Notes under the pieces: generated by a model
Databases searched by the model: none
Told to the model about the DNA's origin: nothing
What the model saw: the letters and a program-made list of their open reading frames with translations, nothing else
Assembly: GCF_003148775.1 (NCBI RefSeq)
Contig: NZ_QGGW01000003.1
Coordinates: 1-64,000 of the forward strand
DNA: 64,000 bases
Reading direction: 5' to 3'
DNA from: Roseicyclus mahoneyensis
GTDB lineage: Bacteria > Pseudomonadota > Alphaproteobacteria > Rhodobacterales > Rhodobacteraceae
Made by a program: the position numbers and the translations under genes
Shown here: positions 1-64,000 of the stretch, piece after piece
Layout: the number at the start of each line of letters is the position of its first letter
Position numbering within the stretch: the first letter of the stretch is position 1

Positions 1-141
1 ACAACCACCAGCGGCCCCATGCCGCCCATGGCGGACAGCCGCCCGCCGTGGTCTACTTCAACGCAACCCAAACCGATCAGCAGGTCCAGGCAGTAGCTTA
101 AATCACCCTCGGAATCTGTCCAAGAGTTGGGGAGTAGCTCA
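1..141 (+). mobile_element. Right end of an IS3-family insertion sequence (partial)
   Basis: The transposase tail at 3-101 is followed by about 40 bases that could be the element's terminal inverted repeat. A CA dinucleotide, the usual outer end of IS3-type elements, lies at 140-141. The left end lies outside the window, so neither the partner repeat nor the target duplication can be seen. The exact boundary is a guess. Confidence 0.45.
3..101 (+). CDS. IS3-family transposase, C-terminal end (5' part outside window)
   Basis: The third forward frame is open from the window edge to a TAA at 99-101. It gives 32 residues that begin [11 protein letters not shown], continue with PPAVVYF and end in VQAVA. 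The pattern N-H-x-R-P-H followed by G-x-x-P-x-x-V-Y is the typical C-terminus of the IS3-family integrase/transposase (rve domain) that cuts and joins the element's ends. The other two frames at this edge show no such pattern. The gene may be complete upstream of the window; only its tail is visible. It ends about 225 bases before aroA, so a mobile element sits directly next to a core gene. Confidence 0.72.
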
Positions 142-325
142 CCTTGCGGCAAAAGGGGCACGGCCGGGTTTTGCGGGTCGTCCGGTTTCGGCGCATGTCG
201 GAGGTGTTCCTCTGGCCTCATTACGGTCGCCGCCGCCATCCCCAAGCTCTCGCCGATGGGGGGAGTTTACGGCCCCCCCGCGCAGGGCTATCAGGCGCAG
301 GCACGCCAGCGAGGAGAGACGCGCG

Positions 326-1681
326 ATGTCCAGCCATGGTGACCCCGTTCCGATGACCGCCCGCAAGGGCACGGCACTGAAAGGCGTGGCCGATGTGCCG
401 GGCGACAAGTCGATCAGCCACCGCTCGCTGATCCTTGGCGCGATGGCGGTGGGCGAGACGGTCATCACCGGCTTGCTGGAAGGGCAGGATGTGCTGGACA
501 CGGCCAAGGCCATGCGCGCCTTCGGGGCCGATGTGACGCGCGACGCGGAGGGCGTTTGGCATGTGCATGGCGTCGGCGTGGGCGGCTTCGCCGAGCCCGA
601 GGATGTGATCGACTGCGGCAATTCCGGAACCGGGGTGCGGCTGATCATGGGCACCATGGCAACATCGCCCATCGTTGCTACCTTCACCGGCGACGCGTCC
701 CTGCGTGGGCGGCCCATGGCGCGGGTGACGGACCCGCTGGCATTGTTCGGCACGACCTCCGTCGGGCGCAAGGGAGGGCGGTTGCCGATGACGATCACCG
801 GGGCCGCCAATCCGGTGCCGGTGCGCTACAAGACGCCCGTTCCGTCGGCGCAGGTGAAATCCGCCGTGCTGCTGGCTGGGCTCAACGCACCCGGCCAGAC
901 CGTCGTGATCGAGGCGGAAGCGACGCGAGACCATACCGAGCGGATGCTGGCGGGGTTCGGTGCCGAGATCACGACCGAGATCACGCCCGAGGGGCGGGTC
1001 ATCACCCTGACCGGCCAGCCGGAGTTGAAGCCCCAGACCATCGTCGTGCCGCGCGACCCTTCTTCAGCGGCCTTCCCGGTCTGTGCCGCGTTGATCGTGC
1101 CGGGGTCCGACGTGCTGGTGCCCAATATCGGGCTGAACCCCACCCGCGCGGGTCTGTTCGAGACATTGCGCGAGATGGGTGCGGATCTGACCTACGAGAA
1201 CCTGCGCGAGGAAGGCGGCGAGCCCGTCGCCGATCTGCGTGCGCGCTTCTCGCCCGACATGACGGGCATCGAGGTGCCGCCCGAGCGGGCGGCCAGCATG
1301 ATCGACGAATATCCGATCCTGTCGGTCGTGGCTGCCAATGCCAAGGGGCAAACGGTGATGCGCGGCGTCAAGGAGTTGCGGGTCAAGGAAAGCGACCGGA
1401 TCGAGGCGATGGCGGTGGGCCTGCGGGCGGCGGGCGTGACGGTCGAGGACGGTCCGGATTGGTGGATCGTCCATGGCCGGGGCGCGGGCGGAGTGCCGGG
1501 TGGCGTGACGGTGGCGACGCACCTCGATCACCGGATCGCGATGTCCTTCCTCTGTGCGGGCATGGCCTCGGCCCAGCCCATCACGGTGGATGACGCAGGC
1601 CCTATCGCCACGTCCTTCCCGGTGTTCGAGCCGCTCATGCGCGGCCTCGGTGCGCGGCTGGACCGCACCAACCGCGCCTGA
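326..1681 (+). CDS. aroA: 3-phosphoshikimate 1-carboxyvinyltransferase (EPSP synthase)
   Basis: The product joins shikimate-3-phosphate and phosphoenolpyruvate to give EPSP, the sixth step of the cytoplasmic shikimate pathway. The 451-residue protein has the family landmarks GDKSISHRS near the N-terminus, GNSGTGVRL, a [15 protein letters not shown] stretch, TRDHTERML and a C-terminal DHRIAMSF. The overall pattern is that of class II (CP4-like) enzymes, but the loop that is Ala in the glyphosate-insensitive CP4 enzyme is Gly here (NSGTG). GAGGAG lies 9 bases before the chosen ATG; an in-frame ATG at 353 is the alternative. In related genomes the gene normally precedes cmk and rpsA; here a desaturase/ArsR pair intervenes. 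Confidence 0.96.
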
Positions 1682-1715
1682 GGCATGGCAGGGCAGGGCG
1701 CGGCTGCCGGCGGTC

Positions 1716-2666
1716 CTAGACTGTCTGTGGCATCACAACCGCCGCGCCTTGGTCTGCCGAGGCGTGAACCACCCGTGTCAGCCCGTCGCGCGGCGGTTCA
1801 GAGGCCGGTCCCTTGACGTTCCACGCAAGGCCCGTGGCCGCAAGCGCCCGGATCAGCCAGAACCCGGGGTCGAGCTGCCCGCGCTCCACCCCCAGTTGCG
1901 CAGAATGCGGAAAGGCGTGGTGGTTGCCATGAAAGCCTTCGCCGAAGGTGACAAGGCCCAGCCCCCGCAGGTTGTAGCCCTGCACCGGCACCCCCTCGAC
2001 CGACCAGCCCTGATGCCCGCCCTTATGTGCCGCATGGCCGACGGCCCAATGCCCGATCAGCGAGACCGCGATGCGCAGGCTGACGCCCCAGAGCACCCAA
2101 CCCAGACCGCCGAGTGCAAACAGCACCGCCGCCGGGATCAGTTGTTGCGCCATCCATGTGCGCTCCATCCAGCGATACCAAGGGTCATCCGCCACCTCGG
2201 GTTCGATCTCGAACCGGGGCGGGCGGGTCAGGCGAAACTCGCAATGCAACTGCCACCACGCATCGCGCATCCAGCCCGCCCCATGCGAGGGATGCGGTGG
2301 GCAGACCGCCTGCCGCTGGTGCCAGTCGCGCATGTCATGGGCGCGGATCATGCCAAAAGGACCGGCCATGCCCACCAGCGTGCCGAGCCAGACCAGCAGC
2401 CGTTCCAGCCTCTTGGGCGCGTTAAAGCTGCGGTGGATCAGCAGGCGGTGCATGCCGATCGAATGCCCGGCCATCAGGGTGAGCGCGGCGATGAGCACGA
2501 AGGCCAGCGCTCCGCCCCAGCTTGGGACCCAGATCACCGCAGCCAGCCCGCCCGCGACATGGGCGGTCAACCAAAGCGACTTGGCCGGGGCCCAGACAAT
2601 CCGCCCATCGGTGCCGGAGGTTTGGGGTGTGGCTGTGACGCGGTCAGTGTCGATCAGGCGGGTCAT
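1716..2666 (-). CDS. Membrane fatty acid (acyl-CoA) desaturase
   Basis: This 316-residue integral membrane protein probably introduces a double bond into acyl chains, using a di-iron centre. The histidine boxes are visible in order: a first box in GHSIGMHRLLIH, a second in the HDMRDWH region, and a third HGNHHAFPHS near residue 245. Hydrophobic segments flank them (about residues 30-75 and 170-210). GGAG lies 8 bases before the ATG. The gene is divergent from an ArsR-type regulator at 2740, with an AT-rich inverted repeat between them, so that regulator probably controls it. Tail-to-tail with aroA. Which acyl position is desaturated cannot be told. Confidence 0.85.
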   Translation of the reverse strand: MTRLIDTDRVTATPQTSGTDGRIVWAPAKSLWLTAHVAGGLAAVIWVPSWGGALAFVLIAALTLMAGHSIGMHRLLIHRSFNAPKRLERLLVWLGTLVGMAGPFGMIRAHDMRDWHQRQAVCPPHPSHGAGWMRDAWWQLHCEFRLTRPPRFEIEPEVADDPWYRWMERTWMAQQLIPAAVLFALGGLGWVLWGVSLRIAVSLIGHWAVGHAAHKGGHQGWSVEGVPVQGYNLRGLGLVTFGEGFHGNHHAFPHSAQLGVERGQLDPGFWLIRALAATGLAWNVKGPASEPPRDGLTRVVHASADQGAAVVMPQTV

Positions 2667-2694
2667 CTTGCATCTCCCGGTTTAAATGATTAAC

Positions 2695-2712
2695 TCATTA
2701 GTGAACTAATGA
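2695..2712. promoter_or_regulatory. Inverted-repeat operator in the desaturase/ArsR divergent promoter
   Basis: TCATTAG-TGAA-CTAATGA forms a perfect 7-bp inverted repeat around a 4-base spacer. It sits in a markedly AT-rich patch (about 2681-2728) that also holds further related ATTAACT/GATTAG blocks. The site lies 28 bases before each flanking start codon. A dyad here is what an ArsR-type winged-helix dimer would bind; that assignment is an inference from position. Confidence 0.6.
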
Positions 2713-2739
2713 ATTAACTGATTAGCTAAAAGGTGTTTC

Positions 2740-3087
2740 ATGTCAAGCCCGGACAAGGTGTTCGACGCGCTCGCCTCGACCACGCGGCGCAAGATCCTTG
2801 CTTATTTGCGAGACCGGCCGCTGCACGCAGGTGCCATCGCCGCTCGGTTCGACATGTCGGCCCCGGCAGTGAGCAAGCATCTGTCGATCCTCGAAGGCGC
2901 GGGCTTGATCTGGAAGCGGCGCGAGGGGCAATTCGTGCTGTATGGGATGGATCAGGGCAACCTCGCAGGGCATCTTTGGGCCTTCATGCAAGAGGTCTGC
3001 CCGCCGTCGCGCACGCTGCGGCGCGAGGTGCGTGCGGAACACGAGGCGGGCGAGGGTCAGCCTCCCGAGGCCCGGCGCGCCGAGTGA
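2740..3087 (+). CDS. ArsR-family (SdpR-like) winged-helix repressor
   Basis: A 115-residue regulator starting MSSPDKVFDALASTTRRKIL, the classic opening of metal-independent ArsR/SdpR regulators. The recognition helix is in MSAPAVSKHLSILEGAGLI (about residues 43-61), followed by a wing RREGQFVLY. No cysteine metal-sensing motif is present; the single Cys at about residue 87 lies outside the DNA-binding part. AAAGG precedes the ATG. It is divergent from the desaturase and shares the 2695-2712 dyad with it, so it most likely represses both itself and the desaturase. The inducing signal is unknown. Confidence 0.85.
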   Translation: MSSPDKVFDALASTTRRKILAYLRDRPLHAGAIAARFDMSAPAVSKHLSILEGAGLIWKRREGQFVLYGMDQGNLAGHLWAFMQEVCPPSRTLRREVRAEHEAGEGQPPEARRAE

Positions 3088-3138
3088 TCGCGCATTCGCC
3101 CTTGTCGCGGGTGCGGCGGTCTGTTTCAACGCCAGCCC

Positions 3139-3765
3139 ATGAGCTTTACGGTCGCCATTGACGGGCCCGCAGCGGCGGGCAAGGGCACGATTGCGCGCGC
3201 GGTCGCCGCGCATTTCGGCTTTGCCCATCTCGACACTGGGCTGCTTTACCGTGCCGTCGGGCGGCGGGTGCTGGCAGGTGAGGTCCCTGTTGACGCCGCG
3301 CAGGAGCTGGCACCGGGGGATCTCGCCAACCCGGACGCCTTGCGCAGCGCCGCCATCGCCGATGCCGCCAGCCGCGTCGCCGTCATACCCGAGGTGCGCG
3401 CCGCGTTGGTCGATTTCCAGCGTGCCTTTGCCGCCCGCACCGGCGGAGCGGTGCTGGACGGGCGCGACATCGGTACGGTGATCTGTCCGGAGGCGGCGGT
3501 GAAGCTGTTTGTCACCGCCAGCGCCGAGGTGCGCGCGCTGCGCCGCCTGAACGAGTTGCGCGCGGCGGGGCATGACACGGATTTCGAGACGGTGCTGGCC
3601 GATGTGCGCCTTCGCGATGCGCGCGACGCCGAGCGGGCCATCGCACCGATGATCGCGGCGGAGCGCGCGGTGATCCTCGATACGAGCAAAATGAGCATAG
3701 CCGAGGCGGTGGCGGCTGCCATCGCAGTGGTGGAAGCCCGTGGCGGCGCACCGCGCGGCGATTGA
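3139..3765 (+). CDS. cmk: Cytidylate kinase
   Basis: Phosphorylates CMP and dCMP with ATP in the cytoplasm. The 208-residue protein has a P-loop in [13 protein letters not shown] (residues 8-20), the substrate-binding segment [11 protein letters not shown], the DGRDIGTVI motif at about residues 108-116, and a lid region [10 protein letters not shown]. Length and motif order match bacterial Cmk. In relatives cmk is directly followed by rpsA; here almost 4 kb of other genes separate them. Confidence 0.95.
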
Positions 3766-3875
3766 CGCCGGACAAGGTCCGTGGCCGGGGCGCCCGGACC
3801 GACGCGCCTATGGTGGGTCTGCAACGATCCGGTTAGGAACGATGCTTCAATCCGCGCGCGACCTTCGCGCTAGGT

Positions 3876-4310
3876 GTGGCAAGCAATGACCCCTTCGACG
3901 AGGACATGGCATTCGATATCTTCGGGGGCTGCCTGTTCCAGTCCGGTTCGCTGGTCTACTGGGGTGAGCTGGGGTATGTGTCCCATGACAGCCAGTTCAT
4001 CAATTTTCCGGCCTTTTCCATCAAAGGCATCTTGGAGCTTCGCGGCCGCGTAGGCTATGCGACCGGTCGGCTGCCCGTTTCGGCGTCCATCGGATACGCA
4101 CGTCAGGAGTATGCGGACGCGTTCAGCCCCCTGAGCATCGATATGGACGGGATTACCGATCGCCTTGGGGTTGAATACGCGGTGACCGACCGCGTGTTCA
4201 TGGGCCTCGAATATGTCGTGCGCGATATCGAGAGGACAGACCCATTTCCGTCTCAGATGGGCGTCGAGGCCGAGTCGATCCGGTCGTCATGGGTCGTTTT
4301 GCGGTTCTGA
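3876..4310 (+). CDS. Outer-membrane beta-barrel C-terminal fragment (probably broken gene)
   Basis: The 144 residues alternate short amphipathic strands with turns (for example LELRGRVGYATGRLPVSASIGYARQEY) and end in VVLRF, a terminal aromatic residue typical of outer-membrane barrels of the OmpA/Omp25 porin-like type. No signal peptide is present. The chosen GTG at 3876 is weak: protein-like sequence continues upstream in frame (NPRATFALGVAS) to a TAG at 3834-3836, without any ATG. This suggests the 5' half of a barrel gene was lost. Base composition is less GC-rich than the neighbours. It may be a pseudogene. Confidence 0.5.
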   Translation: MASNDPFDEDMAFDIFGGCLFQSGSLVYWGELGYVSHDSQFINFPAFSIKGILELRGRVGYATGRLPVSASIGYARQEYADAFSPLSIDMDGITDRLGVEYAVTDRVFMGLEYVVRDIERTDPFPSQMGVEAESIRSSWVVLRF

Positions 4311-4496
4311 ATTCCACGCCGGATGGCGGGCAACCCTGACGTGAGGGGTTGCAGCTCTCCGACGGTGCCGCTGCGTAGGGCGCGCCGGGGGATGGCGTGT
4401 GGCTCGGCACCAGCCAGATGCGTGTGGACGACGTTGTGGCGGCCGGCATCTCTGCCGTCAGACGGTTGCAAGTGTTGGTCTACCGCCCCTGTGCGG

Positions 4497-5096
4497 TCAG
4501 CGCAGGTTCAGAACGGACTTGCGGATGCGGAACGCGATGGCCAGTCCGATCAGGCAGGTGAACATCCCGACAATGCTGCCCGCGAAATACTGGATGACGC
4601 CGGTCAGACTGGCGCTGTCGGGCACGACGCTATTGCGGACAAGGTTCAGCCCGATCGCGTTGACCATAGCCGTGAAAAGGCCCGCCGTGACGATGAGGCG
4701 CCAGGCAGAGGGTTCACTGACCGGGTGATTGGCCCGGCCGGACGCCCATGCAAGAATCGCAAAGACCGCTGGCGCCGTTAGCGTAAGCACCCCCAGCGTC
4801 AGCACGCGTGCGGTTATGGGCGCACCGGAACCGGCGTACAAAACCATCCCGAGCGCAAAACCGGGCGCCAGATAGAGCGCGGCGTGCCAGCGTTCGAAAT
4901 AGGCGACGATCACCCAGAACCCGAAGGGCAGGTAGAACAGCACGCCTTGGTCAAAGGGATCGCCCAGTACAGTGTGTTCGAACGGCACGATGACGCTGTG
5001 TGTGATCACCACAAGCGCCACGAGGATCCCGCTGAGGACCAATGTTTTCACGGGCGGACTATTAAGAACGCGGCGTGTCTCCGGATTTTTTTCCAT
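4497..5096 (-). CDS. Multi-pass membrane protein of unknown function
   Basis: About 199 residues with five to six hydrophobic segments, starting after a short charged N-terminus (MEKNPETRR): around residues 20-36, 55-70, 75-90, 95-120, 135-160 and 170-190. No recognisable catalytic or transport motif. The ATG at 5096 was chosen; a TTG at 5135 in the same frame would add 13 residues and has no better ribosome-binding site. The gene runs opposite to the barrel fragment and in the same direction as the winged-helix gene at 5249. I do not recognise the family. Confidence 0.6.
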   Translation of the reverse strand: MEKNPETRRVLNSPPVKTLVLSGILVALVVITHSVIVPFEHTVLGDPFDQGVLFYLPFGFWVIVAYFERWHAALYLAPGFALGMVLYAGSGAPITARVLTLGVLTLTAPAVFAILAWASGRANHPVSEPSAWRLIVTAGLFTAMVNAIGLNLVRNSVVPDSASLTGVIQYFAGSIVGMFTCLIGLAIAFRIRKSVLNLR

Positions 5097-5248
5097 GGCT
5101 GTGCCAGCTGAGGGGTGCAACCGGCACGCTGTCAATTACATCGGTGCCAGAAGCCCCCATATGCGTTTTGACTGCAGTGCATTATGTCGGATCAAGCGGG
5201 CTTGTCCACACCGCGTGATGCGCTGGCATACCAGTCGGCGGAAATCCG

Positions 5249-5572
5249 TCAGTCGAGGTTGAGGTGGTAGGTTCCCGCCGGAAGTTGGGGCAGCCGCCGG
5301 ATCATCCCGCGTTCGATCAATCGGCGCAGGGCGCGGTGAAAGGTGGGCTGGGAAATGTCGCGGACCGTGGGGTGCTGGCGCACGGTGTCCGTGCGTGCGA
5401 TTATGCCGTGATCTGGATCCTTCGTGCTCGCGGCAAAGAAGGCAAGCAAGATGTCGCGTTCCTTGCGTTCGAGCGCGGCGAGCCCGAGGTCAACCTCCAT
5501 ATCGTGAACGACTTTTCTCAAATTAGACAGTTGGGCAATCAGCGACAGCTTTTCCATCGTACCAGTAACCAT
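5249..5572 (-). CDS. Small winged-helix transcriptional regulator (unrecognised family)
   Basis: About 107 residues. The N-terminal half is helical and charged (MEKLSLIAQLSNLRKVVHDMEVDLGL). It is followed by ERKERDILLAF and a predicted helix-turn-helix in RDISQPTFHRALRRLIERGMI (about residues 70-92), then a short wing ending in TYHLNLD. The layout resembles MarR or phage-type winged-helix proteins, where the helix after ISQPT contacts DNA. Start alternatives are ATG 5572, ATG 5557 (MEKL) and GTG 5578. Its target is unknown; the adjacent membrane protein gene on the same strand is a candidate. Confidence 0.6.
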   Translation of the reverse strand: MVTGTMEKLSLIAQLSNLRKVVHDMEVDLGLAALERKERDILLAFFAASTKDPDHGIIARTDTVRQHPTVRDISQPTFHRALRRLIERGMIRRLPQLPAGTYHLNLD

Positions 5573-5875
5573 CCACACTTTTTGTCAGTTTGATTAAGAA
5601 ACCTTCTAGTGGCTGTGATGTTTTTTTCCAACCTGTCCAAAAGGACATGTTTCGCCGCGCGCTGTCATGCGTGCGATGACGGGCCTTCGGGGGTCAAGTC
5701 TGTCGCACAGGGCACGCCGCGCGGACCTTCGCCAATGGCGCGGGCCTATGTCGGCAAGATCGTGCCGCCCGTTTTGTGATCCGTCGCCGCTATCCCTATG
5801 CTGTGAAACGGTCGGTGCCTTGCGAGGGGCCGGCGTGACCGAACCAGACAAAGGGCAACGCCCGAAGGAGAGATC

Positions 5876-6262
5876 ATGACGCTCAAGACCACGCTCGCGG
5901 CGGCCACAACCGCGGTTGCACTGACGGTTGCGGCCGTCCCGGCGCTGATGGTGGGGGCGCAATCCGCCACAGCGCAGACCACCGAGACGGCCTATTCCGC
6001 CACCCAGCTTGACGCCTTTGTCGCGGCCTTCCTCGAAGTCAGCGAATTGCGCTCGACCTACACCGATCGCCTTCAGCAATCGACCGAGGAAGCCGAGCAG
6101 CAGGCGATCGTCGAGGAAGGCAATGCCGCCATCGTGGCTGCCATCGAGGAGGTCGATGGCATGGATGTGGAGCTGTATTCCGCCATCCTCGAACAAGCGG
6201 CGGCCGATCCTGCGCTGAACGATCGCCTGACGCAGCGGTTGCAAGACGCAGCCGAAGGCTGA
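5876..6262 (+). CDS. Secreted DUF4168 protein
   Basis: 128 residues with an N-terminal signal peptide (MTLKTTLAAATTAVALTVAA, likely cut near AQSATAQ). A helical domain follows, of the form F-V-A-A-F-L-E-V-x-x-L-R-x-x-Y, then EEGNAAIVAAIEEVDGMDVELYSAIL and a closing ADPALNDRL. This matches DUF4168, small periplasmic helical proteins whose role is not known. GGAG precedes the ATG. It is convergent with the Hint-domain gene and lies in the extra DNA between cmk and rpsA. Confidence 0.78.
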   Translation: MTLKTTLAAATTAVALTVAAVPALMVGAQSATAQTTETAYSATQLDAFVAAFLEVSELRSTYTDRLQQSTEEAEQQAIVEEGNAAIVAAIEEVDGMDVELYSAILEQAAADPALNDRLTQRLQDAAEG

Positions 6263-6313
6263 GCCGGGATGCGATGAGGCGGGGGCAAGGCCTGCGACCG
6301 GGGTCTTGCGTCC

Positions 6314-7351
6314 TCAGGCGGCGTCGCGGCCCGGCGCGACGCCACGCAACCTGTCTTGCAAGGGTGCGGGCACTGCCCGGGCAGTGGTCACGCGGGGCAA
6401 ATTGAGCTCCGCGATGACATGCCCTTGCCCCCGCCGCGGATCGGCGGTGTGATTGTCGAAAGGATTGCGCCCGGCGTAGTTGATGAAGCTTTCGGCAGGT
6501 GCGCCCTCGGCCAGCAGCACCTCATGCGCCTCGGTCTCGACATGGTAGACGGCGAAGGGTGCCGCCACGGGATCGGGCCGGATCGTGGTGCCGTTGACCA
6601 GCGCGCCCGCGTTGACCAGCAGGCCGTCCAGCAGCAGCGCGTGATCGGCGGTCAGCCGCAGGGCGCGCAGCGGCAGGCCATGACCCAGCGCGCCCGCCGC
6701 GATGCGGATCGGGTGCGGGGTGTCGGCGGTGACGCGGCGCAGCGTCAAGATGCCCAGCCAGACCACCGGCACGGCGCGGCCATCGGCGGTCAGGACCATA
6801 TCGCCGGGGGCCAGCGTTTCGACCGCGCGGGGGCCGGACGGGCTGGCGATGGCGGTCCCGGCAAGGAAACAGCTGAGGGTGGGGGTGCCCAGCGTGTTGG
6901 TGGAAAACGGCGAGGTCTGAGTGAAATCGCCGAGGTTGTCGGGGTCAGGGTCGGTCGTGCGGGACGTGTCGCTGGTCCAGACGGTGTCATCGGGAAGAAT
7001 CGGGCCCGACCGGACGCCGATGGTGTCGAGGCTTGCAGATACCGGGCGACCATCAATGACATCGTCAGTGGCCAATTGCAGGTACGACAGATTGTCATGC
7101 GAAAACCTGAAATCGTTCCCGTTGTCCACGCCGGTGATCGCGCTGTGGCCCAGCACGATCGTTTCACCGGCAGCGATGGATGCCGCAAAATTGGACAAGC
7201 TGAGGTTAACGTTGTTGCCGCTCTGCGAATACGCGAGGAGCGTGAAGCTCGTCGTGCCGTCGAACGCGATGGCATCCGGACCGGTGTTCGTGATCTCGAC
7301 CGCCCATTGGCCGTCGGCGTTGATGGCAAGTTCGGTGATCAGTAGTGGCAT
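6314..7351 (-). CDS. Hint (Hedgehog/intein-like) domain protein with lamin-tail-like N-terminus
   Basis: 345 residues. The N-terminal half (about 1-130), opening LLITELAINADGQWAVEITN and rich in Asp, Asn and Ser, has the strand pattern of a lamin-tail or similar beta-sandwich domain. After a linker, a Hint_2 module starts at SCFLAGTAIASPSGPRAVETLAPGD (about residue 158). It continues through LRLTADHALLLDGLLVNAGALVNG and ends with HEVLLAEGAPAESFIN near residue 305. The Cys at the Hint start and the HE pair are as expected for this self-processing fold. No signal peptide is visible, so export (possibly by type I secretion) is unproven. GAGGGGG precedes the ATG. Confidence 0.82.
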   Translation of the reverse strand: MPLLITELAINADGQWAVEITNTGPDAIAFDGTTSFTLLAYSQSGNNVNLSLSNFAASIAAGETIVLGHSAITGVDNGNDFRFSHDNLSYLQLATDDVIDGRPVSASLDTIGVRSGPILPDDTVWTSDTSRTTDPDPDNLGDFTQTSPFSTNTLGTPTLSCFLAGTAIASPSGPRAVETLAPGDMVLTADGRAVPVVWLGILTLRRVTADTPHPIRIAAGALGHGLPLRALRLTADHALLLDGLLVNAGALVNGTTIRPDPVAAPFAVYHVETEAHEVLLAEGAPAESFINYAGRNPFDNHTADPRRGQGHVIAELNLPRVTTARAVPAPLQDRLRGVAPGRDAA

Positions 7352-7458
7352 GAAGCCCCCTCATTATGCATGAAGGGTACATCCCGACCGTGGAGGGCGA
7401 CGTTGGGGGCGGATTGCGCATCGGTCAAACGATACTGTCGTTCCACGAAGGATACCCG

Positions 7459-7491
7459 CTGCGCCACGCCGCCTTGGTCGTCGTGGCGCAG
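7459..7491 (+). promoter_or_regulatory. Perfect 10-bp hairpin in the rpsA leader
   Basis: CTGCGCCACG (7459-7468) and CGTGGCGCAG (7482-7491) are exactly complementary around a 13-base loop, about 210 bases before the rpsA start. The 352-base gap between the Hint gene and rpsA otherwise holds no gene. S1 protein is known to regulate its own mRNA in enterobacteria through leader hairpins. Whether this one does so is an inference. Confidence 0.45.
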
Positions 7492-7703
7492 CGCAGACCC
7501 TTCGCCCCTTGCGGGGTTGCCTATCGCGCGTCGATGTCGTATGGCGCGCGGGTCATCAAGCAGGCGGTCAACGTCGGATGCAGGCAGGGTCGGGGCAACC
7601 TCCGGCCCTTCGTGCTTTCCGGGGCGTTCCGCCTTGGACCAATCCAAGACCGGCGGAGACAACCGCGCGGCCAGCAAAACACCGCAAAGGAAAACTGAAC
7701 CGC

Positions 7704-9386
7704 ATGTGCGCTAAAACCACGATGGAGGAATTCGAAGCCCTCCTGAACGAAAGCTTCGAAATCGACACGCCCGACGAAGGGTCCGTTGTCCGCGGCAAGG
7801 TCATCGCCATCGAGGCGGGACAAGCCATCATCGATGTCGGCTACAAGATGGAAGGCCGCATCGACCTCAAGGAATTCGCAAATCCCGGTGAGGCCCCCGA
7901 AATCGCCGTCGGCGACGAGGTCGAGGTCTACCTGCGCAACGTCGAGAACGCCAAGGGCGAGGCCGTGCTGTCGCGCGAAATGGCCAAGCGCGAAGCTGCC
8001 TGGGACCGGCTGGAAAAAGCCTATGCCGCCGAGGAGCGCGTCGACGGCGCGATCTTTGGACGAGTCAAAGGTGGCTTCACCGTCGATCTGGGCGGTGCCG
8101 TGGCCTTCCTGCCCGGCTCTCAGGTCGATGTGCGCCCCGTGCGCGACGCAGGCCCGCTCATGGGTCTCAAGCAGCCCTTCCAGATCCTCAAGATGGATCG
8201 CCGCCGGGGCAACATCGTGGTGTCGCGCCGTGCGATCCTCGAGGAATCCCGCGCCGAGCAGCGCGCCGAGGTCATCGGCAAGCTCAACGAAGGCGATATC
8301 GTCGATGGTGTGGTCAAGAACATCACCGAATACGGTGCCTTCGTGGATCTGGGCGGTGTCGACGGCCTGCTGCACGTCACCGACATGGCATGGCGCCGCG
8401 TGAACGACCCCAAGGACGTGCTCTCGATCGGCGAGACGATCAAGGTGCAGGTCATCAAGGTCAACAAGGACACGCATCGCATCAGCCTTGGCATGAAGCA
8501 GCTGCTGGACGACCCGTGGGATGCCGTTGAAAAGCGCTACCCGCTGGAATCGACCCACACCGGCCGCGTCACCAACATCACCGACTACGGCGCCTTCGTG
8601 GAGCTGGAACCGGGCGTCGAAGGTCTGGTGCACGTCTCGGAAATGTCCTGGACGAAAAAGAACGTGCATCCCGGCAAGATCGTCTCCACCTCGCAAGAGG
8701 TCGAGGTCATGGTGCTGGAAATCGACACCGCCAAGCGTCGCGTTTCGCTGGGTCTCAAGCAGACCATGCGCAACCCGTGGGAAGTGTTCGAGGAAACCCA
8801 TCCCGTCGGCACGCAGGTCGAGGGTGAGGTCAAGAACATCACCGAGTTCGGCCTGTTCATCGGTCTGGATAACGACATCGACGGCATGGTCCACCTGTCC
8901 GACCTGACATGGGAAGGCCGCGGCGAGGATGTTATCGGCGATTACCGCAAGGGCGACATGGTAAAGGCCGTCGTCACCGAGATCGACACCGAGAAGGAGC
9001 GTATCTCGCTCTCGATCAAGTCGGTCGAAGGTGATCCGCTGGCCGAGGTCATCGGCGGCGTCAAGCGCGGCTCTATCATCACCGTCGCCGTCACGGCGAT
9101 CGAGGATGGTGGCATCGAAGTGGAATATGAGGGCATGAAGTCCTTCATCCGCCGCTCCGACCTGTCGCGCGACCGCGCCGAACAGCGCCCCGAGCGTTTC
9201 GGCATTGGCGACAAGGTCGATGTGCGCGTGACCAACATCGACGCCAAGACCCGCCGTCTGGGCCTGTCGATCAAGGCACGCGAGATCGCCGAAGAGAAGG
9301 AAGCCGTGGAACAGTTCGGCTCGTCCGACAGCGGCGCATCTCTGGGCGATATCCTGGGTGCAGCGCTCAAGCGCGACGCCGACTGA
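7704..9386 (+). CDS. rpsA: 30S ribosomal protein S1
   Basis: 560 residues with repeated S1 RNA-binding domains. Each repeat carries the signature G-x-V-x-x-I-x-x-x-G-A-F-V-x-L or a variant; clear copies start near GRVKGGFTVDLG, VKNITEYGAFVDLGGVDGLLH, VTNITDYGAFVELEPGVEGLVH and VKNITEFGLFIGLDNDIDGMVH. The protein brings mRNA to the 30S subunit. The ATG at 7704 (MCAKTTMEEFEALLNESFEI) matches the usual N-terminus of alphaproteobacterial S1 and has AAAGGA upstream; the longer open frame from 7509 is only leader. A terminator follows at 9417. No ihfB follows, though it often does in relatives. Confidence 0.97.
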   Translation: MCAKTTMEEFEALLNESFEIDTPDEGSVVRGKVIAIEAGQAIIDVGYKMEGRIDLKEFANPGEAPEIAVGDEVEVYLRNVENAKGEAVLSREMAKREAAWDRLEKAYAAEERVDGAIFGRVKGGFTVDLGGAVAFLPGSQVDVRPVRDAGPLMGLKQPFQILKMDRRRGNIVVSRRAILEESRAEQRAEVIGKLNEGDIVDGVVKNITEYGAFVDLGGVDGLLHVTDMAWRRVNDPKDVLSIGETIKVQVIKVNKDTHRISLGMKQLLDDPWDAVEKRYPLESTHTGRVTNITDYGAFVELEPGVEGLVHVSEMSWTKKNVHPGKIVSTSQEVEVMVLEIDTAKRRVSLGLKQTMRNPWEVFEETHPVGTQVEGEVKNITEFGLFIGLDNDIDGMVHLSDLTWEGRGEDVIGDYRKGDMVKAVVTEIDTEKERISLSIKSVEGDPLAEVIGGVKRGSIITVAVTAIEDGGIEVEYEGMKSFIRRSDLSRDRAEQRPERFGIGDKVDVRVTNIDAKTRRLGLSIKAREIAEEKEAVEQFGSSDSGASLGDILGAALKRDAD

Positions 9387-9416
9387 CACCGAACAACCCT
9401 TCACCGGGTGACCAAG

Positions 9417-9446
9417 AAAGGCCCCGCCATCCAGGCGGGGCCTTTT
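9417..9446 (+). terminator. Rho-independent terminator of rpsA
   Basis: AAAGGCCCCGCC (9417-9428) pairs with GGCGGGGCCTTT (9434-9445) around a 5-base loop and is followed by a short T run. It starts 31 bases after the rpsA stop. Confidence 0.85.
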
Positions 9447-9511
9447 GTCGTTCCGTATTCGGCAAACCATGTCTCACGCGGCGTATTTTGTCGCTGACCA
9501 AGCGCCGAAAC

Positions 9512-9546
9512 GGCCCGAACAACCTTTCATGAGCAGGCTTCGGGCC
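9512..9546. other. Hairpin in the rpsA/HAD intergenic gap
   Basis: The gap 9447-9666 has no gene. It contains GGCCCGAA (9512-9519) and TTCGGGCC (9539-9546), an 8-bp stem with a 19-base loop, and no T tract after it. Downstream, the sequence becomes AT-rich (9601-9660), as in a promoter for the HAD gene. Function unknown. Confidence 0.3.
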
Positions 9547-9666
9547 CCGCGATCAGGTGTCGCAAATTTTCCACACTTTCGTCATTCTTCGGGTCATGCT
9601 AAGTCAAGATGACTATAATGATTCCACAATTACTTGCGTGAAAGTCATGAACGACAAAAGGTTTGA

Positions 9667-10416
9667 ATGACTGAAATGGGGCGAGACTGGACAAGGCGCA
9701 GCATGGAAGGTCGCTCTTGCGCGATCAATCCCACGCGTCGCGCGCTTGTGCTCTTCGATGTCGATGGCACCTTGCTCGACAGCGCGCCCGGAATTTGCGA
9801 CATCATGGCCGATGCCTTTCTCGCGGCAGGACAGACCCCGCCGAGAGATTCCGATGTGCGGGCGCTGATCGGGCTTTCCTTGCCCGAAATGGTCTTCGCC
9901 CTCGCCGCGGACCTAGGCGACGATGTGCAGCAAAAGATCCTTTGCGGCTACCGGTTCCGGTATTTCGACATGGTCGAGGACATGGACATGCTGCCCGTTT
10001 ATCCCGGCGCCGGAGAAACCCTGCATTTGCTGTCCGGGTTGGGTTTTGCGATGGGCGTGGCGACCGGAAAGGCGCGGCGCAGCACCTGCCATCTGCTCGG
10101 CGAAATGAACTGGGGCCCGCTCTTCCACACCGTGCAATGCGCCGATATCAACCCGTCCAAACCCTCGCCCGCGATGGTCTATCGCGCCCTGCTCGAAACC
10201 GGGCGCTGCGCTGCGGAAACCGTGCTTGTCGGGGATTCCCGCTATGACATGCAGATGGCGCGGGCCGCCGGGATCAGGGCGATTGGGGTGTCCTGGGGAT
10301 ATACCCCGGCCTGCGACCTGCTGCGCGAAGGTGCCTCGATCATCGCCGAGGATTTCGACCACCTGACCGATATCCTCACCAATATCGAAGTGCTGGCCTG
10401 CGCCGCGACTGCCTGA
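9667..10416 (+). CDS. HAD-superfamily hydrolase, phosphoglycolate-phosphatase-like
   Basis: 249 residues. HAD motif I is LFDVDGTLLDS (about residues 29-39), motif II the VATGKARRS region, motif III a Lys in NPSKPSPAMVYRALLE, and motif IV VGDSRYDMQMARAAG. An alpha-helical cap lies between motifs I and II, as in the Gph/PGP subgroup that dephosphorylates small phosphate esters. The substrate cannot be named. The start at 9667 has AAAGG just upstream; an in-frame ATG at 9703 is an alternative giving a protein closer to the usual length. It stands alone between the rpsA terminator and the cyd locus. Confidence 0.85.
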   Translation: MTEMGRDWTRRSMEGRSCAINPTRRALVLFDVDGTLLDSAPGICDIMADAFLAAGQTPPRDSDVRALIGLSLPEMVFALAADLGDDVQQKILCGYRFRYFDMVEDMDMLPVYPGAGETLHLLSGLGFAMGVATGKARRSTCHLLGEMNWGPLFHTVQCADINPSKPSPAMVYRALLETGRCAAETVLVGDSRYDMQMARAAGIRAIGVSWGYTPACDLLREGASIIAEDFDHLTDILTNIEVLACAATA

Positions 10417-10506
10417 GCGGCCGTCCCGCCTGAGCCCGCCCGGAAGGGCAGGCCACCCTGTCGCACCCTCTTGCGGTTGCCTTGACCGTCATGAACGTTA
10501 CCTCTG

Positions 10507-10524
10507 TTTCAGAAATTTCTGAAA
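10507..10524. promoter_or_regulatory. Perfect 18-bp palindrome, likely operator of the cyd locus
   Basis: TTTCAGAAATTTCTGAAA reads the same on both strands and lies 25 bases before the preferred start of the adjacent MarR-type regulator. Such a site next to a MarR-type gene suggests autoregulation and control of the cydAB genes that follow on the same strand. Confidence 0.65.
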
Positions 10525-10549
10525 TCTCTGCGTGAACAGGGGCCTGACC

Positions 10550-11101
10550 GTGACACTTACACCGCTCCAGCAGGAGTTCGTTCTACATTTCGGGGAAATG
10601 GGCAGCCGGTGGGGCATCAACCGCACCGTGGGGCAGATCTATGCCCTGCTGTTCATCTCGTCCGAGCCGCTCAACGCCGAAACCATCACCGACGCGCTGG
10701 GCGTCAGCCGGTCGAACACCTCGATGGGCCTGAAGGAGCTGCAAAGCTGGAACCTTGTCCGGCTCAAGCATATCCCCGGCGACCGTCGCGACTATTTCAC
10801 CACGCCGGACGACCTGTGGGAAATCGTGCGTACGCTCGTGGCCGAGCGCAAGAAGCGCGAGATCGACCCGACGCTCAGCAAGCTGCGGGAGCTGGAACTG
10901 CAAGGTCCCGCCGGCGACGACTACGCCGAAGCGCGCATCGCCGAGTTGCGCGAGCTGATCGAGATGATGACCGGCTTCTATGCCGAGATGGAACGCCTCG
11001 AGACCGAGCGGCTGGTCAAGCTCATGACTCTGGGCAGCAAGATTGCCGGGCTGATCGACAAGACCGCGGGCATGTTCCCCACACTGACGAACCGCAAGTG
11101 A
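10550..11101 (+). CDS. GbsR/MarR-type transcriptional regulator
   Basis: About 183 residues. The N-terminal part FVLHFGEMGSRWGINRTVGQIYALLFISSEPLNAETI and the recognition segment GVSRSNTSMGLKELQSWNLV followed by the wing HIPGDRRDYFTT are characteristic of the GbsR branch of MarR regulators. A C-terminal helical region (about 120-180) would form the dimer interface. The GTG at 10550 was preferred because AGGGG lies 8 bases before it. The GTG at 10532 is in frame but lies only 7 bases after the palindrome and has no ribosome-binding site. It ends 12 bases before cydA, so it is probably co-transcribed and controls the oxidase. Confidence 0.85.
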   Translation: MTLTPLQQEFVLHFGEMGSRWGINRTVGQIYALLFISSEPLNAETITDALGVSRSNTSMGLKELQSWNLVRLKHIPGDRRDYFTTPDDLWEIVRTLVAERKKREIDPTLSKLRELELQGPAGDDYAEARIAELRELIEMMTGFYAEMERLETERLVKLMTLGSKIAGLIDKTAGMFPTLTNRK

Positions 11102-11113
11102 GGCACCAGACCG

Positions 11114-12550
11114 ATGGAAACGCTTGATACCCTCATCCTCAGCCGCATCCAGTTTGCGGCCAACATTTCGTTCCACATCCTGTTCCCCACGATCACCATC
11201 GCGCTGGGCTGGGTCCTGTTCTTTTTCCGCGTTCGCTTTGCGCAAACGGCCGACGAGAAATGGATGGCGGCCTATCGCTTCTGGGTAAAGGTCTTTGCGC
11301 TCAGCTTTGCCATGGGCGTCGTCTCGGGCATCACAATGTCCTTCCAGTTCGGCACCAATTGGCCGGGGTTCATGGAAACGGTGGGCAATATCGCCGGGCC
11401 GCTCTTGGCCTATGAGGTGCTGACCGCCTTCTTTCTCGAGGCGGTGTTCATCGGTATCATGCTCTTCGGCTTTTCGCGTGTGCCGGGCTGGCTGCACATG
11501 CTGGCGACCTTCCTTGTCGCCTTCGGCACCACCATGTCGGCCTTCTGGATCATCGTGCTGAACAGCTGGATGCACACGCCGCAAGGCTTCGAGATGATCG
11601 ACGGGCAGGCCTTTGCCACCGATTGGTGGGCGATCATCTTCAACCCGTCCATGCCCTACCGCTTTGCGCACATGATGCTGGCCAGCTTCTTGACGGTGAG
11701 CTTTCTGGTCGCGGGCGTCTCGGCCTTCCGCTGGCTGATCGGTGACCGCTCGCGCGAGGTGCGTGCGATGCTCAAGACCGGTGTGGTGCTGGGCGCGGCT
11801 CTGATCCCGGTGCAGATCTTCATGGGCGACCTGCACGGGCTGAACACCAAGGAATACCAACCCGCCAAGGTCGCGGCCATGGAAGGTCTGTGGGAAACGC
11901 AGGAAGGTGCGCCGCTCGTCTTGTTCGGTATCCCCGATGAGGAGGCGCGGACGAACCGCGCCGTGATCGAGATCCCGGGGCTTGCCTCCTTCATCCTGAC
12001 CCATGACTGGAACGGCGAGTTGCGGGGCCTGAACGATTTCGTGGCCGAGGATGGCACCGTGCTGCACCCGCCCGTCGCCCCCGTCTTCTGGTCCTTCCGG
12101 GTGATGGTGGCCACCGGCATGGCGATGCTGGTTCTCAGCTGGGCCTCGCTCTGGTTCATGTGGCGCCGCCGCGCCCTGCATGAAGGGCGGATTGCGGGTC
12201 ACTGGCTGGCTGTCGAGGGGCTGCCCAAGCCAATCCTCTGGGCGCTGGTGCCCATGGCCTTTTCCGGCTGGGTCGCCACGCTGGCCGGTTGGTACACGAC
12301 CGAAATCGGCCGCCAGCCTTGGCTGGTGCACGGTGTCATGACGACCGAGATGGCGGTGGCCGACGTCCCCGCACCCTTGGTCTTGGGCACGCTGATCACC
12401 TATCTCGCGATCTACGCAGCGCTGCTCTTCGCTTATATCGGCGTCATCGCCTATCTCGCCCGCAAGGCCGCACGCGGCGAAGACGGTCGGGCCATCGACA
12501 TGGATCATTCCGGCAAGGCCGGCGTGATCGCCCTCAGCCCGGCGGAGTGA
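11114..12550 (+). CDS. cydA: Cytochrome bd ubiquinol oxidase subunit I (CIO type, short Q loop)
   Basis: Quinol-oxidising subunit of a cytoplasmic-membrane bd oxidase that reduces O2 to water. The 478-residue protein has about nine membrane spans. Likely haem ligands and key acids are visible: His21 (FHILFP), Glu101, Glu109, His186 (YRFAHMM) and Met331 (FWSFRVM), plus GRQPW at 399-403. The FWSFRxM motif comes about 60 residues earlier than in the E. coli enzyme, so the Q loop is the short version typical of cyanide-insensitive oxidases (CioA). It precedes cydB by 5 bases and follows the MarR-type regulator. Confidence 0.95.
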   Translation: METLDTLILSRIQFAANISFHILFPTITIALGWVLFFFRVRFAQTADEKWMAAYRFWVKVFALSFAMGVVSGITMSFQFGTNWPGFMETVGNIAGPLLAYEVLTAFFLEAVFIGIMLFGFSRVPGWLHMLATFLVAFGTTMSAFWIIVLNSWMHTPQGFEMIDGQAFATDWWAIIFNPSMPYRFAHMMLASFLTVSFLVAGVSAFRWLIGDRSREVRAMLKTGVVLGAALIPVQIFMGDLHGLNTKEYQPAKVAAMEGLWETQEGAPLVLFGIPDEEARTNRAVIEIPGLASFILTHDWNGELRGLNDFVAEDGTVLHPPVAPVFWSFRVMVATGMAMLVLSWASLWFMWRRRALHEGRIAGHWLAVEGLPKPILWALVPMAFSGWVATLAGWYTTEIGRQPWLVHGVMTTEMAVADVPAPLVLGTLITYLAIYAALLFAYIGVIAYLARKAARGEDGRAIDMDHSGKAGVIALSPAE

Positions 12551-12555
12551 CACCC

Positions 12556-13569
12556 ATGCTGCCCGATTTCACCAACCCCGCCGATTGGCTGCCCTGGGCC
12601 TTTGCCTCGCTGATGGGCCTCTCGATCCTGATCTATGTGGTCCTCGACGGCTTCGACCTTGGCGTCGGCATCTTGTTCCCGCTGGCGACCCCGGCGGAAC
12701 AGGATCGCATGATCGGCTCCATCGGGCCGTTCTGGGATGCCAACGAAACCTGGCTGGTGCTGGCGGTGGGGCTTTTGCTGGTGGCCTTCCCGCAAGCGCA
12801 CGGCATGATCCTCACCGCGCTTTACCTGCCGGTCTTCATCATGCTGGTGGGCCTGATCCTGCGCGGCGTGGCCTTCGAATTTCGCGCCAAGGCCCGTGAC
12901 AGGCACAAGCGGCTGTGGAACCGGCTGTTCTTCACCGGCTCATTGATGACGGCGCTGGCGCAGGGTTTCATGCTGGGCCTCTACGTCATGGGTCTGGAAC
13001 AGACCTGGGCCACCTATGCCTTCGCGACGCTGACGGCGGTCTTTCTGGCCGTGGGCTACAGCTTCATCGGGTCGACCTGGCTGATCCACAAGACCGAAGG
13101 GGCGCTGCAACTGAAATCGGTGCGCTGGGGCCGCGAAAGCCTCTGGGGCGTGATCCTGGGCATCGGGGCGGTGTCGCTCGCCACGCCGATGGTTTCCACC
13201 CGCATTTTCGACAAGTGGTTGACCTTCCCCGAGATCTTCTACCTTGCGCCCCTTCCGATCCTTTCAGGGCTGCTGATCTTGTGGCTCTGGCGCATGCTGC
13301 GCGCCATGCCATACGCCGAAGACCGCCGCTCGTGGCTGCCCTTCGCCGCGGCGACGGCGCTCTTTACGCTGGCCTATCTGGGGATGGCCTACAGCTTCTA
13401 CCCCTATGTCGTCCCCGACCGCCTCACGATCTACGAGGCCGCATCGGCCCCCGAAAGCCTGTTCATCATCTTGATCGGCGCCTGTTTCGTGGTGCCTGTC
13501 ATCCTTGGCTACTCGGTGCTCGCCTATACGATCTTTCGCGGCAAGGCGACGGAACTGCGCTACGATTGA
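12556..13569 (+). CDS. cydB: Cytochrome bd ubiquinol oxidase subunit II
   Basis: 337 residues and about eight hydrophobic spans. Typical CydB features are the N-terminal LDGFDLGVGILFP, the GPFWDANETWLVLAVG segment and the RGVAFEFR motif. It pairs with CydA to form the membrane oxidase. The start at 12556 lies 5 bases after the cydA stop. No small cydX-like gene follows: the last 10 bases overlap the tail of the opposite-strand gene, and no extra ORF fits, in keeping with a CIO-type enzyme. Confidence 0.95.
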   Translation: MLPDFTNPADWLPWAFASLMGLSILIYVVLDGFDLGVGILFPLATPAEQDRMIGSIGPFWDANETWLVLAVGLLLVAFPQAHGMILTALYLPVFIMLVGLILRGVAFEFRAKARDRHKRLWNRLFFTGSLMTALAQGFMLGLYVMGLEQTWATYAFATLTAVFLAVGYSFIGSTWLIHKTEGALQLKSVRWGRESLWGVILGIGAVSLATPMVSTRIFDKWLTFPEIFYLAPLPILSGLLILWLWRMLRAMPYAEDRRSWLPFAAATALFTLAYLGMAYSFYPYVVPDRLTIYEAASAPESLFIILIGACFVVPVILGYSVLAYTIFRGKATELRYD

Positions 13570-14237
13570 GCGCGTTCCAGCACAAAGACCCAAGCCCGCT
13601 GAGCATTGTTTTGCTTGGCGGGTATTTCGAGGATGTCGGCGAGCCGGTATTGCCCTCTCCCCCAAGTGAAAATCAGGTAGGGCATGGCCATCGGATGGGC
13701 GCCGAACGGGTCCATTTCGCCCGCGCCTTGCGGGGCATGGGCCATGGTGTGTTCAATATAGATGCGGCCGTTCGGGGCAAGCTGCTTGGTCCAGGCTGAC
13801 AGGGCGTGCTGTGGTTCCATCGCCTGATCGAGGGAATTGGTGTAGACGAAATCGAATTTTCCCGCCCAGTCGGAGTTTTCGTTCTGAAAATCCCAGACAT
13901 GCATGTTCGGAAAATCGGTCGCGGTTTCCGATATGTCGGTGCCTATCACGTCACCCTGCAGCGTCTTGCGGAACCATTCAACCTCGTAGCCGTTCCGTGC
14001 ACCATGGCAGATGCCGTTGGCCCCAAGCCCGCGCGCTTTCAGATCCGTTGCGATGACCGACAGTGTCGTGTCGTCGGCCCAGACGTTTTGCAGTTTGCGC
14101 TTGTTATGAGTGATCTGCACATCGCGATACTGGGCATAGCCGCCCGAATACTCGTGCTGATACACCATTTCCGCATGATGTGCCTTGATCACTCTCAGGC
14201 CAAAGGGGCGAACCACCCGGTCCAGAAGTTTCCGCAT
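13560..14237 (-). CDS. SAM-dependent methyltransferase-like protein
   Basis: 225 residues. The middle part resembles a class I methyltransferase: a degenerate glycine motif in ICHGARNGYEVEWF, an acidic loop GTDISETATDFPNMHVWDF, the strand KFDFVYTNSLDQAM, and a late LAPNGRIYIEHTM. The N-terminus has a conserved-looking HEYSGGYAQYRDVQ stretch. The usual GxGxG is not clear, so cofactor binding is inferred from topology. The substrate is unknown; cell-surface glycan modification is one possibility. Its 3' end overlaps the cydB stop by 10 bases in convergent orientation. Confidence 0.55.
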   Translation of the reverse strand: MRKLLDRVVRPFGLRVIKAHHAEMVYQHEYSGGYAQYRDVQITHNKRKLQNVWADDTTLSVIATDLKARGLGANGICHGARNGYEVEWFRKTLQGDVIGTDISETATDFPNMHVWDFQNENSDWAGKFDFVYTNSLDQAMEPQHALSAWTKQLAPNGRIYIEHTMAHAPQGAGEMDPFGAHPMAMPYLIFTWGRGQYRLADILEIPAKQNNAQRAWVFVLERAQS

Positions 14238-14302
14238 CAGTCATTCCCTTCCGTATCGCGTGGCCGCACATACACGGCTGCGCACCGTGGTCACAAGGTC
14301 GT

Positions 14303-15112
14303 TCAAAAATCCACGGACACGCCGGGCAGGTTCAGCGCCCGCATCAGGTCGCGCAATTCCTGCCGTGCCGCAAGGTTCGAGATGTTGAGCCGGTCCACGC
14401 CCAACTCCTGCAGGTCCAGAAGCGTCATGCCGGTGGGGAACAGCTCGCGGAAAATCACCCGTTCGGAAAAGCCCGGTGCCACGCGAAACCCGATCCGGCT
14501 CGACAAGGTCTCAAGCGCGCGGCCCACCTTGCGCTTGTTGTGCATCTGCTGCGTCGGCAGCCGGTTGCGCACCACGATCCAGTCCATCGGGGTCAAGCCC
14601 GCGCGCGAGCGCAATTGCCGGGCGTGCCAGACCATCTCGGAATAGACGCTCGGCGCCTTGATCTCGTAGGTCTCGGAATCGATCCGCGCCAGAAGGTCGA
14701 AATCGACAAAACTGTCGTTCAGCGGCGTGATCAGTGTATCAGCCAAGCTGTGGGCCACCTGGCTCAACCGCGTGTGGCTGCCGGGGCAGTCGATCACGAT
14801 GAAATCGCAGCGACCCTCCAGGTCAGCCACCGCAGCCGACAGGCGCTTGTCGAGGATGTTCTCACCCTCGGCCAGCGTGCCCGCGTCGATCTCGGGCAGT
14901 TCCATCAACTCGGGCGCTGCCACGTCGAGGCCGCGCGCAGCGATGGTGGCCTTCCGGTTTTCCATGTAGCGCGCGAAGCTGCGCTGCCGCAGGTCCAGGT
15001 CGAGCCCCCCCACCACATGCCCCAGTCGCGCGAGCGCAGTGGCCACATGCATGGCTGTGGTGGATTTGCCCGACCCGCCCTTTTCATTGCCCAAGACGAT
15101 TATATGCGCCAC
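14303..15112 (-). CDS. mipZ: MipZ-like division-plane positioning ATPase (ParA/MinD family)
   Basis: 269 residues. A deviant Walker A motif (NEKGGSGKSTTAMH, residues 8-21), the segment GLDLDLRQRSFARYMENR, and Walker B in FIVIDCPGSH mark a ParA/MinD-type ATPase. The segment RAGLTPMDWIVVRNRL is specific to MipZ, the alphaproteobacterial protein that forms a gradient from the poles and keeps FtsZ at mid-cell. Length fits MipZ. It is the last gene of the minus-strand run here and is separated from rpmE by 164 bases with a terminator between. Confidence 0.9.
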   Translation of the reverse strand: MAHIIVLGNEKGGSGKSTTAMHVATALARLGHVVGGLDLDLRQRSFARYMENRKATIAARGLDVAAPELMELPEIDAGTLAEGENILDKRLSAAVADLEGRCDFIVIDCPGSHTRLSQVAHSLADTLITPLNDSFVDFDLLARIDSETYEIKAPSVYSEMVWHARQLRSRAGLTPMDWIVVRNRLPTQQMHNKRKVGRALETLSSRIGFRVAPGFSERVIFRELFPTGMTLLDLQELGVDRLNISNLAARQELRDLMRALNLPGVSVDF

Positions 15113-15223
15113 TGCCCGTCCCCCGACTTACCCCAGATATGGACGCCCTCATTGTTCGGGGCGCGAATTGTAGCGGATTATACGTCGATGTCGCCCAAAG
15201 GTTAAGCGTCAATCGCCAAACGC

Positions 15224-15248
15224 AAACGCCGCCCCGAGAGGCGGCGTT
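15224..15248 (-). terminator. Rho-independent terminator after rpmE
   Basis: AACGCCGCC (15225-15233) and GGCGGCGTT (15240-15248) pair exactly around a 6-base loop. Read on the minus strand, the stem is followed by TTTGCGTTTGG. It lies just beyond the rpmE stop and ahead of the mipZ promoter region. Confidence 0.75.
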
Positions 15249-15276
15249 GCAAGAGATGCAGCAAGGTTGCGACGGC

Positions 15277-15498
15277 TCAGAAGCCGAGGCCCTCGTATTT
15301 CTTCTTGAACTTCGACACGCGGCCGCCGGTGTCCATCAGGCGCGACGAGCCGCCGGTCCAGGCCGGGTGCACCGACGGGTCGATGTCGAGCGACATGGTG
15401 TCGCCTTCCTTGCCCCAGGTCGAGCGCATTTGCACGATGTCGCCGTTGGTCATCTTGACGTTGATGACGTGATAGTCGGGGTGGATATCCTTTTTCAT
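15277..15498 (-). CDS. rpmE: 50S ribosomal protein L31
   Basis: 73 residues starting [20 protein letters not shown] and ending in [13 protein letters not shown], the usual alphaproteobacterial L31. The zinc-binding CxxC of the other L31 type is absent; this is the cysteine-free form. GGAG precedes the ATG, and the gene starts 11 bases after the rplS stop, so the two are co-transcribed. Confidence 0.95.
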
Positions 15499-15509
15499 CA
15501 CGTCGCTCC

Positions 15510-15890
15510 TTATGCTTTCGCGCCTTGCGGCTTGTAGGTGTTGTCTTCGGAAATCCGGGCCGATTTGCCGCGACGCGCGCGCAGGTAATACAGCTTGGCA
15601 CGGCGCACCTTGCCGCGGCGCACCACCTCGATCGAGTCGATGTTGGTGGAATGCAGCGGGAACACGCGCTCCACGCCTTCGCCAAAGGAAATCTTGCGAA
15701 CGGTGAACGAACCCGCGATGCCCGCGCCATGCTTGCGCGAGATGCAGACGCCTTCGTAGTTCTGCACCCGGGTGCGGGTGCCTTCGGTCACCTTGTAGCC
15801 GACGCGGATGGTGTCGCCGGCCTTGAAATCGGGAATGGTCTTCCCGAGGGCGGCGATCTGTTCCGCCTCGATCTGTGCGATCAGGTTCAT
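15510..15890 (-). CDS. rplS: 50S ribosomal protein L19
   Basis: 126 residues with the L19 landmarks [51 protein letters not shown] and a basic segment [20 protein letters not shown]19 sits at the 30S-50S interface. GGAG precedes the ATG. It follows trmD after a 261-base gap that includes a probable terminator, so it may have its own promoter, and it leads into rpmE. Confidence 0.97.
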
Positions 15891-16064
15891 CTGATCCGCT
15901 CCTTCTATCTGCCCACGGTTTGCCCGCGGAGGTCTGGTGGCCTTGCGCCGAGAGCTCTGATCTTCGCCCGGGTCCGCCGTGATCCGCCGATGCGGGGCGC
16001 CCGTCAGAGGTCGTCTGACCGTTGCTTGTCGTCTGGTCCGTTCGGAACGCGCGGTGAAGCAACC

Positions 16065-16100
16065 GCAAAACGGAATCCCGCCGGAGTGACCTCCCGCGGG
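16065..16100 (-). terminator. Probable terminator between trmD and rplS
   Basis: On the minus strand CCCGC-G-GGAG (16100-16091) pairs with CTCC-G-GCGGG (16086-16077) around a 4-base loop and is followed by ATTCCGTTTTG. It lies 52 bases beyond the trmD stop. The rest of the 261-base gap to rplS shows no gene and presumably carries the rplS promoter. Confidence 0.5.
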
Positions 16101-16151
16101 GATGGGGGGCGTATAGGCGCGGCGGGCCGTGGGATCAAGCCGATTCCGCGC

Positions 16152-16961
16152 TCACTCGTCCTTGCGGGCAAGGTGCGCGGCCCAGAGGTCGGGGCGTCGT
16201 TCCCGGGTCAGCCGCTCGGCCTGGGCGCGGCGCCACTTGGCGATTTCCCCGTGATTGCCCGATAGCAGAACTTCGGGAACGGCGCGGCCTTGCCACTCGC
16301 GCGGCTGGGTATACTGCGGGTGTTCCAGCAGGCCAGCGGCAAAGCTCTCGTCCTCCGTCGAGGCGGCATTGCCCAGAACGCCGGGGATCAGCCGAACGGT
16401 GGCGTCGATCATCGCCTGCGCCGCGATCTCGCCGCCGGTCAGGACGAAATCCCCAAGGCTGACCTCTTCCAGCCCGAAGGCCTCGATCACCCGTTCATCC
16501 ACGCCCTCGAACCGGCCGCACAGCAGCGTCATGCCCTCGGCCTGCGCAAAGCGCTGCGCATGCGCCTGCGTAAAGGGTTTGCCGCGCGGAGACAGGTAGA
16601 CGCGCGGCCAGCGGGCGGGATCATCGGGTGCTCCGGTAGCGGCCATGGACAGCGCGCGGCCCACCACATCGGGCTTCATCACCAGCCCCGCACCGCCGCC
16701 TGCGGGCGTGTCATCGACCTGCCGGTGCTTGCCGGTGCCGAAAATGCGCAGGTCGATGGGTTCAAGCGCCCAAAGGCCGCGTTGCAATGCCTTGCCGGTC
16801 AGCGAGGCGCCCAGCACGCCCGGAAACAGCTCAGGAAACAGCGTCACCACCTTGGCGCACCACGCACCTTTCAGACGCGGCGTGTCGCTCATCACCTCGC
16901 GCGGCTTGGCGCTGGCGGAAATGGCCAGACGGCCGTGGGATTTCGTGGGCGGAACAGGCAT
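16152..16961 (-). CDS. trmD: tRNA (guanine37-N1)-methyltransferase
   Basis: Methylates G37 next to the anticodon of tRNAs using S-adenosylmethionine, which prevents frameshifting. The 269-residue protein has VVTLFPELFPGVL, DDTPAGGGAGLVM, the trefoil-knot SAM-binding segments LLCGRFEGVDERVIE and LGDFVLTGGEIAA, and EHPQYTQPREW. The start at 16961 (MPVPPTKSHGRLAIS) was chosen because this short basic leader is common in Rhodobacterales TrmD; an ATG 23 codons further in (MSDTPRLK) is the alternative. The usual rimM neighbour is cut off from trmD by a glycosyltransferase on the other strand. Confidence 0.95.
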   Translation of the reverse strand: MPVPPTKSHGRLAISASAKPREVMSDTPRLKGAWCAKVVTLFPELFPGVLGASLTGKALQRGLWALEPIDLRIFGTGKHRQVDDTPAGGGAGLVMKPDVVGRALSMAATGAPDDPARWPRVYLSPRGKPFTQAHAQRFAQAEGMTLLCGRFEGVDERVIEAFGLEEVSLGDFVLTGGEIAAQAMIDATVRLIPGVLGNAASTEDESFAAGLLEHPQYTQPREWQGRAVPEVLLSGNHGEIAKWRRAQAERLTRERRPDLWAAHLARKDE

Positions 16962-17058
16962 GGCGCTGCAATAGGCGGCCCGTCGCAGGGCGACAAGCCC
17001 GAAGGTGCGGGTCCGAAGCGCTTGACGCTGGCGCGAGCCAGCCGCAAATCTGTGCGCC

Positions 17059-18033
17059 ATGTTGAAATGGTTTCGCGCGTCCCCCCCACCCGTGCCGCCA
17101 CCCGCGTCTGTCGCGGCGTCGCCTGGGCCGGGGGCGGGGCCGCGCATGGTGCGCACCCGGTCGCAGGCCACCAGCGGCGTCTGTCTCGTGACCATGGCGC
17201 GCGACGAAGGTCTCTTTCTCACCCATTGGCTGTGGCATTACTCGCAGGCGCTGGATGCGCCCGGTTTCCTGATCCTCGATGACGGCTCCGCGCCCGGCAC
17301 GATCGAGGCCGCTTGCGCGCGCGTGCCCGCGGCAGATGTTCAGGTGATCCGCCTGCCCGACGGGCCCTTCGACGTGCAGTACAAGGCCAACGCGCTTTCT
17401 GCGCTGGCAACCGTGGCGGTCGAACGCCATGCCGTCGTGATCGCCAGCGATGCCGACGAGATCGTGATGCCCGTCGGCGCGGCGCGCGCCCGGCCCCTGT
17501 TCGATCTGCTGATGGAGGCACCTGCGCCTTTCGCGGCGCCTGTCGGGGTGTCGGTCATCCATGATGTTGCGCGCGAGGCGCCGTTCGACCCGCTGCGCCC
17601 GGTGGCGGCGCAGCGTCGGATCGGACGGATCGAAAGCGCCTTCACCAAGCCCGCGATCTGGAAGGGCGAATCCTGGCTGTTCGGAAAGGGTCAGCATACG
17701 CTGGTGGAGCGTCCGACGCCGGTCGCGCCGTCGCTGGCGCTGGTGCATCTGCGGCTTGTCGACGTCGGGGAATTCGCCCGGCGTCAGGCGGTGCGCAACA
17801 CAAGGGAAATTTCGACCGAACAGTTTCGCGGACGGGCGCAGCACTGGCAGATCACGCCCGAGGCCGCGCTCAAGATCCCGGAGTTTCGTGCGCCCCCGGC
17901 ACAGGGCGCCGTCCCGCGTCTTGAACCCGCGATCCCGGAATTTCTGGAGCGTTTCTGCAAGCCGATCGCAGACGGCTACGCCATTCGCGATCTGGACAGC
18001 CGGATGATGGTGGAAATCGACACCTGCCTGTAG
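17059..18033 (+). CDS. Glycosyltransferase family 2-like protein
   Basis: 324 residues. The catalytic part begins CLVTMARDEGLFLTHWLWHY (about residue 42), typical of family 2 transferases annotated 'glycosyl transferase family 2' in roseobacters. A nucleotide-sugar loop LILDDGSAPGT and the metal-binding acidic motif ASDADEIVMP (about residues 128-137) follow. A proline-rich N-terminal leader (MLKWFRASPPPVPPPA) precedes the domain. The gene lies opposite to, and between, rimM and trmD, where relatives normally have none. Sugar donor and acceptor are unknown. Confidence 0.75.
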   Translation: MLKWFRASPPPVPPPASVAASPGPGAGPRMVRTRSQATSGVCLVTMARDEGLFLTHWLWHYSQALDAPGFLILDDGSAPGTIEAACARVPAADVQVIRLPDGPFDVQYKANALSALATVAVERHAVVIASDADEIVMPVGAARARPLFDLLMEAPAPFAAPVGVSVIHDVAREAPFDPLRPVAAQRRIGRIESAFTKPAIWKGESWLFGKGQHTLVERPTPVAPSLALVHLRLVDVGEFARRQAVRNTREISTEQFRGRAQHWQITPEAALKIPEFRAPPAQGAVPRLEPAIPEFLERFCKPIADGYAIRDLDSRMMVEIDTCL

Positions 18034-18084
18034 CAGCGCCGGACCAGGTCCCGCCCGACCCGGTGCGCCACAGCAGCAAGGCGC

Positions 18085-18591
18085 TCAGTCCAGCAAACCC
18101 TCGGGCGGGTCGATGATGATGCGGCCCGTCGCCAGATCGACCGTCGGCACGATCTCGCGGGTGAAGGGCACAAGCACCGAACCCGTTAGACCGGGGCCGC
18201 GCAATTCCAGCAGATCGCCCGCGCCATGGTTCAGGACGGCGGCAATCTTGCCAAGGGTCTGTCCGCCGGTGTCCACCGCCGTCAGCCCCAGCAGGTCGGC
18301 ATGATAGAATTCATCGTCGGGCAGGCTGGGAAGAGCCGCGCGCGGGGCATAGAGCCGTGTGCCGCGCAGGCCGTCGGCGGCCTCTTTTGTTGTGACACCG
18401 GACAGCACGGCGGCAAAACCTTGCGCCACTGGCCGGGTCAGCGTGACCTCGAAAGACCGCGCCCCATCCTCGGTCGTGAGCGGGCCATAGGCGGCGATAT
18501 CCGCCGCCTCGGCGCAAAAGCTTTTCAGCCGCACCTCGCCACGGACGCCAAAGGCCCCAGCTATGGCACCGACGCAGACCCGGTCCGTCAT
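18085..18591 (-). CDS. rimM: 16S rRNA processing / ribosome maturation factor
   Basis: 168 residues. The N-terminal RimM domain opens [21 protein letters not shown]. The C-terminal PRC-barrel domain includes [24 protein letters not shown] and the ending [27 protein letters not shown]. RimM binds S19 during maturation of the 30S head. It lies 49 bases after rpsP and was presumably co-transcribed with it. Confidence 0.95.
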
Positions 18592-18640
18592 GGCCGGGCC
18601 TGCGTCGTGATCTGTGCGCGGCGCATCATGCGCGCACCGG

Positions 18641-19036
18641 TTACTCGGTCGCGTCTTCGGCGGGAGCTGCGGCCGGGGCGGCGGCTGCTTCGGCGGCCTT
18701 GGCGGCCTTGGCTTCCTTTTCGGCGGCGCGTTCCTTGGCTTTCTTGCCCGGCTCTGCCTTGTTGGGGTTGCTGCGGGTCTTGGCCGGGATCACGCCGGCG
18801 GCTTCGAGGAAGCGGGCCACGCGGTCGGTCGGCTGCGCGCCTTGATCGAGCCAATGCTTGATCCGCTCGATGTCCATGCGGATGCGGTCTTCGTTGTCCT
18901 TGGCCAAGAGCGGGTTGTAGATGCCCAGCTTCTCGATGAAGCGGCCATCACGCGGCATGCGGCTGTCGGTGGCGACGATGCGGTAGAAGGGGCGCTTTTT
19001 CGTGCCGCCGCGGGCCAGTCGGATCTTCATTGCCAT
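18641..19036 (-). CDS. rpsP: 30S ribosomal protein S16
   Basis: 131 residues. The core (1-80) [38 protein letters not shown] and [24 protein letters not shown] is standard S16. An Ala/Lys/Glu-rich tail of about 45 residues, common in Rhodobacterales, follows. GGAG lies 8 bases before the ATG at 19036; a second ATG is two codons in. Upstream is the chorismate mutase gene, 31 bases away. Confidence 0.97.
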
Positions 19037-19067
19037 GGGGGTATCTCCTTGGGGATGGGATGGGGCG

Positions 19068-19373
19068 TCAGACCCCGGTTTCCTGGTGTTGTTTGTGGTG
19101 CTGGATGACTTCGGCGATGATGAAGTTCAGGAACTTCTTGGCGAAATCGGGGTCGAGGTCGGCCTTGATGGCCAGGTCTTCGAGCCGCGCGATCTGGGCC
19201 GCCTCGCGGGCCGGATCGGACGGGGGAAGGTCGTGTTCGGCTTTCAGTTTGCCGACCGCCTGGGTGTGCTTGAACCGCTCGCCCAGCGTATAGACGAGGA
19301 TCGCATCAAGCCGGTCGATGCTTTCGCGGTGGCCTTTCAAGAGCTCTGCGGCGCGGATTGTGGCGTCGGTCAT
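19068..19373 (-). CDS. Chorismate mutase, AroQ type
   Basis: 101 residues, all-helical, of the AroQ class. It would convert chorismate to prephenate for Phe/Tyr synthesis. Visible features are an N-terminal helix [47 protein letters not shown]. The conserved pattern D-x-x-L-x-x-L-x-x-x-R with the later VGxLKxxHxLPxxDxxRE identifies the fold. [19 protein letters not shown] helix closes it. The ATG at 19373 overlaps the stop of the upstream acetyltransferase (ATGA), implying coupled translation. It lies between ffh and rpsP, a placement common in this order. Confidence 0.88.
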
Positions 19374-19900
19374 GGCAAATCCTCCGGGGCGGGGTGGCGC
19401 CAGATGTGCATGGTGCCATAGGCGTCGTGAACGAACTGACCCTCCGGGTGGCAACCCATCTTGCGACCCAGCGCAACGGAGCGCTCGTTGGCGGGGTTGA
19501 TCAGGCTGATCGCGGTGGTCCAGCCTGCGGTGCCGTAGGCATAGGCGCGGGCGGCAAGGGCGGCTTCATGGGCAAGACCCCGGCCTTCGCCGTCCGCGAA
19601 CATGGTCCAGCCGATCTCAGGCTCGGGCCAGCCCACGGGGAACAGCAGGCCGACCACGCCCAGCGGCGCGTCCGTAGCCGTGTCGGCGACGATCCAGCGG
19701 CCATAGCCAAGGATCGCCCATTGCCCGGCAAGGCCCAAAAACTGGCCCCAAGCTTCGCTGCGGGTATTTGGGCTACCGACAAAACGCGCCCGGTCCGAGG
19801 CGCGGAATTCCGCGAAGGCGTCGAAATCGGACATCCGCGGCGCGCGCAGGGTCAGGCGTTCGGTGGTGAGGGTCGGGATCTGGAAAATGCCAGCGCTCAT
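19370..19900 (-). CDS. GNAT-family N-acetyltransferase (RimJ-like)
   Basis: 176 residues of the Acetyltransf_3/RimJ-like branch. It opens PTLTTERLTLRAPRMSDFDAFAEF and has the PEIGWTMFADGEGRGLAHEAALAARAYAYG segment that forms the acetyl-CoA loop, then INPANERSVALGRKMGC. The open frame extends to 20230, but the ATG at 19900 fits the family start. It overlaps the chorismate mutase start by 4 bases. A second, similar acetyltransferase lies directly upstream, suggesting an old duplication. Substrate unknown. Confidence 0.85.
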   Translation of the reverse strand: MSAGIFQIPTLTTERLTLRAPRMSDFDAFAEFRASDRARFVGSPNTRSEAWGQFLGLAGQWAILGYGRWIVADTATDAPLGVVGLLFPVGWPEPEIGWTMFADGEGRGLAHEAALAARAYAYGTAGWTTAISLINPANERSVALGRKMGCHPEGQFVHDAYGTMHIWRHPAPEDLP

Positions 19901-19997
19901 CGGCCCCACCCCCCGTGCAGGATTGCTAAAGGACAAGGGAACAGCGCCGCGCCTGTGGGCAAGCCTGTGGGCAGATCGCAGAGATGCATCCAACCCA

Positions 19998-20501
19998 TCA
20001 CGCGGCCCTCCAATGACGAAACACGATATCCTCGGCGTCCTGTCGGGGTGCATCGCCATCCTCGACCGCGCCCAGACGACGGGCCACCGCTTGCGAGGCG
20101 GCGTTGTCGGGGTGCGTGTAGCTGACCAGGCTGTCGAGGGGCAGCGCGTCCCATGCCCAGTCGCGCAAAGCGGCGGCCCCCTCTGTGGCAAAGCCCTGCC
20201 GCGCATGGCCATCATAGACCATCCAGCCAAGCTCGGTCTCGGGAAACAGCGGCCCGGCGTTCAGGCCGACCTGCCCAACGGTCTCGCCGGTGTCGTGCCG
20301 TTCGAGCATCAGCGCGCCATGCCCGAACAGCGCCCAACAGGCCACATCGTGACAAAACAAGCCCCAGGCTGCTCCCGTGTCGAAGGGACCGCCCATGTAG
20401 ATCGACCGAGGACCGGCCATCAGAGCGGCATAGGAGGGGAAATCCGTCTCGCGCATAGGGCGCAGCGTCAGCCGCGCGGTCTGGAGGGTCGGGGCCTGCA
20501 T
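19998..20501 (-). CDS. GNAT-family N-acetyltransferase (RimJ-like), second copy
   Basis: 167 residues. It shares the layout of its downstream neighbour: opening PTLQTARLTLRPMRETDFPSYAALM, the ELGWMVYDGHARQGFATEGAAALRDWA acetyl-CoA loop, and HPDNAASQAVARRLGAV. The ATG at 20501 was chosen; a GTG at 20507 overlaps the ffh stop. Both are preceded by GAAGAAG. Immediately downstream of ffh on the same strand. Substrate unknown. Confidence 0.85.
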   Translation of the reverse strand: MQAPTLQTARLTLRPMRETDFPSYAALMAGPRSIYMGGPFDTGAAWGLFCHDVACWALFGHGALMLERHDTGETVGQVGLNAGPLFPETELGWMVYDGHARQGFATEGAAALRDWAWDALPLDSLVSYTHPDNAASQAVARRLGAVEDGDAPRQDAEDIVFRHWRAA

Positions 20502-20503
20502 GG

Positions 20504-22009
20504 TCACTTCTTCTTCCCGAACCCCGACAGGCCCGGCGGAAGCATCCCGCCGCCGCCAAATCCACCCGGGCCGCCCAGCCCCATCTTGCGCGCGGCCTCT
20601 TCCATGGCGGCCGGGTCCATTTGGCTGGGGTCCATGCCCTTGAGCGCAGCCGGTGCGCCCTTGCCCATCAGCGCGCCAAGCCCGCCGCGCATCAGGCCCT
20701 TGGCGCCCATCTTGCCCATCTTCTTCATCGCGTCCGCCATCTGGCGGTGCATCTTCAGCAGCTTGTTGATGTCGGACACCTCCTGCCCGGCGCCGGCGGC
20801 CACGCGCTTTTTCCGGCTGGCCTGCATCAGGTCGGGATTGGCCCGTTCCTTTTTCGTCATGGAATTGATCAGCGCGATCTGCCGCCGGATCACCATGTCG
20901 TCAAAGCCCGCGTCATCGAGCTGCTTTTGCATCTTGGCCATGCCGGGCATCATCCCCATCATGCCCTTCATGCCGCCCATGCGCATCATCTGGTCCAACT
21001 GCGCCTTGAGGTCGTTCATGTTGAACTGACCCTTCTGGAAGCGCTTCATCATCCGCTCGGCCTGCTCGGCCTCCAGCGTTTCTTGCGCGCGTTCCACCAG
21101 CGCGACGATGTCGCCCATCCCCAGAATGCGGCCCGCGATGCGCGCAGGCTCGAACGTCTCGAGCGCATCCATCTTCTCGCCCAGACCCACGAAGCGGATC
21201 GGCTTGCCGGTGATCGCGCGCATCGACAGTGCCGCGCCGCCGCGCCCGTCGCCGTCCATCCGGGTCAGAACGACGCCGGTGATGCCGATGCGGGCGTCGA
21301 AGTTTTCCGCCGTGGTCACTGCGTCCTGACCGGTCAGGCCGTCGACGACCAGAAGCGTCTCGCGCGGGTTGGCGACATCGCGGACGGCGGCCACCTGCGC
21401 CATCAACTCATCGTCGATCGAAAGACGACCGGCGGTGTCGAGCAGGTAGACATCGTAGCCGCCAAGGCTGGCTTGCGTCTTGGCGCGCTTGGCGATGGCT
21501 ACGGGATCCTCGCCCTTGACGATGGGCAGGGTGTCGACGCCGATCTGTGTGCCGAGGATGGCAAGCTGTTCCATGGCCGCCGGGCGGTTCACGTCGAGCG
21601 AGGCCATCAGCACCTTTTTGCCCTCGCGCTCTTTCAGGCGCTTGGCGATCTTGGCGGTGGTGGTGGTCTTGCCGCCGCCCTGAAGGCCGACCATCAGGAC
21701 GGGGGCGGGCGGATTGTCGATCTTGAGGCGACCGGGGTCCTCGTCGCCGGACAAAACATGGACCAGTTCGTCGTGGACGATCTTGATGACCTGCTGTCCG
21801 GGCGTCACGGATTTGGTGACCGCGGCACCCGTCGCCTTCTTCTCTACCGCCTTGATGAAATCGCGCGCCACGGGCAGCGAGACATCGGCCTCGAGCAGGG
21901 CCACACGCACCTCGCGCATGGCGGTGCGCACGTCATCCTCCGACAGCGCGCCTTGTTTGGTGAGGCGGTCGAACACGCCGGAGAGGCGTTCTGACAGGTT
22001 TTCAAACAT
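20504..22009 (-). CDS. ffh: Signal recognition particle protein (Ffh/SRP54)
   Basis: 501 residues. The N domain (1-90) is followed by the GTPase domain with P-loop VGLQGGGKTTT (about residue 105), DTAGRLSIDDEL, the TRMDGDGRGGAALS segment and the GLGEKMDALE motif. The methionine-rich M domain (about 330-450) binds the 4.5S RNA and signal peptides. A Gly-rich C-terminal tail ends in GKKK. It targets nascent membrane proteins to FtsY. The ATG at 22009 gives the conserved MFENLSERLSGVFDRL start. First gene of a run into two GNAT genes, chorismate mutase, rpsP and rimM. Confidence 0.97.
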   Translation of the reverse strand: MFENLSERLSGVFDRLTKQGALSEDDVRTAMREVRVALLEADVSLPVARDFIKAVEKKATGAAVTKSVTPGQQVIKIVHDELVHVLSGDEDPGRLKIDNPPAPVLMVGLQGGGKTTTTAKIAKRLKEREGKKVLMASLDVNRPAAMEQLAILGTQIGVDTLPIVKGEDPVAIAKRAKTQASLGGYDVYLLDTAGRLSIDDELMAQVAAVRDVANPRETLLVVDGLTGQDAVTTAENFDARIGITGVVLTRMDGDGRGGAALSMRAITGKPIRFVGLGEKMDALETFEPARIAGRILGMGDIVALVERAQETLEAEQAERMMKRFQKGQFNMNDLKAQLDQMMRMGGMKGMMGMMPGMAKMQKQLDDAGFDDMVIRRQIALINSMTKKERANPDLMQASRKKRVAAGAGQEVSDINKLLKMHRQMADAMKKMGKMGAKGLMRGGLGALMGKGAPAALKGMDPSQMDPAAMEEAARKMGLGGPGGFGGGGMLPPGLSGFGKKK

Positions 22010-22351
22010 GGGCGGATGCCCCTTTCGCAAGTCTCGGTTGCCCCGAAATGTAAGGGGCCTGCCGCAAACACACCATGACCCCCGTGGGCGAAACCTCGCT
22101 GACGGGGGGCGATCCTGATACAATCAGGACCGGAGTGCTGGCGCATTCCGGATTACTGCGGGGCATATGCGGCACGATCGATGGAGTCAAGACATCGCCG
22201 GATGGTGCCGCGCCCCGCCACCGCACGATCTGCCACCGCGCGATGCGGCCTTCGGCACATGTCTGGTGGGGTCCATACGCCCCGCTTGCCTTTCCGCAAA
22301 CCGGCACGCAAGATCGATCTGGGGCAAAGTCGTGTGGGAGAGCGCACAGAA

Positions 22352-23242
22352 ATGTCTTTCGACCACTGGGACGAGATCCGCACCGCCTATCAGGTCGCCC
22401 GCGTCGGCACCGTGTCGGGTGCGGCAGAGGCGCTGGGCGTGCACCACGCAACCGTCATCCGGCATATCGACGCGCTGGAGCAACGGCTGGGCGCCAAGCT
22501 GTTCCAGCGCCATGCCCGCGGCTACACGCCGACCGAGGCGGGGCAGGATCTGCTGAACGTCGCGGCCCAGACCGATGACCAGTTCACCCAGCTTGCGGGT
22601 CGCATCAAGGGGCGCGGCGACGAGGTGACGGGCGAATTGATCGTGACCTCGATCGACGCACTTTCACCGCTCCTGATCCCCTCGATGGCCATTTTCGGGC
22701 AGCGCCACAGCGACCTGCGGGTGCGGCTGATGACCGACCAGCGCCTGTTCCGGCTGGAATACGGCGAGGCGCATGTGGCGATCCGGGCGGGCAGCTTGCC
22801 CGACCAGCCCGACAATGTGGTGCAGCCCTTCTTCACCCAGACCCTGCGGATGATGGCCTCGCGCGAGTATGTCGCCCGGTTCGGCACTCTGGAAACCGGC
22901 AATGTGGCCGATCACCGTTTCATCGGCGCGACCGAGGACACGCCGCGCGCGCCCTATTTCCGCTGGCTCAACGAACATGTGCCGGCCAGTTCGATCTATT
23001 TCCGCGCGACCTCGATGATGGCGTCCAAGGTGGCGGTCCGCTCGGGCATAGGCATCGGCTTCATCGCGTCTTGGGACAAGGACGGGGTCGAGGATCTGGT
23101 CGAGGTCCTTCCGCCGCTGGAGGATTGGTCGGCCAAGGTCTGGCTGGTCACCCACATGGACCTGCACAGGACGGCCAAGGTGCAGACCTTCGTGCGCTTC
23201 CTCAAGGAACAGGTCAAGGCCTGGGGGGTGGACGCCGCGTGA
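22352..23242 (+). CDS. LysR-type transcriptional regulator
   Basis: 296 residues. The N-terminal helix-turn-helix is in ARVGTVSGAAEALGVHHATVIRHIDALEQRLGAKLFQR (about residues 15-52), with TPTEAGQDLL at the linker. The C-terminal part (about 90-296) is the effector-binding fold. The His-Ala-Thr-Val recognition sequence is that of the branch that often stands alone or with exporters. Its stop overlaps the GTG start of the DMT transporter (GTGA), so the two form an operon, which is unusual for LysR genes that are more often divergent from targets. Confidence 0.9.
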   Translation: MSFDHWDEIRTAYQVARVGTVSGAAEALGVHHATVIRHIDALEQRLGAKLFQRHARGYTPTEAGQDLLNVAAQTDDQFTQLAGRIKGRGDEVTGELIVTSIDALSPLLIPSMAIFGQRHSDLRVRLMTDQRLFRLEYGEAHVAIRAGSLPDQPDNVVQPFFTQTLRMMASREYVARFGTLETGNVADHRFIGATEDTPRAPYFRWLNEHVPASSIYFRATSMMASKVAVRSGIGIGFIASWDKDGVEDLVEVLPPLEDWSAKVWLVTHMDLHRTAKVQTFVRFLKEQVKAWGVDAA

Positions 23243-24141
23243 GCACGCTGTCCGCGCCGATGCCCGAAGCGCGGCGCGGCCATCTGGCGATGCTACTGTT
23301 CTCGGCGCTGGTGGCGGGGTCGTTCTCGCTGGGCGGGCAGGTCGCCAACGAGATCGCCCCGACGGCGCTGAACGCGGTCCGCTTTGCGCTGTCGGCGGCG
23401 GTCGTCGGTGCCGTGATCGGGCTGCGGGGCGGATGGACGGCGACGGCGGCGGCGCTTGCGGCACCGTGGCGCTATGGCATCCTCGGCGGCTTCTTCGCCC
23501 TGTATTTCGTCACCATGTTCGAGGGGCTCAAGACAGCCCCACCCGTCTCTGCGGCTGCGGTCTTCACGCTGACCCCGGTGATGAGCGGCGTTTTCGGCTA
23601 TGTCTTGCTCAGGCAGATGATGGGCGCGCGCATCTGGCTGGCATTGGGCCTCGGCGCGGCAGGCGCGCTGTGGGTGATCTTTCGCGCGGACCTGACGGCG
23701 CTCATGGCCTTCGAGATCGGGCGGGGCGAAGCGATATTCTTCTGGGGCTGCATGGCGCACGCGGCCTATACGCCGATGGTGCGCGTGTTGAACCGGGGCG
23801 AGCCGATCTTGTCCTTCACCTTCTGGACGCTGACGGCGACGGCCCTGATCATCGGGGTCTTGGGCTGGCGCGACATCGCGGCGACCGACTGGGGAACGTT
23901 GCGCCCGCTGGTCTGGGTCACGCTGGCCTATACGGGGGTGGCGGCCTCCTCGATGACGGTGTTCTTGGTGCAATTCGCCTCGATGCGGCTGCCGTCCTCC
24001 AAGGTGATGGCCTATACCTACCTGACGCCCAGCTGGGTCTTGATGTGGGAACTGGCATTGGGTCAGCCTGTGCCGCCCCTGCTGGTGCTGGCCGGCGTCG
24101 GCCTGACCATCGCGGCGCTGGCGCTTTTGCTCAAAGACTAG
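23239..24141 (+). CDS. EamA/DMT-family transporter
   Basis: 300 residues with about ten membrane spans in two EamA repeats (first half about 12-140, second half about 150-295). Typical segments are LNAVRFALSAAVVG, APPVSAAAVFTLTPVMSGVFGY and the second-repeat MRLPSSKVMAYTYLTPSWVL. Such proteins export amino acids, nucleosides or other metabolites. The GTG start at 23239 overlaps the LysR stop, so expression is probably coupled to it. The transported compound is unknown. Confidence 0.87.
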   Translation: MSTLSAPMPEARRGHLAMLLFSALVAGSFSLGGQVANEIAPTALNAVRFALSAAVVGAVIGLRGGWTATAAALAAPWRYGILGGFFALYFVTMFEGLKTAPPVSAAAVFTLTPVMSGVFGYVLLRQMMGARIWLALGLGAAGALWVIFRADLTALMAFEIGRGEAIFFWGCMAHAAYTPMVRVLNRGEPILSFTFWTLTATALIIGVLGWRDIAATDWGTLRPLVWVTLAYTGVAASSMTVFLVQFASMRLPSSKVMAYTYLTPSWVLMWELALGQPVPPLLVLAGVGLTIAALALLLKD

Positions 24142-24177
24142 GGGGCAGGGTGCGGCTCCGGGCGCAAGGCTGCGCTC

Positions 24178-24519
24178 CTATGGGGTGTCGAAGGGCTCGG
24201 CCCCGAGCTCACGCTCCAAAAACGCCTCGAAGGCGTCGAGGTTCACCGGCTCGAATTGCCCGAACCCCTGCATCCAGACCGAGGCGGCTTTCAGCGCGTC
24301 GGGTTCCAGCTTGCACCATTTCACCCGGCCCCGCTTTTCTTGCGTGATCAGACCCGCCCCTGCGAGAATGCCGAGGTGTTTGGAAATCGCGGCCAGCGAC
24401 ATGGCGAAGGGTTCGGCCACATCGGTCACCGCCATGTCATCCTCCAGCAGCATGCGAAGGATCTCGCGCCGGGTGGGATCGGCGAGGGCGGCAAAGACGG
24501 TGTCGAGATGAGGTGCCAT
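24178..24519 (-). CDS. ArsR-family winged-helix repressor
   Basis: 113 residues: HLDTVFAALADPTRREILRML opening, recognition helix MSLAAISKHLGILAGAGLI (about 39-57), wing KRGRVKWCKLEP, and a helical tail. This is the branch of ArsR proteins often found with SRPBCC-type proteins. None is adjacent here, so its target other than itself is not evident. No N-terminal Cys metal motif. A perfect palindrome lies 33 bases before the ATG. Convergent with the DMT transporter; divergent from the atp genes. Confidence 0.87.
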   Translation of the reverse strand: MAPHLDTVFAALADPTRREILRMLLEDDMAVTDVAEPFAMSLAAISKHLGILAGAGLITQEKRGRVKWCKLEPDALKAASVWMQGFGQFEPVNLDAFEAFLERELGAEPFDTP

Positions 24520-24551
24520 GGCACAGGAGGTGACAGCGCGGCGCGCGATCG

Positions 24552-24567
24552 TCAACCGATCGGTTGA
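24552..24567. promoter_or_regulatory. Perfect 16-bp palindrome, likely ArsR autoregulatory operator
   Basis: TCAACCGATCGGTTGA is an exact palindrome in the promoter region of the ArsR gene. A CAACCGATCGGTTG-type core is the kind of site bound by ArsR/SdpR-like dimers. It lies 185 bases from atpI, so control of the atp operon is possible but not implied. Confidence 0.75.
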
Positions 24568-24635
24568 ATATGCGCAAAGGGTCAAAACCGGCCAGGACCG
24601 GGCGTGGGGCTGGACCACCTGCATTCGCGTATCGA

Positions 24636-24654
24636 GATAAAATCGTTTTTTATC
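24636..24654. other. AT-rich inverted repeat upstream of the atp operon
   Basis: GATAAAA (24636-24642) and TTTTATC (24648-24654) pair around a 5-base loop in an unusually AT-rich patch, about 100 bases before atpI. A TTGACT at about 24693 may be a -35 box of the atp promoter. Whether the repeat is an operator or just promoter structure cannot be told. Confidence 0.35.
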
Positions 24655-24751
24655 AGATTTTTACGCGAAATTCTCTGCAGCGCGGCATGCGTTGACTCTG
24701 CGCCGCGCCCGACATAGCGTCCGCGCAACTTCCTCGAGGGGGTTTTGCGTC

Positions 24752-25084
24752 ATGTCCGGGCCCAGCGAAGCCGAGCGATTGAAGGCCCTTGAGGCCCGGA
24801 TCGCGGCGGCCAGACAGGGCCAGACGCAAAAACCCCACACAGAGGAACACTATTCACAGGCTCATCTGGCCTGGAGGATGGTGATCGAGCTGGTCGCGGG
24901 TCTCGGGATCGGGTTCGGCATCGGTTACGGCCTCGACGCCCTTCTGGGCACGTCGCCGTGGATGATGATGGTGTTTGCGGTCCTTGGCTTCATTGCCGGG
25001 GTCAAGACGATGATCCGCTCGGCCGAAGAGGTCCAGCGCAAGCAGATCGAGGCGGCGGATGCCGCAAACGAAAAGAAGGGGTAA
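24752..25084 (+). CDS. atpI: ATP synthase accessory protein AtpI
   Basis: 110 residues: a charged N-terminal helix ([18 protein letters not shown]), then two membrane spans (about 42-62 and 70-90) with glycine-rich [15 protein letters not shown], and a charged C-terminal tail. This is the AtpI/Atp1 family, which helps assemble the c-ring and sits at the head of F0 operons. The next gene starts 4 bases after its stop. Confidence 0.88.
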
Positions 25085-25088
25085 GGCC

Positions 25089-25940
25089 GTGGCGACCGAA
25101 AGCACCAATACGCAAGGCAAGTCCGGCGCCAGCCGCATCGTCTTTTTCGTGCTGATCGGGCTGGCGGCCATCCTGTTCGTGCTGGGCCTGACGGACAGCT
25201 ACACGCAGCCCGGCTTCAACATCAAACCGATGGAGCAGTTCCTTGTCGAGCCGCTCTTCGGCAATGGCCCGGTGCAGTGGTATACGCCCACCAACGTGAC
25301 GCTGTGGATGGGCCTGTCGATCGCCGCCGTCGCGGCGCTGATGGTGATGGGCACCAAGGGCCGCGCGGTCATCCCCTCGCGCAGCCAGTCGATGGCGGAA
25401 CTGGCCTACGGCTTCGTCCGCAAGATGGTCGAAGATGTGGCGGGCAAGGACGCATTGCCCTACTTCCCCTACATCTTCACGGTCTTCCTGTTCATCCTGT
25501 CGGCCAATTTCCTTGGCCTGATCCCGACAAGCTTCACCACGACCTCGCATTTCGCCGTGACGGCGACGTTGGCGCTGGCAGTGTTCCTGTCGGTGACGAT
25601 CCTTGGCTTCGTCAAGAACGGCGCGAGTTTCCTCAGCCTTTTCTGGGTGTCGTCGGCTCCGCTTGTTCTGCGCCCCGTTCTGGCAATCATCGAGTTGATC
25701 TCGTACTTCGTCCGCCCGGTCAGCCATTCCGTGCGTCTGGCAGGGGCCATGATGGCCGGTCACGCGGTGCTCAAGGTCTTCGCGGGATTTGCCGGTGCGC
25801 TGGGCGCGGCTGGCATCGTGCCGATCCTCGGCGTCGTGGCGATCTATGGGCTCGAGGTGCTGGTGTCGGCCATTCAGGCCTATGTCTTCACCATTCTCAC
25901 CTGTGTCTACCTCAAGGACGCACTGCATCCGCATCACTGA
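25089..25940 (+). CDS. atpB: F0F1 ATP synthase subunit a
   Basis: 283 residues, proton-channel subunit of the membrane sector. The essential arginine is in [13 protein letters not shown] (about residue 219), and the last spans carry [40 protein letters not shown] is the usual mid-protein segment. The GTG at 25089 gives [15 protein letters not shown], fitting the position 4 bases after atpI. A small hairpin follows before atpE. Confidence 0.96.
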
Positions 25941-25946
25941 CGGAGT

Positions 25947-25965
25947 GGTGGGCGGATCGCCCACC
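25947..25965 (+). other. Intergenic hairpin between atpB and atpE
   Basis: GGTGGGCG (25947-25954) and CGCCCACC (25958-25965) form a perfect 8-bp stem with a 3-base loop, followed by CTACGG. No T tract follows, so it is not a normal terminator. It may stabilise the atpE mRNA, whose product is needed in many copies. The GGTGGGCG/CGCCCACC core also occurs as a dispersed intergenic palindrome in many proteobacteria. Confidence 0.5.
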
Positions 25966-26005
25966 CTACGGATTTCTCGAACTTCCAACGTAAGGAGATA
26001 CCACT

Positions 26006-26242
26006 ATGGAAGGCGATATCGCACAACTGGGTCAATACATCGGCGCCGGCATTGCTGGCATGGGCGCGGGCATCGCCGCCCTTGGTGTGGGCAATGTGGC
26101 AGGCAACTTCCTTGCCGGCGCGCTGCGCAACCCCTCGGCCGCAGCTGGCCAGACCGCGACTCTGTTCATCGGCATCGCATTCGCCGAAGCGCTGGGCATC
26201 TTCGCGTTCCTGACCGCGCTTTTGCTGATGTTCGCGGCCTGA
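26006..26242 (+). CDS. atpE: F0F1 ATP synthase subunit c
   Basis: 78 residues, a hairpin of two membrane helices that forms the rotating c-ring. The polar loop RNP is at 41-43 and the proton-carrying carboxylate is Glu61 (FAEALGIF). No sodium-binding pattern is evident, so it is proton-type. AAGGAG lies 7 bases before the ATG. Confidence 0.97.
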
Positions 26243-26328
26243 TCCGACCCTTCCGAGACCATCCTTGCGTCCGGGGGTTCGCGGCTAAACGCGGACCCCC
26301 GGAGTAATCCGGTTCCAGGAGGACGCCC

Positions 26329-26856
26329 ATGGCCGACAACGCCGCCACTGCTGCCGCTGCCCCGGGCATGCCGCAGCTCGACCCGAGCAGCTTTCCCAAC
26401 CAGATCTTCTGGCTGGTCGTCACGCTGGTCGCCATCTATTTCATCCTGAGCCGCGTTGCGCTGCCCCGGATCGCCTCGGTCTTGGCCGAGCGTCAGGGGA
26501 CGCTGACCAATGATCTGGCCGCAGCCGAGGATCTCAAGCGCAAGGCCGTCGAGGCCGAGGCCGCCTACAACAAGGCGCTCGCCGATGCGCGGAACGAAGC
26601 GAACAAGATCGCCGAGGAAACCCGCGCCGCCATTCAGGCCGATTTGAACGACGCCATTGCGCGCGCCGACGCCGAGATCGCGGCCAAGGCCACCGAAAGC
26701 GAAGCCCGCATCGGTGAAATCCGCGCAGGTGCCGTCCAGAGCATCGAAGAGGTGGCGCGCGCCATCGCCGGTGACATCGCTGCCGCCGTGGCTCCGGGCA
26801 CCTCGATCGACGCCGATGCCGTGGCCGCGGCCGTTTCGGCCCGCGTGAAAGGGTAA
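26329..26856 (+). CDS. atpX: F0F1 ATP synthase subunit b' (second stalk subunit)
   Basis: 175 residues with one membrane span (about 22-42, [20 protein letters not shown]) after an Ala-rich leader, then a long charged helix (45-150) forming the peripheral stalk. Presence of separate b' and b genes in tandem is a trait of photosynthetic and related alphaproteobacteria. AGGAGG precedes the ATG. Ends 3 bases before atpF. Confidence 0.93.
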
Positions 26857-26859
26857 GCC

Positions 26860-27435
26860 ATGAACAGATTGCTGATCCCCGCCTTGATCGTAACCTCCGG
26901 TCCCGCGCTGGCAGCCGAACCGGGCTATGCGCCGGGCTACGGATTTACCTCGCTCTTCAACACCGATTTCGTGGTGCTGATCGGCTTCCTGCTGTTCCTG
27001 TCGATCCTGTTCTACTTCAACGTGCCCGCCATGTTGGGTGGCATGCTCGACAAGCGGGCCGAGGGGATCAAGGCCGATCTCGACGAGGCCCGCGCGCTGC
27101 GCGAAGAGGCGCAGACGCTGCTCGCCTCCTACGAGCGCAAGAGCCGTGAAGTCGCCGATCAGGCCGAGCGGATCGTGGCGCAGGCAAAGGCCGACGCCGA
27201 AGCCGCCGCCGAACAGGCCCGTGCCGATCTGGCCCGGTCCATCGAACGCAGGCTGGCCGCCGCCGAAGACCAGATCGCCAGTGCCGAGGACAAGGCAGTG
27301 CGCTCGATCCGCAACCGTGCGGTCGAGGTGGCCATCGCGGCTGCAGCAGACAGCGTGGCCAAGGGCATGGGCGCATCGGATGCCAACCGCTTCATCGACG
27401 ACGCCATCGGCGAGGTCGAACGCCGCCTGCACTGA
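26860..27435 (+). CDS. atpF: F0F1 ATP synthase subunit b
   Basis: 191 residues. A short hydrophobic N-terminus ([21 protein letters not shown]) resembles a cleavable signal, followed by the membrane span [23 protein letters not shown] and a long alpha-helical stalk (about 70-150) with R-S-I-E-R-R and [10 protein letters not shown]. It pairs with b' to hold F1. Last gene of this F0 operon; the F1 genes lie elsewhere, as usual in this group. Confidence 0.94.
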
Positions 27436-27455
27436 CGGTCAAGCAGGCGACACGC

Positions 27456-27492
27456 AAAGCACCCCGGATCGCCGATCCGGGGTGCTTTGGTT
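27456..27492. terminator. Strong bidirectional terminator between atpF and the 27503 gene
   Basis: AAAGCACCCCGGATC (27456-27470) and GATCCGGGGTGCTTT (27474-27488) pair over 15 bases around a 3-base loop, with A and T tracts at the ends. It lies between two convergent genes and can serve both. Confidence 0.9.
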
Positions 27493-27502
27493 TTCGGGCG
27501 AT

Positions 27503-28066
27503 TTACCGGCCGAAGTCCTGCAGCGCGACGAAATCCATCTGTTCCACATGGGCGACCATGTCGTCGATCGCCCCGCCCGACGCCTGAATCAGCACTCGCC
27601 CCCCGATCAGGCCGATCAACTCGCCATCTTGATTGACGAAATTCTCTCGGTTGATCCGCACGATCTCGCCCATCATGGCCATCATCGCGCGGTTGCCCAG
27701 CATTCCGCCCATCTGCATGACCATAGGATTGTCGGCCATCAGGGTGAGGGTGAAATTGCCGCCCGGACCGGCATAGCTTGCCTCGGCGCTGAACCCGCCG
27801 CCGAAAACGGCCATCGCATTGCCGGCCTCGGCGTTGATTGTGCGGGTCCACCCCTCGAGCGCCTCGGGCAAGAGCGCGGACAGCCCCTGTGCCTGCAAGC
27901 CTTGCAAAAGCTGTTCGGCATAGGCCATCTCGTCCAACGCATCGGCGATATCGCCCGCCTCGTATGCTTCGATGGCGGCAGTCAGGGCGTCGGTGATGTC
28001 ATCGGCATGGGCCTGCAGCGGCAACAGCAAGGCGCTTGCGGCAAGGATAGGGGTGAGGATGCGCAT
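27503..28066 (-). CDS. Secreted (periplasmic) protein of unknown function
   Basis: 187 residues with a clear signal peptide (MRILTPILAASALLLPLQAHA, cut after AHA). The mature part starts with a helical repeat-like stretch DALTAAIEAYEAGDIADALDEMAYAEQLLQGLQ, then GGGFSAEASYAGPGGNFTLTLMADNPM and a strand-rich end. I do not recognise a named domain. AAGGAGATA precedes the ATG at 28066. Convergent with the atp operon; 78 bases downstream of the nine-gene operon and possibly its last member. Confidence 0.65.
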   Translation of the reverse strand: MRILTPILAASALLLPLQAHADDITDALTAAIEAYEAGDIADALDEMAYAEQLLQGLQAQGLSALLPEALEGWTRTINAEAGNAMAVFGGGFSAEASYAGPGGNFTLTLMADNPMVMQMGGMLGNRAMMAMMGEIVRINRENFVNQDGELIGLIGGRVLIQASGGAIDDMVAHVEQMDFVALQDFGR

Positions 28067-28144
28067 GTCGGTATCTCCTTTTGCGGTATGGCAAAAGGCT
28101 AGGTGCCAGACGGGCACAAGTCCACGGCAGGAAAGCCTGACCTT

Positions 28145-29134
28145 TCAATCGTCGCGCTGGGACCAACAAGGCTTGGTGTCGCCCTGCGCGGGTTCGGCCG
28201 CAAAGACGCCGCGGGCGATGGCGCGGGCAAGGCAAAGGGCGGCCAGATGGCCCAGCATCATCGGCCCCTTTACGCTGTCCTCAAGCCTTCGTGCACCGGT
28301 GGCGGCGGCAAAGACAAGGTCGCCATCCATCGGTGTGTGGCTGGGGTAGATCGCGCGGGCCATGCCGTCATGCGCAGCGATGGCCATGCGCGTGGCCTGC
28401 GCTTGGGTCAGGGCCGCATCGGTGGCGACGATGGCGATGGTGGTGTTTCGGCTGTCCCCGCCCTTGACGGGCGGCACGGCGCAAGGGTCGAAGCGTGGCG
28501 CCATCCCCAGCCCGCCGTATTCAGCGTCCATCTCGAAGGGAGCGGCCCAGAAATGGCGCGTGTCGCCCACGGTGACGCGTCCCAACGCATTGACCACCAC
28601 AAGCGCGCCGACCGTGATGCCGTTCCATGTGGCCGAGGCCGACCCGAGCCCACCCTTCAGATCCGCGATCAGCGCGCCCGTACCCGCCCCCTCAGACCCC
28701 AGTGCAAACCAGTCGGACGCGGCTGCCAGCGCCTGTGCCCCCAGCCTCTTGTAGGGGTTCTGGGGCCAGTCCTTGTCGCCTCCGTTCAAAAGGTCAAAGA
28801 CGATGGCAGCGGGCACGATGGGCACGGTCTGGTTGCCCACGACAAAGCCGCGTCCCTGCAAGCGCAGCGCGTCGGCCACGCCAGAGGCGGCGTCGAGCCC
28901 AAAGGCGGAGCCGCCCGACAGGACCAGCGCGTCGGCCTCCTGCACCGTCTTGTCAGGGGCGAGTAGGTCGGTTTCCCGGGTGCCGGGCGCACCGCCCATG
29001 ACATGAACCGCCGCCACAAAGGGGCGGTCGCCCACCAGCACGGTCGCGCCGGTCTTGATCTTGTCGTCTTGCGCATGGCCCACGCGCAGGCCCGCCACAT
29101 CAGTGATCAGGTTGCGCGGCCCGGGGCGGATCAT
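28145..29134 (-). CDS. P1-family (S58) peptidase, DmpA/NylC-like Ntn-hydrolase
   Basis: 329 residues. This family makes an inactive chain that cuts itself once and then hydrolyses amides: beta-peptides, D-amino acid esters or nylon oligomers. Visible landmarks are LITDVAGLRVGHA near the N-terminus, LSGGSAFGLDAASGV (about 72-86), and the self-cleavage site RN-TTIAIVATDA, where Asn230-Thr231 corresponds to the NylC-type Asn/Thr cut and Thr231 would be the nucleophile. The ATG at 29134 overlaps the previous gene's stop. It ends a nine-gene operon with a peptide-type ABC transporter, so it probably acts on an imported amide inside the cell. True substrate unknown. Confidence 0.85.
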   Translation of the reverse strand: MIRPGPRNLITDVAGLRVGHAQDDKIKTGATVLVGDRPFVAAVHVMGGAPGTRETDLLAPDKTVQEADALVLSGGSAFGLDAASGVADALRLQGRGFVVGNQTVPIVPAAIVFDLLNGGDKDWPQNPYKRLGAQALAAASDWFALGSEGAGTGALIADLKGGLGSASATWNGITVGALVVVNALGRVTVGDTRHFWAAPFEMDAEYGGLGMAPRFDPCAVPPVKGGDSRNTTIAIVATDAALTQAQATRMAIAAHDGMARAIYPSHTPMDGDLVFAAATGARRLEDSVKGPMMLGHLAALCLARAIARGVFAAEPAQGDTKPCWSQRDD

Positions 29135-29481
29135 GGCGCGGGCCGTTCGGGGACCATGCGCGGCACATGCCCGCGCCACGTGCCAAGATAGGGCAGCGTG
29201 CGGCTGTCGGTCAGCGGGCAATCGAGGCCGTCATAGGCGGCGGGCAGGATCAGGATCAAGGTGTTCCAGACCGCGCCGACGATGGCGATCTCGTCCGCGA
29301 TATCGGGGGCGAACCGGGCGCGCAGCCGGGTCGAGGGACGGTCGCGGATGACCTCCACATGGCCGAGGTCCAGCGCGGGGCAGGCGGTCAGCAGATGGGC
29401 GAAGGCTTCCGGCTGGCCCGTGAAATGGCCCGCATGGACCACGATATCGCATGGCAGGTCGTGGCGGGTGTAGCCCGTCAT
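29131..29481 (-). CDS. Unrecognised 116-residue protein in the ABC/ALDH/SDR operon
   Basis: The protein opens MTGYTRHDLPCDIVVHAGHFTG and contains RPSTRLRARFAPDIADEIAIVGAVWNTL and a Pro-rich end. No signal peptide or membrane span. Both ends overlap neighbours by 4 bases (ATGA with the SDR gene before and the P1 peptidase after), so it is certainly translated as part of the operon. I do not recognise the family; a small alpha/beta enzyme subunit or binding protein is possible. Confidence 0.6.
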   Translation of the reverse strand: MTGYTRHDLPCDIVVHAGHFTGQPEAFAHLLTACPALDLGHVEVIRDRPSTRLRARFAPDIADEIAIVGAVWNTLILILPAAYDGLDCPLTDSRTLPYLGTWRGHVPRMVPERPAP

Positions 29482-30218
29482 ATGCAGCGGCCTCCGTCGA
29501 CCTCGAGCGCGGCACCGGTGATCATCGAGGCGGCGTCGGAACACAAGAAGGCCGCGGCCTCGCCCATGTCGTCGGGCGTGGAAAAGCGGCCCAGGGGGAT
29601 GGTGGACAGGAACCTGGCCCGCATTTCGGGCGTATCCTCGCCCATGAAACTGGCCAGCAGCGGCGTTTCCCCCGCCACAGGGCAGAGCGCGTTGACCCGG
29701 ACGCCATGGGGCGCCAGTTCCACCGCCATGGTCTTGGTCGCCGTGATCATCCAGCCCTTGGACGCATTGTACCAATTGAGCCGCGGCCGCGGCGAAAGCC
29801 CCGCGGTCGAGGCGATGTTGAGGATCGCGCCCCTGCCCGCAGCCTTCATCCCCGGCACGATTTCGCGCGCGGTCAGGTAGACGGACTTGGCATTGACGGC
29901 GAACACGCGATCAAACTCTTCCTCGGTCACCTCCTCCATCGGTTTTGGCAGGTGGGTGATGCCCGCGTTGTTCACCAAGATGTCGATCCGGCCCCATGCG
30001 TCACGCGCGGCCCCGGCCATGGCGGCGACCGAGGTGCCGTTGGCCACATCGACCGTCTGCGCGATGCCGCCGATCTCGCGGGCGATGGCCGTGGCCGCGC
30101 CTTCGTTGATGTCGGCGACCATGACGGCAGCCCCTTCGCGGGCAAAGATGCGCGCGATGCCCGCGCCAAAGCCCGAGCCTGCGCCGGTCACGATGGCGGT
30201 CTTTCCCTGCAGTCTCAT
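29478..30218 (-). CDS. SDR-family NAD(P)-dependent oxidoreductase
   Basis: 246 residues, classical short-chain dehydrogenase: TGAGSGFG cofactor motif (11-18), ADIN after strand 2 with Asp favouring NAD(H), NNAG (about 87-90), catalytic Ser in NIASTAG and YNASK (about 150-154), and PLGRFSTPDDMGEAAAFLCSD near the end. It would oxidise an alcohol or reduce a ketone. Overlaps both neighbours by 4 bases. In this operon it may act before the aldehyde dehydrogenase or on a hydroxyacyl intermediate; the substrate is unknown. Confidence 0.88.
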   Translation of the reverse strand: MRLQGKTAIVTGAGSGFGAGIARIFAREGAAVMVADINEGAATAIAREIGGIAQTVDVANGTSVAAMAGAARDAWGRIDILVNNAGITHLPKPMEEVTEEEFDRVFAVNAKSVYLTAREIVPGMKAAGRGAILNIASTAGLSPRPRLNWYNASKGWMITATKTMAVELAPHGVRVNALCPVAGETPLLASFMGEDTPEMRARFLSTIPLGRFSTPDDMGEAAAFLCSDAASMITGAALEVDGGRCI

Positions 30219-30625
30219 GTCGCGTCCCTCAAACGTGCCAGTGCCTGCCGCAGGTCGTCGGGGATGGGCAGAGCCCGGCGGGCCTGCAAATCAAAGTAAA
30301 CCGAGATGTTTTCAGCCTCGAACACCAAGGCCCCATCTGACAGGCGGGTCATGCGATGGGCGAAGCGCGCGGATTTGGTGCCGACCGACAGCACGCGGCT
30401 TTCCATGCTCAGCACATCGCCCGTCAGCATCTCGGCCCGGTAGTCGCATTCGAGGCGCGCGGCGACAAAGGAGCGGTGGGTCGCTGCGATGGCCGCGCGG
30501 TCGAGCCCCGCCAGACCCTGCAGCGTGAACATCGCGTCCGAGACAGCATCGACATAGGCCGCAACGTTCATGTGGCCCAGGATGTCGCAATCACGCGGCG
30601 CGACGGGGCGGCGGAGCGTCTGCAT
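30215..30625 (-). CDS. Hotdog-fold acyl-CoA thioesterase (4-HBT/YbgC-like)
   Basis: 136 residues. The opening RPVAPRDCDILGHMNVAAYVDAVSDA has the catalytic Asp and H-M-N of the 4-hydroxybenzoyl-CoA thioesterase group, followed by the strand-rich hotdog fold (about 45-125). It would release CoA from an acyl-CoA. Its stop overlaps the SDR start (ATGA). Presence of a thioesterase argues that CoA-linked intermediates occur in this pathway. Confidence 0.82.
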   Translation of the reverse strand: MQTLRRPVAPRDCDILGHMNVAAYVDAVSDAMFTLQGLAGLDRAAIAATHRSFVAARLECDYRAEMLTGDVLSMESRVLSVGTKSARFAHRMTRLSDGALVFEAENISVYFDLQARRALPIPDDLRQALARLRDAT

Positions 30626-30628
30626 GGC

Positions 30629-31165
30629 TCAGGCCCGCGCCATGTCGATCACCCGCGCGCGCCGCATCGGCCAAAAGGCGAGAAGCGCGCCGAGCGCGCC
30701 GCCCAGATAGCTGGCGTCATGCATGAAGCCTGCGCGCAGGAAATCGGTCCGGTCGATGCCTGCGGGCGGCGTCAGGTAGCCGTCAAGGATGCCCGTCGCC
30801 TCGGCCGCGATGCCGCCCACCAGACCCGCCAATGCCGAGAAGGTGGCCAGCACCAGCACCAGCCCGATGGCGCCTATCCCCGCCGCCAAGTAGCTGCGGG
30901 CGTTCGGCACGGTTAACAGCCCAAAGAGGAACGCAGGCAGGCCGACGATGGCGCCCATCCACCAACTGGCCAGCACGCCCACTTGTGCGGCGCCAAAGCG
31001 CGGGCTCGTGCCCTCGGGGATGCCGAACTGGGGGAATTTGAAGCTCACGAAATAGTCCGGGCCGACGCTGTAGCTCAGCTGGTTGTGCAATGCGCCGAAG
31101 ACGGCCGCCGACAGCGCAGCAAGCGCAACGAGAAGGAAAAGGATGGGGAATTTGCCAAGCGGCAT
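30629..31165 (-). CDS. Four-span membrane protein of unknown function
   Basis: 178 residues with hydrophobic segments at about 8-28, 65-85, 92-118 and 150-168. Between spans 1 and 2 is a polar loop (NQLSYSVGPDYFVSFKFPQFGIPEG) that looks conserved in a family of bacterial signal-peptide-like hypothetical proteins. The start lies 61 bases after the ALDH stop and its stop is 3 bases before the thioesterase start. I cannot assign a role. Confidence 0.6.
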   Translation of the reverse strand: MPLGKFPILFLLVALAALSAAVFGALHNQLSYSVGPDYFVSFKFPQFGIPEGTSPRFGAAQVGVLASWWMGAIVGLPAFLFGLLTVPNARSYLAAGIGAIGLVLVLATFSALAGLVGGIAAEATGILDGYLTPPAGIDRTDFLRAGFMHDASYLGGALGALLAFWPMRRARVIDMARA

Positions 31166-31226
31166 GGTGGCTCCGGTCTGTCAGGTCGCGGTCAGCCTAG
31201 CGATGGCGGCGGGAGGCGTAAATGGC

Positions 31227-32672
31227 TCAGCCGTGATGGGCGGCGACCGTCTTGAGGGTGGTGAAGGCATAAAGTGCTTCGAACCCCTTTTCACGGCCAT
31301 GGCCCGACAGGCCCGTGCCGCCGAAGGGTAGTTCGACGCCGCCCGCGGCCCCGTAATTGTTGATGAACACCTGCCCGGCGCGCAACCGTTTGGCGAGCCG
31401 CATCTGGCGGCCCCCGTGACGGCTCCAGACCGAGGCGACAAGGCCGTAGAGCGTGCCGTTGGCGATACGGATGGCGTCCTCTTCATCCTCGAAGGGCAGA
31501 ATTATCTGGACCGGGCCAAAGATCTCTTCTTGCGCCAGCGGGTGGTCGGGGGCGGGGCCCGCGATCAGCGCGGGGGCGATGTAATGGCCGCCCGGCGGCA
31601 GGTCGGGGGCAAGCTGGCCGCGCGCAAGGATATGCGCGGGGTCGGCCATGGCGAGGTAGCGTTCGACGATGCCTTTTTGGCGGGCCGAAATCAGGGGGCC
31701 GGTGCGCAGATCGGCCATGGCGGGGCCGGTGGTCAGCGCCCGGTAAGCCTCGGCCATCCGGTCGCAGACCTCCGCGTAGACGGAGCGTTCCACGAGGATG
31801 CGGGACGAGGCCGAGCAGGTCTGGCCCGCATTCTGGATGCCCGCATTGACGAGAAAGGGCAGCGCCGCATTCAGATCGGCATCGGCAAAGACCAGTTGCG
31901 GGGATTTCCCGCCCAACTCCAGCGTGACCGGCACGACGTTTTCGGCCGTCGCCGCCTGCACGCGGCGGCCCGTGGCAACAGAGCCGGTGAAGGAGATGTG
32001 GCGGATACCCGGATGGGCCGTCAGCGCCGCGCCCGCCTCTGCCCCCAAACCGGGGACGACGTTGAGCGCGCCCGGCGGAAGGCCCGCCTTGTGCGCCAGA
32101 TCGGCGAAGGCAAGTGCGGTCAGGCATGCCTCCTCGGCCGGTTTCAGGACACAGGCGTTGCCGGTGGCCAGCGCCGCCCCGACAGATCGCCCGATGATCT
32201 GCATCGGGTAGTTCCACGGCACGATATGGCCGGTGACGCCGTGCGGCTCGCGCAGGGTGTAGACGGTGAAGCCGGGCTGGAACGGGATCGTCTCGCCCAT
32301 CAGCTTGTCGGCGGCGCCCGCGTAGAACTCGCAGTAGCGGGCCAGCGCGATGACATCGTTGCGGGCTTGGGTCAGGGGCTTGCCGACATCGGTGGCCTCC
32401 ATCTGTGCGAGTTGGTCGATGTGGTCGAGGACCATCTGGCCGAGGCGCGCAAGGATGCGCCCGCGCTGAAAGGCGGGCATCGCGCCCCAGTCGCCCGACA
32501 GCGCCGCCTCGGCCGCGGTGACGGCGGCGTCGATGTCGGTGGCGCTGCCTCTGGCGATGCGGGCGATCTCCACCCCGGTCGAGGGGTCGATGACCGGCAG
32601 TGTCTCGCCACTGGCGCAAGGGCGCCATGCGCCGCCCACGAAGACAAGCGAAGGGTCAAACCAGGGGGTCAT
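31227..32672 (-). CDS. NAD(P)-dependent aldehyde dehydrogenase
   Basis: 481 residues of the ALDH superfamily. The catalytic Cys286 is in NAGQTCSASSR, the general base Glu252 in LELGGKSP, Asn154 in VPWNYP, and the cofactor loop in SFTGSVATGRR. The C-terminal EEIFGPVQII and PFGGTGLSGHGREKGFEAL are typical of the betaine/amino-aldehyde-type branch, but the substrate cannot be fixed from the sequence. Its ATG overlaps the stop of the ABC ATPase gene by 4 bases, tying aldehyde oxidation to the imported compound. Confidence 0.92.
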   Translation of the reverse strand: MTPWFDPSLVFVGGAWRPCASGETLPVIDPSTGVEIARIARGSATDIDAAVTAAEAALSGDWGAMPAFQRGRILARLGQMVLDHIDQLAQMEATDVGKPLTQARNDVIALARYCEFYAGAADKLMGETIPFQPGFTVYTLREPHGVTGHIVPWNYPMQIIGRSVGAALATGNACVLKPAEEACLTALAFADLAHKAGLPPGALNVVPGLGAEAGAALTAHPGIRHISFTGSVATGRRVQAATAENVVPVTLELGGKSPQLVFADADLNAALPFLVNAGIQNAGQTCSASSRILVERSVYAEVCDRMAEAYRALTTGPAMADLRTGPLISARQKGIVERYLAMADPAHILARGQLAPDLPPGGHYIAPALIAGPAPDHPLAQEEIFGPVQIILPFEDEEDAIRIANGTLYGLVASVWSRHGGRQMRLAKRLRAGQVFINNYGAAGGVELPFGGTGLSGHGREKGFEALYAFTTLKTVAAHHG

Positions 32673-34246
32673 GTGATGGCCTCCGAAACCATGGGCAGCC
32701 GTGGTGCGGCCGCGAGAAGCTGGCGGGTGTAGGGGTGTTCGGGCGCGTCAAAGACGGTGGCGGTCGGACCTTCTTCCACGATCTGGCCCGCCTGCATCAC
32801 CAAGACTCGGTCGGTGATCGCGCGCACCACGGTCAGATCGTGCGAGATGAAGAGGTAGGAGAGGCCCAATTCTGCCTGCAACTCGGCCAGCAGATCGAGG
32901 ATGCGGGCGCGCACCGAGACGTCGAGCGCCGAGACGGCTTCGTCGAGGACGATGATTTTCGGGCGGGTGATCAGGGCGCGGGCGATGGCAATGCGCTGGC
33001 GTTGGCCGCCCGAGAATTCATGGGGATATTTGTCCATGTCGTCGGGGGAAAGGTGCACGGCAGTCAGCGCGTCGGCCACCCGGGCGCGTCGGTTCTCGCC
33101 CCGGGGTGGGTCGGACAGGAGGTGGAAGGGCTCCGAAATGATCCGGTCAACGCGCCAGCGGGGGTCAAAGCTGCCGTAAGGGTCCTGAAACACGACCTGT
33201 ATCCCGGCCCGAAGGCCCGCGGGCATGTGCGGCACGATGGACCGGCCGAAAATTCGGATATCACCACTCTGCACCGGATCAAGGCCGAGGATCGCGCGGG
33301 TCAGCGTGGATTTCCCGCAACCGCTTTCGCCCACCAGTCCAAGGCTTTCACCCCGGTGGAGCGTGAAACTGACGCCGCGCACGGCCTCGATCTGCGGGCC
33401 GCGCCGGAGGCCCTGTCGGGGTCCGGGGTAGTGGCGATGGACGCGCTCCACCTCCAGCAATGGCTCGGGCACATGGAGGGGGCTGCGGGCGGGCACATGG
33501 GCCGAGGCCGCGAAAAGTGCACGGGTATAGGGGTGGCTCTGGCGGGCCAGCACCTGTGCGGTCGGGCCGGTTTCCACGATCTTGCCTGCCTGCATCACGG
33601 CGATGCGGTCGGCCATGCCGGCCACCACGGCAAGGTCATGGGTGATGAGCAGGAGCGCCAGCCCGTCATCCCTCACGAGCGATCTCAGCAGCGCGAGGAT
33701 TTGCGCCTGCGTTGTGACATCGAGCGCTGTGGTGGGCTCATCCGCAATCAAAAGGCGCGGGTTGAGCGCAATGGCGGCGGCGATGCAGACGCGCTGGCGC
33801 TGGCCGCCGGACAGTTCATGCGGGTAGCGGTCGAGGGGAAGGTGCGACAGGCCCACACGGTCCAGCCGGTCCCGGGCGATGGTCAGGGCCTCGGCCCGCG
33901 TTGCCTTGCCGTGGATGGTCAGGGTCTCTGCCACCTGTGCGCCGATGGTCTGCAGCGGGTTGAGTGCCGTCATCGGCTCCTGAAAGATCATCCCGATCTC
34001 GTTGCCGCGTAGCCGGCACATCTGTGCCTCCGACAGGCCCAGCAGGTCGGTGCCGTCAAGCCGTGCCGTCCCCGTCACCCGCGTGCCGCGCGGGGCAAGG
34101 CCCATCAGCGTCAGCGCCGTCAGGGATTTCCCCGAACCGCTTTCGCCAACAAGGCCAAAGATCTCGCCGGGGCCAATGTCGAACCCGACCCCGCGCAGGA
34201 TCGGCGTGGTGTGGATCGCCAGCGAAAGCTCCTCGACCGCGATCAT
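32669..34246 (-). CDS. Peptide-type ABC transporter, fused double ATPase (DppD-DppF/YejF-like)
   Basis: 525 residues with two complete ABC domains in one chain. The first (about 1-255) has GESGSGKS, the signature LSGGQRQRV and [10 protein letters not shown]. The second (about 270-520) has [17 protein letters not shown] and [10 protein letters not shown], plus the oligopeptide-family ending [14 protein letters not shown]. Such fusions power dipeptide/oligopeptide, glutathione or microcin C importers. Overlaps both neighbours by 4 bases. Confidence 0.93.
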
Positions 34247-35067
34247 GCGCGGCCCCGCCGCAGCCTTGGGTCCAGCACGTCGCGCAAACCGTCACCCATC
34301 AGGTTCAGCCCAAGTACTGTCAGCACAATGGCAAACCCGGGCAGGACGGCGAGCATGGGATGCGTGTAGATCATGGTCTGAGCTTCGGCCAGCATCCGGC
34401 CCCAACTGGGCACAGGCGGCTGCGCGCCAAGGCCGACATAGGACAGCGCCGCCTCGGCCAGAATGCCGAGCGAAAACTGGATCGTCGCCTGAACGATCAG
34501 CAGGTTGGCGATATTGGGCAAGATATGTTCGGCGCTGATGCGAAAGCGGCCCTTGCCCGCCGTGCGCGCGGCGAGGATGTAGTCGAGCGTCCAGAGCGGC
34601 AGTGCCGCGCCGCGCGCCACGCGGGCGAAGACGGGGATGTTGAAGATCCCGATGGCGAGGATCGCGTTGCTGGCCGATGGCCCGTAGCGCGCGGTGATCA
34701 GGATGGCGATGACGAGGCTGGGGAAGGCAAAGATCAGGTCGTTGCCGCGCATGATGATCTCATCGAGCCATCCACCCCGGTTGGCGGCTGCGGCAAGGCC
34801 CAAGGGCACGCCCAGCGAGATCCCGATGCCCACGGCGAGCAGCGCCACCGCGATGGAGGTCTGCGCGCCCACCATCAGCATCGACAGAAGGTCGCGGCCC
34901 AATTGATCGGTCCCAAGCCAGTGCGTGGCCGAGGGCGGCTGCAACCGCGTTGCGATGGAGACGCCGGTGACCCCATGCGGCACCCAGACCAGCGAGACAA
35001 GCGCGGCAATCAGGAAGACGCCCGAGAGCGCGGCACCAAGGACAAGGGCCGGGGGCAGGCGCGTCAT
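34243..35067 (-). CDS. Peptide-type ABC transporter permease (DppC-like)
   Basis: 274 residues with about six spans. The opening loop HWLGTDQLGRDLLSMLMVGAQTSI is the DppC/OppC signature, and LAARTAGKGRFRISAEHILPNI is the EAA-type loop that docks to the ATPase. The ATG at 35067 overlaps the stop of the upstream permease; the longer open frame to 36081 is not coding. Forms the channel with the DppB-like partner. Confidence 0.92.
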   Translation of the reverse strand: MTRLPPALVLGAALSGVFLIAALVSLVWVPHGVTGVSIATRLQPPSATHWLGTDQLGRDLLSMLMVGAQTSIAVALLAVGIGISLGVPLGLAAAANRGGWLDEIIMRGNDLIFAFPSLVIAILITARYGPSASNAILAIGIFNIPVFARVARGAALPLWTLDYILAARTAGKGRFRISAEHILPNIANLLIVQATIQFSLGILAEAALSYVGLGAQPPVPSWGRMLAEAQTMIYTHPMLAVLPGFAIVLTVLGLNLMGDGLRDVLDPRLRRGRA

Positions 35068-36005
35068 CCGCGGCGCAGCCTCGGATCGACCAGCGCATAG
35101 GCCAGATCGACAAGGAAGGTGACGAGGATCACCGCGAAGACCAGCAGCATGGTCACGGATTCCACCACGATCAGGTCGCGCTGGGTGATCCCTTGAAAGA
35201 TCAGCCGCCCCAAGCCTGGCAGGAAGAAGACATTCTCGATGATGATCGCGCCGGCGATCAGAAAGGAGAATTGCAGCCCGATGATCGTCAGCACCGGGAT
35301 CAGCGCGTTCCGCAGGGCATGGCGGCGGATGGCCTGCCCGCGCGACAGCCCCTTGGCGCGCGCGGTGCGGATGTAATCTTGCTCGAGCGTGTCGATCAGC
35401 GCCGACCGCATCACGCGGGCCAGGATCGAGGCTTGCGGCAACGCCAGTGCAACGGCGGGCAGGGTCAGCGCCTTGAGCGCGGCCAGCGGATCGGACCAAC
35501 CGGGAAAGCCGCCCGCCGAAAACCAGCGGAGCGTGACCGCGAACAAGAGCACGAGCAGCATGGCGAACCAGAAATTCGGGATGGCGATGCCCAGTTGCGT
35601 CGCCCCCATGATGCCGTGATCTGCCCATGTCCCGCGCCGGGATGCGGCGATGATGCCGATGGGAAAGGCGATCAGCGTCGACAGAGTCAATGCGTAGATC
35701 GCCAAGGGCAGCGACACGCCGATCCTGTCGACCACCAGATCGGCCACCGGCACGCGGTAGGTGTAGGAGGTGCCGAAATCTCCTGTCAGCATGCCGCCGA
35801 TCCAGCCAAGATAGCGCTCGACGGCCGAACCTGTCAGGCCCAGTTCCGTGCGCAATGCGGCGAGGTTTTCCTCGGTCGCGTTCAGGCCCATCATGTAGCT
35901 GGCGGGATCGCCCGGAATCACTTCGATCAAGGCAAAGATCACCACGCTCGCCACGATCAGGCTGAGCCCGAGGGACAGGGCGCGGGTGAGAAGGTAACGG
36001 GCCAT
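35064..36005 (-). CDS. Peptide-type ABC transporter permease (DppB-like)
   Basis: 313 residues. It starts MARYLLTRALSLGLSLIVASVVIF, has the conserved IPGDPASYMMG loop and GDFGTSYTYRVPV, and the EAA loop IRTARAKGLSRGQAIRRHALRNALIPVLT. Typical six-span DppB/OppB. First gene of the operon; the region upstream to ecm (36006-36166) holds no substrate-binding protein gene, which is normally present. Confidence 0.92.
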   Translation of the reverse strand: MARYLLTRALSLGLSLIVASVVIFALIEVIPGDPASYMMGLNATEENLAALRTELGLTGSAVERYLGWIGGMLTGDFGTSYTYRVPVADLVVDRIGVSLPLAIYALTLSTLIAFPIGIIAASRRGTWADHGIMGATQLGIAIPNFWFAMLLVLLFAVTLRWFSAGGFPGWSDPLAALKALTLPAVALALPQASILARVMRSALIDTLEQDYIRTARAKGLSRGQAIRRHALRNALIPVLTIIGLQFSFLIAGAIIIENVFFLPGLGRLIFQGITQRDLIVVESVTMLLVFAVILVTFLVDLAYALVDPRLRRG

Positions 36006-36090
36006 GGGGGCAAGCTACTGCGCCGTGCGCACTTGGGCCAGAGCGCAGTTGTGATCGCAGACGCCGACCTGTCTGCCGCAACGCAGCGAA

Positions 36091-36119
36091 TTGACAAGGT
36101 CATAATATTCTCCATATAC
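36091..36119 (+). promoter_or_regulatory. Probable sigma-70 promoter of ecm
   Basis: TTGACA (36091-36096) is followed after 17 bases by ATATAC (36114-36119), or after 18 by TATACC, in an AT-rich pocket 48 bases before the ecm start. The -35 box is a perfect consensus; the -10 is weak. Confidence 0.5.
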
Positions 36120-36166
36120 CGCCCTTGACGAAATCTTATTGCCGACATCACGACAGGAGCCTGCCC

Positions 36167-38134
36167 ATGACCGCCCCCAAGCGCGAAAATCCGTGGCTCA
36201 TCCGTACCTATGCGGGCCATTCCACGGCCAAGGCGTCGAACGCGCTTTATCGCGGGAACCTTGACAAGGGGCAGACCGGGCTGTCGGTAGCCTTCGACTT
36301 GCCGACGCAGACAGGCTATGACAGCGACCATGTGCTGGCACGCGGCGAAGTGGGCAAGGTCGGTGTTCCGATCTGCCATTTGGGCGACATGCGGATGCTG
36401 TTCGACCAGATCCCGCTGGAGCAGATGAACACCTCCATGACGATCAACGCGACCGCGCCTTGGTTGCTCGCGCTCTACATCGCGGTGGCCGAGGAACAGG
36501 GTGCCAACGTTCGGCAATTGCAGGGCACGGTGCAAAATGACCTGATCAAGGAATACCTGAGCCGGGGCACCTATATCAGCCCGCCCAAACCCAGCTTGGC
36601 GATGATCGCGGATGTGGCTGAGTATTGCTATACCAACGTGCCGAAATGGAACCCGATGAACGTGTGTTCCTATCACCTGCAAGAGGCGGGGGCGACGCCG
36701 GAACAGGAACTGGCATTTGCCTTGGCGACCGCCGTTGCCGTGCTGGACGAATTGCGCCCGCGCGTGCCTGAGGAGGATTTCCCGGTTCTGGTGGGGCGCA
36801 TTTCGTTTTTCGTGAACGCGGGGATCCGCTTCGTCACAGAGATGTGCAAGATGCGCGCCTTTGTCGACCTGTGGGACGAGATCTGCGCAACGCGCTATGG
36901 CGTCGGCGATCCGAAATACCGTCGCTTCCGCTACGGGGTGCAGGTCAACTCGCTGGGCCTGACCGAACAACAGCCCGAAAACAACGTCTACCGAATCTTG
37001 ATCGAAATGCTGGCCGTGACGCTGTCCAAAAAGGCGCGTGCCCGCGCAGTGCAGTTGCCCGCCTGGAACGAGGCGTTGGGCCTGCCCCGTCCCTGGGATC
37101 AGCAATGGTCGATGCGGATGCAGCAGATCATGGCCTATGAGACCGACCTTCTGGAATTCGACGACCTCTTTGACGGCAACCCGGCGGTCGATGCCAAGGT
37201 CGCAGAATTGAAGGATGGCGCGCGGGCGGAATTGGCCAATCTTGATGCGATGGGCGGCGCGATTGCAGCCATCGACTACATGAAAGCACGCCTTGTCGAA
37301 TCCAACGCCGACCGGGTCAACCGGATCGAGCGGGGGGAAACCGTGGTGGTGGGCGTGAACAAGTATACCGCCTCCGAACCCTCGCCGCTGCTGGGCGAGG
37401 ATGGCGGGATCATGGTGGTCGACCCGGCGGTGGAACAAGATCAGATCGACCGCTTGCAGACGTGGCGCGACGGGCGCGACGACGGTGTGGTGCGCGCTGC
37501 GCTGGCCGATCTGCGCGCGGCAGCGGCCGAGGGGCGCAACGTCATGCCCGCCTCGATCGCGGCCGCGAGGGCAGGGGTCACGACTGGCGAATGGGCCGGT
37601 GTGATGCGGGCTGTGCACGGCGAATACCGAGGGCCTACGGGCGTGTCCAAGGCGATGTCGAACAAGACCGAGGGGCTGGAGGATATCCGCGATGCTGTCG
37701 ATGCCGTGAGCGATCGGCTGGGGCGGCGTTTGAAGTTCCTTGTCGGCAAGCCGGGTCTGGATGGCCATTCCAATGGCGCGGAACAGATCGCCTTTCGCGC
37801 CCGCGACTGCGGAATGGATATAGCTTACGAGGGTATCCGTCTGACCCCCGAAGAAATCGTGGCGGCGGCCAAGGCCGAAGATGCCCATGTGATAGGCCTC
37901 TCGATCCTGTCGGGCAGCCACGTTCCGCTCATCGAAGACGTGATGCGCCGACTGCGCGAGGCGGGGCTGGATCATGTCCCCGTGATGGTCGGCGGCATCA
38001 TTCCCGATGAGGATGCGGTGAAACTGAAAACCCTTGGCGTGGCACGGGTTTATACGCCCAAGGATTTCGAATTGAACCGGATCATGATGGACATCGTGGA
38101 GTTGGCCGATCCGCGGGAAATCGCAGCGCAATAG
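36167..38134 (+). CDS. ecm: Ethylmalonyl-CoA mutase (B12-dependent)
   Basis: 655 residues. Converts (2R)-ethylmalonyl-CoA to methylsuccinyl-CoA, a diagnostic step of the ethylmalonyl-CoA pathway for C2 assimilation. The N-terminal mutase barrel (about 1-480) has ENPWLIRTYAGHSTAKASN, SVAFDLPTQTGYDSDH and TINATAPW. The C-terminal cobalamin domain (about 520-650) has the B12-binding DGHSNG motif (D-x-H-x-x-G) and GGIIPDEDA. The N-terminal wording matches Rhodobacter Ecm more closely than methylmalonyl-CoA mutase. CAGGAG precedes the ATG at 36167. Divergent from the ABC operon. No B12 riboswitch is seen upstream. Confidence 0.93.
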   Translation: MTAPKRENPWLIRTYAGHSTAKASNALYRGNLDKGQTGLSVAFDLPTQTGYDSDHVLARGEVGKVGVPICHLGDMRMLFDQIPLEQMNTSMTINATAPWLLALYIAVAEEQGANVRQLQGTVQNDLIKEYLSRGTYISPPKPSLAMIADVAEYCYTNVPKWNPMNVCSYHLQEAGATPEQELAFALATAVAVLDELRPRVPEEDFPVLVGRISFFVNAGIRFVTEMCKMRAFVDLWDEICATRYGVGDPKYRRFRYGVQVNSLGLTEQQPENNVYRILIEMLAVTLSKKARARAVQLPAWNEALGLPRPWDQQWSMRMQQIMAYETDLLEFDDLFDGNPAVDAKVAELKDGARAELANLDAMGGAIAAIDYMKARLVESNADRVNRIERGETVVVGVNKYTASEPSPLLGEDGGIMVVDPAVEQDQIDRLQTWRDGRDDGVVRAALADLRAAAAEGRNVMPASIAAARAGVTTGEWAGVMRAVHGEYRGPTGVSKAMSNKTEGLEDIRDAVDAVSDRLGRRLKFLVGKPGLDGHSNGAEQIAFRARDCGMDIAYEGIRLTPEEIVAAAKAEDAHVIGLSILSGSHVPLIEDVMRRLREAGLDHVPVMVGGIIPDEDAVKLKTLGVARVYTPKDFELNRIMMDIVELADPREIAAQ

Positions 38135-38238
38135 GGCTCGTTTACGGTTGCCTTCACGCGCCAGCGCTAATTCCTCTTGCATTTGAATGGGTGCTGAGGC
38201 ATCAAATTTCTGCTTTTATGCAACAAGGAACATGCGAA

Positions 38239-38556
38239 ATGGCTAAAGCCATCGAAAAGATGAGCCTCGAAGAACTGCAGGCCTACCAAAAAGAAGTGGA
38301 GGCTGCGATCAAGGGCTACGAGAAAAAGCGCAGGGCCGATGCCTTGGCGGCTGTCCGCGAGACCGCGAAGCAGCACGGTTTTTCGCTGGAAGAATTGACC
38401 AGCGGCAAGGCCCCCGGCAAGGCTGTGACCAAGGGCATGGCGAAATATGCCAATCCCGCCGATCCGACCCAGACCTGGACCGGTCGCGGTCGTCAGCCCG
38501 CTTGGGTCAAGGATGCGCTGGCGACGGGCAAACCGCTTTCTTCCATGGCCATCTGA
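38239..38556 (+). CDS. H-NS family (HvrA/Spb-like) nucleoid-associated protein
   Basis: 105 residues. The N-terminal coiled-coil oligomerisation part is [32 protein letters not shown] (about 4-35). The C-terminal DNA-binding part has the signature [21 protein letters not shown] (T-W-x-G-x-G-R-x-P-x-W), which inserts into AT-rich minor grooves. This family silences AT-rich and horizontally acquired DNA; HvrA/Spb of Rhodobacter tune photosynthesis genes. AAGGA lies before the ATG at 38239. A deoD gene starts 4 bases after the stop. Confidence 0.92.
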
Positions 38557-38560
38557 GGTC

Positions 38561-39265
38561 GTGACGGTCCATATAGGGGCCAAACCGGGGGAGATCGCCG
38601 ACACCGTTCTGATGCCCGGCGATCCCCTCCGCGCCAAATGGGCGGCCGAGACATTTTTGGAAAACCCCGTTTGCATAAACGAGGTTCGTGGAATGTTGGG
38701 CTATACCGGATCATGGCGCGGCAATCGCGTGACCATTCACGGGTCGGGCATGGGAATGCCCAGCCTGTCGATCTATGCCAATGAATTGATCCGCGACTAC
38801 GGGGCGAAAACGCTGATCCGGATCGGATCGGCCGGTGCCATGCAGCCGGGCGTGAACCTGCGCGACATCGTGCTGGCGATGACTGCCTCGACGCTCTCCA
38901 CGCCCTCGCGCGGGTTGTTCCGGGAGTTGAATTTCGCCCCCTGCGCCGATTTCGACCTGCTTACGGCGGCCCGGGCGGCTGCGAAGGCGAAAGACATCCC
39001 GACCCATGTGGGCGGTATCTATTCGTCCGATGTGTTCTATGACGAGCGGCCCGATCTGAACGAACAGATGACACGGCACGGGGTTCTGGCCGTCGAGATG
39101 GAAGCGGCCGAGCTTTACATTCTCGCCGCGCGCTACGGGATCCGGGCGCTGGCGGTGCTGACGATCTCCGACCACCTGCTGACGCATGAGGCGCTGCCTT
39201 CATCCGACCGGCAATCGAGTTTCCGCGACATGGTCGAGATCGCGCTGGAAGCGGCCTTCGCCTGA
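38561..39265 (+). CDS. deoD: Purine nucleoside phosphorylase, DeoD (hexameric) type
   Basis: 234 residues. Splits purine nucleosides with phosphate to base and (deoxy)ribose-1-phosphate. Visible: [25 protein letters not shown] at the start, [24 protein letters not shown] and VEMEAAELY. The GTG at 38561 gives the usual N-terminus ([10 protein letters not shown]) and lies 4 bases after the H-NS stop, so translation may be coupled; its ribosome-binding site is very close (GAGG 2 bases away). Works with the trimeric phosphorylase and nucleoside importer on the other strand. Confidence 0.93.
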
Positions 39266-39274
39266 GGGCTGGCC

Positions 39275-39294
39275 CGAAAAACCCGGGTTTTTCG
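39275..39294. terminator. Bidirectional terminator-like 20-bp palindrome
   Basis: CGAAAAACCCGGGTTTTTCG is an exact palindrome located between the convergent deoD and trimeric-type phosphorylase genes. The GC centre flanked by A and T runs can end transcription in both directions. Confidence 0.8.
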
Positions 39295-39322
39295 AGCGGG
39301 AAACCCCGGGATGTCCTGTGCC

Positions 39323-40123
39323 TTAGCCCCGCAGCATGCGCCGCAAGATGCGCTCCAGCTTGGCGGCCCCCATCGGCGCCATGGCCTTGGTATGCTCATG
39401 GCTGATCTGCTCGTCCGACAGGCCCGCCGCCTTGTTGGTGATGGTCGAGATCGCCGCCACCCTGAGGCCCAGAAACCGCGCAAGGATCACTTCGGGCACG
39501 GTCGACATGCCGACTGCATCCGCCCCCAGCGTCCGGATCGCGCGGATCTCGGCTGGCGTCTCGAAAGAGGGGCCGGAATACCACGCATAGACCCCTTCCA
39601 TCAGCGGAATGTCCTCGGCCTTGGCTGCGGCTTTGAGCGCGGCGCGCAGGCCGGGGTCATGCGCTTGCGTCATGGGCACGAAACGCGCGTCGGTCTTCTC
39701 GCCGATCAGCGGGTTCAGCCCCGAGAAGTTGATGTGGTCTGACAAAAGCATCAGGTCGCCGGGATCGAGGTCGGGGTGCATCGACCCCGCCGCATTGGTC
39801 AAGATCAGCCGCTCGCCCCCCAGCGCTTTCAACACCTCCAGCGGCAGGCGCATGACATCGCCGCGCCCGCTTTCATAGTAATGCGCGCGCCCGCCGAAGA
39901 TGGCGACGCGGGTGCCTTCAAGATCGCCGATGACAAGCTTTGGATTATGGCCCGACACGCCCGCATGCGGAAAGCCGGGCAGGTCGGCGTAGTCGATCGC
40001 CACGCCATCCACCTGATCGGCGATATGGCCAAGGCCCGATCCCAGCACCATGCCATAGGCGGGCGGGGCGGATCCCGCGCGATCGCGGATCAGCGTGGCG
40101 AGATCTTCAGCGTTCCTTGACAT
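39323..40123 (-). CDS. Purine nucleoside phosphorylase, trimeric (PunA/XapA) type
   Basis: 266 residues. It has the phosphate-binding LGSGLGHIAD near residue 28, FGGRAHYYESG (about 75-85), LTNAAGSMHPDLDPGDLMLLSDHINFSGLNPL and the base-site YAWYSGPSFETPAEIRAIRTLGADAVGMSTVPE. This fold prefers guanosine, inosine or xanthosine, and differs in sequence from DeoD across the terminator. Its ATG lies 17 bases inside the end of the upstream permease gene, so it is the last gene of the nucleoside ABC operon. Confidence 0.92.
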   Translation of the reverse strand: MSRNAEDLATLIRDRAGSAPPAYGMVLGSGLGHIADQVDGVAIDYADLPGFPHAGVSGHNPKLVIGDLEGTRVAIFGGRAHYYESGRGDVMRLPLEVLKALGGERLILTNAAGSMHPDLDPGDLMLLSDHINFSGLNPLIGEKTDARFVPMTQAHDPGLRAALKAAAKAEDIPLMEGVYAWYSGPSFETPAEIRAIRTLGADAVGMSTVPEVILARFLGLRVAAISTITNKAAGLSDEQISHEHTKAMAPMGAAKLERILRRMLRG

Positions 40124-41084
40124 AGGGCTCCCCCCCGGCGCGCGGCGGAATGGCCTTGCCCACGAGGCCCGCCAGCACGATGACCACAAGAATATAGGGC
40201 AGGGCCTGCATGAACTGCACCGGCACGATGATCTCGCCCAACTGGATGTTCTGATAGCGGTTGCCGACCGCGTCGAAGAAGCCAAACAGCAGGCAGGCCG
40301 ACAGCGCATACCAAGGCCGCCATTTGGCAAAGATGAGGGCGGCCAAGGCGATGAAGCCGCGACCCGCGCTCATGTCCTTGACGAAGCCCGCGTTCAGCGC
40401 TGTGGCGAGATATGCCCCGGCGATTCCGCACAAGACGCCCGCGATGAGCACGGCAGCGAACCGCAGCCCCACCACCGACACGCCCGCCGTGTCGACGGCC
40501 GCCGGGTTCTCGCCCACGGCACGCAGCCGCAGGCCAAAGCGCGTGCGGTACAGCACCCACCATGTCAGCGGCACGATGGCGAGCGCCACATAGACGATGA
40601 TCGAATGGCCCGAGATCAGTTCGGAATATATCTGCCCCAGAGGCCCTTGCTGGGCGATGTCGCGGATGCGGCTTGCGGCACCCGGCAGCACGATGTTCTC
40701 GAACCGCGCAGCGCCCGACAGTTGCGGTGTGCGCCCGCCCTGCAAGAACCATGTCTGCGCGATCACCACCGTCAGACCCGCGGCAAGGAAGTTGATCGCC
40801 ACACCCGAGATCAACTGGTTTCCTCGGAAGGTGATCGAGGCCACGCCATGCAGGGCCGCCAGCGCCATGGATGCCGCGATCCCGGCAAGCAGGCCCAGCC
40901 AGACCGAACCGGAGGTAAAGGCGACAGCGGCAGAGAAGAACGCGGCCGCAAGGATCTTGCCCTCTAGCCCGATGTCGAAGACGCCAGCGCGTTCAGAATA
41001 AAGCCCCGCCAGACAGGCCAGCAGCAGCGGCGTGGCAAGGCGGACGGTCGAGTCGAGGATTTGCAGGATGGTCAGGAAATCCAT
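40107..41084 (-). CDS. Nucleoside/simple-sugar ABC transporter permease (NupQ-like)
   Basis: 325 residues, eight or more spans, of the BPD_transp_2 family. The segment SERAGVFDIGLEGKILAAAFFSA is the family signature, with GEN-type loop AVGENPAAVDTAGVSV. Found 4 bases after the NupP-like gene and overlapping the phosphorylase by 17 bases. Confidence 0.9.
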   Translation of the reverse strand: MDFLTILQILDSTVRLATPLLLACLAGLYSERAGVFDIGLEGKILAAAFFSAAVAFTSGSVWLGLLAGIAASMALAALHGVASITFRGNQLISGVAINFLAAGLTVVIAQTWFLQGGRTPQLSGAARFENIVLPGAASRIRDIAQQGPLGQIYSELISGHSIIVYVALAIVPLTWWVLYRTRFGLRLRAVGENPAAVDTAGVSVVGLRFAAVLIAGVLCGIAGAYLATALNAGFVKDMSAGRGFIALAALIFAKWRPWYALSACLLFGFFDAVGNRYQNIQLGEIIVPVQFMQALPYILVVIVLAGLVGKAIPPRAGGEPYVKER

Positions 41085-41088
41085 GATC

Positions 41089-42207
41089 TCACTCCGCCGG
41101 CGTTCTCGGGGCAGCAGCTTCGCGGCGCCGGCGCAAGCCTAGGAACACTGCCTGCATCGGCATGCGCACCATGTTGTCGAGCGCCCCAGTGAACAAGATC
41201 ACAAGCGCCTGGATCACCACGACCATCTCGCGGCTGATGGCGGGCATCTCGAACTGCAATTCCGCCCCGCCTTGGTAGAGCGCGCCGAACAAAAGCGCCG
41301 CCAACACGACGCCCACCGGGTGCGAGCGGCCCATCAGCGCCACCGCAATGCCGACAAAACCCGCGCCCTCGACGAAATCGAGCACCAGCCGCTCCGCCTC
41401 GCCCATGACGACGTTGATGGCCATCATGCCCGCCAGCCCGCCCGAGATCAGCATGGTGATCATGGTGATCTTGACCGGGTTTATGCCTGCATAGACGGCA
41501 GCGGTGTCGGAATGTCCGAAAGACCGTATTTCGTAGCCTAATCTTGTGCGCCATATCAGCAGCCAGACCCCCACACAGGCCAGCAGCGCGATGAAGAACG
41601 AGAAATTCAGCGGTGCAGAGGTGCCAAAGCCAAGGAACCCCGCGAAATCAGACGCGGTTGGCAGGTTCGTGGCTTCGGCAAATCGGGCGGTTTCGGGCGA
41701 CATCGAGCCTTCGACGCGGAACACGTTGACCAGCACATAGACCAGCAGCGCCGAGGCGATGTAGTTGAACATGATCGTGGTGATCACGATGTGGCTGCCG
41801 CGCTTGGCTTGCAGATAGGCGGGGATGGCCGCCCATGCCGCGCCAAACAGCGCCGAAAAACAGATGGCGGCGACCAGCGCGATGGTCCAGTGCGGCCAAG
41901 CGACATTGAGCAAGATGATGGCCACGCCAAGACCCCCGATGGCCGCCTGCCCCTCGCCGCCGATGTTGAACAGTCGCGCGTGAAACGCGACCGCGACGGC
42001 CAGCCCGGTGAAGATGAAATTGGTCGCGTAATACAGCGTGTAGCCCCAGCCATAGGCCGAGCCGAACGCGCCCCGCACCATCACCTGCATCGCGCGGATC
42101 GGGCTTTCGCCGATGATCGCCACCACAAGGCCCGAGACCAGCAGCGCCAACACCACCGAGATCACGGGGATCAAGATGACATCGGCCCATTTCGGCATCT
42201 TGTCCAT
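41089..42207 (-). CDS. Nucleoside/simple-sugar ABC transporter permease (NupP-like)
   Basis: 372 residues of the same BPD_transp_2 family, with FTGLAVAVAFHARLFNIGGEGQAAIGGLGV, a long periplasmic loop (about 165-195) and IRSFGHSDTAAVYAGINPVKI. It pairs with the NupQ-like protein. Starts 1 base before the ATPase stop, so translation is coupled. Confidence 0.9.
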   Translation of the reverse strand: MDKMPKWADVILIPVISVVLALLVSGLVVAIIGESPIRAMQVMVRGAFGSAYGWGYTLYYATNFIFTGLAVAVAFHARLFNIGGEGQAAIGGLGVAIILLNVAWPHWTIALVAAICFSALFGAAWAAIPAYLQAKRGSHIVITTIMFNYIASALLVYVLVNVFRVEGSMSPETARFAEATNLPTASDFAGFLGFGTSAPLNFSFFIALLACVGVWLLIWRTRLGYEIRSFGHSDTAAVYAGINPVKITMITMLISGGLAGMMAINVVMGEAERLVLDFVEGAGFVGIAVALMGRSHPVGVVLAALLFGALYQGGAELQFEMPAISREMVVVIQALVILFTGALDNMVRMPMQAVFLGLRRRREAAAPRTPAE

Positions 42208-42208
42208 C

Positions 42209-43756
42209 TTACGCGGCCCCCCTCGTACTGTCGGTGACGACGCCCGCCATCAAGAGGCCCAGCTCGTTCTGGTCGGTCTCGGACGGCAGACGCTCGCCCA
42301 TGATGCGGCCGTCGAACATCACCGCGATGCGGTCCGACAGGCCCATGATCTCGTCCAGTTCGACCGACACCAGCAAGATCGCCTTGCCTTGATCGCGCAG
42401 CGCGATGATCTGCTTGTGGATGAATTCGATCGCCCCGATATCGACGCCGCGTGTGGGCTGACCGATCAAAAGCAGGTCGGGCGCGCGGTCCATCTCGCGG
42501 GCGACCACGATCTTTTGCTGGTTCCCGCCCGAGAAATTGCGCGCAGGCAGGCGCGGGTTGGGCGGGCGCACGTCATAGCGATCCATCTTGTCGGCGCAAT
42601 CAGCCTTGATCGCTGCATGGTTCATCAGCGGTCCGGAATTGTATTTCGGATCCTTGTGATAACCGAAGGCCACGTTTTCCCACGCCTCGAAGGCCATGAT
42701 CAGCCCCTCGTCCTGCCGATCCTCGGGCACATGGCCGATGCCGCGTGCGCGCCGGGTCTGGGCGTTGGAGTGTTTTCCGGTGATATCGATGGGCTCGTTG
42801 AACAAGGTGACCGCGCCGCCCGTGGCCGCGATCATGCCGCCCAAAACCTCGAGCAACTCGGTCTGGCCATTCCCCGCGACGCCCGCGATCCCCAGAATTT
42901 CGCCGCGCCGGATCTGGAACGACACGCCCTTGATCCGGTCCACCCCGCCGCGCCGCACATGCAGATCCTCGACCCTGAGCACCACGTCGCCGGGCTTTGC
43001 GGGCGTCTTGTCCACCTGCAGCAGCACCTTGCGGCCCACCATCATCTCGGCCAGTTCGGACGGCGAGGTTTGGGACGTCTTGACCGTATTGGTCATCTCG
43101 CCCCGACGCATCACGCTGACGGTGTCGGTGATCTCCATGATCTCGCGCAGCTTGTGGGTGATCAAGATGATCGTCTTGCCCTCGGTCTTCAGCCGTTCGA
43201 GGATGCGGAACAACTGGTCCGCCTCGGAGGGGGTCAAGACGCCCGTGGGCTCGTCGAGGATCAGGATATCGGCGTGGCGGTAAAGCTGCTTGAGGATCTC
43301 GACGCGCTGCTGGTGGCCTACGGACAGTTCCTCGACCACCGCGTCCGGATCGACCTTGAGGCCGTATTCTTGCGACAATTCGGTCAGAAGCCTGCGCGCC
43401 TTGGCGATCGAGGGGCGCAAAAGCGCGCCATCTTCCGCCCCGAGGATCACGTTTTCGACCACGGTGAAATTCTCGACGAGCTTGAAATGCTGATGCACCA
43501 TGCCGATGCCCGCGCGGATCGCGGCCTGACTGTCGGGGATAGGGGTGGGCTTGCCATTGATGAAGATCTCGCCCCGGTCGGCCTTGTAGAAGCCGTAGAG
43601 GATCGACATCAGCGTCGATTTCCCCGCGCCGTTCTCGCCCACGATGCCGTGGATCGTGCCGCGCGCCACCGACATGGAGATGTCGCGGTTCGCCTGCACG
43701 GGACCGAAGGCCTTGGAGATGCCTTTGAGTTCGATGGCGGGGGCGGCTGTGGTCAT
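42209..43756 (-). CDS. Nucleoside ABC transporter, double ATPase (NupO-like)
   Basis: 515 residues with two ABC domains. The first has GENGAGKSTLMSILYGFYKADRG, LSVGHQQRVEILKQLYR and DEPTGVLTPSEADQL. The second has a degenerate P-loop (GVAGNGQTELLEVLGG), as usual in the second domain of sugar/nucleoside-type ATPases, then NFSGGNQQKIVVAREM. The wording VLTP and GNGQTEL is typical of nucleoside (BMP-linked) transporters rather than ribose ones. A hairpin separates it from the binding-protein gene. Confidence 0.92.
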   Translation of the reverse strand: MTTAAPAIELKGISKAFGPVQANRDISMSVARGTIHGIVGENGAGKSTLMSILYGFYKADRGEIFINGKPTPIPDSQAAIRAGIGMVHQHFKLVENFTVVENVILGAEDGALLRPSIAKARRLLTELSQEYGLKVDPDAVVEELSVGHQQRVEILKQLYRHADILILDEPTGVLTPSEADQLFRILERLKTEGKTIILITHKLREIMEITDTVSVMRRGEMTNTVKTSQTSPSELAEMMVGRKVLLQVDKTPAKPGDVVLRVEDLHVRRGGVDRIKGVSFQIRRGEILGIAGVAGNGQTELLEVLGGMIAATGGAVTLFNEPIDITGKHSNAQTRRARGIGHVPEDRQDEGLIMAFEAWENVAFGYHKDPKYNSGPLMNHAAIKADCADKMDRYDVRPPNPRLPARNFSGGNQQKIVVAREMDRAPDLLLIGQPTRGVDIGAIEFIHKQIIALRDQGKAILLVSVELDEIMGLSDRIAVMFDGRIMGERLPSETDQNELGLLMAGVVTDSTRGAA

Positions 43757-43789
43757 GGCAACCTCGGGGCTCGGGTGTCCGATGCGGAA

Positions 43790-43820
43790 CGGGCCGCGGC
43801 GTCTGATGCGCCACGGCCCG
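43790..43820 (-). promoter_or_regulatory. Intergenic hairpin between binding-protein and ATPase genes
   Basis: CGGGCCG-C-GGCG (43790-43801) pairs with CGCC-A-CGGCCCG (43809-43820) around a 7-base loop. No T tract follows. Such stems after binding-protein genes usually stabilise or partly terminate the mRNA so that the binding protein is made in excess. Confidence 0.6.
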
Positions 43821-43844
43821 CGCCGGTGTCACGATGTCTTGCGG

Positions 43845-44840
43845 TTACTGCATCTGCACGGGGCAGGTGCCGTCGTCGGTGAAGTTGTGGACCACGATCT
43901 CACCCGCGATGATAGCCTCGCGCGCGGCATCGACGGCCGCCTGCATCTCTTCGGTGATCAGGTCCGCATTGAATTCGTCGATCGCGTAACCCACGCCTTC
44001 TTCGGCAAGTCCGAAAACATGCAAACCGGTCTCCACTTCGGGGCCGGTCGTGAAGGCGTCATAGACCGCTACATCGACGCGCTTGATCATCGAGGTCAGG
44101 ACCGAACCGGGGTGCAGGTAATTTTGGTTGCTGTCCACGCCGATCGACAAGATGCCCTCATCCGCCGCGGCCTGCAGCACACCAAGGCCGGTACCGCCGG
44201 CGGCTGCGAAGACAACCTCCGATCCTTGACCGATCTGGCCGCGCGTCAACTCGCCACCGCGCACCGGATCGTTCCACGCTGCACCCGTGGTGCCGGTCAT
44301 GTTGGCAATCACGATTGCATCGGGGTTCACTGCGACGACGCCCTGCGCATAGCCGCAGGCAAAGCGCGAGATGAGGGGAATATCCATGCCGCCGACAAAG
44401 CTCACGGTATCGCTCTCGGCCGCCATAGCGGCCAGCATGCCGACAAGGTACGACCCCTCATGTTCGGCGAAGACAACCGATCGAACGTTGGGCTGATCGA
44501 CCACACCGTCTATGATGACGAAGGTGGTGTCCGGGTAGTCAGGAGCAACGACTGCCAAAGCGCTTTCCTGCAGGAAGCCCGCCATTACAACCGGGTTGGC
44601 GCCCGCTTCGGCAAGTCGGCGCATCGACTGTTCACGCTGCGCGTCAGACTGCAGTTCGATTTCCCGGTAGGAGCCGCCGGTTTCCTCGGCCCAGCGCTGA
44701 GCGCCATTGAAGGCGGATTCATTGAACGAGCGGTCGAATTTTCCGCCAAGGTCAAAAATGATTGCCGGATCGGCCAATGCGCCGGAGGCAGTCACGGCCA
44801 GTGCAGCGGCAGCGCCCATCAGCGTTTTCATCATGGTCAT
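43845..44840 (-). CDS. BMP-family nucleoside-binding protein of the ABC importer
   Basis: 331 residues with a signal peptide (MTMMKTLMGAAAALAVTASGALA). Mature-part landmarks of the Bmp/PnrA family: PAIIFDLGGKFDRSFNESAFNGAQRW, IIDGVVDQPNVRSVVFAEHEGSYLVGMLAA, FVGGMDIPLISRF and GVDSNQNYLHPGSVLTSMIKRVD. PnrA-type proteins bind purine nucleosides, which fits the phosphorylase genes nearby. The ATG at 44840 has GGGAG upstream. Confidence 0.93.
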   Translation of the reverse strand: MTMMKTLMGAAAALAVTASGALADPAIIFDLGGKFDRSFNESAFNGAQRWAEETGGSYREIELQSDAQREQSMRRLAEAGANPVVMAGFLQESALAVVAPDYPDTTFVIIDGVVDQPNVRSVVFAEHEGSYLVGMLAAMAAESDTVSFVGGMDIPLISRFACGYAQGVVAVNPDAIVIANMTGTTGAAWNDPVRGGELTRGQIGQGSEVVFAAAGGTGLGVLQAAADEGILSIGVDSNQNYLHPGSVLTSMIKRVDVAVYDAFTTGPEVETGLHVFGLAEEGVGYAIDEFNADLITEEMQAAVDAAREAIIAGEIVVHNFTDDGTCPVQMQ

Positions 44841-45003
44841 CAGGTAAACTCCCGGTTGGATCGGGCCGCGGCGCGTTTGGTCGGCTGCGGTCCCCGCAAG
44901 GTCAAAGATCGAAAACGATCCCCCGCCCGGAATAAGGGCAAAGCGAGGCGGCAGGGTCAACCGGATTCTGTTTCGCGACAGGCCCGTTGCGGGTGCCGCA
45001 AGG

Positions 45004-45453
45004 TCAACTTTCCTTGGCGTTGCCGGAATTTTCGGCGTTCAGCATACGCGACAGGATCAGCGCGTCGACAGGGGTGGCGCCTTTGCGCGCGTAGTAGCCG
45101 CGCCGCCGCCCGGTCTGCATGAAGCCTGCCCTGCGATAGAGCGCGCAGGCGGCCGCGTTGTCCTCGGCCACCTCCAGAAACATTGTCGTGGCACCGGCGC
45201 GCGCGGCCCGCGCCATCGCGGCCTCCAGCGTGATCCGCCCGAGGCCCCGGCCCTGCGCCAACGGATCGACCGCCAGCGTCAGCAGTTCCGCCTCGGGCGC
45301 GAGGATTTGCAGCAGGGCAAAACCGTCGTCGTCGACCCCGATGGAGTGAATGGCTGGCCGGGCACACATCGCGGCGATCTCGGCCTCGGACCAGACCTGA
45401 CCCCGCCCGCCAAAGGCTGCGGCATGGATGGCGGCCATCCGCGCAGGCGTCAT
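45004..45453 (-). CDS. rimI: RimI-like ribosomal-protein N-acetyltransferase
   Basis: 149 residues, GNAT fold. It has DDDGFALLQILAPEAELLTLAVDPLAQGRGLGRITLEAAMARA with the acetyl-CoA loop QGRGLG, then EVAEDNAAACALYRRAGFMQTGRRRGYY. The FMxTGRRxxYY ending is typical of RimI, which acetylates the S18 N-terminus in E. coli. Its ATG overlaps the tsaB stop by 4 bases; tsaB-rimI is a widespread pair. Confidence 0.88.
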   Translation of the reverse strand: MTPARMAAIHAAAFGGRGQVWSEAEIAAMCARPAIHSIGVDDDGFALLQILAPEAELLTLAVDPLAQGRGLGRITLEAAMARAARAGATTMFLEVAEDNAAACALYRRAGFMQTGRRRGYYARKGATPVDALILSRMLNAENSGNAKES

Positions 45454-46112
45454 CTGGCCAGCATGACCGGCCCGCCGTCCCGCGCGGGCGCGGCATCGGC
45501 GGCGCGCAGGTAAAGCGGCGCGGGGCGCGGCAGGGCGGGGTCGCGAAACCGTGTGGCGGCGATGCAGGCAATGGCCTCGGCCAGCGGCATCGCGGCGGGC
45601 AGGGCGGTCAGCTTCGCAACGATTGCCGCGGTCGCAGCCGCGCCGGTGCCCGTGACGGCGGCGGTGGGCACGACATGCCCCATCTCGCCCGCATGGAGCA
45701 GGACGGGCGCCTCGGCTTGAACACCGTCGAAGGTCTGCACATAGACCTCGCCCCGGCGGGCATCCTCGATCACCGTCACGGGGCGGGGCAGGCTATGGGC
45801 GCGCGCCTCCAGCGTGCTGACACCGACCGCGGGAATGCCAAGGGCCAAGGCCAAGCCGCGCGCTGCAGAGACCGAAATGCGGATGCCGGTAAAATTGCCC
45901 GGCCCGATCCCGACCCCGATCGCGTCGAGTTGGGCAAGATCAGCGCCGCCCGTCGCCAGAACCTCGGCTATAAGCGGCATCAGCCGTTCTGCTTGACCCT
46001 TGCCCATGTCCTCTTGGGCTGCGGCCAGCACTCGGTCGCCTGACAGCAAAGCGGCCGCGCAATGCGCGGCCGATGTGTCGAAGGCCAGGATCAGCGGCTC
46101 AGACGTTGACAG
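45450..46112 (-). CDS. tsaB: tRNA threonylcarbamoyladenosine protein TsaB (non-canonical start)
   Basis: About 220 residues. TsaB is the scaffold partner of TsaD for t6A37 synthesis. The conserved beginning PLILAFDTSAAHCAAALLSGDRVL, the GIGPGNFTGIRISVSAARGLALAL segment and the ALxARAHSL loop identify it. No ATG, GTG or TTG precedes the conserved LILAFDTS in its frame. The first usable codons are CTG at 46112 or 46094, both close to the stop of the upstream nfu gene (46099-46101). The first canonical start, TTG at 46049, would remove the essential first strand. I annotate the CTG at 46112 as the likely start. Confidence 0.85.
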   Translation of the reverse strand: MSTSEPLILAFDTSAAHCAAALLSGDRVLAAAQEDMGKGQAERLMPLIAEVLATGGADLAQLDAIGVGIGPGNFTGIRISVSAARGLALALGIPAVGVSTLEARAHSLPRPVTVIEDARRGEVYVQTFDGVQAEAPVLLHAGEMGHVVPTAAVTGTGAAATAAIVAKLTALPAAMPLAEAIACIAATRFRDPALPRPAPLYLRAADAAPARDGGPVMLAR

Positions 46113-46662
46113 GACGCACCTCGAGCACCTCGGGGATGTAGTGGCGCAGCAGGTTCTCGATCCCCATCTTCAGCGTCAGCGTGCTGGACGGACACCCGGC
46201 GCAGGCGCCCTGCATGTGCAGGTAGACCACGCCACGGTCAAAGCCGTGAAAGGTGATGTCGCCGCCATCTTGCGCCACAGCCGGACGAACGCGGGTGTCG
46301 AGCAGCGTCTTGATCTGGCCCACGATTTCCGCGTCCTCGCCGGAATGTTCGGCATGGCCTCCGGCGCCCGTGTGGTCCGCGTCCATCACCGGCGCGCCGG
46401 ACTGGAAATGTTCCATGATGGCACCAAGGATGGCGGGCTTCACATGTTCCCACGCGATCATCTCGCCCTTGGTGACGGTGACGAAATCGCTGCCGAAGAA
46501 CACGCCGGTCACGCCCTCGACGGCAAAGATCCGGGCGGCGAGCGGCGATTTCTGCGCCGTTTCGGCACTTGGGAAATCGGCGGTGCCCATGTCCAGCACG
46601 GTCTGGCCGGGCAGGAATTTCAGCGTCGCCGGGTTCGGGGTGGATTCGGTCTGGATGAACAT
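46099..46662 (-). CDS. Nfu-type iron-sulfur cluster carrier
   Basis: 187 residues. The N-terminal Nfu_N domain opens MFIQTESTPNPATLKFLPG (about 1-85). The C-terminal NifU-like domain (about 105-187) has RPAVAQDGGDITFHGFDRGVVYLHMQGACAGCPSSTLTLKMGIE with the cluster-binding C-x-x-C. It transfers Fe-S clusters to apoproteins. The ATG at 46662 was preferred over a TTG at 46671. Its end overlaps the start region of tsaB. Confidence 0.93.
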   Translation of the reverse strand: MFIQTESTPNPATLKFLPGQTVLDMGTADFPSAETAQKSPLAARIFAVEGVTGVFFGSDFVTVTKGEMIAWEHVKPAILGAIMEHFQSGAPVMDADHTGAGGHAEHSGEDAEIVGQIKTLLDTRVRPAVAQDGGDITFHGFDRGVVYLHMQGACAGCPSSTLTLKMGIENLLRHYIPEVLEVRPVNV

Positions 46663-46749
46663 GTCGCGCAATCCTTATCGGTTTCGTCAGATATGCGCCG
46701 CCATGACCGCAGTGTCAAGATTTGGAACAATTCTAAACTTTGCCACGGT

Positions 46750-47205
46750 TCAGAACCCATGCGCCGCTAGCGCCTCGGGGCCATAGCCATCCACCGCCCA
46801 GAACGCGCGGGCCTCGGGGCCGATGGCGTCGAGCGCGATGGCCAGCCGATCTGGCCCGACCGCGCGGTGAAGTGCGACCGCCACCGCTGTCAGGCCCAGA
46901 TCGGTGGCAAAGTTGTGATCCCTGCGCAGCGCCTTGACCTCCGCCACATAGGTCGTGCCATCCGCCCAAGGCAGGGGTGGGGCGGGCCGCCATCCCTCAA
47001 GGAACAGCGCCCGTGGCATGGCCGGCAGCACCTGCGCGAAGTCCGCCGCCTGTTCCACCGTCAACCGCGCCCGAAAGGCCCGAAATGCCCCTTCGGCGGT
47101 GGTGAAGGCGACATTGTCGGATGGTGTGCCCATCACCTCGCGGATATCGGCCAGAAACCTGCGCCATTCGACGTCACCATGGCGATAGGTCCAGGGCATC
47201 GGCAT
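46750..47205 (-). CDS. DUF2267 protein
   Basis: 151 residues. The pattern MPMPWTYRHGDVEWRRFLADIREVMG, AFRARLTVEQAADFAQVLPAMPRALFLEGW and LRRDHNF is that of DUF2267, a small helical cytoplasmic family of unknown function. A GGGGAGG precedes the ATG. Just downstream of the universal stress protein gene (15 bases), so probably co-transcribed. Confidence 0.75.
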   Translation of the reverse strand: MPMPWTYRHGDVEWRRFLADIREVMGTPSDNVAFTTAEGAFRAFRARLTVEQAADFAQVLPAMPRALFLEGWRPAPPLPWADGTTYVAEVKALRRDHNFATDLGLTAVAVALHRAVGPDRLAIALDAIGPEARAFWAVDGYGPEALAAHGF

Positions 47206-47220
47206 GTGCGCCTCCCCTTC

Positions 47221-47676
47221 TCAGGTGATCTGCTCCAGCTGTTCCTTGCTCAGTTCCACCGGCACGATGGTGATCGGCACGGGCAGCGTGCCCGCCTGCC
47301 GCACCATGGCCGTGACCAGCGGGCCCGGCCCCGATTTGCCCGTCGCCGCCCCCAGCACCAGAACGCCGATCTCGGGCGCTTCGCGGATATGGGCGAGGAT
47401 TTCCGTCACCGGCTCGCCCTCGCGGATCACGAGGCTGGGGTCGACGCCCTGCCTATCGCGCATCCATTTGGCGAAGACGTTGAAATGCGCCTCGATCCGT
47501 TCACGGGCCTCGGCGCGCATCACCTCGGCCACGCCGATCCAGTGGTTGAATTCATCGGGCGGGATGATCGACAGGATCTCGACCCCGCCCTGCGTATTCG
47601 CCGCGCGCATGGCGGCAAAGCGCATGGCGTTCAGGCATTCGCGGGTATCGTCGAGCACCACGAGGAACTTGCGCAT
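47221..47676 (-). CDS. Universal stress protein (UspA family)
   Basis: 151 residues. It starts MRKFLVVLDDTRECLNAMRFAAMRAANTQGG and has the nucleotide-loop region VLVLGAATGKSGPGPLVTAM with the G-x-x-G-x9-G-like spacing, then PVPITIVPVELS. It may bind ATP and act in general stress. Precedes DUF2267 on the same strand; follows the aminotransferase gene after 63 bases. Confidence 0.88.
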   Translation of the reverse strand: MRKFLVVLDDTRECLNAMRFAAMRAANTQGGVEILSIIPPDEFNHWIGVAEVMRAEARERIEAHFNVFAKWMRDRQGVDPSLVIREGEPVTEILAHIREAPEIGVLVLGAATGKSGPGPLVTAMVRQAGTLPVPITIVPVELSKEQLEQIT

Positions 47677-47739
47677 CTGGCTACCCCTTCCGGCCTTGCA
47701 CCATGCCGCGCCGCGCCGTGTCTGTCCATGGTGGAGCGT

Positions 47740-48612
47740 TCAGGCCGCCGCCACGGCATCTGCCGCCCAATCCCAGTAAAGCGCGCGCACGCGGCGCGTG
47801 ATGGGGCCGTGCTCGTACGGCGTCCCGTCGAATTCGGCCACCGGCGTCACCTTGTTGAGATTGCCAGACAAGAACACCTCGTCTGCCTGCTTGAAATCGT
47901 CAAAGGACAGCACCGTCTCCACCACCTCGACCCCGTCGGCGCGCAGGTTGGCGATGTGGCGCTGGCGCGTGATCCCGTCAAGGAAGGTGCCGTTGGGGAT
48001 CGGCGTGAACACCACCCCGTCGCGGACCATGAAGACATTGGCGGTCGCGGTTTCCGCCACATTGCCCAAGGCGTCGGCCACCAGCGCGTTGTCGTAGCCC
48101 TTGGCCTTGGCCTCGGCCAGCATGCGCGCATTGTTGGGGTAAAGGCAGCCCGCCTTGGCGTTGCAGACATTGTCGGTCAGCACCGGACGATGAAACTGTG
48201 TGCGCGTCAGACGCACGGCGGCCTCGGGCGGGGCCATCGGCACGCGTTCAAGACAGACGCAGAACCCCGCCTCCGTCTCGGCGGGCAAGATGCCATAGGC
48301 GCCACCGTCGATCCCCCAGAGCATCGGGCGCACATAGACCGCGGCATCCTTGGGGTAGCGTTTCAGCCCGTCCCACGCGATCTCGAAGATCTGTTGCCCG
48401 CTGACGCCCGGATGCAGCATCAGCGCGCGGGCCGAACGCACGACGCGCTCGCAATGCGCCTTGAGGTCGGGCGCCATGCCATCGACGTAGCGGGCACCGT
48501 CGAAGACCGTTGTCCCCAGCCACGCGCCATGATCGGCGGCGGACATGATCGGCATGTCGGCGTCATGCCAGACCCCGTTCACATAGGTCTTGATGTCGGT
48601 TCCCACGGCCAT
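47740..48612 (-). CDS. ilvE: Class IV branched-chain amino acid aminotransferase
   Basis: 290 residues of the PLP-dependent fold type IV. The lysine that holds PLP is Lys153 in NAKAGCLYPNN; other landmarks are HGAWLGTTVFDGARYV, YVRPMLWG, NVAETATANVFMVRDG and FLDGITRQ. It would exchange the amino group between glutamate and branched-chain keto acids, though D-amino acid or 4-amino-4-deoxychorismate activity cannot be ruled out by eye. GGGGAGAG precedes the ATG. Preceded by a small ORF at 48655-48855 that may share its promoter. Confidence 0.9.
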   Translation of the reverse strand: MAVGTDIKTYVNGVWHDADMPIMSAADHGAWLGTTVFDGARYVDGMAPDLKAHCERVVRSARALMLHPGVSGQQIFEIAWDGLKRYPKDAAVYVRPMLWGIDGGAYGILPAETEAGFCVCLERVPMAPPEAAVRLTRTQFHRPVLTDNVCNAKAGCLYPNNARMLAEAKAKGYDNALVADALGNVAETATANVFMVRDGVVFTPIPNGTFLDGITRQRHIANLRADGVEVVETVLSFDDFKQADEVFLSGNLNKVTPVAEFDGTPYEHGPITRRVRALYWDWAADAVAAA

Positions 48613-48654
48613 CGCGCTCTCCCCCGTCTGGACGGTGGAGAGCCTAGGCCGGGA

Positions 48655-48855
48655 TCAGCTGGAAGGTCCAGAGAAGAAGCCCTGCTGGTAGTCCATCGAA
48701 ACGACGCCGGGCGCCTTGGCCGCGCCCCGGCGCGGGGTGCTGCGGCCGCGAAGGGTGGCATGATCCGGGCGGATGCGGGCCTCGGGCCGGGGGGGCTGGC
48801 CGGACGTCGCGCAATCCATCGGGCCAATGGCCCGTTCGGTGGGTTTGCTCTGCAT
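48655..48855 (-). CDS. Small unrecognised protein, 66 residues
   Basis: A basic, Pro-rich small protein (MQSKPTERAIGPM..., ending YQQGFFSGPSS). A strong ribosome-binding site (AAAGGAG) lies 7 bases before its ATG, and a good sigma-70-type promoter lies about 40-70 bases upstream, so translation is likely. It ends 42 bases before ilvE and may be cotranscribed. No domain recognised; low complexity is a reason for caution. Confidence 0.5.
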   Translation of the reverse strand: MQSKPTERAIGPMDCATSGQPPRPEARIRPDHATLRGRSTPRRGAAKAPGVVSMDYQQGFFSGPSS

Positions 48856-48895
48856 GAAACGCTCCTTTGATACGCGATCACAGGCCGCGAGCGTG

Positions 48896-48925
48896 ACTAT
48901 AGAACTATGCGCTAATTCAAGTCAA
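48896..48925 (-). promoter_or_regulatory. Promoter of the small ORF/ilvE unit with flanking GCGCTAA repeats
   Basis: On the minus strand TTGACT (48925-48920) is followed after 18 bases by TATAGT (48901-48896). Two copies of TTAGCGC (48943-48937 and 48915-48909) flank the -35 box; the upstream one is part of a near-palindrome GTTAGCGCCAAC. This spacing suggests a regulator site. Confidence 0.5.
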
Positions 48926-48967
48926 ATGCCATGTTGGCGCTAACTCTGTGCGAATTGGCACATATCC

Positions 48968-49456
48968 TCAAGCCAGCGTCAGCAGCGCCTCCAGATCGAG
49001 GCGGTCGTTGACCATCCGCAGGCTGCCGTCGGCACTGCGCGGCCAGTCGGCGGCCGGTCGGTCGACATAAAGCTCGATGCCATTTCCGTCAGGGTCGCTC
49101 AGATAGACTGCCTCGGACACGCCGTGGTCGGCGGCACCGTCCAGCGCGACACCGGCCGCCAGAACCTGCGCGACGGCGCGCGCCAGAGCGGGGCGGTCAG
49201 GAAAGAGAAAGGCGGTGTGATAGAGGCCGGTCGCGTTCCGGGCCGGGCGGGGGCCGCCAAGACTTTCCCATGTGTTGAGCCCGAGGTGGTGGTGATAGCC
49301 CCCGGCCGACAGAAAGGCCGCCTGCGCGCCGAAGCGCTGCGTGACCTCAAGGCCGATGATATCTCGGTAGAAGGCGATGGACCGGTCAAGATCGGATACC
49401 TTCAGATGGACATGTCCGATGCCTGTTCCCGAAGGCGCGGTGTAGGTCTTTCGCAT
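48968..49456 (-). CDS. VOC-family (glyoxalase/ring-cleaving dioxygenase-like) protein
   Basis: 162 residues. It opens IGHVHLKVSDLDRSIAFYRDIIGLEV and has HHLGLNTWE, LYHTAFLFPDRPALARAV and the metal-site-like YLSDPDGNGIELYVDRP. Histidines in HVHLKV, HHHLGL and YHTAF plus the Glu in GIELY could form the metal centre. It resembles CatE-like extradiol dioxygenases, but single-domain VOC proteins have many functions. AAGGAGAT precedes the ATG. Confidence 0.82.
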   Translation of the reverse strand: MRKTYTAPSGTGIGHVHLKVSDLDRSIAFYRDIIGLEVTQRFGAQAAFLSAGGYHHHLGLNTWESLGGPRPARNATGLYHTAFLFPDRPALARAVAQVLAAGVALDGAADHGVSEAVYLSDPDGNGIELYVDRPAADWPRSADGSLRMVNDRLDLEALLTLA

Positions 49457-50023
49457 GGCTATGATCTCCTTCGCTTGAGCATATGCGTCGGGACGCCTTG
49501 TTTGGAATTGGACAGAACCGCACCCAACCTGTGCAGATCCCAAGACCTGCCCGAGACAGCCGCGACGCCCAACAACCGCCGGGCCATGGTCATGATCCGG
49601 CCCGGGTTCTGCGCAGAATGGTCATTCACGTATATCTGGCACGGACGTCGCGCGTGATGATGATGGCCAATGGACCTGACCCGGTTGCAGCCGCCTTGGT
49701 GGCCGCCGTCTTGTGTGGCCTTGGGGTTTACGGCTTGCTCGTTTGGCGCGGTGCGGCCCGACCCGGGCACCTTGCCGTTCGGCGGCGTGACTGTCGGTGG
49801 CGTCGGGATGGTGGCGGTGGCACGACGCGTCTGGCGTCGCGGCGCTACACCTGTGCGGCTTGCGGTGTCGCGGCGTATGCGCACGATGGTCGCGCCCCAA
49901 AAGACTGCAAGCGCGCCCTGAGACTTGCCAGCCTGTGATGCTCCGGACGGAGGATTCCCCGACTTGCAAACTCCATCTGCCGACAATAGCGATGGGCTGT
50001 CTTCTGGGGATTGGACGAGTTTC
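49457..50023. other. 567-base stretch with no confident gene
   Basis: Several overlapping frames are open because of high GC, but none shows clear family features. One candidate, 49657-49938 on the plus strand (93 residues), has a hydrophobic segment followed by RYTCAACGVAAYAHDG, a possible zinc-ribbon end. It has no ribosome-binding site and is not convincing. The region also holds the promoter of creD. Confidence 0.4.
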
Positions 50024-51421
50024 ATGCGTGCTGCGGGTAGTCGCTTTCTGATCGTCGGGCTTCTCGCCCTGCTGATGTTCATCCCGCTGTTCTTCGTGTC
50101 GGCGGTGATCGACGACCGGGGCAGCTTCAGCCGGCAGACCATGCGCGAGGTGGGTCAGGAATGGGGCGGCAGCCAGCTGTTGTCGGGCCCTGTCCTGATC
50201 GTGCCGGTGGAAGGGCCGGTGACGATCACGGACATGGCACAGCTCACCGATCCGGCCACCGGCCTGACCCGGCAAGAGCCGCGTACCCGCACCGAGATCC
50301 GGCCGCGCCCGCCGGTGCATCTGTTGCCGGAACGCTTCGATCTGGACCTCGCCACCACAACCGACACCCGCAGCCGCGGCATCTTTGATGTCACCGTCTA
50401 TTCGGCCGGGGCCCGCGCCGCGTTCGATTTCGACACGGCCGGCGCCGAGGGTCTTTTGACCGAGGGAGAGCGCCTGCTGTGGGATCAGGCCTATCTGCGT
50501 GTCACGGTGTCAGAAAACCGGGCGTTGCGGGGCGAGACCACGCTGACGGTCGATGGGCGCGATCTGGCACTGGAGCCGCGTGCCGATGGCATCGCGGGCG
50601 TAACCGCGGTGCTGGGCGACCCGCGAGAGGCGCGCGATTACGCCCTGACGCTGGGGTTCAACGGCGCCAGCGACCTTGCGGCCACGCCGATGGGACGGGC
50701 CACCCGCGTCACCATGACAAGTGATTGGCCGCATCCCAGTTTCTTTGGCGCCTTCCTGCCCGACCATTCCGAGATCAGCGAGGAGGGGTTCAGCGCCACC
50801 TGGACCATCCCGCATCTCGCCCGCCCTCTGCCGCAGGCCGCGCGCGAGGATTACGACGGCACGGCGCGGCAGCAATCGGGGTTCGGGGTGCGCTTCTTCC
50901 AGCCCAATGATTTCTATTCCCAGGCCTTCCGCGCCGCGCGCTACGGCATCTTGTTCATCGCGCTGACCTTCCTGACCGTGCTCTTGATCGAGAACCGCAC
51001 GGCGAAACCGACCCATCCGGTGCAATACATCCTGATCGGGCTGGCGCAGTCGATCTTTGTTCTGCTGATGGTATCCTATGCCGAACAGATCGGGTTCGGG
51101 CCCGCCTATGGCCTTTCGGCGGCTGCGACCACGATCTTGCTGACACTCTTCGGGTGGGTGGGCCTGAAACTTGGTCGCCGCAGCCTCGTGCTTGGGATCA
51201 TGCTGGCGGTGACCTACGGAGTTCTCTACCTGATCCTGCGCTCGGCCGATTATGCGCTGCTGGCGGGATCGACACTCGCCTTCCTCGCGCTGGCGCTGAC
51301 CATGTTCATGACCCGCAACGAGGATTGGTACGGCCCCGAGGGTGCCCGCAAGCCGTGGTTCGCGCCGGCGGGTCAGACCCCTGCGAGAGCCACCGGGCAA
51401 GACGGCGCAACACCGCGGTGA
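50024..51421 (+). CDS. creD: CreD-like inner membrane protein
   Basis: 465 residues. One N-terminal span (FLIVGLLALLMFIPLFFVSAVI), a large extracytoplasmic strand-rich part (about 30-310), then a group of five to six C-terminal spans beginning ARYGILFIALTFLTVLLIENRT. The sequence QTMREVGQEWGGSQLLSGPVLIVPV and RATRVTMTSDWPHPSFFGAFLPD are typical of CreD. E. coli CreD responds to the CreBC system and affects envelope integrity; no creBC genes are seen here. The ATG at 50024 fits the family start; the frame is open back to 49925. Confidence 0.82.
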   Translation: MRAAGSRFLIVGLLALLMFIPLFFVSAVIDDRGSFSRQTMREVGQEWGGSQLLSGPVLIVPVEGPVTITDMAQLTDPATGLTRQEPRTRTEIRPRPPVHLLPERFDLDLATTTDTRSRGIFDVTVYSAGARAAFDFDTAGAEGLLTEGERLLWDQAYLRVTVSENRALRGETTLTVDGRDLALEPRADGIAGVTAVLGDPREARDYALTLGFNGASDLAATPMGRATRVTMTSDWPHPSFFGAFLPDHSEISEEGFSATWTIPHLARPLPQAAREDYDGTARQQSGFGVRFFQPNDFYSQAFRAARYGILFIALTFLTVLLIENRTAKPTHPVQYILIGLAQSIFVLLMVSYAEQIGFGPAYGLSAAATTILLTLFGWVGLKLGRRSLVLGIMLAVTYGVLYLILRSADYALLAGSTLAFLALALTMFMTRNEDWYGPEGARKPWFAPAGQTPARATGQDGATPR

Positions 51422-51514
51422 CGCAGGGACAGCCGCGTGGCGCGACCAGAAAGACCCAAGCGACCACGCCAGGAAAAAAACCGCTGCGTCCCAAAAATAA
51501 TCACTTGCGCGAAT

Positions 51515-51577
51515 ATGCAAACGGCCTCATACGCCGCCGCAAGACGCCAACGCACGCGCCTCTGTCACGGGTGGTAA
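51515..51577 (+). CDS. Arg-rich 20-codon leader ORF upstream of ornithine decarboxylase
   Basis: The frame ATG 51515 to TAA 51575-51577 encodes MQTASYAAARRQRTRLCHGW. Four arginines in a row-like cluster suit a regulatory leader peptide for an ornithine/arginine-linked gene. There is no strong ribosome-binding site, so translation is unproven. See the leader RNA entry. Confidence 0.4.
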   Translation: MQTASYAAARRQRTRLCHGW

Positions 51578-51670
51578 TCCGGTCACCGGCCTAACCATCG
51601 CAGTTACGTAGCGACGGTAACGTCTCCCTTGGAATTTCGCGGGGCCACGGCCCCCGGTCTGTCGGAGATG
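51515..51670 (+). promoter_or_regulatory. Structured leader of ornithine decarboxylase (speF-motif candidate)
   Basis: The 252-base gap before the decarboxylase contains the leader ORF, a stem GTTAC/GTAAC (51603-51621 region), a hairpin GGGGC-CACG-GCCCC (51641-51654) and CGTCTCC at 51621-51627. That last segment can pair with GGAGATG at 51664-51670, which includes the ribosome-binding site, with one G-U pair. So the ribosome-binding site may be alternately hidden and free. Rfam lists a speF RNA motif upstream of ornithine decarboxylase in alphaproteobacteria; a match is plausible but not tested. Confidence 0.5.
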
Positions 51671-51673
51671 ACC

Positions 51674-52843
51674 ATGAACGCTACGATTGCCGATTTCTCG
51701 GCCTCCTTTCCTATTGCTTCCTCCCGTATCGCGGATTTCATCGCCGCGCACGAGTTTGATCGCCCGACGCTGGTGATCGACATCGACAGCGTCGAGGCGC
51801 AGTTCCATGCCCTGAACGCCGGTCTGGGCGACGCGACGATCCATTACGCCGTCAAGGCTAACCCGGCTGACGCCATCATCGACCGTCTGGTCGATCTGGG
51901 CTCGCATTTCGATGCCGCGTCGCGTGGCGAGATCGAGCTGTGCCTGTCGCATGGCGCGCACCCCGAGGCGATTTCCTTTGGCAACACGGTCAAGCGCGCC
52001 GCCGACATCGCCTTTGCGCATCGTGCGGGCATCACGCTTTACGCCGCCGACGCCGCGGAAGAGATCGCCAAGATCGCCGAGCATGCGCCGGGCGCCGAGG
52101 TCTATATCCGCCTGCTGGTCGAAGCCTCCGGCGCGGACTGGCCGCTCACGCGCAAGTTCGGCACCACCCGCGACACCGCGCTGCTCTTGATGGCGCAGGC
52201 GCGCGATCTGGGCCTGCGTCCCGCCGGCCTGAGCTTCCACGTCGGCAGCCAGACCCGCGACCCGGCAATGTGGGCCGATACGCTCGATCAGGTTGCGGCC
52301 GTGTGGCAGGCGGCCGTGGACGCGGGCTTTGATCTGGACCTTCTGAACATCGGCGGCGGCTTCCCGGCCTTCTACGGCGACGCGATCCCGCATCCGACCG
52401 TCTATGCCGCCCGTGTGATGGAGCAGGTGACAGCCCGCTTCCCCACAGGCATCCGCATCATGGCGGAGCCGGGCCGCGGTCTGGTCGCCGAGGCCGGCAT
52501 GATCGCCGCCGAAGTGCTGCTGGTCGCCAAGAAATCCGAGGATGACCTGCACCGCTGGGTCTACCTCGACATCGGCAAGTTCTCGGGTCTGGCCGAAACC
52601 ATCGACGAGGCGATCCGCTACCAGTTCGTGACGCCCCATGATGGCGAGGCGACCGGGCCATGCATTCTGGCCGGTCCGTCCTGCGACAGCGCGGATGTGC
52701 TGTACGAAAAGCGCCCGGTGTCGCTGCCGGTCTCGCTGAAATCGGGTGACAAGGTGATGATCCGCAACTGCGGGGCCTATACCTCCTCCTATTCCTCGGT
52801 CGGCTTCAACGGCTTTCCGCCGCTCGACGTCGTGGTGATCTGA
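51674..52843 (+). CDS. speF: Ornithine/lysine decarboxylase, fold type III PLP enzyme
   Basis: 389 residues, eukaryotic-type (alanine-racemase fold) decarboxylase that makes putrescine from ornithine. The PLP lysine is in HYAVKANP (about residue 57), with LDLLNIGGGFPAFYG for the phosphate loop, AEPGRGLVAEAG and the C-terminal catalytic GPSCDSADVL. The start at 51674 was chosen because GGAG lies 6 bases before it; the ATG at 51668 directly abuts that GGAG. Some members also act on lysine. The leader upstream suggests feedback by a polyamine-linked signal. Confidence 0.9.
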   Translation: MNATIADFSASFPIASSRIADFIAAHEFDRPTLVIDIDSVEAQFHALNAGLGDATIHYAVKANPADAIIDRLVDLGSHFDAASRGEIELCLSHGAHPEAISFGNTVKRAADIAFAHRAGITLYAADAAEEIAKIAEHAPGAEVYIRLLVEASGADWPLTRKFGTTRDTALLLMAQARDLGLRPAGLSFHVGSQTRDPAMWADTLDQVAAVWQAAVDAGFDLDLLNIGGGFPAFYGDAIPHPTVYAARVMEQVTARFPTGIRIMAEPGRGLVAEAGMIAAEVLLVAKKSEDDLHRWVYLDIGKFSGLAETIDEAIRYQFVTPHDGEATGPCILAGPSCDSADVLYEKRPVSLPVSLKSGDKVMIRNCGAYTSSYSSVGFNGFPPLDVVVI

Positions 52844-52962
52844 GCGACCCTGTCCGCCCCGCTGGTCCTGATGGATATGCGGGGCGGGCCGTCTGCCTGC
52901 TGGCCTTGAGGCGCGGGGCGCGCTAAAGCTGGGTTCGGACGCAAGGAAACGGCGCGGCTCCC

Positions 52963-53880
52963 ATGCAAATCTACCTGCCCATTGCCGAGGTGAGCGTGAA
53001 CGCGTTCCTGATCCTTGGCCTTGGCGGGCTGGTTGGTGTGTTGTCGGGCATGTTCGGGGTCGGCGGCGGTTTCCTGATCACGCCACTTTTGTTTTTCGTC
53101 GGAATCCCGCCTGCCGTGGCAGTGGCCACCTCGACCAACCAGATCGTCGCGTCATCGTTTTCGGCGCTGCTCGCCCATCTCAAGCGAAAGACCGTCGACA
53201 TAAAGATGGGGGTCGTGCTGCTGGTGGGCGGCGTGATCGGGGCGGCGGCGGGCGTGCAGGTCTTTGCCGCGCTGACGCGGCTGGGTCAGGTCGATCTGCT
53301 GGTGCAGCTGTGCTACGTGGTGTTTCTGGGCACCATCGGCGCAATGATGCTGTTCGAAAGCCTGCGCGCGCTGTGGCGGGTGCGGGCAGGGGGGCCGATG
53401 CCCCCGCGCAAGCATCGCACATGGATCCACGCGCTGCCCTTCAAGATGCGGTTCCGCACCTCGGGTCTTTACATCTCGGTCATCCCGCCGGTTCTGGTGG
53501 GGCTTTTCGTGGGCGTCCTTGCCGCGATCATGGGGGTGGGGGGCGGTTTCATCATGGTCCCCGCGATGATCTACCTGCTGGGCATGCCCACCAAGGTCGT
53601 CATCGGCACGTCGCTGTTCCAGATCATCTTTGTCACCGGTTTTGCCACGCTGATGCATGCGATCACCACCTACAGCGTGGATATGGTCCTTGCGGTCCTG
53701 CTGCTGCTGGGGGGCGTGGTCGGGGCGCAGATCGGGACGCAGATCGGCCTCAAGATGAAGGCCGAGCAATTGCGCATCTTGCTGGCTGTCCTCGTGCTGG
53801 CGGTCTGCGGCAAGCTGGCGCTGGATCTGCTATTGATGCCGTCCGAGATCTATTCTCTGGCCGATCGGAGGGGTGTGTGA
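52963..53880 (+). CDS. TauE/SafE-type (TSUP) anion exporter
   Basis: 305 residues, about eight spans in two repeats. Each repeat starts with the TSUP motif: LVGVLSGMFGVGGGFLITPLL (about 25-45) and FVGVLAAIMGVGGGFIMVPAM (about 183-203). The family exports sulfite, sulfoacetate or related anions. Its stop overlaps the start of the next gene (TGATG), so the two form a unit. Confidence 0.9.
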   Translation: MQIYLPIAEVSVNAFLILGLGGLVGVLSGMFGVGGGFLITPLLFFVGIPPAVAVATSTNQIVASSFSALLAHLKRKTVDIKMGVVLLVGGVIGAAAGVQVFAALTRLGQVDLLVQLCYVVFLGTIGAMMLFESLRALWRVRAGGPMPPRKHRTWIHALPFKMRFRTSGLYISVIPPVLVGLFVGVLAAIMGVGGGFIMVPAMIYLLGMPTKVVIGTSLFQIIFVTGFATLMHAITTYSVDMVLAVLLLLGGVVGAQIGTQIGLKMKAEQLRILLAVLVLAVCGKLALDLLLMPSEIYSLADRRGV

Positions 53881-54641
53881 TGGCCGCACGGCTTGTTGCC
53901 CTGCTCCTGTTCCTGATTGTGGGAGCCGCTGCGGCGCGGGCCGAGACTGTGGTGGCGGGCCTCAGCCAGGAAGCGATTTCCATCACTACGAATTTCGATG
54001 GCTCGGAGATCTTGATCTATGGTGCCGTGCGCCGCGAGGCACCCGCACCCGGCACCTTGCCGATGCAGGTCGTGATCACTGTGCAAGGTCCGAACCGACC
54101 GGCGACCGTGCGCCGCAAGGACCGTCGTTTCGGCATCTGGGTGAACACCGACGCCTCCGAGATCGACGCGGCCCCGACTTTCTACGCTGTGCAGACCACC
54201 GTGCCCCTGTTCGACGCGCTGACCCATACCGAAGATCTGCGCCACCGCATCTCGATCCCTATGGCGATCCGGGCGATCGGCACTGGGCTGCTGGATCAAG
54301 ACAGCTTCACCGAGGCCTTGATCCGCATTCATCTGGCCGACGAGGCCTATCAGTTGAACGAGGGCGCTGTCAGGTTCCGCGAGGAGGTTCTGTTCGACAC
54401 TTCGGTGCGACTGCCCGCCAACCTGACCGAAGGCGATTACGTCGCCCGTATCTTCTTGACCCGCGGTGGCGAGGTGGTGGACATCTTCGAGCAGGCGCTG
54501 CCGGTGCGCAAGGTGGGGCTTGAGCGCTTGATCTACTCGCTCGCCCATGACCGGCCGCTGGTCTACGGGATCTTGTCGCTCATCATCGCCATTGGGGCTG
54601 GCTGGCTGGCCTCGGCGGCGTTCCGATACGTCCGTGGGTGA
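53880..54641 (+). CDS. TIGR02186-like membrane-anchored protein
   Basis: 253 residues: signal peptide (MAARLVALLLFLIVGAAAARA), then a strand-rich extracytoplasmic part that begins ETVVAGLSQEAISITTNFDGSEILIYGAV and includes VTVQGP-like RPATVRRKDRRFGIWVNTD, and a single C-terminal span YGILSLIIAIGAGWLASAAF. This layout is that of TIGR02186, found mainly in alphaproteobacteria and often next to TSUP genes, as here. It probably works with the exporter. Function unknown. Confidence 0.82.
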   Translation: MAARLVALLLFLIVGAAAARAETVVAGLSQEAISITTNFDGSEILIYGAVRREAPAPGTLPMQVVITVQGPNRPATVRRKDRRFGIWVNTDASEIDAAPTFYAVQTTVPLFDALTHTEDLRHRISIPMAIRAIGTGLLDQDSFTEALIRIHLADEAYQLNEGAVRFREEVLFDTSVRLPANLTEGDYVARIFLTRGGEVVDIFEQALPVRKVGLERLIYSLAHDRPLVYGILSLIIAIGAGWLASAAFRYVRG

Positions 54642-54658
54642 GTGCGGTTAGGTCGGAT

Positions 54659-54718
54659 GGGGGGCTCTGCCCCCGGCGCGTGCCGCGCCTCCCCCGGGAT
54701 ATTTCCGAAACAGAGAAG
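54659..54718. repeat. REP-like element: two tandem hairpins and a conserved tail
   Basis: GGGGGC-TCT-GCCCCC (54660-54674) is immediately followed by GGCGCG-TGC-CGCGCC (54675-54689) and then TCCCCCGGGATATTTC. The double hairpin with a C5-G3-ATATTT tail is a dispersed intergenic element familiar from Rhodobacterales genomes. It lies between two convergent genes and may end transcription for both. Only one copy is seen in the window. Confidence 0.6.
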
Positions 54719-54723
54719 CGGGG

Positions 54724-55455
54724 TTAGCCGCGCCCGACATAGGGCATTTTCGTTGCCATGATGGTCTGGAACAAGATGTTGGCCGATAGCGGCAGTTCGG
54801 CCATCAGCCGCACCGCGCGCGCGACATCGGCCACGTCCATGACATGCGGCGGAGCCTCGCCGCGGGTCATGGCCTGATGGGCCGCGTCGCGCAAAAGCTC
54901 GGTGTCGGCATTGCCGATGTCGATCTGGCTGCCCGCAATGTCATAGGGGCGGCCATCGAGGGCAATCTGCTTGGTCAGGCCGGTGACAGCGTGTTTCGTC
55001 GCCGTGTAGGGGGCGGCCCCCGCGCGGGGGACATGGGCGGAGATCGAGCCGTTCATGATGATACGCCCGCCCTGCGGGGTCTGACGGCGCATCAGGCCGA
55101 AGGCGGTGCGGGCGCACAGGAACATGCCCGTCAGGTTGACGTCGACGGCGCGGCGCCAGTCGTCGAGCGTGATTTCGTCGAAGGGCGCCGTTGGGGTGAA
55201 TACGCCCGCGTTGTTGAAGAGACAATCAAGGCGGCCGGTCGTCTCAGTGAAGTGGCGGAAGGCGGTGTCGACGGCGTCCGCGTCGGTCACGTCGAGGGGC
55301 AGGGGCATGGCCGTTTCGCCATAGCTTTCGGCCAGCGCCTCGAGCCTTTCGGCGCGGCGTGCGACGAGGCCGACGGTCCAGCCCGCATCGAGCATGGTCT
55401 CAGACACGGCGAGGCCAATGCCGGAGCTTGCGCCGGTCACGATCATGGTTCTCAA
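54724..55455 (-). CDS. SDR-family oxidoreductase
   Basis: 243 residues. TGASSGIG (7-14), NNAG in CLFNNAGVF, catalytic Ser in NGSISAH, and YTATK (about 150-154) make it a classical SDR. The C-terminal half shows the wording SQIDIGNADTELL and ANILFQTIMATKMPYVGRG found in sugar/ketone-reductase-like members of this order. The TTG at 55455 has GGAGGAG 5 bases upstream and overlaps the stop of the helicase gene by 4 bases; the ATG at 55446 is the alternative. Substrate unknown. Confidence 0.88.
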   Translation of the reverse strand: MRTMIVTGASSGIGLAVSETMLDAGWTVGLVARRAERLEALAESYGETAMPLPLDVTDADAVDTAFRHFTETTGRLDCLFNNAGVFTPTAPFDEITLDDWRRAVDVNLTGMFLCARTAFGLMRRQTPQGGRIIMNGSISAHVPRAGAAPYTATKHAVTGLTKQIALDGRPYDIAGSQIDIGNADTELLRDAAHQAMTRGEAPPHVMDVADVARAVRLMAELPLSANILFQTIMATKMPYVGRG

Positions 55456-56981
55456 GGCGTCTCCTCCGGCTCAAGGGCGAGCAGTGTGGCGGGGTCGGGC
55501 AGGTCGGCGATACCCAAGGGGCGTGCAGGCCGCGAGAGGGCGTAGCGCGTCACCCAGATCAGTTTTTCCTCGGCCCGGGTGATGGCGACATAGGCCAGCC
55601 GTTTCCACAGCGCCTGCCCCGCTTCCATCCGGCCCGCGCGCGAGGCGGCGTAGAGGTCGGGGGCAAAGACCTGAACGGCAGGCCATTGCGAGCCTTGCGC
55701 CTTGTGGATTGTCACCGCCGCACCATGCAAAAAGGCCGCGCCCATGCGGGCCGCATAGGGGATGAAGGGTTCTTCTTCGTCGGGCTTCTCGATCTTGACA
55801 ATGGAGGCGGCGGAAAAGCGGGGGGCTTCTGCCCCGATGACATGCAGCTTGGAAAAGCCGGGTCGCTGGCCGGGGCCAAGGTAGATCACGGGCGCGCCCT
55901 TGATCAGCCCCCGCGCCTCGAGGTCGATCCGCTTCTTGCGATGCTTGAGTGGCAGCTCGATCCCGTCGCAGATCAGCGGTTCGCCGGGGATCAGCGCATC
56001 GACGGGCGCGCCATGGGCGCCACGAAAGGCGGTGATCAGGCGGATGCGGGTGGCGTTGCGCCAGACCAGCACGGGGCTGCGCGCCATCAGGTCGCTGTCG
56101 GCACGGGCCGCGATTTCCACGCGTGGGTCGCGGCGGGCAGCCTCCTCGATCATCCGCTCGAACCGCTCGAAGGTCAGATCGGGGTCGCCCAGCGCATGGG
56201 CCAGATCGAGGATCGGGTTGTCCGCGTCCTGCCGGTGGATGCGCGACAGGTCGAGCCGGTCGCGGCCGGTGATTTTCTCGAACACCATCTGGCCGGACTG
56301 GTTGACCGGGGCAAGCTGCGCGGGGTCGCCGAACAGGATCAGGGTGGGAAATATCTCGGTCAGGTCGTCGAACTGGCGGTCGTCGAGCATGGAAGACTCG
56401 TCTATGAGCCCGATGTCCAGCGGGTCGTCGCGGCGTTTCCAGCCGGTGATGAAATCCGACCCCCGCAGGCCCGCCGACGCCAGCGCCGCGGGCACGGATT
56501 TCGTCGCCTCGTAGACCTCTTTCGCGCGGTCAAGGGCGGCGTCGGTCAGCGCCTCGATCACGGGCCGCTCGCCCTGACCGGCCAGCCATTCGGCCACCTT
56601 CTCGTATTGCGGGTCGTAGACGGGCGTGTAGAGGATGCGGTGGATCGTGGTCGCGGGCACGCCGCGCGTGCGCAACACGCTTGCGGCCTTGTTGGTCGGT
56701 GCCAGCACGGCGACGGTGCGGCGATCCTTGCGGCGGCGACCTTCCCAGTCGCCCGAGACGATGTCGACACCAGCCGCTTGTAGGGCGCGCACGATCTCTG
56801 CCAGCAGCAGGGTCTTGCCCGAGCCTGCCTTGCCGACCACGGCCATGACGCGACCCTTTCCCTCGGCCATGGGCGTCAAGGTCTCGTTCTCGATATCCAC
56901 GCCCATCTCGCGCAGCGCCTCGGCGATGCGGTCATGGGCTTGGGCCTGATCGTCGGAATAGGCAATGGCGGGGGTCGACAT
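55452..56981 (-). CDS. RecD-like ATP-dependent DNA helicase
   Basis: 509 residues of helicase superfamily 1. Walker A is VVGKAGSGKTLLL (about 48-60), motif Ia VAVLAPTNKAASVLRTRG with ATTIHRILY, motif II LIDESSML, motif III LFGDPAQLAPV, and the C-terminal UvrD_C_2/RecD-type VTIHKAQGSQWPAVQVF and RLAYVAITRAEEKL. It is a single chain lacking RecB or RecC partners, similar to stand-alone helicases (RecD2/AAA_30). The ATG at 56981 fits; the frame is open to 57209. Coupled to the SDR that follows. Confidence 0.9.
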   Translation of the reverse strand: MSTPAIAYSDDQAQAHDRIAEALREMGVDIENETLTPMAEGKGRVMAVVGKAGSGKTLLLAEIVRALQAAGVDIVSGDWEGRRRKDRRTVAVLAPTNKAASVLRTRGVPATTIHRILYTPVYDPQYEKVAEWLAGQGERPVIEALTDAALDRAKEVYEATKSVPAALASAGLRGSDFITGWKRRDDPLDIGLIDESSMLDDRQFDDLTEIFPTLILFGDPAQLAPVNQSGQMVFEKITGRDRLDLSRIHRQDADNPILDLAHALGDPDLTFERFERMIEEAARRDPRVEIAARADSDLMARSPVLVWRNATRIRLITAFRGAHGAPVDALIPGEPLICDGIELPLKHRKKRIDLEARGLIKGAPVIYLGPGQRPGFSKLHVIGAEAPRFSAASIVKIEKPDEEEPFIPYAARMGAAFLHGAAVTIHKAQGSQWPAVQVFAPDLYAASRAGRMEAGQALWKRLAYVAITRAEEKLIWVTRYALSRPARPLGIADLPDPATLLALEPEETP

Positions 56982-57045
56982 GGGCGCGACCCTAGCCCGG
57001 GCGTGTCCGAAGGGCGAGAGGCAAACCGCCCGCCCGGCAGAGCAG

Positions 57046-57363
57046 TCAGTCGGGCGCGCGCAGGGCCAGAACGTCCACCATCCTGACCGGGGCGCAGGCC
57101 GGTGTCTCGGCCTCGATCCGGTCGGCGCTGCCGGTGAGGGCCATGGCCGTGGCGCGCGCCAGATCGCGGTCGCGCCCCGCATCCGAGAAGGTCGCGGCCA
57201 TGCTTGCATCGGCTGCCAGAAGCGCGCGGATCATCGCCAGCGCGCGCGTGTCGCGGCCAATGTCGGCGAGATTGTCCATCAGGGTCAGGTCGCTGCCCTC
57301 GGCGCGGGTCAGTGCATCGAGAACCCGCTCGAACAAGGCCTCGGTCGTCTGATCGTAACTCAT
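57046..57363 (-). CDS. Small cytoplasmic protein of unknown function
   Basis: 105 residues: MSYDQTTEALFERVLDALTRAEGSDLTLMDNLADIGRDTRALAMIRALLAADASMAATFSDAG is almost all alpha-helical, followed by an acidic/hydrophobic end. GAGGAAACAGGT precedes the ATG at 57363. It is on the same strand as, and 64 bases before, the helicase gene. I do not recognise the family. Confidence 0.6.
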   Translation of the reverse strand: MSYDQTTEALFERVLDALTRAEGSDLTLMDNLADIGRDTRALAMIRALLAADASMAATFSDAGRDRDLARATAMALTGSADRIEAETPACAPVRMVDVLALRAPD

Positions 57364-57537
57364 ACCTGTTTCCTCGGTCGGTGACCCGGGCTTCTCCCGC
57401 GGGGGGCGTTTTGCACCGTCGATTTCCGTCTGGGCGCAGATATCGACGCCGACCGATGCGGGCAACCGCGCGGCGGGGAAACAGTCATTGCGACGCATTT
57501 GGTTAAAATGCGCAGGGTTTGTGCCGTGTGGCTTGGT

Positions 57538-58701
57538 TCAGCTCCAGCGGGTGGCGAAGTTTTCGGGCAACAGCAGGTTGTGCCGCCCGAGCTTGGCCAC
57601 ATCGCGTTCGCCGCACAGCGCCATGGTGGTATCCAACTCCTTGTGGATCACCTGAAGCGCGCGGGTCACGCCCGCCTCGCCCATGGCGCCAAGTCCGTAG
57701 ACAAAGGCGCGCCCGATCATCGTGCCGCGGGCGCCAATGGCCAGCGCCTTGAGCACATCCTGTCCCGAGCGGATGCCGCTATCGAGATGCACCTCGATCT
57801 TGTCGCCCACGGCGTCCATGATCTGCGGCAGCATGCGGATCGACGACAGCGCGCCATCCAGTTGCCGCCCGCCGTGGTTGGACACGACGATGGCGTCTGC
57901 CCCCACATCGAGCGCGCGTTTCGCATCTTCGGGGTCGAGGATGCCCTTGAGGATCACCGGGCCATCCCACCAGCTGCGGAACTGCTTGATCCGTTCCCAA
58001 TCCAGCGAGGGATCGAACGCCTCGGCCGTCCAGCTGCCCAGCGATGTGGGGTCGGTCACACCCTTGGCATGGCCCACGATATTGCCGAAAAAGCGCCGCT
58101 TGGTCTGCAGCATCTCAAGACCCCATGGCACCTTGGTCGCAAGGTTCAGGATCGAGGCGGGCGTCAGCTTGGGCGGCGCGGACAGGCCGTTTTTGAGGTC
58201 CTTGTGGCGCTGGCCCATGATCTGCAGGTCGACGGTGATGACGAGGGCCGAGCAGTTCGCATCCTTGGCGCGGGCGAAGAGGCGCTTCATGAAGTCATCG
58301 TCTTTCAGAGTGTAGACCTGAAACCAGAAGGGTTTGGTGGTGTGGCTGGCCACATCCTCGATCGAACAGATCGACATGGTGGACAGGGTAAAGGGCACGC
58401 CAAACTTCTCTGCGGCGCGGGCCGCCTTGATCTCGCCATCGGCGGCCTGCATCCCGCAAAGCCCGACGGGGGCCAGCGCCACGGGCATGGCGTAGTCCTG
58501 TCCGACCATCTTGGCAGCGGTGGTGCGGCCTGCCATGTCGACGGCGATGCGCTGGCGTAACCGGATCTCGTCGAAGTCCGAGGAATTCTCGCGGAAGGTC
58601 TGTTCCGTCCAGCTGCCCGTTTCCGCGTAATCGTAGAACATCTTGGGGACGCGGCGTTTGTAGATGCGCTTGAGGTCTTCGATCTCGGTGATGACGGGCA
58701 T
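57538..58701 (-). CDS. lldD: FMN-dependent L-lactate dehydrogenase
   Basis: 387 residues of the FMN-dependent alpha-hydroxy-acid oxidase family. It has PKMFYDYAETGSWTEQTFRENSSDFDEIRLRQR, the FMN-site VALAPVGLCGMQ, the VVSNHGGRQLDG segment that holds the catalytic His, and HLDSGIRSGQDVLKALAIGARGTMIGR. It oxidises L-lactate (or another hydroxy acid) to pyruvate and passes electrons to the respiratory chain. GGGGGAGG precedes the ATG at 58701. Divergent from the nitroreductase gene across a 16-bp inverted repeat. Confidence 0.92.
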   Translation of the reverse strand: MPVITEIEDLKRIYKRRVPKMFYDYAETGSWTEQTFRENSSDFDEIRLRQRIAVDMAGRTTAAKMVGQDYAMPVALAPVGLCGMQAADGEIKAARAAEKFGVPFTLSTMSICSIEDVASHTTKPFWFQVYTLKDDDFMKRLFARAKDANCSALVITVDLQIMGQRHKDLKNGLSAPPKLTPASILNLATKVPWGLEMLQTKRRFFGNIVGHAKGVTDPTSLGSWTAEAFDPSLDWERIKQFRSWWDGPVILKGILDPEDAKRALDVGADAIVVSNHGGRQLDGALSSIRMLPQIMDAVGDKIEVHLDSGIRSGQDVLKALAIGARGTMIGRAFVYGLGAMGEAGVTRALQVIHKELDTTMALCGERDVAKLGRHNLLLPENFATRWS

Positions 58702-58795
58702 TTTGCGTTTCCTCCCCCAAGGCGACCGTGAATTGGTCAAATCTTCCTACCAATGGAGGGCTGGGGCGCGCAATGCGGCAGATGAGGCTTGAATA

Positions 58796-58833
58796 TGATA
58801 CGATATCGCATCATATAATGCGATATCGTATCA
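58796..58833. promoter_or_regulatory. Perfect 16-bp inverted repeat between lldD and the nitroreductase-like gene
   Basis: TGATACGATATCGCAT (58796-58811) and ATGCGATATCGTATCA (58818-58833) are exact reverse complements with a 6-base spacer, and each arm contains a GATATC palindrome of its own. It lies 15 bases before the plus-strand start and 95 bases before the minus-strand start. A MarR-type gene two places downstream is the likely binder; the site could hold two dimers. Confidence 0.75.
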
Positions 58834-58847
58834 ATATGGAGCCTGCC

Positions 58848-59987
58848 ATGACCCTCTCCCGCCGCAAGACGCTGGCCCTGATCGGGGGTGGCGTGATCGT
58901 CGCCGCCACCGCTGCCCTTGCCTATGACGTCACCCGCCTGCCACGCACGGCCAGCGCCCCATGGGCCGCTGCGGGTCGATACGCCGACCCGCGGATGCGC
59001 GCGCTGAGCTGGGCGATCCTTGCGCCCAACCCGCACAACCGCCAGCCGTGGCTGGTGGACCTGTCGCAACCGGACACGGCGATCCTGTTCGTCGACCGCG
59101 ACAGGCTCTTGCCGCACACCGACCCGTTCAGCCGCCAGATCACCATCGGGCTGGGATGTTTCCTTGAGATCCTGCGTTTGGCGGCCCTTGAGGATGGGCT
59201 TGAGGTCACCTTCGACCTTTTCCCCGATGGCGAAGACCCGCAGGCGCTGGGCGCAGGCCCCGTCGCCATCTGCCGCTTTGCGCCCACGACAGCCGCGCCC
59301 GACCCGCTTTTTGCGCAGGTGCCGCACCGACGGTCGAACAAGGAGCCATATGACACTGCGCGCCCGGTTTCGACCGAGGCCCTGGCCCGGATCGCGCAGG
59401 CGGCCGCCGCCTATGGCATGGGCCACACCAACGACCCCGCAGAGGTGGCGGCCTTGCGCGAGCTGTCCCTGCACGCCATGCGGATCGAGTTTGCCACCGA
59501 ACGCACCTTGCGCGAATCCGTCGATCTGTTCCGCATCGGGCGGCACGAGGTGGATGCCAACCCGGACGGTCTCGATTTCACCGGGCCGATGTTCGAAACG
59601 TTGCGCCGTGCGGGCCTGTTCACCCGCGAGGCGGCTATGGACACCGAAGGGCTGGTCGCGCGCAGCGCCGATGCCGCCTTCGCCGCGAATTTCCAATCTG
59701 CCATGGCGCATCTGTGGCAGGTCACGCCCGGCAACACGCGCACAGACCAGATCCGCGCCGGACAGGATTGGGTGCGCATCAATCTTGCCGCAACCGAACT
59801 GGGCCTTGGCCTGCAACCCTTGAGTCAGGCCTTGCAGGAGTTCCCCGAGATGGCGGGCCCTTATGCTGATATCCACGGCAGGCTGGCCCCGGATGGTGGA
59901 ACCGTGCAAATGTGGGCGCGCGTGGGGTACGGGCCGCAGGTGCCGCCCAGCCCGCGTTGGCCCTTGGAGGACAAGATTGTCGGATAA
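58848..59987 (+). CDS. Nitroreductase-family (Acg-like) protein with Tat-type signal
   Basis: 379 residues. The N-terminus MTLSRRKTLALIGGGVIVAATAALA has the twin-arginine pattern S-R-R-K-T and a hydrophobic stretch, so export or membrane anchoring via Tat is likely. The rest resembles Acg-type flavoproteins: ALSWAILAPNPHNRQPWLVDL for the FMN region, RQITIGLGCFLEILRLAAL, and a closing DWVRINLAATELGLGLQPLSQALQ. GGAG precedes the ATG. First gene of a unit with the MarR regulator. Confidence 0.85.
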   Translation: MTLSRRKTLALIGGGVIVAATAALAYDVTRLPRTASAPWAAAGRYADPRMRALSWAILAPNPHNRQPWLVDLSQPDTAILFVDRDRLLPHTDPFSRQITIGLGCFLEILRLAALEDGLEVTFDLFPDGEDPQALGAGPVAICRFAPTTAAPDPLFAQVPHRRSNKEPYDTARPVSTEALARIAQAAAAYGMGHTNDPAEVAALRELSLHAMRIEFATERTLRESVDLFRIGRHEVDANPDGLDFTGPMFETLRRAGLFTREAAMDTEGLVARSADAAFAANFQSAMAHLWQVTPGNTRTDQIRAGQDWVRINLAATELGLGLQPLSQALQEFPEMAGPYADIHGRLAPDGGTVQMWARVGYGPQVPPSPRWPLEDKIVG

Positions 59988-60432
59988 ACCCGGCGACATC
60001 CGGACCTTTTTCACGCTGTTCAACGAGATCGCCATCATCGAACAGCTGAGCCGCGCCCGGTTCGAGGCGCGGCTGCCCAAAGGCGTGCTGGTGTCGCATT
60101 TCGCGGTGCTGAACCACCTGCTGCGGGTGGGCGACGGGCGCACGCCGCTGGACATCGCGCGCGCCTTTCAGGTGCCCAAGACGACGCTCAGCCACACACT
60201 GTCTCTACTGGAGGCGCGGGGCTGGACCCAAATGCGCCCCAACCCCGACGACGGGCGGTCCAAGCGCGTCTGGATCACCGAGGCCGGTCGCACCTTTCAC
60301 GCCGAGGCCATCGGGCTGCTGACGCCCGACATGGTCGAACTGGCCGCCGTATTTCCGGCCAAGGATATCGCCGCCGTCTTGCCGCATCTGACCGCGCTGC
60401 GCGCCTATCTGGACCGGACCCGCGACGCCTGA
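59977..60432 (+). CDS. MarR-family transcriptional regulator
   Basis: 151 residues. Helix-turn-helix in TPLDIARAFQVPKTTLSHTLSLLEARGWTQMRPNPDDGRSKRVWIT (about 57-102), with the DGRSKRVWIT wing typical of MarR. The TTG at 59977 was chosen because GGAGG lies 7 bases before it. It overlaps the nitroreductase gene by 11 bases, so the two are translated together. It most likely represses the unit through the inverted repeat at 58796-58833, and possibly lldD too. Confidence 0.88.
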   Translation: MSDKPGDIRTFFTLFNEIAIIEQLSRARFEARLPKGVLVSHFAVLNHLLRVGDGRTPLDIARAFQVPKTTLSHTLSLLEARGWTQMRPNPDDGRSKRVWITEAGRTFHAEAIGLLTPDMVELAAVFPAKDIAAVLPHLTALRAYLDRTRDA

Positions 60433-60476
60433 GCGCCTCTTGCGCGGCCGCCGGTTTTCGGGCTTACAAACAGCCC

Positions 60477-61595
60477 ATGACACAGCCCCGCCATACCGCC
60501 CTTGTCCAATCCTTGCCCGCCTCCGTGCCCTTCGTCGGCCCCGAGACGCAGGAACGCGCCCGCGGAGCCGGTTTTGCCGCGCGGCTTGGCGCCAACGAAA
60601 GCGTGTTTGGCCCATCGCCTCGGGCAGTCGCTGCCATGGCCGATGCCGCCAAGGACGCGTGGATGTATGGCGATCCCGAGGTGTTCGAGCTGCGCGAAGC
60701 GATTGCTTCGCACCATGGCGTGACGGCCGCCAATGTGGTGGTGGGCGAAGGCATCGACGGGCTTTTGGGCTATCTGGTGCGCCTGCTGGTGGCAAACGGC
60801 GATACGGTCGTCACCTCCGATGGCGCGTATCCGACCTTCAACTACCATGTGACGGGCTTTGGTGGCGCGCTGCACAAGGTGCCTTATGCGGGCGACCATG
60901 AGGACCCTCGGGCGCTTTTGGCCAAGGCTGCAGAGGTCGACGCCAAGCTGGTCTATCTCGCCAATCCCGACAACCCGATGGGCAGTTGGCATGACGCGGC
61001 CACAGTGCAGGCCATGATCGATGCCCTGCCTGCCGGAACGGTGCTTGCGCTCGATGAGGCCTATGCCGACACCGCGCCCGAGGGTGCCATCCCGCCGCTC
61101 GACATGACCCACCCGCGCGTGATCCGCTTCCGCACCTTTTCCAAGGCTTACGGTCTGGCGGGCCTGCGCGTGGGCTACGCGCTGGCGCATGGCGATCTCA
61201 TCACCAGCTTTAACAAGATCCGCAATCATTTCGGCCTTGGCAGGGTGGCGCAGGCGGGCGCGCTGGCCGCGTTGGCCGATCAGGAGCATCTGAGCGCCAC
61301 GGTGGCCCGCATCATCGCAGCCCGCGACCGGATCGGTTCCATCGCGCGGCAAAACGGGCTGGTCCCGCTAGCGTCGGCCACCAATTTCGTGACCATCGAT
61401 TGCGGTCGGGACGGCGCCTTTGCCCGCGCGGTGCTTGCGAGCCTTGTGGCGCAGGGGCTTTTCGTGCGCATGCCCTTCACCCCGCCGCAAGATCGCTGCA
61501 TCCGCGTCTCCGTCGGCACCGAGGCTGATCTTGACCTGTTCGCCGCCGCCCTTCCCAAGGCGCTGGCCGGTGCGGCGGATATCACGGTTTCGTGA
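60477..61595 (+). CDS. HisC-like aminotransferase (fold type I)
   Basis: 372 residues of the class I/II PLP family. The PLP lysine is in [17 protein letters not shown] (about residue 223); also [49 protein letters not shown] and NFVTIDC. This pattern matches histidinol-phosphate aminotransferase-type enzymes, but many such copies use other amino acids. No his genes are nearby, so a role outside histidine synthesis is possible. Follows the MarR gene by 44 bases. Confidence 0.88.
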
Positions 61596-61656
61596 GTTGC
61601 CTTCCCCCCGCTGGAACCCCCGAAGGGCGGAGCCACCGCAACAGGAGAGACCGATC

Positions 61657-62040
61657 ATGACCCGCACCGCCATCCTTGCCCTTGCCACGCTTGCCGCCGC
61701 CGGTCTGGCCGGGGCCGTCGCTTTGGCGCAGATGGATCACTCGGCCCATGGCGGGCATGGCGGTCACGGGGTCAGCACCTCGACCGGCCCGGCCGAGGAT
61801 GCCTATCGCGCCGTCAACGACACCATGCATATGGACATGGACATCACCTATACGGGCGACGCGGATACCGATTTCATCCGCGGCATGATCCCCCACCACG
61901 AAGGCGCCGTCGCCATGGCCCGCGTGGTGCTGGAGCATGGCGAGGACCCCGAGGTCCGCGCCTTGGCCGAAGAGATCATCGCCGCGCAAGAGACAGAGAT
62001 CGCCTTCATGCGCGACTGGCTGGCGCGCAACGGCTATTGA
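61657..62040 (+). CDS. Secreted DUF305 protein (histidine-rich)
   Basis: 127 residues with a signal peptide ([25 protein letters not shown]), then a Met/His/Gly-rich stretch ([14 protein letters not shown]) and a DUF305 helical bundle with the signature [26 protein letters not shown] and [21 protein letters not shown]305 proteins often associate with copper handling in the periplasm; that link is from context elsewhere, not from this sequence. CAGGAGAG precedes the ATG. Confidence 0.88.
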
Positions 62041-62046
62041 GCCGCC

Positions 62047-63243
62047 TCAGCCCTCGGCGATCACGTTGATCGCCGCCTCAAGGCCGGTCGGCCCATGCGG
62101 GATCTGCATCGCGGCCATGCCGGCCTGAAGGTTCGCCAACAGGCCCAGCACCATATGGGCATTCACATGCCCCATGTGGCCGATCCTCAGGTAATCCTCT
62201 TTCCGGCCGCCGGCCCCCTCGACGCCACCCAGCGGGATGCCCAGCGTCACGCCCGCATTGGCCGTCATCCAGTCCCGCAGGCGCTGGCCGTTGCCCTCGC
62301 CGAAATTCACCGTGGTCACCGCATGGCTGCGCTTTTGCTCGGCGGCGATATTGGGACGTGTGGGGCCTGCTTGCCCCCAGACCTCGACCGCGGCCCAGAC
62401 CGCGCGCGCAAGCGTGGCATGCCGCGCCCAGACATTTTCCAGCCCCTCTTCCTTGATCATGTCAAGCGCGGTGCGCAGGCCGAACAGGTGATGGGTCGGC
62501 GCGGTGCCGTTGAAATAGCGGTAATATTCATCGGGTGCCGACCGCGGCCGCCAATCCCAATAGGGCGTGACCAGATTGGCCTTTGCGCGGGCCTCATCTG
62601 CCTTGTCGTTGAAGAACACGAAGGCCATGCCGGGCGGCGTCATCAGGCCCTTCTGGCTGCCCGTAACCATCACGTCGACGCCCCAGTCATCCATGTGGAA
62701 CTCATCGCAGGCAAGGCAGGCGATATTGTCCGAGAACAGCAGCGCCGGGTGCCCGGCGGCGTCCAGCGTCTGGCGCAGGGCGGGAATGTCGTTCCTGACG
62801 CTGGTCGAGGTGTCGACCTGCACGGCCAGAACCGCCTTGATCTTGTGCGCTGTGTCGGCTGCCAGCGCCGCGGCCACCTGCTCCATGTCGATGTCGGACC
62901 GCTGCCCGAAATCGATGATCTGGCAGTCGATGCCCATGGCCTTGGCCATTTCGCCCCAGCCAAGGCAGAACCGCCCTGTGCCAAGGATCAAGATCGTGTC
63001 GCCGCGCGACAGCGTGTTGACCAATGCCGCTTCCCACGCGCCATGGCCGTTGGCGATGTACATGGCGACATGGTGTTTCGTGCGCGCGATTGCCTTGAGG
63101 TCGGGGACAAGGCTGTGGGTCAACTCGACCATCTCGCCAGTGTAGATATTGGGGGCGGGGCGATGCATGGCTTGCAGCACACGGTCGGGCATGACCGAGG
63201 GGCCGGGGATTGCAAGATAGTGGCGGCCATTGGCAAGGCTCAT
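62047..63243 (-). CDS. Class V aminotransferase (alanine/serine-glyoxylate type)
   Basis: 398 residues. PLP lysine in VMVTGSQKGLMTPPGMAFV (about residue 199); also LAIPGPSVMPDRVLQAMHRPAPNIYTGEM, VAMYIANGHGAWEAALVNTLSRGD, the cofactor Asp before NIACLACDEF, and VNFGEGNGQRLRDWM and IPLGGVEGAGGRKEDYLRIGHMG at the C-terminus. Fits alanine-glyoxylate or serine-glyoxylate transaminase. With ethylmalonyl-CoA mutase present, glyoxylate metabolism is expected in this organism; the exact amino donor cannot be read. Tail-to-tail with DUF305. Confidence 0.87.
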   Translation of the reverse strand: MSLANGRHYLAIPGPSVMPDRVLQAMHRPAPNIYTGEMVELTHSLVPDLKAIARTKHHVAMYIANGHGAWEAALVNTLSRGDTILILGTGRFCLGWGEMAKAMGIDCQIIDFGQRSDIDMEQVAAALAADTAHKIKAVLAVQVDTSTSVRNDIPALRQTLDAAGHPALLFSDNIACLACDEFHMDDWGVDVMVTGSQKGLMTPPGMAFVFFNDKADEARAKANLVTPYWDWRPRSAPDEYYRYFNGTAPTHHLFGLRTALDMIKEEGLENVWARHATLARAVWAAVEVWGQAGPTRPNIAAEQKRSHAVTTVNFGEGNGQRLRDWMTANAGVTLGIPLGGVEGAGGRKEDYLRIGHMGHVNAHMVLGLLANLQAGMAAMQIPHGPTGLEAAINVIAEG

Positions 63244-63340
63244 GTCGGGCTTCCTTTTTCGCGGACATCATAGCGGTAAAGCGCGCGTCAGGCAGGGTCA
63301 ATCACCGCACGTGCTTGGCGCGGGTCGCAGAGATGATTAG

Positions 63341-63354
63341 CTGTGAGATCACAG
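63341..63354. promoter_or_regulatory. Short inverted repeat before the ygfZ-like gene
   Basis: CTGTGA and TCACAG are exact reverse complements with 2 bases between, in the 127-base gap between divergent genes and 7 bases before the ribosome-binding site. The half-sites look like CRP/FNR family half-sites, but the 2-base spacer is too short for those. Operator or mRNA stem are both possible. Confidence 0.35.
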
Positions 63355-63370
63355 TTCAGCGGAGGTGATG

Positions 63371-64000
63371 ATGCCGGGAGAACGGGCAACAGATCGCATG
63401 GTCCTCAGGATTGCGGGGGCGGACCGGGACAAATTCCTGCACGGTCTGGTCACACGTGACGTGGGCGCGGCGGGCAGCGGGCTGGTTTATTCCGCGCTTT
63501 TGACGCCGCAGGGCAAATATCTGGCCGATTTCTTCTTGCTGAACCGGCGCGAGGATATCTTGCTCGACGTCAAGGCAGATTTCGGCCCCAAGCTGGCGCA
63601 GCGGCTGGCAATGTACCGGTTGCGTGCGGATGTCGTGATCGAGGACAGCGGGCTGTCGGTCGTGCGCGGCCTTGGGCCTGCGCCGGAGGGGTGTGTCGCC
63701 GATCCGCGTGACCCGACCCTTGGCTGGCGCGGCTACGGGATGGAGGGGGACGACCCGGTCGTGGATTGGGACGCGCTGCGCGTGGCGGCCTGCATCCCGG
63801 AGACGGGCGTCGAGTTGATCCCGGATGACAGCTACATCCTCGAGGCGGGGTTCGACCGGCTGTCGGGCGTCGATCACCGCAAGGGCTGCTATGTCGGCCA
63901 GGAGGTGACGGCGCGGATGAAGCACAAGACGGAATTGCGCAAGGGGCTGGAGACGGTTGACGTTGAGGGAACCGCGCCGGTGGGAACGCCCATCATGGCG
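63371..64000 (+). CDS. ygfZ: YgfZ/GcvT-like folate-binding protein (3' end outside window)
   Basis: The first 210 codons are in the window. MVLRIAGADRDKFLHGLVTRDV, SALLTPQGKYLADFFLL, DVKADFGPKLAQRLAMYRLRADVVIED and the family signature HRKGCYVGQEVTARMKHK with the conserved Cys identify a tetrahydrofolate-binding protein of the YgfZ/IbA57 group that helps mature Fe-S proteins. GGAGG at 63361-63365 precedes three in-frame start codons (GTG 63365, ATG 63368, ATG 63371). Divergent from the class V aminotransferase. An inverted repeat CTGTGA-GA-TCACAG lies at 63341-63354. Confidence 0.88.
   Translation, partial: MPGERATDRMVLRIAGADRDKFLHGLVTRDVGAAGSGLVYSALLTPQGKYLADFFLLNRREDILLDVKADFGPKLAQRLAMYRLRADVVIEDSGLSVVRGLGPAPEGCVADPRDPTLGWRGYGMEGDDPVVDWDALRVAACIPETGVELIPDDSYILEAGFDRLSGVDHRKGCYVGQEVTARMKHKTELRKGLETVDVEGTAPVGTPIMA

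Follow-up and report, generated by a model that had tools for sequence, protein, structure and literature searches.

In enterobacteria, ornithine decarboxylase (ODC) is controlled at the level of the speF leader, which depends on a translated leader peptide (the arrest peptide SpeFL). We know of no dedicated polyamine riboswitch class. In Alphaproteobacteria, the Rfam speF family (RF00518) is a leader of ODC genes; a conserved 5' stem with a large insertion was noted earlier by Corbino et al. in 2005 (PMC1273637), and a survey of 255 genomes lists speF with its ligand unknown (PMC3766115). A further Rfam family, ar45 (RF02347), is filed as a small RNA (sRNA). Its Bartonella representative, Bbar45, is expressed separately from speF, and the S. 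meliloti ar45 RNA co-precipitates with Hfq (PMC7717549). The odc1 motif (uORF-25-1; Brewer 2021, PMC8632094) is likewise an ODC leader, with the ribosome-binding site (RBS) in the 3' strand of its main stem, two UUG starts 2 nt apart and an overlapping 11-aa uORF about 75 nt from the 5' end. Additionally, the SAM-II leaders of S. meliloti metA and metZ represent an alphaproteobacterial leader class that gives either translational control or a terminated sRNA (PMC9373788). A search of 50 genomes (PMC11109978) mentions no ODC motif.

The window, i.e. the whole stretch of 64,000 nucleotides of Roseicyclus mahoneyensis DNA that was analysed, contains an ODC gene at positions 51674-52843 of the + strand. 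The 389-aa product is a fold-type III PLP decarboxylase with the Pfam domains Orn_Arg_deC_N and Orn_DAP_Arg_deC; its nearest PDB entry is the lysine/ornithine decarboxylase 2plj (E = 7.5e-56), and its best match is the R. marinus protein (95% identity). The Shine-Dalgarno sequence GGAG (51664-51667) and the start codon ATG (51674-51676) lie on the same strand (51664-51676), and GGAGA and ATG are invariant in the alignment described below. A preliminary description of this locus had proposed a regulatory ODC leader related to speF, with an arginine-rich uORF and a hidden RBS, and all the strings that it named were present at their positions in the window. The fold of 51480-51700 as a single sequence is ordinary (z -0.70), and an Rfam search at E <= 10 over 51400-51750 returned no family, so that the ar45 threshold was not reached; the speF covariance model RF00518 had no match in the window, nor any above noise in the genome. 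The question was therefore decided by comparison, and it is by comparison of leaders, not by the fold of one sequence, that the region holds as more than chance.

For this comparison, 61 distinct Rhodobacterales leaders from ODC loci were aligned, and a model (R1) was built from the alignment. The leaders share one order: block A comes first, then a hairpin whose length differs widely, then block B, another hairpin and finally TTGGAGATGACCATG. The sequences AGACGCCAACGCACGCGCCTCTG (51542-51564) and GTAGCGACGGTAACGTCTC (51608-51626) are almost invariant across the 61 leaders, the spacers are otherwise freely variable, and the invariant alignment positions fall almost wholly within the shared blocks. 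Block A (51542-51564, + strand) comprises the 5' strand of a helix P1, AGACG (51542-51546), and the core sequence CGCACGCGCC (51551-51560), whose counterpart in ar45 and in other alphaproteobacteria is CGCACGUGCC. It is followed by P2, a hairpin at 51565-51602 (+ strand) whose strands coevolve and whose place is taken in relatives by spacers of 20-63 nt. Block B (GTTACGTAGCGACGGTAACGTCTCC; 51603-51627, + strand) carries the core sequence GTAGCGACGG and the 3' strand of P1, CGTCT (51621-51625), and is at the same time the predicted RBS-masking strand. Judged from the alignment, the ODC 5'UTR contains a structured element at 51542-51685, conserved nearly to the letter in Rhodobacterales. With R1, the element was found in 63 of the 198 genomes sampled from the family, all of them among the 66 that have a close ODC, and in none of the 132 sampled genomes without ODC. 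The three ODC genomes that lack it are two whose ODCs are distant (41 and 55% identity; G008 and G017) and one in which the leader hits the contig end (G119). The proposal of a regulatory ODC leader is thus upheld by the conserved blocks in the 61 leaders, together with the predicted pairing of the RBS.

This pairing forms an anti-RBS helix (51607-51685, + strand) that is the minimum free energy structure in nearly all relatives. It consists of 51607-51613/51679-51685 (CGTAGCG/CGCTACG), 51616-51618/51671-51673 (GGT/ACC) and 51621-51627/51664-51670 (CGTCTCC/GGAGATG). The complementarity of CGTCTCC to GGAGATG, and the masking of the RBS by it, had already been pointed out; masking is predicted in nearly all relatives, and CGTCTC(C)/GGAGATG had a mean pairing probability of 0.91 when each leader was folded. 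The helix extends by GGT/ACC ahead of the start codon and by (GTTA)CGTAGCG, which pairs with codons 2 to about 8 or 9 of ODC. The strings GTTAC (51603-51607) and GTAAC (51617-51621) do occur, but the stem suggested for them is not the best-supported pairing, as GTTAC(GTAGCG) pairs better with ODC codons 2-9. The anti-RBS helix encloses the hairpin GGGGCCACGGCCCC (51641-51654, + strand) in its loop, and the relatives have a hairpin with different letters at this place.

Across the relatives, 73.3% of the cells are paired in the coding part of the helix and 98.2% in the RBS part, which is nearly invariant; covariation in the anti-RBS pairing was found for the coding-side half. The coding part coevolves with the block B side: among 29 dereplicated leaders, with shared ancestry only partly controlled, halves from the same gene paired at -10.1 kcal/mol vs -8.6 kcal/mol for crossed halves (1/5000 permutations). 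Exchanges are seen as GCAGCG/CGCTGC (L032, L036), AATGT/ACATT (L015), CACATG/CATGTG (L062) and GGTTACGT/ACGTAACC (L035). The better match within genes suggests that the leader has shaped the opening codons of ODC.

P1 (AGACG/CGUCU) and the anti-RBS helix share the strand CGUCU, as the comparison of leaders shows. Forcing P1 cost on average 9.7 kcal/mol in the full leader and only 1.6 kcal/mol before the RBS is made, so a closed RBS would be the default state as long as nothing stabilises the core. Taken together, we consider it probable, with good confidence, that 51542-51685 acts in cis as an RNA switch of the ODC 5'UTR, with two mutually exclusive folds and an effect at the level of translation, and that it is the compact Rhodobacterales form of an ar45-type polyamine-gene leader. 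In the proposed mechanism, the core, closed by P1 and topped by P2, would fold first during transcription. Once the RBS has been made, the anti-RBS helix, predicted to be about 10 kcal/mol better, would shut translation, with CGUCU and the following CC pairing with the Shine-Dalgarno sequence and the strand just 5' of them pairing with the first codons. A stabilised core would keep the RBS open (core formed = ON, a putative sign), and the putative signal, judged from the genes controlled, would belong to polyamine metabolism.

As P1 is invariant within Rhodobacterales, its covariation support was drawn from other orders. R1 also detects ODC leaders of further alphaproteobacterial families, with E values as low as 2.8e-8. 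Of 100 ODC leaders of the class that were examined, 43 contained the core CGCACGTGCC ... GCAACGACG, and 2 others had an approximate version of it. The layout throughout the class is P1, CGCACGYGCC, a variable P2, GCAACGACG and P1', and the P1 pairs that flank the core include GACGC/GCGTC, GACGT/ACGTC, CCGTC/GACGG and GCCC/GGGC, with AGACG/CGTCT in the window. Class-wide, the strands of P1 (no more than 8/10000 permutations) and of P2 (0/10000) coevolve, in tests that do not fully remove shared ancestry. In an alignment of 29 sequences (A2), 0/500 shuffles reached the covariation score, and slid partners lost their pairing.

A second model, R2, was built without Rhodobacterales and Rhizobiales sequences, and it matches both the Rhodobacterales leaders and the Rhizobiales ar45 RNAs at the right place. 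On the window, R2 matched 51539-51639 (E = 0.0017), which is borderline genome-wide (E = 0.1). One other place in the same genome (C12:1038) scored above the leader; it lies inside a coding ORF and does not contain the core strings, and was set aside as a chance match. The Shine-Dalgarno sequence is predicted to be masked outside Rhodobacterales too, where it pairs with a U-rich stretch after P1 (unpaired probability 0.17; 59/10000 permutations). There, the masking strand shares no more than one or two bases with P1; strict exclusivity of P1 and the RBS helix would therefore be a property of Rhodobacterales, and the sign of control could differ elsewhere. In Rhodobacterales, the start codon after the core is that of ODC. 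It is also observed that, outside Rhodobacterales, a start codon about 50-65 nt past the core often opens an ORF of 8-60 codons some 100-250 nt before the main gene; such short ORFs (L208-L218, L225, L229, L233, L108-L176) are possible leader peptides and have no obvious shared sequence.

Leaders of the Rhizobiales type (L067-L072, L128, L131) contain Rfam ar45 and then speF, back to back upstream of ODC, and the two look like halves of one leader, not like an sRNA gene plus a leader. The ar45 core CGCACGuGCC ... GCaACGaCG, the way in which P1, short inner helices and P2 are nested, and the site upstream of ODC are all shared with the window, where the core lies with few substitutions inside the P1-closed stem and is linked to ar45 through intermediate families by R1 and R2. 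The core letters are changed in the window (CGCACGcGCC, GYAGCGACGG), and those of P1 are wholly different. On these grounds, the Rhodobacterales element is a divergent homologue of RF02347, the RNA filed as an sRNA; ar45 was likewise not reported by Rfam for the leaders L012, L016, L035, L045 and L061. A second difference concerns the 3' side. In Rhizobiales, P1 is followed by the U-tract GGGCUUUUUU, which fits the separate ar45 transcripts of Bartonella and S. meliloti (PMC7717549). No such tract follows P1 in Rhodobacterales, where CGUCUCCCUUGG stands in the window and CGUCUCCCUUGG or CGUCUCUGA (CGUCUC(C/U)) in the relatives, and the element is joined straight to the RBS. RF00518, which directly follows ar45 in Rhizobiales, covers only the part 3' of ar45, and this part is missing in Rhodobacterales; with its reach limited to this 3' portion, the model fails to detect the Rhodobacterales leaders. 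The speF relation proposed in the preliminary description therefore stands as a kinship with the alphaproteobacterial speF leader and falls as a match to RF00518 itself, the homology being to ar45. The element is of a known kind, a structured cis-leader, and by its homology belongs with a described RNA, yet it goes unrecognised by Rfam. It resembles odc1 as an ODC leader whose RBS lies in the 3' strand of the main stem, and is set apart from that motif, as it is described, by an AUG start after GGAG and by the lack of a UUG pair and of the overlapping 11-aa uORF in the window.

With R2, 69 places were found in 55 of 337 genomes. Twenty-six places that do not lie directly before the ODC orthologue were examined; 4 lie at contig ends and 22 were readable. 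Twenty of the 22 readable copies precede polyamine biosynthesis genes, non-homologous ones included. A second decarboxylase of the Orn/DAP type, about 31% identical to the ODC of the window, follows 16 of the 22 copies, with homospermidine synthase behind it in 5 of the 16; another 3 copies stand directly before homospermidine synthase (solved-structure match, E = 5e-140), and one before SpeH-SpeE (speE by NCBIfam, SpeH by reading the sequence). The remaining two precede a class-I glutamine amidotransferase (PF00117, 257-1138; L227) and, in the case of a good core copy of 62 bits (L213), a 136-codon ORF of unknown kind. This pattern speaks for a cis-acting controller of one pathway, and the presence of copies before non-homologous polyamine genes speaks against ar45 as a solely trans-acting sRNA; the RNA filed under that name is probably a polyamine-gene control element. 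A homospermidine synthase is also encoded in the genome of the window (G000:C8:152151-153326; 57% identity), and no copy of the RNA was detectable at this gene.

The preliminary description had explained the control by ribosome stalling on an arginine-rich uORF, which would shift the pairing as in enterobacterial speFL. A 20-codon ORF with RRQRTR does exist in the window (MQTASYAAARRQRTRLCHGW; ATG at 51515 to TAA at 51577, + strand). In the alignment, all 61 relatives have [CA]TTG at -36 to -42 relative to block A, and a CATATGC-like -10 box, usual in the 61 leaders, ends about 9 bases 5' of block A; the promoter predicted from it (51505-51533, + strand) has its -35 element TTGCGC at 51505-51510 and its -10 element CATACG at 51528-51533. 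A scan with the strict sigma-70 consensus gave no site, and the promoter call rests on the alignment. From these boxes, the transcript is predicted to begin at about 51540 (51539-51542), at or just before block A. The uORF start codon thus lies in the promoter spacer, between the predicted -35 and -10 elements and about 25 nt 5' of the predicted transcript start. The ATG that recurs in relatives belongs to the -10 box and lies at -12 in 23/61 and at -11 in 17/61 leaders, so the frame of the uORF is not kept; its length ranges from 7 to 64 codons, its start codon is not kept in relatives, R. marinus included, and there is no start codon within block A. The apparent conservation of RRQRTR is merely a by-product of the conservation of the RNA. 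For these reasons 51515-51577 was rejected as a functional uORF, the expected conservation of the peptide among the 61 leaders was not found, and stalling on it is very unlikely, to the point that we hardly consider it. The leader of the window thus differs from SpeFL-type leaders in having no conserved translated peptide.

As to what would operate the switch, a strong form of the switch reading is that direct binding of a polyamine, or of an intermediate of the pathway, to the core shifts the balance between P1 and the RBS helix. Several features are consistent with a metabolite-binding riboswitch: the internal-loop core is invariant, the helices P1 and P2 that close it covary and there is an insertion of variable size, an RBS-masking platform lies downstream, and the positions are always in cis, ahead of non-homologous genes of one pathway. 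However, in-line probing of the A. tumefaciens leader showed no binding of six obvious ligands, sym-homospermidine not being among them (PMC1273637), and simple repression by the product would call for the reverse of the sign expected in Rhodobacterales (core folded = RBS open); we therefore regard ligand binding as a plausible but tentative explanation. Opening of the RBS helix by a protein or by heat, without any small ligand, would be compatible with the strong default RBS-masking helix and the invariant core; it appears rather unlikely, as a complex core kept across many families before several genes of one pathway points more typically to metabolite sensing. We give still less weight to action in trans, with ar45 as an independently ended sRNA and the leader as its source gene or target. 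The separate expression of Bbar45, the association of S. meliloti ar45 with Hfq (PMC7717549) and the Rhizobiales tract GGGCUUUUUU past P1 would fit it, but the copies before different polyamine genes are all in cis and on the same strand, the Rhodobacterales leaders have CGUCUCCCUUGG or CGUCUCUGA in place of a U-tract, and the element is strictly tied to ODC in this order. Moreover, a terminating riboswitch can also yield an sRNA, as does SAM-II in S. meliloti (PMC9373788), which differs from the present element in fold and genes and serves as an analogy only.

Returning to the riboswitch reading, it is possible, and suggested here with reserve, that ar45 represents a widely distributed class of riboswitches. 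Throughout Alphaproteobacteria, this class would sense a polyamine (sym-homospermidine is one candidate) or an intermediate of the pathway and so control ODC, homospermidine synthase and SpeH-SpeE, and its minimal translational form would be that of Rhodobacterales. Whatever the signal, the comparison makes the two unexplained Rfam entries ar45 and speF into adjoining parts of one polyamine-gene leader and provides this leader with a regulon. The compact natural versions (about 100-150 nt, beside the RBS) would suit ligand screening better than the 400-nt A. tumefaciens leader that was negative in 2005. In the open-licence papers searched we found no earlier description of the Rhodobacterales form, of the RBS-and-codon helix or of an ar45 polyamine regulon, and a mention elsewhere is possible.

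Two minor observations were made in the window. A small hairpin, GCCGATTTCTCGGC, lies in ODC codons 5-11 (51686-51705) and recurs in relatives with other letters; at -9.1 vs -7.0 kcal/mol elsewhere in the same genes it is only mildly stronger, and it is not claimed as part of the element. Additionally, the sole Rfam match above threshold in the 64 kb is an ffh RNA (RF01793) at 22071-22123 of the - strand.
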